From a virus, in IMG/VR virus record IMGVR_UViG_3300045971_000456, positions 1 through 20,544 of that record: a stretch of 20,544 nucleotides of DNA. One strand, written 5' to 3'. How positions within the stretch are numbered: the first letter of the stretch is position 1; the number at the start of each line of letters is the position of its first letter. The notes beneath the pieces were generated by a model. It made no database searches, was not told the DNA's origin, and saw nothing but the letters and a program-made list of their open reading frames with translations. This document shows positions 1 through 20,544 of this stretch, in pieces. A program made the translations under genes and the position numbers.

Positions 1-279
1 GTCGTGATCAATCGGCATCCCGACTCGCGGCAGGGCGTTCCGAAGCGCCTCGTGCGCGGTTCCCGTTCGCATCTTCGCCGCCAGCAGGGCGCTCGTCGCT
101 CGCTCCATCTTCTCGGTCAGCCGCATGATCAGTTCGTGCGAGGCCGCGATCTGCTTGTCCTTCCTCGCCAGCGCGCAGCACACCGACAGGCAGGAGTCGG
201 CCACTCCCAGTTCGTGGCAGGCGCACGGACAGTCAGCGTCGATCCGTTCGTCCTGCACCGGCAGAAGTCCATCGCTCAT
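1..279 (-). CDS. Partial Cys-rich hypothetical phage protein (runs off the left edge)
   Basis: An open frame of 93 codons starts at ATG 279 and continues without a stop to base 1, so the C-terminus lies outside the window. The N-terminal third is rich in cysteine (CPCACHE at about residues 18-24, then SCLSVCC at about residues 31-37), which suggests metal binding. The rest looks helical with many Ala, Leu, Lys and Glu. The start is supported by a purine-rich GGGGA a few bases upstream, and that RBS plus start lies inside a 34-bp repeat also found at 839-872. It is the last visible gene of the leftward operon. I do not recognise the family. The reading frame is convincing from codon use and coupling; the function is unknown. 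Confidence 0.65.
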   Translation of the reverse strand, partial: MSDGLLPVQDERIDADCPCACHELGVADSCLSVCCALARKDKQIAASHELIMRLTEKMERATSALLAAKMRTGTAHEALRNALPRVGMPIDHD

Positions 280-305
280 GGCGTCCCCGGAGGCGCGAGG
301 CCGGT
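272..305. repeat. 34-bp exact direct repeat, copy 1
   Basis: Bases 272-305 are identical to 839-872 and in the same orientation. On the minus strand the repeat encodes the tail TGLAPPGTP, a stop, and an overlapping ATGAGC start with its GGGGA ribosome-binding site. The two copies bracket a 567-bp unit containing a small membrane gene and the XF1762-family gene. Confidence 0.9.
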
Positions 306-308
306 CAT
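276..308 (-). other. Ten-codon mini-ORF, likely remnant of a gene end
   Basis: ATG 308 overlaps the TGA of the XF1762-family gene, and the frame reads MTGLAPPGTP before a TGA that overlaps the ATG of the next gene. The last nine residues, TGLAPPGTP, are identical to the C-terminus of the zinc-finger gene ending at 843. It therefore looks like a duplicated gene tail left at a recombination junction. It could still serve to couple translation between its neighbours. A separate function is unlikely. Confidence 0.45.
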
Positions 309-754
309 GGCGTCACCTCCCATAGCGTCTTCTGTCCCAGCGGGTGCTTGTCCACTCGCGGCCTTGACTTGCAACTCCACGACTTCCCCGGCGTCGAGCC
401 GATGGCCTTCCACCCGGCGGCGACGAGCGACGTTCCGGGCTCGGCCGCTAGCGTGTACGTCACGACGCGCCGGTACCCCATCGCCCTGGCCGCCCTCCAA
501 GCTGCGGCGTAGAGCATCGACGCTCCGTTCTTTACCCCGTCCGTGCAGCATCGGGTGACTTCCAGCGTCCACCCGTCGTCGAGCCGCCGCCCCACCGGAC
601 GCCCGCAGATGATGACGCCGCGCACCTTCTCGCCGTCGTTGATCGCGATGGAGAACTTGTGCCCGGTCGGGGCGACATGGTGCCGATGGTTAGCGTTCAC
701 GAATGCCGCCGCCTCCGCGAAGTGGATGGGTTGAGGGGATAGGGTCGGGCTCAT
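305..754 (-). CDS. XF1762-family phage protein (GNAT-like acyltransferase fold suspected)
   Basis: This is a 149-aa protein. The start chosen is ATG 754, which overlaps the TGA of the upstream membrane peptide (ATGA); upstream codons in the same frame have no coding character. The N-terminal region contains AAAFVNANHRHH followed by GHKFSIAI, and the middle contains a Cys-Cys-Thr-Asp-Gly segment and ASMLYAAAWRAARAMGY. I recognise this pattern from a small family common in phages and annotated as XF1762 family. Family members are sometimes described as N-acetyltransferase-like, and the basic His cluster and GYRRVVTYT strand fit that fold, but no substrate is known. It sits among accessory early genes in the repeat-bracketed unit, so it is probably a host-modulating or accessory function. 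Confidence 0.75.
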   Translation of the reverse strand: MSPTLSPQPIHFAEAAAFVNANHRHHVAPTGHKFSIAINDGEKVRGVIICGRPVGRRLDDGWTLEVTRCCTDGVKNGASMLYAAAWRAARAMGYRRVVTYTLAAEPGTSLVAAGWKAIGSTPGKSWSCKSRPRVDKHPLGQKTLWEVTP

Positions 755-846
755 TGGTTGTCCCGCCACGTGGCCCACGCCATCGCCAGCACGGACAGGA
801 AGAAGGCAATGGCGAATAGGGCGGCATCGTGCGCCTGCTCGCTCAT
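751..846 (-). CDS. 31-aa single-span membrane peptide
   Basis: ATG 846 overlaps the TGA of the preceding gene, and the TGA at 751-753 overlaps the start of the XF1762-family gene. The predicted peptide has a short charged N-terminus (MSEQAHD), one hydrophobic helix (about residues 8-26, ALFAIAFFLSVLAMAWATW) and a short polar tail. It carries its own GGGGA ribosome-binding site within the 34-bp repeat. Overlap on both sides makes it likely to be translated despite its size. Its role is unknown; small early membrane peptides in phages may act in exclusion or membrane modulation, but nothing in the sequence decides this. Confidence 0.6.
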   Translation of the reverse strand: MSEQAHDAALFAIAFFLSVLAMAWATWRDNQ

Positions 847-872
847 GGCGTCCCCGGAGGCGCGAGGCCGGT
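839..872. repeat. 34-bp exact direct repeat, copy 2
   Basis: This is the second copy of the element at 272-305. It spans the end of the gene at 843-1154 and the start of the 31-aa membrane gene at 751-846. The bases flanking the two copies differ on both sides, so the identity stops sharply at the repeat ends. Confidence 0.9.
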
Positions 873-1154
873 GCCGCCGCATGAGGGACATTCGTGCCAG
901 GACTCCATCCCCCTGCCCCCGCACCTCTCGCACCGTGGCGCGTCCCTCGTGAACGTCCGCGTGATCCCGTCCGCACCCCCGACCGTGTACGTCTCCCCCG
1001 GCGCGTCCCCGGCGAGGGCGGCTGCGACGATCTTGCGAATCATGGGATATCCAGGGATACAGAGAACGTCGATATCTCGCAGCGCCGCCTCCACGGTGGC
1101 GAGGCGGGCGCGGAGGGTGGCGATGGTTTCGTTCAGCACGGCCTCACGGCTCAC
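843..1154 (-). CDS. Small coiled-coil protein with DnaJ-type zinc-finger motifs
   Basis: This is a 103-aa protein. The start chosen is GTG 1154, which overlaps the upstream TGA (GTGA) and has GGAGG just ahead of it. Residues 1-30 form a leucine-rich amphipathic helix. The C-terminal region holds two CxxCGGxG repeats (CERCGGRG and CPSCGGTG), resembling half of the DnaJ zinc-binding domain. This CxxCxGxG arrangement is known to bind zinc in DnaJ, and many small phage proteins carry it. It belongs to the block of overlapping accessory genes. A zinc-binding structural or adaptor role is inferred; the partner is unknown. Confidence 0.65.
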   Translation of the reverse strand: MSREAVLNETIATLRARLATVEAALRDIDVLCIPGYPMIRKIVAAALAGDAPGETYTVGGADGITRTFTRDAPRCERCGGRGMESWHECPSCGGTGLAPPGTP

Positions 1155-1378
1155 GGTGCCTCCTTCGCGGGCGCGAGCGCGCGGAGGGTCGCGATCTCGC
1201 TCTCCAGCGAGTCGATCAGGTCGCTCCACACGCCGATGATCTCGGCCTGGGTAGCGATCCGGTCGCTCAGGCGCTCCAACTGCGCGCGGAGTTCGGTCTC
1301 GCGACGGGTGGAGCAGGCGACGCAGACGCACAGGCGTGGATGCGACCACGGCGACGGCGCGGAGGATGTCAGGCCCAC
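1151..1378 (-). CDS. 75-aa coiled-coil hypothetical protein
   Basis: The frame is open well upstream, but GTG 1378 is the best start because it overlaps the preceding gene by 10 bases and has a GGGGG stretch a few bases ahead. The protein has a small Cys cluster (LCVCVAC) near residue 20, then a long Leu/Ile/Glu-rich helix (about residues 25-68) typical of a coiled coil. Its stop overlaps the next gene's GTG. The family is not recognised. The exact start is uncertain; the frame is favoured by the overlap pattern and codon use. Confidence 0.5.
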   Translation of the reverse strand: MGLTSSAPSPWSHPRLCVCVACSTRRETELRAQLERLSDRIATQAEIIGVWSDLIDSLESEIATLRALAPAKEAP

Positions 1379-1554
1379 AGAACCCCCGCCGCGGCTCGCC
1401 GCCGCCACTTCGTCGCCCGGTCCTTCGCCCTCTTCGCCGGGTTCTCGTACCGGTCGGTCCGGGGCGGCCTCGGCCGGTGGTGACTGCACCGCGTGTGCTG
1501 GCCCACCGTCACTCGCGCGTTGCACCCGGGCTCCTCGCAGGTTGTCCAGGCCAT
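1369..1554 (-). CDS. 61-aa basic zinc-knuckle-like protein
   Basis: ATG 1554 shares its A with the end of the preceding gene's TAA (TAATG), implying coupled translation. The N-terminal half contains C6, C11, C23 and H25/H26, a plausible zinc site in the pattern C-x4-C-x11-C-x-HH. The C-terminal half is very basic (Arg/Lys-rich, RAKDRATKWRRR), which would suit nucleic-acid binding. The family is not recognised with certainty. It resembles small zinc proteins in phage early operons. Confidence 0.6.
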   Translation of the reverse strand: MAWTTCEEPGCNARVTVGQHTRCSHHRPRPPRTDRYENPAKRAKDRATKWRRRAAAGVLWA

Positions 1555-1832
1555 TACCCCGCCCTCCTGGTCCTGCCCGCCTCTGCCTCGGCCGCGCGGC
1601 GCAGTTCGATCGTGGCGCAACGCCAGAGGAGCACGCTCTCGATCGCTGCGTCTCTCGCGTCCATCACCGCCTCGGCCATCGCCTTCCCGTGCGGCTCCAG
1701 CATCTTCGTCGTCTCCGCGAGCTGCTCGACCTGCGCCAGGAACGCGAGCGCCCGGTTCGCCTCCTCCCGCCGCGCCCACAGCGAGCCGTGCAGCCCGGCG
1801 ACGGTCGCCGTTTCCAGTCTGGGGAGCGTCAT
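1554..1832 (-). CDS. 92-aa helical hypothetical protein
   Basis: ATG 1832 overlaps the TGA of the upstream gene (ATGA). The sequence is Ala/Glu/Leu-rich and almost entirely helical by eye, with no cysteine cluster or hydrophobic span. It begins with MTL, as does the gene before it (MTLPR versus MTLTR), a hint of a shared origin for the starts. The function is not recognised. Tight coupling on both sides and codon use support it as a real gene. Confidence 0.6.
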   Translation of the reverse strand: MTLPRLETATVAGLHGSLWARREEANRALAFLAQVEQLAETTKMLEPHGKAMAEAVMDARDAAIESVLLWRCATIELRRAAEAEAGRTRRAG

Positions 1833-2032
1833 GGCGCCACCTTCGCTCTCTTAGCCTCAACCTTCGCCCTCTTTGCCAGCAGCACGCCGGCCTCGGAGTA
1901 CAGCTCGCCCGCCGCGCCCAGGAGTTGCGCGAGGATCACGGTGTCCATGCCTCGGTCGATCATCTGCATGGCGAGGGTCCGCTGCTCTTCGGCCTCCCGC
2001 ACGCACAGCGTTTCGTCTCGGGTGAGTGTCAT
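1829..2032 (-). CDS. 67-aa helical protein with KRAKV repeat tail
   Basis: ATG 2032 lies three bases after the TAG of the SSB-like gene. The protein is helical and ends in a basic repeat, KRAKVEAKRAKVAP. Its stop overlaps the start of the next gene. The family is not recognised. Its position directly after the recombination genes could reflect an accessory role there, but coupling alone cannot show that. Confidence 0.55.
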   Translation of the reverse strand: MTLTRDETLCVREAEEQRTLAMQMIDRGMDTVILAQLLGAAGELYSEAGVLLAKRAKVEAKRAKVAP

Positions 2033-2035
2033 GGG

Positions 2036-2617
2036 CTAGAACGGAATGTCGTCGGAGACGTTCTCAGCCGCCTGCGCGTCAATCACGTCCTGGGGGACGC
2101 CGTCGCTCTGCGCCGGGCCTGCTCGACGGGGCGCAGGAGCTGTCCTCCCGTTCGCCTTCGCCGGAGCCTGCGCCGCGACCACGGCCTTCGGAGCGCCGAC
2201 CGCCTTGTCGAACGCCACCACCTTGCCCTTCATCCGGGCCGCGAAGGTCTTCGCCTCCGCCTCGTCGAGCGCGTCCTTCACCGCCATGCCGCCCGCGCCG
2301 TTGATGAACTGGACCCGCGGCCGGACCTTCCCGTTGTACTCGTCGTGATCTATGACGAGCACCACCTCGGGGGATACCTCCTCCCGGAGCGACGACAGGT
2401 CGGCCAGGTTGTCGCCCGTGAACCCCGCCGCGCGCAGCCCGCGCATGCTGATCTCGAACGCCTTCTCCGAGAAGTAGCCGTACCAGGTGATCGTCTGCTG
2501 CGGAAAGTCGAGCAGCGAGAACCGTACCGCCACCTGCTCGGTCCCCTTCGACGAGCGCCCCAGTGCCGCCTCGACTGCCTTTGCCCGGTAGTCGCCGGGC
2601 TCCAGGATCTGCGCCAT
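2036..2617 (-). CDS. Phage single-stranded DNA-binding protein (DUF669-like)
   Basis: This is a 193-aa protein starting at ATG 2617, two bases after the recombinase stop. The first ~120 residues (QILEPGDYRAKAVEAAL, VAVRFSLLDFP, TWYGYFSEKAFE) resemble the DUF669-type phage proteins that bind single-stranded DNA. The middle is a low-complexity Ala/Pro/Lys linker. The last residues are DDIPF, the acidic-hydrophobic tip characteristic of bacterial SSB proteins, which recruits partner proteins. Length, linker and tail match an SSB layout. It would coat single-stranded DNA for the adjacent Sak4-like recombinase; Sak4 of phage HK620 is known to be stimulated by its cognate SSB. The DDIPF tail is seen directly; the OB fold is inferred. 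Confidence 0.8.
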   Translation of the reverse strand: MAQILEPGDYRAKAVEAALGRSSKGTEQVAVRFSLLDFPQQTITWYGYFSEKAFEISMRGLRAAGFTGDNLADLSSLREEVSPEVVLVIDHDEYNGKVRPRVQFINGAGGMAVKDALDEAEAKTFAARMKGKVVAFDKAVGAPKAVVAAQAPAKANGRTAPAPRRAGPAQSDGVPQDVIDAQAAENVSDDIPF

Positions 2618-2619
2618 GA

Positions 2620-3591
2620 CTACTTTGCCTCCTGCTCGGCCTTCTCGGCGACGAGCGCATTCAGCCGGTCGTTCAGCTTCACGAGCCCGGCCGCGTTGGT
2701 GGTGTTCTCCGTCAGGAACTTGAGAGCCTTCGACTCGATCTCGCCGCCGACGACCTTGGCCTTGCGCTCGATCTCCGAGCGGAGCGCCTCGGGGTTGGTC
2801 GGCGCCGCTGCCTTCACCGCCGCCTCGAAGTCGTCCCAGTTGAGGGGGAGCGAGTCCGGGACGAAGTACCGATCCTTCGCGTCGAACGCGGCCGACGGCT
2901 GGGTGCAGAGGACCCGCGCTCCGGTAGAGATCCCCTTCACGCGCTCGCCCTTCTTCTTCGCCTGCGCGAACGTCTCGAACTGCGCGAAGTAGACGCCCTT
3001 CACCCACTGCCGCATGAGCGCCGCCGACTTGTCGTGCATGGCGACGACGTACCGCTCGTAGTCCTCGCCCTCCGGGTTCACAAACTTCTTGATCACAGAG
3101 TGGGCGAGCAGGATCACGTGCATACCGCGAGCGGCCTGGAGGCGTTCCACCGCGGCCAGGAAGACGCGCCACCCGTCGACCGCGGCGGTGAACCCTTTCC
3201 CGTAGCCTCCGCCGACTTCCTCGATGCTGTCGGCGTTCGCGGTCTTGCAGATCTGAGCCCAGAGGAGCGGCTCGGCCCAGTCGACCGTGTCTACGACGAG
3301 CGTCTTGAACCCGCCCGCGTCGACCGTGAGCGCGCGGATCGCGTCGAGCACGTCCTCCCAGCTCTCGGGCGCCGGGAACCGGGCGACGTCCAGGTGGCCG
3401 GTGCCGTCCTCGGTTCCGAGGAAGATTGGCTTCGGGGCGCTTGCGCCGAAGGTGCTCTTGCCAACGCCATCCCTGCCATGGACGAGGAGCCGGTAGGGGG
3501 CCTGCACGACGCCCGTCGTGATGCTCGCGAGCGTCATGCGGTTCACGCGGGCCGCCGCGGCGGTGGGCTTCATCGGGGTCACGAGTGCCAT
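2620..3591 (-). CDS. Sak4-like RecA-family recombinase/annealing ATPase
   Basis: This is a 323-aa protein starting at ATG 3591, with AGGAG placed just upstream. It has a Walker A motif GRDGVGKST (residues 39-47), a Walker B strand TLVVDTVDW (97-105) and a following LLAHS segment (about 161-165). This order and spacing are typical of the phage AAA_24/Sak4 proteins, minimal RecA-core ATPases with single-strand annealing activity. The extended C-terminus is helical and charged. It lies between the PD-(D/E)XK nuclease and an SSB with eight- and two-base gaps, so the three are probably made together as a recombination set. It could alternatively be an uncharacterised RecA-like NTPase in replication, but the neighbours favour recombination. 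Confidence 0.85.
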   Translation of the reverse strand: MALVTPMKPTAAAARVNRMTLASITTGVVQAPYRLLVHGRDGVGKSTFGASAPKPIFLGTEDGTGHLDVARFPAPESWEDVLDAIRALTVDAGGFKTLVVDTVDWAEPLLWAQICKTANADSIEEVGGGYGKGFTAAVDGWRVFLAAVERLQAARGMHVILLAHSVIKKFVNPEGEDYERYVVAMHDKSAALMRQWVKGVYFAQFETFAQAKKKGERVKGISTGARVLCTQPSAAFDAKDRYFVPDSLPLNWDDFEAAVKAAAPTNPEALRSEIERKAKVVGGEIESKALKFLTENTTNAAGLVKLNDRLNALVAEKAEQEAK

Positions 3592-3599
3592 GGGAGCTC

Positions 3600-4655
3600 C
3601 TACGCGGCCTCTGCCGCGCCGTTCAGTTCAGGGTGGACGTCGTCGAGCTTGCGGAACTGGGTGGTGTCGTCGAGCGAGCCTTCCCCGGAGCACACCGGCA
3701 GGAAGGCGCAGCTCCGGCCGTACCGGAGGCAACTGTTCGGATTGCGGGGCCACCGGCCGATCTTGTTGGCCTCGTGGAGCTGCTGCGCGAGCTGCCACGC
3801 GTCGAAGATCGCGTCGTCGACCTCACCGCCCAGCCGGACGACCTCGCCGCGGGCGTAGAAGGCGGCCGGGTTCTCGCCGATGACGCCGACCAGGCGGTTC
3901 CGGTACTCCGTCGCGGTCTCGGGTCGGGACTGGAGGACGTAGCCGGCGGCGGCGTCGGCTGTCTCCCGCCACTTCTTCCCGTCCTTCGTTCGCACCCGCT
4001 GCCCGGACGCGTCGAGGACGATCTTCGCGCCCGCCTCGTCCACGAGCGGGATCGCCGAGGGGCGCTGCAAGGGCTTCTTGACCACGTCGTAGATACAGAA
4101 GTCGACGGGCCTACCCAGCAGCACTTCGCCGCCCGCGTAGTAATTCGACACCTGTGGGTCCATGCGAAGGCGCCGCCAGTAATCGGTGCCGACCCCGACG
4201 TCCTCCGTGCTCGACTTGTGCTCCAGCACTCCGAGCCGACCCGTCGCGATCTCGCGAACGAGTCCGTCGAGCTTGCCGCCCAGCTGCCAGGTTCGAGAGG
4301 GCATGCCCGTGACCGGGTTCCGCAGCGGCGCGAGGAACTCCGCCTCGATTCCCAGCACCTCGTAGAGGTCCGCGTCGGCGAGCCACCGGGTGTCGTAGCC
4401 CACCATGAGCGCCGTCGCCTTCGCCCGGTCGAACTCGTCTGCCTCCGCCAACTCCAGGACCTGGAGAGCGTCGGCGAGCCGGTCCGCCTTCGAGCGCAAC
4501 CACGCGTTCAGCCCGAGGTGCAGGAGCAACCCGAATCTCAGCGTCTCAGCCAGACCGGCCGGCCGGTACCCCAGGTGATAGGCGATGTGGTGCTCTCTCT
4601 GGCAGCGCCGCGCGCACGCCATGCGAGACGTCGTCAGGATCGGGAGGTCGCTCAC
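3600..4655 (-). CDS. Cas4/RecB-like PD-(D/E)XK exonuclease with probable Fe-S cluster
   Basis: This is a 351-aa protein. I chose GTG 4655 because it overlaps the stop of the newly noticed small gene 4652-4768 (GTGA); the longer frame to 4814 would run across the promoter. The nuclease motifs are in order: GLLLH (His46), GKLDG (Asp130), LEHKS (Glu145, Lys147) and QVSNYY (Gln168, Tyr172), matching the RecB/Cas4 nuclease family. Cysteines at 14 and 18 and a C-terminal set at 309, 316 and 322 match the split-cysteine arrangement that holds a 4Fe-4S cluster in Cas4 and AddB. It would resect double-stranded ends to give substrate for the adjacent Sak4-like protein and SSB. The nuclease family is clear; the cluster and polarity are inferred. 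Confidence 0.85.
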   Translation of the reverse strand: MSDLPILTTSRMACARRCQREHHIAYHLGYRPAGLAETLRFGLLLHLGLNAWLRSKADRLADALQVLELAEADEFDRAKATALMVGYDTRWLADADLYEVLGIEAEFLAPLRNPVTGMPSRTWQLGGKLDGLVREIATGRLGVLEHKSSTEDVGVGTDYWRRLRMDPQVSNYYAGGEVLLGRPVDFCIYDVVKKPLQRPSAIPLVDEAGAKIVLDASGQRVRTKDGKKWRETADAAAGYVLQSRPETATEYRNRLVGVIGENPAAFYARGEVVRLGGEVDDAIFDAWQLAQQLHEANKIGRWPRNPNSCLRYGRSCAFLPVCSGEGSLDDTTQFRKLDDVHPELNGAAEAA

Positions 4656-4768
4656 GGCGACCACCGAAGCGCAGCGAAGAGCGTGGCGATCAGTCCAAGG
4701 AAACACGCCGTCTCCCACGCGAGGCAGAGCCACTCGTGGCGGAAGTCGGAAGGGGTCGGGGTGGGCAT
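4652..4768 (-). CDS. 38-aa single-span membrane peptide, first gene of the leftward operon
   Basis: ATG 4768 opens a 38-codon frame (MPTPTPSDFRHEW...) with a hydrophobic helix covering roughly residues 14-34 (LCLAWETACFLGLIATLF within it) and ends ...RWSP. Its TGA at 4652-4654 overlaps the GTG of the nuclease gene, which supports translation of both. It is the first start after the presumptive PL promoter, with ATG only about eight bases beyond the -10 position and no Shine-Dalgarno sequence, so it may be read from a leaderless transcript. In lambda this position holds N, but this peptide is a membrane protein and not an antiterminator. The function is unknown. Confidence 0.55.
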   Translation of the reverse strand: MPTPTPSDFRHEWLCLAWETACFLGLIATLFAALRWSP

Positions 4769-4775
4769 GGCGGGA

Positions 4776-4809
4776 ACAGTAGTCATATGACACCACGTTG
4801 TCAAGTGAC
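4776..4809 (-). promoter_or_regulatory. Candidate PL promoter with two GTCANNTGAC operators
   Basis: On the minus strand TTGACA (4804-4799) is followed after 17 bases by TACTGT (4781-4776, a weak -10). Operator-like palindromes GTCATATGAC (4782-4791) and GTCAAGTGAC (4800-4809) lie in the spacer and over the -35, centres 18 bp apart. A 17-bp block, 4795-4811, is repeated in inverted orientation at 6057-6073. Binding by the repressor at 5730-6014 would block RNA polymerase here. Promoter strength cannot be judged because the -10 matches only three of six consensus bases. Confidence 0.6.
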
Positions 4810-4853
4810 GCCACGATGACCGCGCCTCCGGCCAGGACAGCGGGGGAGGGCGG

Positions 4854-5108
4854 CTACTTCCGGCGCGCCCGCAGGGAGCGGGCAGCGGCCATCGTCGACA
4901 GGAAGGACAAGGCGGACGAGGCCCGTGCCGCCGCCTGGGCCAGAGCGGGAGGGGAGCGACGGGCTCGCCCCAGGACGACGCTCAGTTGCCGCATGGCGGT
5001 GACCGACTCCGCCTCTGCCTCAGCGAGGAGGTCCCTGGACCGCAGAGCTTCGTCCGCAGATCGGGGCGTGCGGACTCGCGCGGTAATGGGACGCTTGCTC
5101 GGTGGCAT
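4854..5108 (-). CDS. 84-aa hypothetical protein of the immunity region
   Basis: ATG 5108 is chosen because the predicted protein from there (MPPSKRPITARV...) has consistent codon use; the frame also allows ATG 5153. The protein has a basic N-terminus, a central acidic helix (LLAEAEAESVTAM) and a basic Ala/Arg-rich C-terminus. There is no good ribosome-binding site (only GAAGA). A plus-strand frame over the same DNA (from ATG 4816) also has high GC at third positions, so the strand choice is not certain. If real, it lies between the repressor operon and PL, the place rexB occupies in lambda. The family is not recognised. Confidence 0.4.
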   Translation of the reverse strand: MPPSKRPITARVRTPRSADEALRSRDLLAEAEAESVTAMRQLSVVLGRARRSPPALAQAAARASSALSFLSTMAAARSLRARRK

Positions 5109-5142
5109 TCTTCGTCGGTAACACGGCCCACCGACATGAGAA

Positions 5143-5177
5143 GAATGGGCCATTCCTCAGACGGTCTCGGCCGTCTG
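5143..5177. terminator. Two adjacent perfect inverted repeats, possible terminator after the zinc-ribbon gene
   Basis: GAATGG-G-CCATTC (5143-5155) is followed by CAGACGG-(6)-CCGTCTG (5158-5177). The second hairpin lies about 22 bases beyond the stop of the leftward gene 5200-5709. Neither is followed by a T-run in either direction, so a classical intrinsic terminator is not proven. They could instead be protein-binding sites. Confidence 0.4.
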
Positions 5178-5199
5178 GCGCCCTTCGAAAGCCCTGCCG

Positions 5200-5709
5200 T
5201 TACTGCTGTTTCACGGACACCGCGGTCCAACCGTTCTTTCCGTCCGACTTGGTCCGGCAGTTCACGACCACCTGACGCAGCGCGCCGAATCCATTCTTGG
5301 CTCGGCCCTTGACCTGGACGAGGAAAACGCCGCCCTTTTCCTCTCGAACCGGGAACGTGTAGAAGTCGTCGAGCGCCGCGCCGTCGGGGTCGTGCAGCGA
5401 CGCCAGTACGAACTTCTCGCAGGCATACTGCGCCGAGGTGGTGCGCTTCTCCTTCTCCTTCGCGGCCTGCTCCGCGGCGAGCTGCTCGGGGCTCAACTTC
5501 GCGACGCGAGCCGCCTCCGTTGCGGCCGCCGTCTCCTTGATCTGGCTGCCAGTCACCGTGCCCGCGACCATCGAAACCGCGATCAGGGCGAAGAACACCG
5601 CGGCGACGGTCGCGAGCAGCCCGGAGCGGAGCTTCTTTCCGCAGTGAGGGCACGTCTTCGCGGAGCTACTCACGTCGGCGCTGCACTCGGGACACTTCTT
5701 CAGGGCCAT
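5200..5709 (-). CDS. Zinc-ribbon single-span membrane protein, in lambda rex position
   Basis: This is a 169-aa protein starting at ATG 5709 with GGAGG five bases upstream. Residues 1-26 form a zinc ribbon (CPECSADVSSSAKTCPHCGKK). Residues about 29-52 form a transmembrane helix, followed by an Ala/Glu/Lys-rich coiled segment to about residue 90. The C-terminal ~75 residues form a compact domain beginning ACEKFVLASLHDPDGA and ending near a second cysteine (VVVNCRT), similar to domains seen in other phage and bacterial zinc-ribbon membrane proteins. It lies 20 bases after the repressor stop and is probably cotranscribed with it, hence expressed in the lysogen. That is the setting of lambda rex and of many prophage exclusion genes, but no defence function is shown by the sequence itself. 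Confidence 0.75.
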   Translation of the reverse strand: MALKKCPECSADVSSSAKTCPHCGKKLRSGLLATVAAVFFALIAVSMVAGTVTGSQIKETAAATEAARVAKLSPEQLAAEQAAKEKEKRTTSAQYACEKFVLASLHDPDGAALDDFYTFPVREEKGGVFLVQVKGRAKNGFGALRQVVVNCRTKSDGKNGWTAVSVKQQ

Positions 5710-5729
5710 GGCCGCCTCCGCGTGGGCGT

Positions 5730-6014
5730 CTACCGCCTCTTCGGTGGCGTGTACTCTACGTCAAACCACTCACGCGGAGGATCCCTGTCGGAGAGATAGT
5801 CGAGGCTCACCCCAAGTTTCCGATGCACCAGGAGCAGGACGTCGAGCCCAGGAGTCCGCTCGCCCTTCAGGTAGCGACCGAGCGCGCTCCGCGACATCCC
5901 CAAGGCGTCGGCCATCCCCGCGACGCTGTCGAATCTCTGCTCCCACATCAGGAGCCGCATGTTCGCTGCGATCCGCTGCCGGGTCTTCAAGTCCACGGTG
6001 GTCTTGGGAGCCAT
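5730..6014 (-). CDS. Lambda CI/XRE-type repressor (N-terminal HTH only)
   Basis: This is a 94-aa protein. ATG 6014 is preferred; GTG codons at 6017 and 6047 are alternatives, but 6047 overlaps a degenerate operator. The HTH spans about residues 31-55 (SVAGMADALGMSRSALGRYL), followed by KGERTPGLDVLLLVHRKLGVSLDYL, the usual XRE pattern. There is no C-terminal peptidase domain, so it cannot self-cleave like CI; induction would need another route, such as an antirepressor. It faces away from the Cro-like gene at 6101 across the operator region. The likely targets are the GTCANNTGAC sites at PR and PL. Confidence 0.8.
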   Translation of the reverse strand: MAPKTTVDLKTRQRIAANMRLLMWEQRFDSVAGMADALGMSRSALGRYLKGERTPGLDVLLLVHRKLGVSLDYLSDRDPPREWFDVEYTPPKRR

Positions 6015-6042
6015 CACGCCAGATGGTATGTGGGCGCCAGTT

Positions 6043-6092
6043 GTCACGGGGCTACCGCGTCACTTGACAACGTAGTCATATGACACCAGTAT
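6043..6092 (+). promoter_or_regulatory. Candidate PR control region with operators at 16-bp spacing
   Basis: GTCACTTGAC (6059-6068) and GTCATATGAC (6075-6084) match GTCANNTGAC, with centres 16 bp apart. A third, degenerate site beginning GTCA at 6043 lies exactly another 16 bp back. The -35 TTGACA (6064-6069) overlaps the middle site, and a weak -10 (CAGTAT, 6087-6092) follows after 17 bases. The region lies between the repressor and the Cro-like gene. It parallels lambda OR1-OR3, but the sites are much shorter. Confidence 0.6.
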
Positions 6093-6100
6093 GGTTCGGC

Positions 6101-6331
6101 ATGAGCAAGCCGACCGTCCTCGCCAAGTACCTCGCCGACCGAAAGCTCTCCTACGCAGCCTTTGCCGCACTCGTCGGTGCTGACCGGCAGCGGGTGTGGA
6201 GGATCGCCAAGGGAGACCGGGGGCCGAGCGTAGAGCTGGCGGTCGCCATCGAGCGCGCCACCGAGGGCGCCGTTCCTGTCGAATCCTGGGCCGCCCCGCC
6301 GAAGCGTCCGTCCCCTCGTCGCGCTGCCTGA
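6101..6331 (+). CDS. Cro-like/YdaS-like HTH regulator
   Basis: This is a 76-aa protein. ATG 6101 is chosen because the in-frame ATG at 6080 lies inside the operator GTCATATGAC. The HTH is visible in LAKYLADRKLSYAAFAALVGADRQRVWRIAKGDRGPS (discussed in parts: helices at about residues 7-14, 18-25 and 28-37), followed by a short helix and a basic Pro-rich tail (PKRPSPRR). Size, HTH and place as first rightward gene fit a Cro. There is no Shine-Dalgarno sequence, and the start lies about eight bases after the presumptive -10, suggesting a leaderless message. It probably competes with the repressor for the same operators. Confidence 0.75.
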   Translation: MSKPTVLAKYLADRKLSYAAFAALVGADRQRVWRIAKGDRGPSVELAVAIERATEGAVPVESWAAPPKRPSPRRAA

Positions 6332-6402
6332 GTCGTGAACCGCCATGTCCGCTTCCACCTTGTCTCGAAGCGTGCCCGAACCCAACAGGTCACCCCCATA
6401 CA

Positions 6403-6421
6403 AAAGGGCGTGATCCCCTTT
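6403..6421 (+). promoter_or_regulatory. Hairpin immediately before the ribosome-binding site of the next gene
   Basis: AAAGGG (6403-6408) and CCCTTT (6416-6421) can pair around a seven-base loop, ending one base before GGAGG (6422-6426). It could influence translation of the gene starting at 6431 or be an operator. The 100-base stretch between the Cro-like stop and that start holds nothing else I can identify. Confidence 0.3.
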
Positions 6422-6430
6422 GGAGGCTCC

Positions 6431-6814
6431 GTGGCAAAGGCCCCACCGAACGACCAGCAGCTGCCCCTCATACCCGTCTCGTCCCACCACCGGGAGAACG
6501 GGCGCCGAATCCTCCACCTCGTGAACGTTGCCATGCGCGAGAACGGCGTCTCCCGCTCCCGCCTGGCCGATGAGACCGGCGTGGACCATGCCCAGGTGAC
6601 GCGCGTGCTGGACGGGGAGGGGAACCTACCGCCCGGCCTCATCGCCGCCGTCCTCGAGCTCGACCGAGCTCGCGTCCTTGTCGGCGGCCTCTGCGCGCTG
6701 TCGGGATGCGAGGCGATCGAGAAGAAGCCGGACCCGGCTGCCGAGAACAAGCGCCTCCGCAGCGAGCTGATCGAGATGCGCGAGCACCTGACCAAGATCC
6801 TGGGGGAGCCGTGA
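6431..6814 (+). CDS. HTH DNA-binding protein with C-terminal coiled coil
   Basis: This is a 127-aa protein. The frame is open back to GTG 6335, but GTG 6431 has GGAGG four bases upstream and is preferred. An HTH lies at about residues 26-65 (ILHLVNVAMRENGVSRSRLA, DETGVDHAQVTRVLDG). The C-terminal ~35 residues are a charged Leu-rich helix (ENKRLRSELIEMREHLTKIL) suited to dimerisation. It lies between the Cro-like gene and replication genes, where lambda-type phages carry a CII-like activator. A CII-like role is possible by position, though I cannot assign the family. Confidence 0.6.
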   Translation: MAKAPPNDQQLPLIPVSSHHRENGRRILHLVNVAMRENGVSRSRLADETGVDHAQVTRVLDGEGNLPPGLIAAVLELDRARVLVGGLCALSGCEAIEKKPDPAAENKRLRSELIEMREHLTKILGEP

Positions 6815-6857
6815 TCCTTTTTTTGGTCACCATATACGGGGTTTCTAGGGGGTCGCC

Positions 6858-7199
6858 GTGACTCGCCCCGACCTATCCCACGGCGAGCTGCCCCTGTTCG
6901 CCTACCGGCCGCCGGTCGTCGCGCCGAAGGCTTCCGATCAGGACCGTGAACTCGCCCGGGTCGAGTCCCGCCTGGCGCTCGCGATCATCGCGTGGTGCGA
7001 GGCGAACCGGGGCCGGACGTTCCACCTCGCGGAGCCGACCAATACGATTGCAATGCAGATTGAATGCGCGCCGGACAGCGTCAGGCGCGTGATGGCCCAA
7101 CTCCGCAAGAGCGGGCACGTCCAGGTCGAGCTGCTGTCGAGGTCGGATTCTCTGTACCGGGTGGCGGCGACGGGCGGCGGGGCGAATGTCGACACCTGA
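6858..7199 (+). CDS. Winged-helix DNA-binding protein
   Basis: This is a 113-aa protein starting at GTG 6858, with a G-rich stretch (AGGGGG) upstream. The N-terminal 35 residues are Pro-rich and probably disordered. Residues about 38-105 contain a helical segment (LALAIIAWCEANRGRTF), a recognition-helix-like segment (APDSVRRVMAQLRKSGHVQV) and a wing-like end (LYRVAATGG), the pattern of a winged helix. It overlaps the next small gene by 14 bases. It probably acts in early regulation or replication; the target is unknown. The 43-base gap before it holds a T7 run (6818-6824) without a good stem. Confidence 0.55.
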   Translation: MTRPDLSHGELPLFAYRPPVVAPKASDQDRELARVESRLALAIIAWCEANRGRTFHLAEPTNTIAMQIECAPDSVRRVMAQLRKSGHVQVELLSRSDSLYRVAATGGGANVDT

Positions 7200-7353
7200 A
7201 CCCCTCCCGCCATGGCGGCTCACCTGCTGGTCCTGCGGCGTGACCTTCGACCAGGTCCGTCGCGGCCGGCGGCGCCGGGTCTGCACTCGTCCTAGCTGTA
7301 CGCGCAAGGTCATCAACCACCGCAAGAAGGTCATCCGGGGGACTGCCCAGTGA
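7186..7353 (+). CDS. 55-aa basic zinc-finger peptide
   Basis: ATG 7186 opens a 55-codon frame that overlaps the previous gene by 14 bases and whose TGA overlaps the GTG of the replication gene (GTGA). It contains CWSCG (Cys14, Cys17) and CTRPSC (Cys34, Cys39), a CxxC...C-x4-C site, followed by a basic tail (KVINHRKKVIRG). Zinc-dependent nucleic-acid binding is likely. Coupling to the replication gene suggests an accessory role in replication or regulation. The family is not recognised. Confidence 0.6.
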   Translation: MSTPEPLPPWRLTCWSCGVTFDQVRRGRRRRVCTRPSCTRKVINHRKKVIRGTAQ

Positions 7354-8195
7354 GTGGATTGCCGTGGTTCAAGATCTACGCCGCCGAGACCCTGTCCGAT
7401 GAGCACTTCCAGGGCTGGACGGTGGAGGAACGGGGCGCCTGGTTCACGCTCATCCTGATCGCCTGGCGGGAGGGTTCGATCCCGGGAGACCAGACCTCCA
7501 TAGCAAAGCTATTGCATGTCGATGGCTCGGCCATGCGGTCGCTTTGGTCGGCCATCGGGAGCCGTTTCGTAGACCATCCAGACCACCCCGGCCGCCTCAC
7601 CTCTCCGAGGCTCGAAAAGGAGCGCGAGAGGGCCGAAAAACTGGCAGAGAAGCGCGGCGAGGCTGGGAAGCGTGGCGCAACCTCCCGTTGGGACAAAGAG
7701 AAAAACAAGCATGGCAAACGCATACGGTTGCTATCGCAATCGGATGCGGTTGTTGTGGCAAAACATAGCGAAGCAGAAGCAGAGTCAGAAGCAGAGTCAG
7801 GACAGAAGCAGCAAGCCGCCGGCGCGGCGCCTGCCGCCTGGGAAACCTTCCGGGACGTGCTGGCTGACCGGATGGTCGTCCCTCGAGACTGGATGCGCCT
7901 ATCCCGTCCCGAAGAGGCCGAGGCCACCCGAGCCATGCTCGACGCCGAGGTGTCCCGTCTCGGCCTGGCGCGCGCCGTCGCAGTAGCAGCCGAGGCGGCC
8001 ACCCGAGCCAAGAGCAAGCCTCGCTGGCTCCGGTACTTCGTCGGGCCACTCCAGGAAGCCAGCCGCAACGCCGCGCCCCAGGACGCATGGCAGGACGCTC
8101 CGCGCTCCGAGGTCTGGCGAGACGAGCAGGGCAGGACGTTGGCCGAGATCCAGGCCGCTGAGCCGCAGCTCGCTACCGCAGGGGAGGGGACGTAG
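7350..8195 (+). CDS. DUF1376 (YdaU-like) phage replication protein
   Basis: This is a 281-aa protein with GTG start coupled to the upstream TGA. Residues 1-110 (LPWFKIYAAETLSDEHFQGW, EERGAWFTLILIAWREG, ending in the conserved KRGEAGKRGA region) match the DUF1376/YdaU pattern found in the replication-initiator slot of many lambdoid prophages. A hydrophilic linker of Ala, Glu, Ser and Gln repeats (about residues 135-160) joins it to a C-terminal helical domain (WLRYFVGPLQEA). The DNA under the linker is less GC-rich and carries inverted and direct repeats, as in lambda O, where the origin is inside the gene. No helicase or loader gene follows within the window. Confidence 0.75.
   Translation: MSGLPWFKIYAAETLSDEHFQGWTVEERGAWFTLILIAWREGSIPGDQTSIAKLLHVDGSAMRSLWSAIGSRFVDHPDHPGRLTSPRLEKERERAEKLAEKRGEAGKRGATSRWDKEKNKHGKRIRLLSQSDAVVVAKHSEAEAESEAESGQKQQAAGAAPAAWETFRDVLADRMVVPRDWMRLSRPEEAEATRAMLDAEVSRLGLARAVAVAAEAATRAKSKPRWLRYFVGPLQEASRNAAPQDAWQDAPRSEVWRDEQGRTLAEIQAAEPQLATAGEGT
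7719..7811 (+). repeat. Candidate replication origin inside the replication gene
   Basis: CGCATACGGTTGC (7719-7731) and GCAATCGGATGCG (7736-7748) form a 13-bp inverted repeat with 11 matching positions and a four-base loop. Downstream, the 12-bp unit CAGAAGCAGAGT occurs twice in tandem (7774-7797), with partial copies before it and at 7803-7811. The surrounding 120 bases are visibly less GC-rich than the rest. Iteron-like repeats within the initiator gene recall lambda ori. Confidence 0.45.
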
Positions 8196-8197
8196 CC

Positions 8198-8416
8198 ATG
8201 ACCGCCTTCTTCGCCTGGCTCGACTCGCTCCCTCGCCACTTCGCCGTCCTGGGCCTCGCGTGGCTCCTCCTGATCGCCGTCCTGGCCTTCGTCTGGTCTG
8301 AGCTCCATCGCCGCCAGCGAGAGACCTGCGACCGATGCGGTGGCACCTGGCGCATCACCGACCACGGCACGGCGTGGCACTTCTGCTCGCCGCGTAGCCG
8401 ACGGGTCTTGCCGTGA
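8198..8416 (+). CDS. 72-aa membrane peptide with zinc-ribbon-like tail
   Basis: ATG 8198 is preceded by GGGGAGGGG. Residues about 15-33 form a hydrophobic helix (FAVLGLAWLLLIAVLAFVW), and the tail carries CDRCGG (Cys44, Cys47) and HxxxxxHFC, a possible zinc site facing the cytoplasm. The stop overlaps the RusA start (GTGA). It is the third small membrane protein in the early region. The function is unknown. Confidence 0.6.
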   Translation: MTAFFAWLDSLPRHFAVLGLAWLLLIAVLAFVWSELHRRQRETCDRCGGTWRITDHGTAWHFCSPRSRRVLP

Positions 8417-8901
8417 GAGTTGCGTACTCGGTCCCCGGCAAGCCCGCGGGGCAGAACCGATCCGGCTCCCGCGTGGGCTCCTGGACGAAGACACCCGCCG
8501 CTCGCGCGTTCGCCGTGAAGCTCGCCGCCTACGGCGCCCAGGCCCGCCAGCGCTCACGCTGGGACACCACCACCGCGCACGTCGAGGTTCGGATCCGCGT
8601 CGTCTTCGACTCCGAGCGCCCAGACACGGACTCGCCGGTGAAGGCAATCCTCGACTCGCTCGAAGTCTCCCGCCCGAAGCTCAATCGCCCCGGCGCCGGC
8701 TTCCTCGCCAACGATCGCCAGGTACGGCGCTACACCGTAGACCGGGCCGTCGACAAGCTCCGTCCCCGCGTCGAGGTCGAGGTCCTGCAGCTCGTCGACG
8801 CCTCCGCCTGGGAAGAGGCGCACGAGCCGATCGTCACGCACCCGGGTCAAGACCCCGTAGCAGCAGGGCACTCCACTCGGGAGGCCCCACGCCACCCGTG
8901 A
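8413..8901 (+). CDS. rusA: RusA-family Holliday junction resolvase
   Basis: This is a 162-aa protein starting at GTG 8413, coupled to the previous stop. It opens with the RusA signature VPGKPAGQNR, and contains the acidic catalytic set PDTDSPVKAILDSL (Asp71, Asp73, Asp81) and NDRQV (Asp101), with Lys77. These correspond to the metal-binding aspartates and lysine of E. coli RusA, which cuts four-way junctions. The C-terminal ~35 residues extend beyond the usual ~120-aa core and look disordered. In lambdoid phages rusA sits between replication and late genes, as here. It resolves branched DNA from replication and recombination before packaging. Confidence 0.9.
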   Translation: MRVAYSVPGKPAGQNRSGSRVGSWTKTPAARAFAVKLAAYGAQARQRSRWDTTTAHVEVRIRVVFDSERPDTDSPVKAILDSLEVSRPKLNRPGAGFLANDRQVRRYTVDRAVDKLRPRVEVEVLQLVDASAWEEAHEPIVTHPGQDPVAAGHSTREAPRHP

Positions 8902-9305
8902 ACGCGACCGAGCGACGAGAGATACAGCGCGCCACCGTCCTCCTCGTCTCGGGGGACAGGTCGGGAACGCTCGCCATCCTGCGCTCGCTCAAGCGCCCAC
9001 CCCTGCGCGTTGACGCGCCGCCGTCCACGCAGCTCCTCTTCGCCTTCCTGACCATCCACTGCGAACGCCTGAACGTCACCGCGCTCCCGGCCTGCATCTG
9101 CGTCACGCGCCAGCGAGTTACCGACCTCCAGCGCACCCAGCAGGCCAGCAGAGGGCAGGGGACGGACTACCCGCTCTGCGACACGCGGACATGCGCCCAG
9201 GGGCGCTCCGTTCGAGAGCGCCTCGATCCGAACGCGCCCATGACCTGGCAGGGCGCAGGACCTGGTGGACGTTTCGAGCGAGAGAGATCGCGGGAGGAGA
9301 AATAG
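8898..9305 (+). CDS. Cys-rich hypothetical protein, possible late regulator by position
   Basis: This is a 135-aa protein. GTG 8898 overlaps the RusA stop (GTGA) and is the likely start, although the frame is open further upstream through RusA. It has an N-terminal helix (ERREIQRATVLLVSG), a central helix, and a cysteine pattern C-x-C (ACIC, about residue 73) then C-x4-C (LCDTRTC, about residues 101-106), which may bind zinc. The C-terminus is Arg/Glu-rich. In lambda-type genomes the gene after rusA is often the late antiterminator Q, some versions of which have zinc fingers. That role is a positional guess; I do not recognise the family. Confidence 0.55.
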   Translation: MNATERREIQRATVLLVSGDRSGTLAILRSLKRPPLRVDAPPSTQLLFAFLTIHCERLNVTALPACICVTRQRVTDLQRTQQASRGQGTDYPLCDTRTCAQGRSVRERLDPNAPMTWQGAGPGGRFERERSREEK

Positions 9306-9307
9306 TC

Positions 9308-9859
9308 ATGGAACTGACAGTCCATTGCGACCTGACGGGCATGGTGAAGTGGGAGAAAGCCACTCTCTCGTCAATCCAGAGCGCAACGAACATGGCTGGC
9401 TCAAGCGCCCTTCGGGCAATGCGGGCAGAAGGCTCCCGGCGCATTCGCGAGACCAAGGGCATCCAGGCACGCCAGATCGACACTGCCTTGTCGATGGTCT
9501 TCCCAACGGGCAAGCCGATCTGGAGTCTGGTAGCCAAGGGCAAGCCCCTACCCCTGATCGCCTTTGGTGCACGGCAGACCAGGGCGGGAGTCAGCGTCGA
9601 GGTGACAAAGGGCAAGCGTTCAATCATCAACGCAGCCTTCATCGCGACCATGCAGAGCGGGCACAAGGGGGTGTTCATGCGCCGCGGTCCTAAGCGTATC
9701 GCAAGCAAGGGCAGGTACGCCGGGAAGATGCGCCAGCCGATCTATGAACTGTTCACTGCGACAATCTCCAGTGCCCTAGCCAAGAACGCTGCCCCTGTTC
9801 TGCAGCGTGGCGAGTCAGTATTCCGCTCCACGTTCGCCCGCCAGATGAGGCGCTCCTGA
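9308..9859 (+). CDS. Minor tail protein Z (lambda gpZ family)
   Basis: This is a 183-aa protein starting at ATG 9308, with GGAGGAG about ten bases upstream. The pattern matches gpZ: an Ala-rich N-terminal helix with regularly spaced Arg (SSALRAMRAEGSRRIRET), a central strand region (LPLIAFGARQTRAGVSVEV), INAAFIATMQSGHKGVFMR, then RQPIYELFTATI and a helical tail ending in Arg. In lambda, Z acts at the tail top late in assembly and lies between FII and U. Here it is upstream of the terminase and no Z lies between FII-like and U-like genes. Codon use is less GC-ending than in neighbours, pointing to a different origin or relocation. Confidence 0.75.
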   Translation: MELTVHCDLTGMVKWEKATLSSIQSATNMAGSSALRAMRAEGSRRIRETKGIQARQIDTALSMVFPTGKPIWSLVAKGKPLPLIAFGARQTRAGVSVEVTKGKRSIINAAFIATMQSGHKGVFMRRGPKRIASKGRYAGKMRQPIYELFTATISSALAKNAAPVLQRGESVFRSTFARQMRRS

Positions 9860-10069
9860 TCGTGCACACACCCACAGTGCACAATGGCAAGGCATATGGC
9901 GCGACACTTGCCGTTACACGCACAGTCAAGGGAGGCACCCCCTCCCGCCCTCTTACCTGCCCGCCCCCACCCAGTTAATAATTTCTACGCCCCCCCGGCA
10001 TATGCGGGTGCTGACGAGCGCGATAAAGGCCTAGGGTTGATTTCACTCAGCTATTTACGAGGAGGCGAA
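9860..10069 (+). other. Non-coding stretch before the packaging genes, candidate cos region
   Basis: These 210 bases lie between the Z and HNH genes. They hold two GTGCAC palindromes 15 bp apart (9862 and 9877), a C-rich stretch, an AT-rich island TTAATAATTT (9975-9984), two GGCATATG copies (9891 and 9997, the second within the palindrome GCATATGC) and a strong RBS GAGGAGG before 10070. A frame open from 9884 into the HNH gene has no coding character. In cos phages the site lies just upstream of the terminase and HNH genes, so this is the best cos candidate in the window. A late promoter could also be here. Confidence 0.4.
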
Positions 10070-10585
10070 ATGGACTGGTCTCAGGTCGAGAAACGTGGCC
10101 CCGGGGGCTGCTGGGTCTGGACCGGCAAGACGATCAAGGGCGGGTACGGAGACCTTCGAGTGAAGGTCGACGGCCGCTGGCGCCACGTCATCGCGCACCG
10201 ACTGGCGTGGGTGGAGACGAACGGCGAGATCCCTGACGGCCTTTTCGTGCTTCACCGTTGCGACAATCCACCGTGCGTGAATCCCGACCATCTATTCCTT
10301 GGGACGCACCGGGACAATATGTCCGACATGATGGAGAAGGAACGCAGGGCCACGAAAAAGGGAACAGCAAACGGTAGGTGCAAGCTCACGCCCGGGGAGG
10401 TCGACGTGATCCGACGTCTCGTGAACGCAGAAGGGGTCGGCGTGGTCGCGGTGGCGGGTAGGTTCGGTCTCGCTACGAAGACCACGCGAAAGATTGCGCT
10501 CGGCCTGTCGTGGCCGCACGTCCCGATGCACTACCCTCCGCGCGCCCCACGGCGCCAGCGGGCAAAGAAGCGGACCGCCCGATGA
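10070..10585 (+). CDS. HNH endonuclease adjacent to terminase
   Basis: This is a 171-aa protein. ATG 10070 has GAGGAGG six bases upstream and is chosen over the long upstream extension. The HNH_3-type core is LHRCDNPPCVNPDHLFLGTH (His62, Cys64, Cys69, Asn71, His74, His80). Residues about 105-150 (CKLTPGEVDVIRRLV, GVVAVAGRFGLATKTTRKI) form an HTH typical of this class, and the C-terminus is basic. The TGA overlaps the small terminase ATG, so it is coupled to packaging. HNH proteins next to the terminase, such as HK97 gp74, assist cos cleavage. A homing endonuclease is the alternative. Confidence 0.85.
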   Translation: MDWSQVEKRGPGGCWVWTGKTIKGGYGDLRVKVDGRWRHVIAHRLAWVETNGEIPDGLFVLHRCDNPPCVNPDHLFLGTHRDNMSDMMEKERRATKKGTANGRCKLTPGEVDVIRRLVNAEGVGVVAVAGRFGLATKTTRKIALGLSWPHVPMHYPPRAPRRQRAKKRTAR

Positions 10586-11157
10586 AGCGAAAAAAGACCT
10601 CCGCTCCGATGTCCCTCACCGCCTACGCGAAGATGCGCGGCGTCTCGGTGATGGCGGTGAGCAACGCGGTGAAGACTGGCCGCCTGGTCGCGAGCGTGGC
10701 TCGGGTCAACGGCCAGCCGAAGATCCGGGACGCGACGCTTGCCGACCGGGAGTGGGAGGCGAACACCGACCTCTCGAAGGCGCCGGGCTACGTGAAACAG
10801 CGCGGCACGGATCGGCCAGCGGGACCAGGTCGGCCGACGAAGAGCGACGACGAGCGGGTGTACCTGGGGATGTCCCTTGGGGACGCCTCTGCCGCGGAGA
10901 AGGTCTGGAAGGCCCGCATTGCGGAGATGGACTTCCTCGAACGCTCGAACGCGGTCGTCGACGCGAAGGAGATGACGTCCAAGCTGATCGACGTCTACAC
11001 CCGGTGCCGCACCAAGCTCCTTGGGATCCCGACGAGGGTGAAGCAGCAGTTGCCCAGTCTCAGCGTTCGGGACGTGGCAGCGGTGGATGCCCTGGTCCGG
11101 GAGACGCTCGAAGAACTGGCAGAGGAACTGAGCGCGGACGAGGTGGTCCCTGGCTGA
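10582..11157 (+). CDS. terS: Terminase small subunit (Nu1-like)
   Basis: This is a 191-aa protein. ATG 10582 overlaps the HNH stop. The N-terminal HTH (MSLTAYAKMRGVSVMAVSNA, then KTGRLVASV) would recognise the packaging site. A linker containing GPGRPTKSDDERV leads to a helical oligomerisation region (AAEKVWKARIAEMDFLERSN), followed by VDAKEMTSKLIDVYTRCR and a C-terminal acidic helix ending LEELAEELSADEVVPG that probably contacts the large subunit. The order HNH-small-large terminase and the gpA-type large subunit support the assignment. Sequence alone does not prove DNA specificity. Confidence 0.85.
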   Translation: MKRKKTSAPMSLTAYAKMRGVSVMAVSNAVKTGRLVASVARVNGQPKIRDATLADREWEANTDLSKAPGYVKQRGTDRPAGPGRPTKSDDERVYLGMSLGDASAAEKVWKARIAEMDFLERSNAVVDAKEMTSKLIDVYTRCRTKLLGIPTRVKQQLPSLSVRDVAAVDALVRETLEELAEELSADEVVPG

Positions 11158-13156
11158 GCTCGCGCCAGCGGTCGCCGGCGGAGCGAGCGCCCACCAGGTC
11201 GCCGCGGAAGCAGCGTCGGCGTGGCGCCCGCCGAAGCGCCTGAAGCTCTCCGAGTGGGCGGACGAATACTTCTACCTCTCGGCCGAGTCGGCGGCAGAGC
11301 CGGGACGGTGGAGGACGATCCCGTACCAGCGCGGGATCATGGACGCGATCAGCGATCCGGGTGTCGAGCAGGTCACGGTGATGAAGTCGGCTCGCGTGGG
11401 CTACACCAAGATCCTCGACGCGACGGTCGGCTACTACATGCACATGGACCCGTGCCCGATCATGGTCGTGCAGCCGACGGTCGAGGACGCGGAGGGCTAC
11501 TCGAAGGAGGAGCTGGCGCCGATGCTGCGCGACTGCCGGGCGCTCGCCGAGTTGATGCCCGACCGGTCGTCTCGGGACTCGAACAACACCATCCTCCACA
11601 AGATATTTCCGGGCGGCTCACTGTCGGTCGTCGGCGCCAACAGCGGCCGCGGCTTCCGACGCGTGTCGAGGAAGGTCGTTCTCTTCGACGAGGTGGACGG
11701 CTACCCGCCCAGCGCCGGCGTTGAGGGCGACCAGATCAAGCTCGGCATCCGGCGCACGGAATACTACTGGGACCGGAAGATCATCGCGGGCAGCACGCCG
11801 CTCGTGGCGGGCAACAGCCGCATCACGGAGATGTTCGAGGCGGGAGACCAGCGGCGCTACTACGTCCCGTGCCCGCAGTGCGGACACATGGACTTTCTCT
11901 CCTTCCGGGAGCAGGAGCGGGGGCACTTCATGCGCTGGCCCGACGGCAAGCCGAGAGAGGCCTTCTTCGTCTGCCGGAAAGCCGGCTGCGTCATCGAGCA
12001 CCAGCAGAAGCGCGACATGGTGGCGGCCGGCGAGTGGCGCTCCGAGGAGCCCTTCCGAGGCCACGCCTCTTTCCACATCTGGGCCGCGTACTCGTTCAGC
12101 CCCAACGCGACGTGGGGCCAGCTCGCGGAGGAGTTCGTGGAGGCGAAGAAGGGCGGGCCCGAGAAACTGAAGACCTTCGTGAACACGGTCCTCGGAGAGA
12201 CGTGGGTGGAGAAGGGCGAGGCGCCCGACTGGCAGCGGATCTACCTGCGCCGGGAGCGGTACCCGATCGCCATGGTGCCCGTGAAGGCACTCCTGCTCAC
12301 CGCTGGCGTGGACGTCCAGCGCGACCGCCTGGTCTGGGAGGTCGTGGCCTGGGGCGACGACAAGGCGAGCTGGAGCATCGACGCCGGGGTCATCCCGGGG
12401 GACACGTCGAAGGAAGGCCCCGACGGTCCGTGGCCGAAGCTCGACGAGCTGCTCGACCGAGCGTGGCTTGGGCCGGAGGAGACCGAGTACCGGATCCGGC
12501 TCCTCGCCATCGACTCGGGATTCAACACGCAGATGGTCTACAACTGGGCGCGCGGCCGTCCGATGAACCGCGTCATCGCCTGCAAGGGCGTCTCGACGGC
12601 CAAGACCCTCATCGGCTCCCCGTCGGCCGTGGACGTGACGGTGCGCGGGAAGAAGATGGCCCGGGGCTACAAGGTCTGGCCGGTGGGGATCGACATCGCG
12701 AAGTCGGAGCTCTACGGCTGGCTGCGACTGGACCCCCCGACGGCGGAGAGCGGAGATCCTCCGCCCCCCGGGTACTGCCACTTCCCGGAGCACGGGGAGG
12801 ACTACTTCAAGCAGCTCACCGCCGAGCACCTGGTCTCGACCGTGAACCGGCGCGGCTTCCGGGTCTACGAGTGGCAGGTCATGGTGGGGCGCGAGAACCA
12901 CTTCCTCGACTGCCGGGTCTACGCCCGCGCCGCCGCGGCGCTGGCCGGGCTCGACCGACACGCCGCCGGCCGCCGCCTGGCCGACTCAGCCCAGAGGCGT
13001 GCCGCCCCCCCCGGACCGCCTCCCGCCCCCATGGCGGCCCCGGCCGCCCCGGTCCAGGCGCCGCCGGAGTCCTCGCCGCCGCCCGCCCGCCGCGTCGCTC
13101 CGGCGCGCGCTGGGTGGCTGGGCGGCGGGGGTAGGGGCTGGCTCGGCCGACGGTAG
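11150..13156 (+). CDS. terL: Terminase large subunit, gpA family
   Basis: From CTG 11150 this is a 668-aa protein. The frame is open from 11132 and contains no ATG, GTG or TTG before ATG 11339, yet residues encoded upstream (RLKLSEWADEYFYLSAES, EPGRWRTIPYQRG) are typical conserved gpA N-terminus, so translation must begin earlier. CTG 11150 has GAGGTGG upstream and overlaps the small subunit. The ATPase shows a Walker A-like KSARVGYTK (residues 79-87) and Walker B VVLFDEVD (Asp180, Glu181). A Cys pair set (Cys241/244, Cys275/280) suggests zinc. The nuclease region begins at GVDVQRDR (Asp388) with LLAIDSGFN later. The last ~55 residues are Pro/Ala-rich and Gly-rich, probably disordered. It cuts and pumps DNA into the prohead through the portal. 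Confidence 0.9.
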   Translation: MAELAPAVAGGASAHQVAAEAASAWRPPKRLKLSEWADEYFYLSAESAAEPGRWRTIPYQRGIMDAISDPGVEQVTVMKSARVGYTKILDATVGYYMHMDPCPIMVVQPTVEDAEGYSKEELAPMLRDCRALAELMPDRSSRDSNNTILHKIFPGGSLSVVGANSGRGFRRVSRKVVLFDEVDGYPPSAGVEGDQIKLGIRRTEYYWDRKIIAGSTPLVAGNSRITEMFEAGDQRRYYVPCPQCGHMDFLSFREQERGHFMRWPDGKPREAFFVCRKAGCVIEHQQKRDMVAAGEWRSEEPFRGHASFHIWAAYSFSPNATWGQLAEEFVEAKKGGPEKLKTFVNTVLGETWVEKGEAPDWQRIYLRRERYPIAMVPVKALLLTAGVDVQRDRLVWEVVAWGDDKASWSIDAGVIPGDTSKEGPDGPWPKLDELLDRAWLGPEETEYRIRLLAIDSGFNTQMVYNWARGRPMNRVIACKGVSTAKTLIGSPSAVDVTVRGKKMARGYKVWPVGIDIAKSELYGWLRLDPPTAESGDPPPPGYCHFPEHGEDYFKQLTAEHLVSTVNRRGFRVYEWQVMVGRENHFLDCRVYARAAAALAGLDRHAAGRRLADSAQRRAAPPGPPPAPMAAPAAPVQAPPESSPPPARRVAPARAGWLGGGGRGWLGRR

Positions 13157-13197
13157 GCAGTTGCGCCCGGGTGGGAAGCGGTGCCACCCGGGGTGGG

Positions 13198-13410
13198 ATG
13201 GCGATCTGGACGGAAGCAGACGTAGCCGCGCTCAAGGTCGCGGTGGCGTCTGGAATATTACTCGTGAGGTACGAGGGTCCGCCCGCTCGCGAGATCCGGT
13301 ACCAGAACCTGCGCGAGATGCGTGACCTCCTCGGGGCGATGGTTGCCGATGTTGCGGCGTCCGCCGGGCGCTCGTCGTACACCCTGGCTGCCACCCGGAA
13401 GGGCTTCTGA
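13198..13410 (+). CDS. Head-tail joining protein, gpW family
   Basis: This is a 70-aa protein. ATG 13198 is chosen for its GGGGTGGG upstream; an in-frame ATG at 13171 is less likely. The sequence (TEADVAALKVAVASGILLVRY, then IRYQNLREMRDLLGAMVADV) matches the gpW fold pattern: helix, beta hairpin, helix. In lambda gpW binds the portal after packaging and prepares it for gpFII and the tail. It lies between terminase and portal, exactly as in lambda, and its stop overlaps the portal ATG (TGATG). Confidence 0.8.
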   Translation: MAIWTEADVAALKVAVASGILLVRYEGPPAREIRYQNLREMRDLLGAMVADVAASAGRSSYTLAATRKGF

Positions 13411-14984
13411 TGGCCGAGCCGACGCTGTCCGGCTTCGAGCGGGTGCTGCTCAGGGTGGCGCCGGGCTGGGCGCTTTCCCGGGCCCGGTCCCGAGCTGCAG
13501 CGGCCGTCCTGGTGAGGAACTACGAGGCGGCGTCGACCGGCCGGCGTACCCAGCACTGGGCACGGAAGACCTCCGACGCGAACACGGCAGCCAGTCCCGC
13601 GCTCGCCGCGCTCCGGGCGCACTCCCGGGACCTGGTGAGGAACAACCCGTGGGCGAGGAACGCGCTCCGGGTGGTCGTGCGGAACACGGTCGGGTGGGGG
13701 ATCTCTCCGAAGCCGGTCGGAACCGGGGACAGTGCGCGGCTTCGGGACGCTTGGGCGCGGTGGGCGGAGACGACCGACTGCGACGCGGCCGGGCGCTGCA
13801 CGTTCGCGGGGCTCGAGAAGCTCGTGATGCGGACGGTCGCGGAGTCCGGCGAGGCGCTCGTTCGGCGGCGGTGGCGGCGGCCAGAGGACGGCCTCGCGCT
13901 GCCCATGCAGCTCCAGGTCCTGGAGCCCGACTACATCGACACGAACAAGAACCTGATGCAGGGGACCCAGGGCGGCTGGATCATGCGGGGGATCGAGTTC
14001 GACGCGATCGGCCGCCGGGTTGCCTACTGGCTCTTCGAGAACCACCCCGGGTCGGACCTCTTTGGCAACGCGACGAGCCGGCGCGTGAACGCGAGCGAGA
14101 TCGTCCACGTCTACGACCTGGAGCGCGCCGGCCAGGACCGGGGCGTGCCGTGGCTGGCCGCGGCGATCGTGAACCTGAAGGAGTTCGACGAGTTCGAGGA
14201 CGCGACGCTCATGCGGCAGAAGATCGCCGCGTGCTTCGCAGCGTTCGTGACGGAGGTCGACGGCGGTGGCGGCGCGCTGGGAGAGCCGGACGCGACCGAC
14301 CCGCTCGTCGAGACCCTTGAGCCGGGCATGATCCAGCGGCTCCCGCTCGGCAAGGACATCAAGTTCGCGAGCCCCCCCGCGACGACCGACGACGGGTTCA
14401 GCGTGCGGACGCTCCGCCGGATCGCCGCCGCGATCGGCGTGACCTACGAGGACCTGACCGGGGACTACTCCCAGGTGAACTTCTCGTCGGCGCGCATGAG
14501 CCGGATCGCGCACTGGGGCAACGTCTACGACTGGCAGTGGCACCTCATGGTCCCGCAGTTCTGCGACCCGGTGTGGGCGTGGGCGATGGAAGCCGCGGCG
14601 CTGGCGGGCATTCTCTCGGCGGCGAGCGATCGGCCCCGGGCGGAGTGGACGGCGCAGCCGATGGCGATGACCGACCCGGACCGCGAGGCTCGCGCGAACG
14701 TGACGCTGGTCCGCTCGGGCCAGAAGACCTTGTCCCAGGTCATCCGGGAGCAGGGCGGGGATCCAGACACGCACCTGGCCGAGTACGCGTCCGACCTGGC
14801 GAAGCTCGACAAGGCCGGGATCTGGCTCGACACCGACGTCCGGCGCGTCAGCCAGGCCGGGCTCGTGCAGCAGCTCGCGTCGAAGGCCGACGCCCCGGCG
14901 GACGCCGCTCCTGCTGGCGGGGAGCCGCCCCCGAACGGCGCCAAGAAGCTCCCGCCGAAGCCGCCTCCGAAGGCCGTCGCTTGA
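13410..14984 (+). CDS. Portal protein, lambda gpB family
   Basis: This is a 524-aa protein starting at ATG 13410. Conserved gpB-type features are visible: an N-terminal Arg-rich region, VRNNPWARNALRVVVRNTVG (residues about 76-95), a Cys/Asp segment, VLEPDYIDTN, EIVHVYDLERAGQDRGVPWL and TYEDLTGDYSQVNFSSARM. The C-terminal 60 residues become Ala/Pro/Lys-rich. Twelve copies form the DNA channel at the capsid vertex, the terminase docking site. Its TGA overlaps the TTG of the following protease-capsid gene. Confidence 0.9.
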   Translation: MAEPTLSGFERVLLRVAPGWALSRARSRAAAAVLVRNYEAASTGRRTQHWARKTSDANTAASPALAALRAHSRDLVRNNPWARNALRVVVRNTVGWGISPKPVGTGDSARLRDAWARWAETTDCDAAGRCTFAGLEKLVMRTVAESGEALVRRRWRRPEDGLALPMQLQVLEPDYIDTNKNLMQGTQGGWIMRGIEFDAIGRRVAYWLFENHPGSDLFGNATSRRVNASEIVHVYDLERAGQDRGVPWLAAAIVNLKEFDEFEDATLMRQKIAACFAAFVTEVDGGGGALGEPDATDPLVETLEPGMIQRLPLGKDIKFASPPATTDDGFSVRTLRRIAAAIGVTYEDLTGDYSQVNFSSARMSRIAHWGNVYDWQWHLMVPQFCDPVWAWAMEAAALAGILSAASDRPRAEWTAQPMAMTDPDREARANVTLVRSGQKTLSQVIREQGGDPDTHLAEYASDLAKLDKAGIWLDTDVRRVSQAGLVQQLASKADAPADAAPAGGEPPPNGAKKLPPKPPPKAVA

Positions 14985-17119
14985 CCCGCGCGACGGCCGG
15001 TGCCACCAGAATCGAGATGGCACGACAGGAGCGCGCAGGAGACCAGACGCGGGACGTCCCGCCGCTCTCGCTGCGCGCCGAGTTCCAGCCGAAGACGCTG
15101 AACGAGGACGCCCGCACGGTCGAGCTGATCTGGACGACCGGCGCGCGGGTGCTCCGCGGCTTCTTCGAGTCCTTCTGGGAAGAGCTGTCGCTCGACCCGA
15201 AGCACGTCCGCATGGGCCGGCTCAACAGCGGCGCGCCGCTCCTCGACTCCCACGACTCGTCGTCCGGCGTCGCCGGCATCCTGGGCGTGGTCGAGTCGGC
15301 CCGCCTGGCCGACGGCAAGGGAACCGCCATCGTCCGATTCGCCAAGGGCGACCCGGCCGCCGACGCGGCGTGGAACAAGGTACGCCAGGGCGTCCTCCAG
15401 AACGTCTCGGTCGGCTACCGGATCTACAGGGCCGTCAAGACCGAAGAGGTCACCACCGACAAGGTGCCCGTGGTCCGAGTCGAGGACTGGGAGCCCTACG
15501 AGTTGTCGATGGTCGCGATGGGGGCGGACGCTGGCGCCGGAGTGCGGAGCGTATCCGAGTCAACGAATGCGTGCGTTTTCCAGGCACTTCCAACACAGGG
15601 AGCAACCGAAATGAGCAAGCCGGTCGTCACCACCACCACCGAGTCCGCCGAGGCCGTCGCCTCCACCGCCCCCGCCCCCTCGATTGTGGAGGCGACCCGC
15701 GCCGCTGTCGCGCAGCGAGAGGCACGAACCGAGGCGACCAGCGCCGCGATCTCCCGCGCCACCGCCGAGGCCCTCGCGAAGGAGCGGACCCGCGTCACGG
15801 AGATCCGCTCGATGTGCCGTGGCGCCAACCTCGACGAGGACCTGGCCGACAAGATGATCCAGGACGGCGCAGGCGTGGAGGAGGCCCGGAAGGCCATCTT
15901 CGAGCACCTCACCTCGCGCAGCGACGCGTCTGCGCCCAACAGCGCGCACTTCTCGATGGGCGAGGACCAGCGGGAGAAGTTCATCCGCGGCGGAGTGGCG
16001 GCCATCATCCAGCGGTACGGACACGGCGAGATGATCGCCAAGGCCAAGAAGGTCGAGCGGTTCGCCAACGAGTTCCGGGGCGTGTCCCTCGAGGCCGGGG
16101 AGTTCGGCGGGATGAAGGTGCTCGACCTGGCCCGCGCCAGCTTGGAGCGCCAGGGCGTCTCGACCCGCGGCCTCCACGGAGACGCACTCGTGAAGCGCGC
16201 CCTCCAGTACCGCGGCGACGCTGGCATGAACACCACCAGCGACTTCGCCATCCTCCTGGAGACCGCGGTCAACAAGATCTTCCTCGGGCAGTACGCGATC
16301 GCGCCGGTGACCTGGCGGGACTGGTGCGGCACGAAGTCGGTCCAGGACTTCCGCACCTCGACCTTTTACCGTCCCGGGAGCTTCTCGGTCCTCGACTCGG
16401 TGAGCGAGGACGGCGAGGTGAAGCACAAGAACATCCCCGACGGGAGCAAGGCGACGCTCACCCCGGCCACCAAGGGCAACATCATCGGGATCAGCCGTCG
16501 CTCGATCGTCAACGACGACCTGGGCGTGTTCCGCGACACCGCGGCGCAGCTCGGTGACGCCGCCGCCGCGACCCTCGAGGCCGACTGCTTCGCCATGCTG
16601 CTCGCGAACAGCGGACTCGGGCCGACGCAGTCCGACAGCCAGCCGCTCTTCCACGCCAACCGCTCCAACATCGGAGCGACCGGCGCCATGAGCGTGACCA
16701 CGCTCGACAGCGCCCGGGCGAAGATCAAGCTCCAGAAGGACGTCTCGGCCAACCGCTTCCTGAACCTCGTCCCGCGGATCTGGCTGGGGCCCATCGAGCT
16801 CGGCGGCCTGGCGCGGCAGATGAACGACGCGCAGTTCGACCCGAGCAAGACGACCAACATCCCGAACATCGTCCAGGGCCTCTTCGCCAAGGTGATCGAC
16901 GTCGGACAGTGCTCCGCCGCCAGCGCGACCCGGCACTACCTCCTGGCCGACCCCTCGGTGGCGCCGGTCTTCGTCGTCGGCTTCATCGACGGCCAGGAAG
17001 CGCCCCGGATCGAGTCGGACAACTCCTTCGAGTACGACGGCGTCCAGATGAAGGTCATCGTCGACTACGGAACGGCCTGCATCGACTACCGCGGGGCCGC
17101 CACGTCGGCCGGCGCCTAG
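14981..17119 (+). CDS. Prohead protease/major capsid protein fusion
   Basis: From TTG 14981 this is a 712-aa protein; TTG overlaps the portal TGA and has GAAGG upstream (ATG 15017 is an alternative). Residues about 20-200 are an S78-type prohead protease: LLDSHD (His91), QNVSVGY (Ser143) and the WEPYELSMVAMGAD segment. Residues about 225-330 are a charged Ala/Glu/Arg-rich helical region like a scaffold. Residues about 330-712 are the capsid protein (KFIRGGVAAIIQRYG, WRDWCGTKSVQDF, FVVGFIDGQEAPRIESDNSF). Such fusions are known in phages. The protease would cleave itself and the scaffold region during head maturation. An internal start at 15611 may give a protease-free form. Confidence 0.9.
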   Translation: MTRATAGATRIEMARQERAGDQTRDVPPLSLRAEFQPKTLNEDARTVELIWTTGARVLRGFFESFWEELSLDPKHVRMGRLNSGAPLLDSHDSSSGVAGILGVVESARLADGKGTAIVRFAKGDPAADAAWNKVRQGVLQNVSVGYRIYRAVKTEEVTTDKVPVVRVEDWEPYELSMVAMGADAGAGVRSVSESTNACVFQALPTQGATEMSKPVVTTTTESAEAVASTAPAPSIVEATRAAVAQREARTEATSAAISRATAEALAKERTRVTEIRSMCRGANLDEDLADKMIQDGAGVEEARKAIFEHLTSRSDASAPNSAHFSMGEDQREKFIRGGVAAIIQRYGHGEMIAKAKKVERFANEFRGVSLEAGEFGGMKVLDLARASLERQGVSTRGLHGDALVKRALQYRGDAGMNTTSDFAILLETAVNKIFLGQYAIAPVTWRDWCGTKSVQDFRTSTFYRPGSFSVLDSVSEDGEVKHKNIPDGSKATLTPATKGNIIGISRRSIVNDDLGVFRDTAAQLGDAAAATLEADCFAMLLANSGLGPTQSDSQPLFHANRSNIGATGAMSVTTLDSARAKIKLQKDVSANRFLNLVPRIWLGPIELGGLARQMNDAQFDPSKTTNIPNIVQGLFAKVIDVGQCSAASATRHYLLADPSVAPVFVVGFIDGQEAPRIESDNSFEYDGVQMKVIVDYGTACIDYRGAATSAGA
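15597..15613 (+). promoter_or_regulatory. Internal ribosome-binding site and ATG inside the fusion
   Basis: AGGGAG (15597-15602) is followed after eight bases by in-frame ATG 15611 (residue 211, MSKPVV). It sits exactly between protease and scaffold/capsid parts, in a short stretch less GC-rich than its surroundings. Initiation here would yield a 502-aa scaffold-capsid protein without protease, the product needed in large excess. Confidence 0.55.
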
Positions 17120-17143
17120 CCCCCAGCTCCAAGGAGAAAGACC

Positions 17144-17500
17144 ATGGCTCGCACCTACATCGCTGCCGGAGACGTCCTCACCCTCACCGCACCCACCGGC
17201 GGCGTCGTCGCCGGCACGGCGTACCTCATCGGCGGCCTGGTGGTCGTCGCCCAGACCACGGCAGCGCAGACCGTCGCCTTCGGCGGCTACGTGACCGGGG
17301 TCCACAGCGTGACCAAGGCGGCCTCCCAGGCCTGGACCGAGGGCGCGCTGGTGTACTGGGACAACACCAACAAGAACTTCACGACCACCTCGACCTCGAA
17401 CTACCGCGCAGGCGTGGCGGTGGCCGCGGTGGGCAGCGGAGCCGGCGAGACGACCGGAATCGTGCGCTTCAACGGAGTCGGCGTCCCGGCCGGCGCCTAG
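17144..17500 (+). CDS. Capsid cement/decoration protein, DUF2190 family
   Basis: This is a 118-aa protein starting at ATG 17144, with AAGGAGA well placed. The pattern of DUF2190 is clear: short beta-rich repeats such as GDVLTLTAPTGGVVAGTAYLI, FGGYVTGVHSVTKA, GALVYWDNTNKNFT and AVAAVGSGAGETTGIVRFNG. Members bind the capsid exterior and stabilise it, as lambda gpD does. It follows the capsid gene directly, as usual for this family, whereas lambda D precedes E. Confidence 0.85.
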   Translation: MARTYIAAGDVLTLTAPTGGVVAGTAYLIGGLVVVAQTTAAQTVAFGGYVTGVHSVTKAASQAWTEGALVYWDNTNKNFTTTSTSNYRAGVAVAAVGSGAGETTGIVRFNGVGVPAGA

Positions 17501-17506
17501 CCCGAC

Positions 17507-17836
17507 ATGATCAACTTTCCGTCGCTGCTTGCGGCGGCGGACCGCGCCGCGCTCGCCCACCTCGGGGGCGCGGTTCACTACGTCTCGGCGTCGGGGAGCG
17601 AGGCGGACGTCGTCGGCGTGTTCGACACCGCCGCCGACAACGCCACCGTCCAGGGGCAGGAGGTCGTCTCTTCCGGGCCGCGGGTCTTCCTGCGGATCTC
17701 GGAACTGCCCATGGACCCCGCCGAGGAGACGAAGGGGTTCCCCCAGGTCGTGGTCGACAGCGTGATCTATTCGACGCGTGACGTCCGCAAGGACGGCCAG
17801 GGCGGCGTCGTCCTACTGCTCTCCGAGATGGCGTGA
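17507..17836 (+). CDS. Head-tail joining protein (lambda gpFII-like)
   Basis: This is a 109-aa protein starting at ATG 17507, six bases after the cement protein stop. The predicted structure is beta-rich (HYVSASGSEADVVGVFD, GPRVFLRISELP, VVVDSVIYSTRDVRKDGQGG) and ends with a strand, LLLSEMA. Length and the conserved pattern of a central loop and terminal strand match the small phage head-tail attachment proteins such as gpFII. It would complete the connector to accept the tail. Position supports the call more strongly than any single motif. Confidence 0.7.
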   Translation: MINFPSLLAAADRAALAHLGGAVHYVSASGSEADVVGVFDTAADNATVQGQEVVSSGPRVFLRISELPMDPAEETKGFPQVVVDSVIYSTRDVRKDGQGGVVLLLSEMA

Positions 17837-18267
17837 TGGCAACGCACCCGCGAGAGACGATCCGCAAGGCGGTCGTGACGATCCTCGAACGGGCGCGCAC
17901 CGACGCCGGGGACAACGTCTTCCCGACGCGCGAGGTCCCGTGGCGGAGCGTCGAGCTGCCCGGGATCGCCGTCTACTCGCTCGAGGAGTCCTCGACGCAG
18001 CAGCACCAGGACGCCGAGCTCGTGCGGCAAGTCGTCCTCGCCATCCATGCCGTCGTCAGGCTGACCGAAGGAGTGGACGACGCGCTCGACGCGCTGTCCC
18101 TCCAGATCGAGAAGGCGATGGCGGCGGACCCGACGCTCGGAGGGACCGCGCTGCTCTCCCACCTGGCGGGCACGGAGATCTCGGTCGACGAGACGACGGC
18201 GCGCCCGGTCGGCGCGATCCGGCTGGCCTACGAGGTCCGGTACCACACGAACGCGCAGGTCCAGTAG
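17836..18267 (+). CDS. Tail terminator/minor tail protein U-like
   Basis: This is a 143-aa protein from ATG 17836; GTG 17833, overlapping the previous stop, would add one residue. It begins with a helix (RETIRKAVVTILERAR), then VFPTREVPWRSVELPGIAVYSLEE, a helical middle with DALDALSLQIEKAM, and a final strand (GAIRLAYEVRYHTNA). This layout is shared by gpU-type tail terminators, which cap the finished tail tube and join it to the head. It follows FII-like directly, without the Z gene that lies between them in lambda. Confidence 0.7.
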   Translation: MATHPRETIRKAVVTILERARTDAGDNVFPTREVPWRSVELPGIAVYSLEESSTQQHQDAELVRQVVLAIHAVVRLTEGVDDALDALSLQIEKAMAADPTLGGTALLSHLAGTEISVDETTARPVGAIRLAYEVRYHTNAQVQ

Positions 18268-18277
18268 CGGAGTGACC

Positions 18278-18493
18278 ATGCCCAAGACCCTCGACCCACT
18301 CTCGCCCTCCAAGACGCTCGACGTGGACGTGGTCCAGGCGGTCGATCCGTCGGAGGGCGACCGGCTCGTGGACGCGTGGTTCGTCGAGACCTTCCACGGC
18401 CTCAACCTCGACACGCAGCTGTTCAACCGCTTCAACGCAGCCAAGGGCGCGCTCAAGACGCGGCTCGCAGGCTTCACCCGGAAGGAGTCGTAA
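18278..18493 (+). CDS. 71-aa hypothetical protein between tail terminator and major tail genes
   Basis: ATG 18278 is preferred over GTG 18272 because GGAG lies five bases before it. The protein is acidic at the N-terminus (LDVDVVQAVDPSEGDRLVDA) and has a helical C-terminal half (FHGLNLDTQLFNRFNAAKGA, LKTRLAGFTRKES). It has no cysteine or membrane span. Its TAA directly abuts the major tail start. The family is not recognised; a small tail-assembly role is inferred from position only. Confidence 0.6.
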   Translation: MPKTLDPLSPSKTLDVDVVQAVDPSEGDRLVDAWFVETFHGLNLDTQLFNRFNAAKGALKTRLAGFTRKES

Positions 18494-19234
18494 ATGGGCA
18501 ACCCGATTTTCGGCGTCGGCATCCTCGCGATCAACCCCCAGACCATCAGCACCACCGCCAGCCCCATCCAGGCCGGCACGCTCACCGAATGCACGATCGA
18601 CCAGAGCTTCGACATGGTCGAGCTCTACGGGTCGGAAAGCGACCCGGTGGACGTGGCGCCGGGCAAGCGGAAGACCGTCATCAAGGGGAAGTTCGCCTCC
18701 TTCTCCTCGGACATCTACGCAGCGTTCATGGGGACGACCGCGGCGACCGGGTCGCTCAACCCGAACATCAACGAGCAGTGGACCGTTCCGGCGACCCCCT
18801 TCACTGTGACCGTCGCCAACGGCGCGACCTGGGAGCGCGACCTGGGCGTCATCGACGCGAACACCGGGCTCGCCATGGTGCGCGTCGCGTCCGGCCCGAC
18901 GACCGGCCAGTACACCGCCAGCGCGGCTGGCGTCTACGTCTTCGCCGCTGCCGACGTCGGTCACGTGATCCTGATCAGCTACACGAACACGGTCGCCGCC
19001 TCGGGCAAGACCGTGACGATCAACGGCGCGCAGATGGGAGCCGGCTCGGTCTTCCAGATCGACCTCTTCCAGATCTACAAGTCGAAGGCCCAGGGCATCC
19101 GCTTCCCGGCCGTCCGCTTCTCGAAGGTCACCCAGGCCTTCAAGAACGTCGACCACGCGCAGATGGACTTCGAGGCGGTCGCCTTCAAGGACCCGACCAC
19201 GAACATGCTCTGCAAGTCGGTCTTCGCCGTCTAG
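18494..19234 (+). CDS. Major tail tube protein
   Basis: This is a 246-aa protein starting at ATG 18494, with AAGGAG upstream. The N-terminus (TISTTASPIQAGTLTECTID), a central FMGTTAATGSLN and the C-terminus (VFQIDLFQIYKSKAQGIRFP, then VDHAQMDFEAVAFKDP) are typical of phage tail tube subunits. A beta-rich Ala/Thr/Val segment at about residues 95-175 is probably a surface-exposed insertion domain. It would polymerise around the tape measure. No sheath gene is nearby, which supports a non-contractile tail. Confidence 0.85.
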   Translation: MGNPIFGVGILAINPQTISTTASPIQAGTLTECTIDQSFDMVELYGSESDPVDVAPGKRKTVIKGKFASFSSDIYAAFMGTTAATGSLNPNINEQWTVPATPFTVTVANGATWERDLGVIDANTGLAMVRVASGPTTGQYTASAAGVYVFAAADVGHVILISYTNTVAASGKTVTINGAQMGAGSVFQIDLFQIYKSKAQGIRFPAVRFSKVTQAFKNVDHAQMDFEAVAFKDPTTNMLCKSVFAV

Positions 19235-19240
19235 GCCGGG

Positions 19241-19801
19241 ATGGCGCGCACGCGGACACTCACGACCGAGGAAGGGAGCTTCGCTTTCGCGAGGCTCCCT
19301 CTCGGCGTGCTGTTCGACGTGCAGGACGGGCTCCTAGACCTCCTGGAATCGCCGGACGGCGTCGAGGCGGTCCTGGGGGCCTGGGATGTCTGGGGCGAGG
19401 CCTGCGCGCGCGCCACGGGCGTCCAGGCGGCGCAGCTGGCCGACACGGTGGGCATCCCCACCCTGCGCCAGCTCTTCGACGCGGTGATGGACTTCTCGGG
19501 GATGGGCGCGAAGGGCGAGCCGGGCGAGAAGCGCCGGCCGCTGCCGAAGCGGGGCGAGACGAAGCGCAAGATTTACGGGCGGGTCATCACGGGGACGGGG
19601 TGGACGTACCCGACCGTGGACGCGCTCACGTTCGACCAGGTCGATGACCTCTTCGCCTACTGGGCGAAGCGGCCGAACGTCTCCGAGGTCGCGGCCTACT
19701 GGCTGCTCGGAGACCAGGCCAACGATGAGCCGGCGGTCTACAGCGACCACGTGATGAGCGGGGAGGAAGTCGCGGCGATGGTGGCTGGTCTCAACGGCTG
19801 A
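19241..19801 (+). CDS. Tail assembly chaperone-like protein (lambda G position)
   Basis: This is a 186-aa protein starting at ATG 19241, seven bases after the major tail stop; there is only a weak ribosome-binding site. The N-terminal ~85 residues contain LPLGVLFDVQDGLLDLLES and a helix with Trp (GAWDVWGEACARATG). The middle is a Lys/Arg-rich linker, and the C-terminal half includes VDALTFDQVDDLFAYWAKRP and AAYWLLGD. Position between major tail and tape measure is where siphophages carry tail-assembly chaperones. I see no direct sequence signature, and no clear slippery heptamer linking it to the next gene. Confidence 0.5.
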   Translation: MARTRTLTTEEGSFAFARLPLGVLFDVQDGLLDLLESPDGVEAVLGAWDVWGEACARATGVQAAQLADTVGIPTLRQLFDAVMDFSGMGAKGEPGEKRRPLPKRGETKRKIYGRVITGTGWTYPTVDALTFDQVDDLFAYWAKRPNVSEVAAYWLLGDQANDEPAVYSDHVMSGEEVAAMVAGLNG

Positions 19802-19814
19802 CAGGGGGCTTCAC

Positions 19815-20204
19815 ATGTTCGCAGGGGTGCGGGTGGTGATCGGAGAGCGGGAGCTGGTCATGCCCTGGCTCAGCTACGGGCAGACCAAGGCCGCGATCCG
19901 GGAGGGGTTCCGGCTGAAGAAGCAGGCCGAGGCGGCCGTGAGCGCGGAGGACCCGGAAGTGTTCATCGAGGTCGCCGACCTGAAGGTGGCGACGATCCAC
20001 CGGGCGCTCGTGCGGAACTACCCGGATCTGACCTTGGCCGAGGTCGAGGACGGGCTGGAGAACGCGAACGTCGCGGTCTACTACGAGAAGCTCATGTCCC
20101 TGTCCCAGGGCGTGACGAAGCCCGAGGTGAACTTCCTCACCCCGCAGCCGGCGCCGGTCGAGGCGCCACCCGTCGTCGCGCAGGAAGTCGTCCCCCAGGG
20201 ATAG
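19815..20204 (+). CDS. Second tail-assembly-type protein (lambda T position)
   Basis: This is a 129-aa protein starting at ATG 19815, with AGGGGGC about six bases upstream, so it has its own initiation signal. The middle is helical (YGQTKAAIREGFRLKKQAEA), followed by VEDGLENANVAVYYEKLMSL, with a Pro/Val-rich disordered tail of about 25 residues. Its place directly before the tape measure fits a chaperone partner of the previous gene. Going from the previous frame into this one would need a +1 shift, unlike the -1 shift of lambda G-GT, so independent translation is more likely. Confidence 0.55.
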   Translation: MFAGVRVVIGERELVMPWLSYGQTKAAIREGFRLKKQAEAAVSAEDPEVFIEVADLKVATIHRALVRNYPDLTLAEVEDGLENANVAVYYEKLMSLSQGVTKPEVNFLTPQPAPVEAPPVVAQEVVPQG

Positions 20205-20207
20205 TCC

Positions 20208-20544
20208 GTGGCCAACGAGCAAGTCACAGTCTCGATCACCGCTGCGATCCAAGGCCTGCTCGACGGGCTCGGGAAGGCCACCGGCGCGGTGAAGCAGTCG
20301 ACTGAGCAGATGGCGGGCTTCGCGGGCGGGCTCAAGAACGCCTTCTCGAACCTCATGGCGCCGCTGCTCGCGCTAACCGCGGTGGTCGGCGGCGGGAAGA
20401 TGTTCAAGGGCGCCATCGACGACACGGTGTCGTGGATCAGCGAGGTCGCGAAGACCGCGCGCGTGCTCGGCATCTCGACCGAGAAGGCGAGCATCCTCGG
20501 TCTCGCGCTCGACGATCTCGGGCTGTCGAGCGACATGTACACCA
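20208..20544 (+). CDS. Tape measure protein, N-terminal part (runs off the right edge)
   Basis: GTG 20208 opens a frame that continues to the window end (112 codons). It starts VANEQVTVSITAAIQGLLDG, with helices (LGKATGAVKQSTEQMAGF), then a hydrophobic stretch (about residues 45-65, LMAPLLALTAVVGGG) and FKGAIDDTVSWISEVAKTAR. The segment LGISTEKASILGLALDDLGL is typical of tape measure N-termini. This protein sets tail length and helps DNA ejection. AGGG precedes the start. The C-terminal bulk lies outside the window. Confidence 0.8.
   Translation, partial: MANEQVTVSITAAIQGLLDGLGKATGAVKQSTEQMAGFAGGLKNAFSNLMAPLLALTAVVGGGKMFKGAIDDTVSWISEVAKTARVLGISTEKASILGLALDDLGLSSDMYT

Follow-up and report, generated by a model that had tools for sequence, protein, structure and literature searches.

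The switches of phages lambda and 434 provide the layout with which the locus described here is best compared. A repressor and cro diverge from a tripartite OR, the same operator recurs at PL before the recombination operon, accessory genes follow the repressor, the repressor message is leaderless (a prediction in our case) and heteroimmune relatives swap repressor and operators together. The locus differs from them in having a repressor of 94 amino acids without the C-terminal cleavage and cooperativity domain, OR operators that are 16 bp long and abut, two OL sites instead of three, and a cro gene that is also predicted to be leaderless; the sequence kinship seen with these systems is that of HTH_3. 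The paaR2/ydaS region of CP-933P is likewise lambdoid in layout; its repressor is not of the CI type and is translated from a leaderless message, a YdaS-like HTH protein takes the Cro role, and palindromes recur at even intervals in the intergenic region as well as at PL (PMC8630535). Its repeats, however, are of an 18-bp GTTTAGTAA type, four of them intergenic, and its operon contains toxin-antitoxin genes (PMC8630535), whereas the Cro-like protein of our locus scored 20.9 bits against YdaS_toxin (PF15943), under the cut-off of 30. Mycobacteriophage BPs also employs a small repressor (gp33, active as gp33-103) with a 12-bp palindrome, CGACATATGTCG, and paired sites (PMC4557955), but these sites are bipartite with a highly variable second half, its immunity is integration-dependent, and its five binding loci are not a lambda-like OL/OR pair (PMC4557955). 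Finally, the C.Esp1396I-type controllers of restriction-modification systems are small HTH proteins that bind as dimers to short palindromes in tandem, with GAC/GTC half-sites and an outer TG; some of these sites are strong and some weak, and one is part of a -35 box (PMC3758141). Those proteins control restriction genes (PMC3758141), while none was identified near our locus. In function, CP-933P, the BPs repressor and the restriction-modification controllers are the closer parallels, the layout being that of lambda.

The locus lies in a virus fragment from IMG/VR, 20,544 bases long and without an attached host genome; this whole stretch is referred to here as the window. A sequence-only reading had drawn attention to a 17-bp block, GCGTCACTTGACAACGT, at 6057-6073 and inverted at 4795-4811. 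Both copies matched exactly, and no others turned up when as many as 3 mismatches were allowed (shuffled expectation 0.02). The TTGACA hexamers (6064-6069 on the plus strand, 4799-4804 on the minus strand) and the four short palindromes were also placed as that reading had them, far above shuffle expectation: the core GTCANNTGAC occurs at 4782, 4800, 6059 and 6075 against 0.30 expected occurrences, four being reached in no shuffle. A chance repeat was ruled out by the shuffles and by conservation across lineages. All four cores fall in two pairs flanking the repressor unit, and the gene map confirmed the repressor and two further genes between the blocks (Table 1). The pairing proposed earlier is real, although its spacing is unequal, 16 bp from centre to centre on the right and 18 bp on the left; on the right the two noted sites stand, but the region is tripartite, a third site (OR3, core at 6043-6052) having been overlooked.

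Table 1. Predicted operators, promoters and genes of the locus (positions in the window unless a relative is named)
Feature	Position	Strand	Description
OR1	6072..6087		core GTCATATGAC 6075-6084; in PR spacer; matrix rank 1-2; conserved in 4/4 lineages
OR2	6056..6071		core GTCACTTGAC 6059-6068; over PR -35 hexamer; rank 4; conserved in 3/4, degenerate in L013
OR3	6040..6055		core GTCACGGGGC 6043-6052; over PRM -35 region; rank 5
OL2	4797..4812		core GTCAAGTGAC 4800-4809; over PL -35 hexamer; rank 3; core identical in 4/4 lineages
OL1	4779..4794		core GTCATATGAC 4782-4791; abuts PL -10 hexamer; rank 1-2; conserved in 4/4 lineages
PR	6064..6092	+	TTGACA - 17 bp - CAGTAT, 8 nt before cro ATG
PL	4776..4804	-	TTGACA - 17 bp - TACTGT
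PRM -10 hexamer	6023..6028	-	TACCAT, exactly 8 nt before repressor start codon
Repressor, 94 aa	5730..6014	-	single HTH_3 domain, Pfam 3.1e-10
Cro-like HTH protein, 76 aa	6101..6331	+	weak HTH_3 1.3e-4; PHROG transcriptional repressor 2.7e-6
Third HTH regulator, CII position	6335..6814	+	function inferred from position only
Zinc ribbon + membrane segment protein, rex-like position	5200..5709	-	Zn_ribbon_3 4.9e-7
Small conserved gene, end of repressor unit	4854..5108	-	same-place counterparts in L053, L057, L013, L010 (19-43% identity)
Inverted repeat of small gene	5038-5108; L053:6597-6663; L057:2038-2104; L010:5649-5718		
Possible 38-aa membrane peptide, first gene under PL	4652..4768	-	reading frame only; start 7 nt after -10
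PD-(D/E)XK exonuclease, left operon	3600..4655	-	PDDEXK_1 5e-10; PHROG exonuclease 5.6e-20
Sak4-like recombinase, left operon	2620..3591	-	AAA_24 2.7e-44; PHROG Sak4-like 1.4e-41

Relatives were gathered with the exonuclease, the repressor and repressor alignments as queries, hence by way of proteins and not of operator sites, and three further lineages were obtained. L053 is a contig of an uncultured Anaeromyxobacter MAG, L013 another IMG/VR phage with a near-copy, L051, and L057 a contig from a different genome of the same phylum as the L053 MAG; their repressors are 84, 57 and 51% identical to that of the window, respectively. As the window and L053 are close relatives, only three of the four lineages are really divergent. 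The divergent repressor/cro pair with sites at both ends is common to all of them. Another contig, L006, is 99.9% identical to the window over 11.1 kb and is therefore not independent. Its integrase-like frame and excisionase-like HTH gene, both absent from the window, support a temperate life style. These HTH_17 excisionase-like and integrase-like genes occupy L006:11108-12620, and the window counterpart (1-848) is unrelated in sequence, the left ends differing between two near-identical phages or their assemblies. The integrase family PF00589 was seen only in the relative L007, the L006 frame belonging to another family. The Sak4 query retrieved just one contig, the near-identical one; megablast against phage records gave no match, and at the protein level the repressor gave weak partial matches only. 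Searching IMG/VR in reverse for paired sites returned 32 contigs, about the chance number by a rough estimate, among which the close repressor homologues were those of the known lineages and L069 showed a weak HTH match beside the sites; a looser PL pattern yielded no additional lineage. In L069 (321-349), a phage contig, GTCAACTGAC-N9-GTCAGCTGAC is located just 5' of a small HTH gene whose product bears a weak resemblance to the repressor and to Cro alike, and it may be a distant cousin of this switch. The host is most likely an Anaeromyxobacter-type myxobacterium, an assignment to be taken as a lead since MAG contigs can be misbinned.

The layout, two operators at PL upstream of the left operon and three in the divergent PR/PRM region, is maintained in the four lineages. 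The centres of OR1, OR2 and OR3 are separated by exactly 16 and 16 bp in all of them, and those of the OL pair by 18 or 19 bp. Alignment of 20 sites, five from each lineage, revealed a K/M pair within the dyad and, symmetrically about it, a G at position -3 (19 of 20 sites) and a C at +13 (17 of 20), the symmetry being conserved 3 bp past the 10-bp core on either side. The compact 10-bp site of the sequence-only reading was abandoned on account of these outer G/C positions, and the operator is, as read from the aligned sites, a 16-bp palindrome, GKNGTCANNTGACNMC, of a length comparable to known phage operators. Repeated at 16-bp steps, the three OR sites thus abut without a gap. One half of OR3 is off consensus in the four lineages (GYCC for GTCA), so that on the other strand it reads GYCCNNTGAC. 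A matrix derived from L013 and L057 alone ranked the five sites of the window 1 to 5 among all positions, and cross-lineage matrices also ranked the five sites of L053 and of L057 at the top and recovered four of the five in L013, results that indicate one code fitting all rather than a blind discovery, as the five sites per lineage were chosen with the motif in mind. The missing one, OR2 of L013, is degenerate, hence not every site would be essential. In the window and L053, GTCA-N2-TGAC was also picked by a motif-free palindrome search. Within the OR region, identity between divergent lineages is 71-92% for the core columns, versus 40-43% for the other intergenic columns. Only two sites were found in OL, where a third one was looked for; the next-best scores of the window sit elsewhere and below the five sites.

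The sites are not frequent elsewhere, a point on which the original proposal had been made to depend: the window holds no other, and of the 21 GTCANNTGAC occurrences in the 5.1-Mb MAG of L053 only the four of its immunity region are clustered on one contig. The core is absent from related phage loci without the window-type repressor, and in 32 such loci (366 kb) no clustered sites were detected, three isolated matches scoring like real sites. In one of these relatives, L010, the exonuclease and the third regulator are homologous to those of the window, but repressor and Cro differ, and TTGG-N7-CCAA palindromes (TTGGC-N5-GCCAA in the motif-free search) take the same two places, one of them containing the PL -35 hexamer. 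The joint replacement of repressor and operators fits the heteroimmunity of lambdoid phages, on the strength of one case; the L011 palindromes, considered as a second one, were dropped, since one sits in coding sequence. The conservation of the sites in the three lineages with the same repressor and their replacement in L010 support the earlier reading of the two regions as OL/PL and OR/PR, recognised by a repressor of distinct specificity. Apart from the phages, GTCATATGACYGRCYGGTCACATG recurs over the start codon of a TetR-family gene in L090, L094, L101, L102 and L104, of the same phylum; it is probably the operator of that gene, and its likeness to the phage sites probably arose by convergence.

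At PL and PR, TTGACA or a hexamer with one change lies in or overlaps an operator core, and a second operator is placed between -35 and -10. The PR counterparts in the relatives are TTGACA/CATGAT, TTGACT/CATAGT and TTGACG/CATACT, and PL conforms to TTGAC[AG] - 17/18 - TAC[AT][GC]T in the four lineages. The PRM -10 is TACCAT or TAACCT in all four, at a constant 8 nt from the repressor start and 14 bp from OR3, which occupies the place of the -35, no recognisable -35 hexamer being present at PRM. The -10 hexamers fit the Escherichia coli consensus poorly, that of PR being weak, and this consensus may not be the one of the host. Since start codons follow the -10 by 6-8 nt at PR in the four lineages and by 8 nt at PRM, the repressor and cro messages are probably both leaderless. 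If transcription starts at the ATG, the OR2 centre would be near -49.5 relative to PRM; its lambda counterpart, from which bound repressor activates PRM, is centred near -42. Lambda cI and CP-933P paaR2 are known cases of leaderless messages (PMC8630535).

The repressor belongs to the HTH_3 (Cro/C1-type) family, with 40.4 bits over a cut-off of 23, and scored 29.7 bits against the RstR family NF041951, under the cut-off of 80. Its structure was predicted, with only three sequences behind the model, as a single helical domain (pLDDT 85) with the HTH at 31-49; the best PDB matches of the model include SinR, C.AhdI, TP901-1 CI and lambda CI N-domains, with weak E-values, and the PDB sequence search gave no match. 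Compared with the lambda CI/LexA-like family it has the HTH domain only and no C-terminal S24 peptidase domain, which makes induction by self-cleavage unlikely. The Cro-like homologues of the other lineages are 72, 46 and 49% identical to that of the window, and an R-x(4)-R pattern is common to the recognition helices of repressor and Cro in the four lineages. The third regulator has homologues in L013, L057 and L010, and gave no CII match in profile searches (Pfam, PHROG).

The gene order is that of a lambda-type early region: on the plus strand the Cro-like and third HTH genes are followed by replication genes, RusA and lambda-type head genes, including the gpA terminase and a lambda-family portal. 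Which gene follows the repressor differs from lineage to lineage (window 5200-5709; L053:6306-6556; L013:6196-6402; L057 about 1450-1980). Judged by eye, these encode apparently membrane or exported proteins, and they are candidates for superinfection exclusion or lysogenic conversion; L013 and L057 gave no homologue of the zinc-ribbon gene. An inverted repeat of GTCCGC...GCGGAC type lies in the first codons of the small conserved gene; its GGGGTCCGCGGCCG is shared without change by L053, L057 and L010, the heteroimmune relative, and the repeat may be an RNA element, a DNA element or a module boundary. In-frame tandem repeats (SSQVG-type units) lie at L013:7430-7700, within a gene of its PL operon; there the L013/L051 alignment splits into many repeat matches.

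As the sites and their places are preserved among divergent phages that share the repressor, the palindromes almost certainly serve as protein-binding sites of a phage lysis-lysogeny switch, and the locus is very probably the immunity region of a temperate phage with a lambda-like repressor/operator switch. The conservation and spacing of the sites, their co-inheritance with the repressor, their replacement in L010 and the promoter geometry are observed, while binding by repressor or Cro, the dimer state, the order of occupation and PRM autoregulation are inferred. Three HTH proteins are encoded at the locus and the Cro homologues travel with the same sites, so the palindromes might serve the Cro-like protein or the third regulator only, the repressor binding elsewhere. 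This seems improbable, as a lysogen must silence both PL and PR and the region yielded no further repeated palindrome; moreover, the R-x(4)-R shared by repressor and Cro is expected if both read one half-site, and the third regulator is not the only protein they serve, since L010 has a homologue of it but lacks the sites.

It is very improbable that the blocks are mere duplicated promoters, the repeat being kept for PL and PR and not as protein sites. TTGACA is indeed within the repeat and the repeats coincide with promoters, but OR3 lies outside PL and PR, conservation extends to the half-sites beyond the hexamers and to the outer G/C in its symmetric positions, the spacing is fixed in OR, and position 3 of the PL -10 is a C in the four lineages, against the promoter consensus and matching the operator. 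The unit could also be conceived as everted, adjacent palindromes forming TGAC-N6-GTCA in the manner of certain TetR-type sites, and GTCATATGACYGRCYGGTCACATG over a TetR gene start in genomes of the phylum would speak for it; very little credit can be given to this arrangement, however, because its gap varies (N6, N8, N9) while GTCANNTGAC does not, the flanks are conserved symmetrically around the inner dyad, and no TetR gene was found at the locus.

In the lambda-like switch preferred here, the HTH_3 repressor would bind the 16-bp operators as a dimer. OL1 and OL2 cover the spacer and -35 of PL, the promoter of the left recombination operon. With these two and OR1/OR2 occupied, RNA polymerase would be kept off PL and PR, so that both promoters would be shut and lysogeny maintained. 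Given its location in the -35 place of PRM, a protein on OR3 should shut this promoter. OR3, a weak match to the consensus, would do so at high repressor level; alternatively, the Cro-like protein would block repressor synthesis there after induction. As the repressor has no cleavable domain, release from repression would require an antirepressor or similar. At 16-bp steps, adjacent dimers would sit almost on opposite faces of the helix. Tentatively, and with more doubt than confidence, it may be proposed that the gap-free 48-bp array of three operators provides bistability without a cooperativity domain, abutting dimers making contact through the DNA or by wrapping around it; both key messages would be leaderless and induction would depend on an antirepressor.

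In the literature searched, no lysis-lysogeny switch was described for phages of Anaeromyxobacter-type myxobacteria, and no relevant paper was retrieved, by title or abstract, with the core sequence. The switch is of the classical lambda/434 kind with a DNA code of its own, not a new kind of system. The locus offers a predicted operator code, four natural variants of it and one heteroimmune comparator, which make repressor specificity, the cooperativity of abutting dimers without a C-terminal domain and leaderless early messages directly testable.
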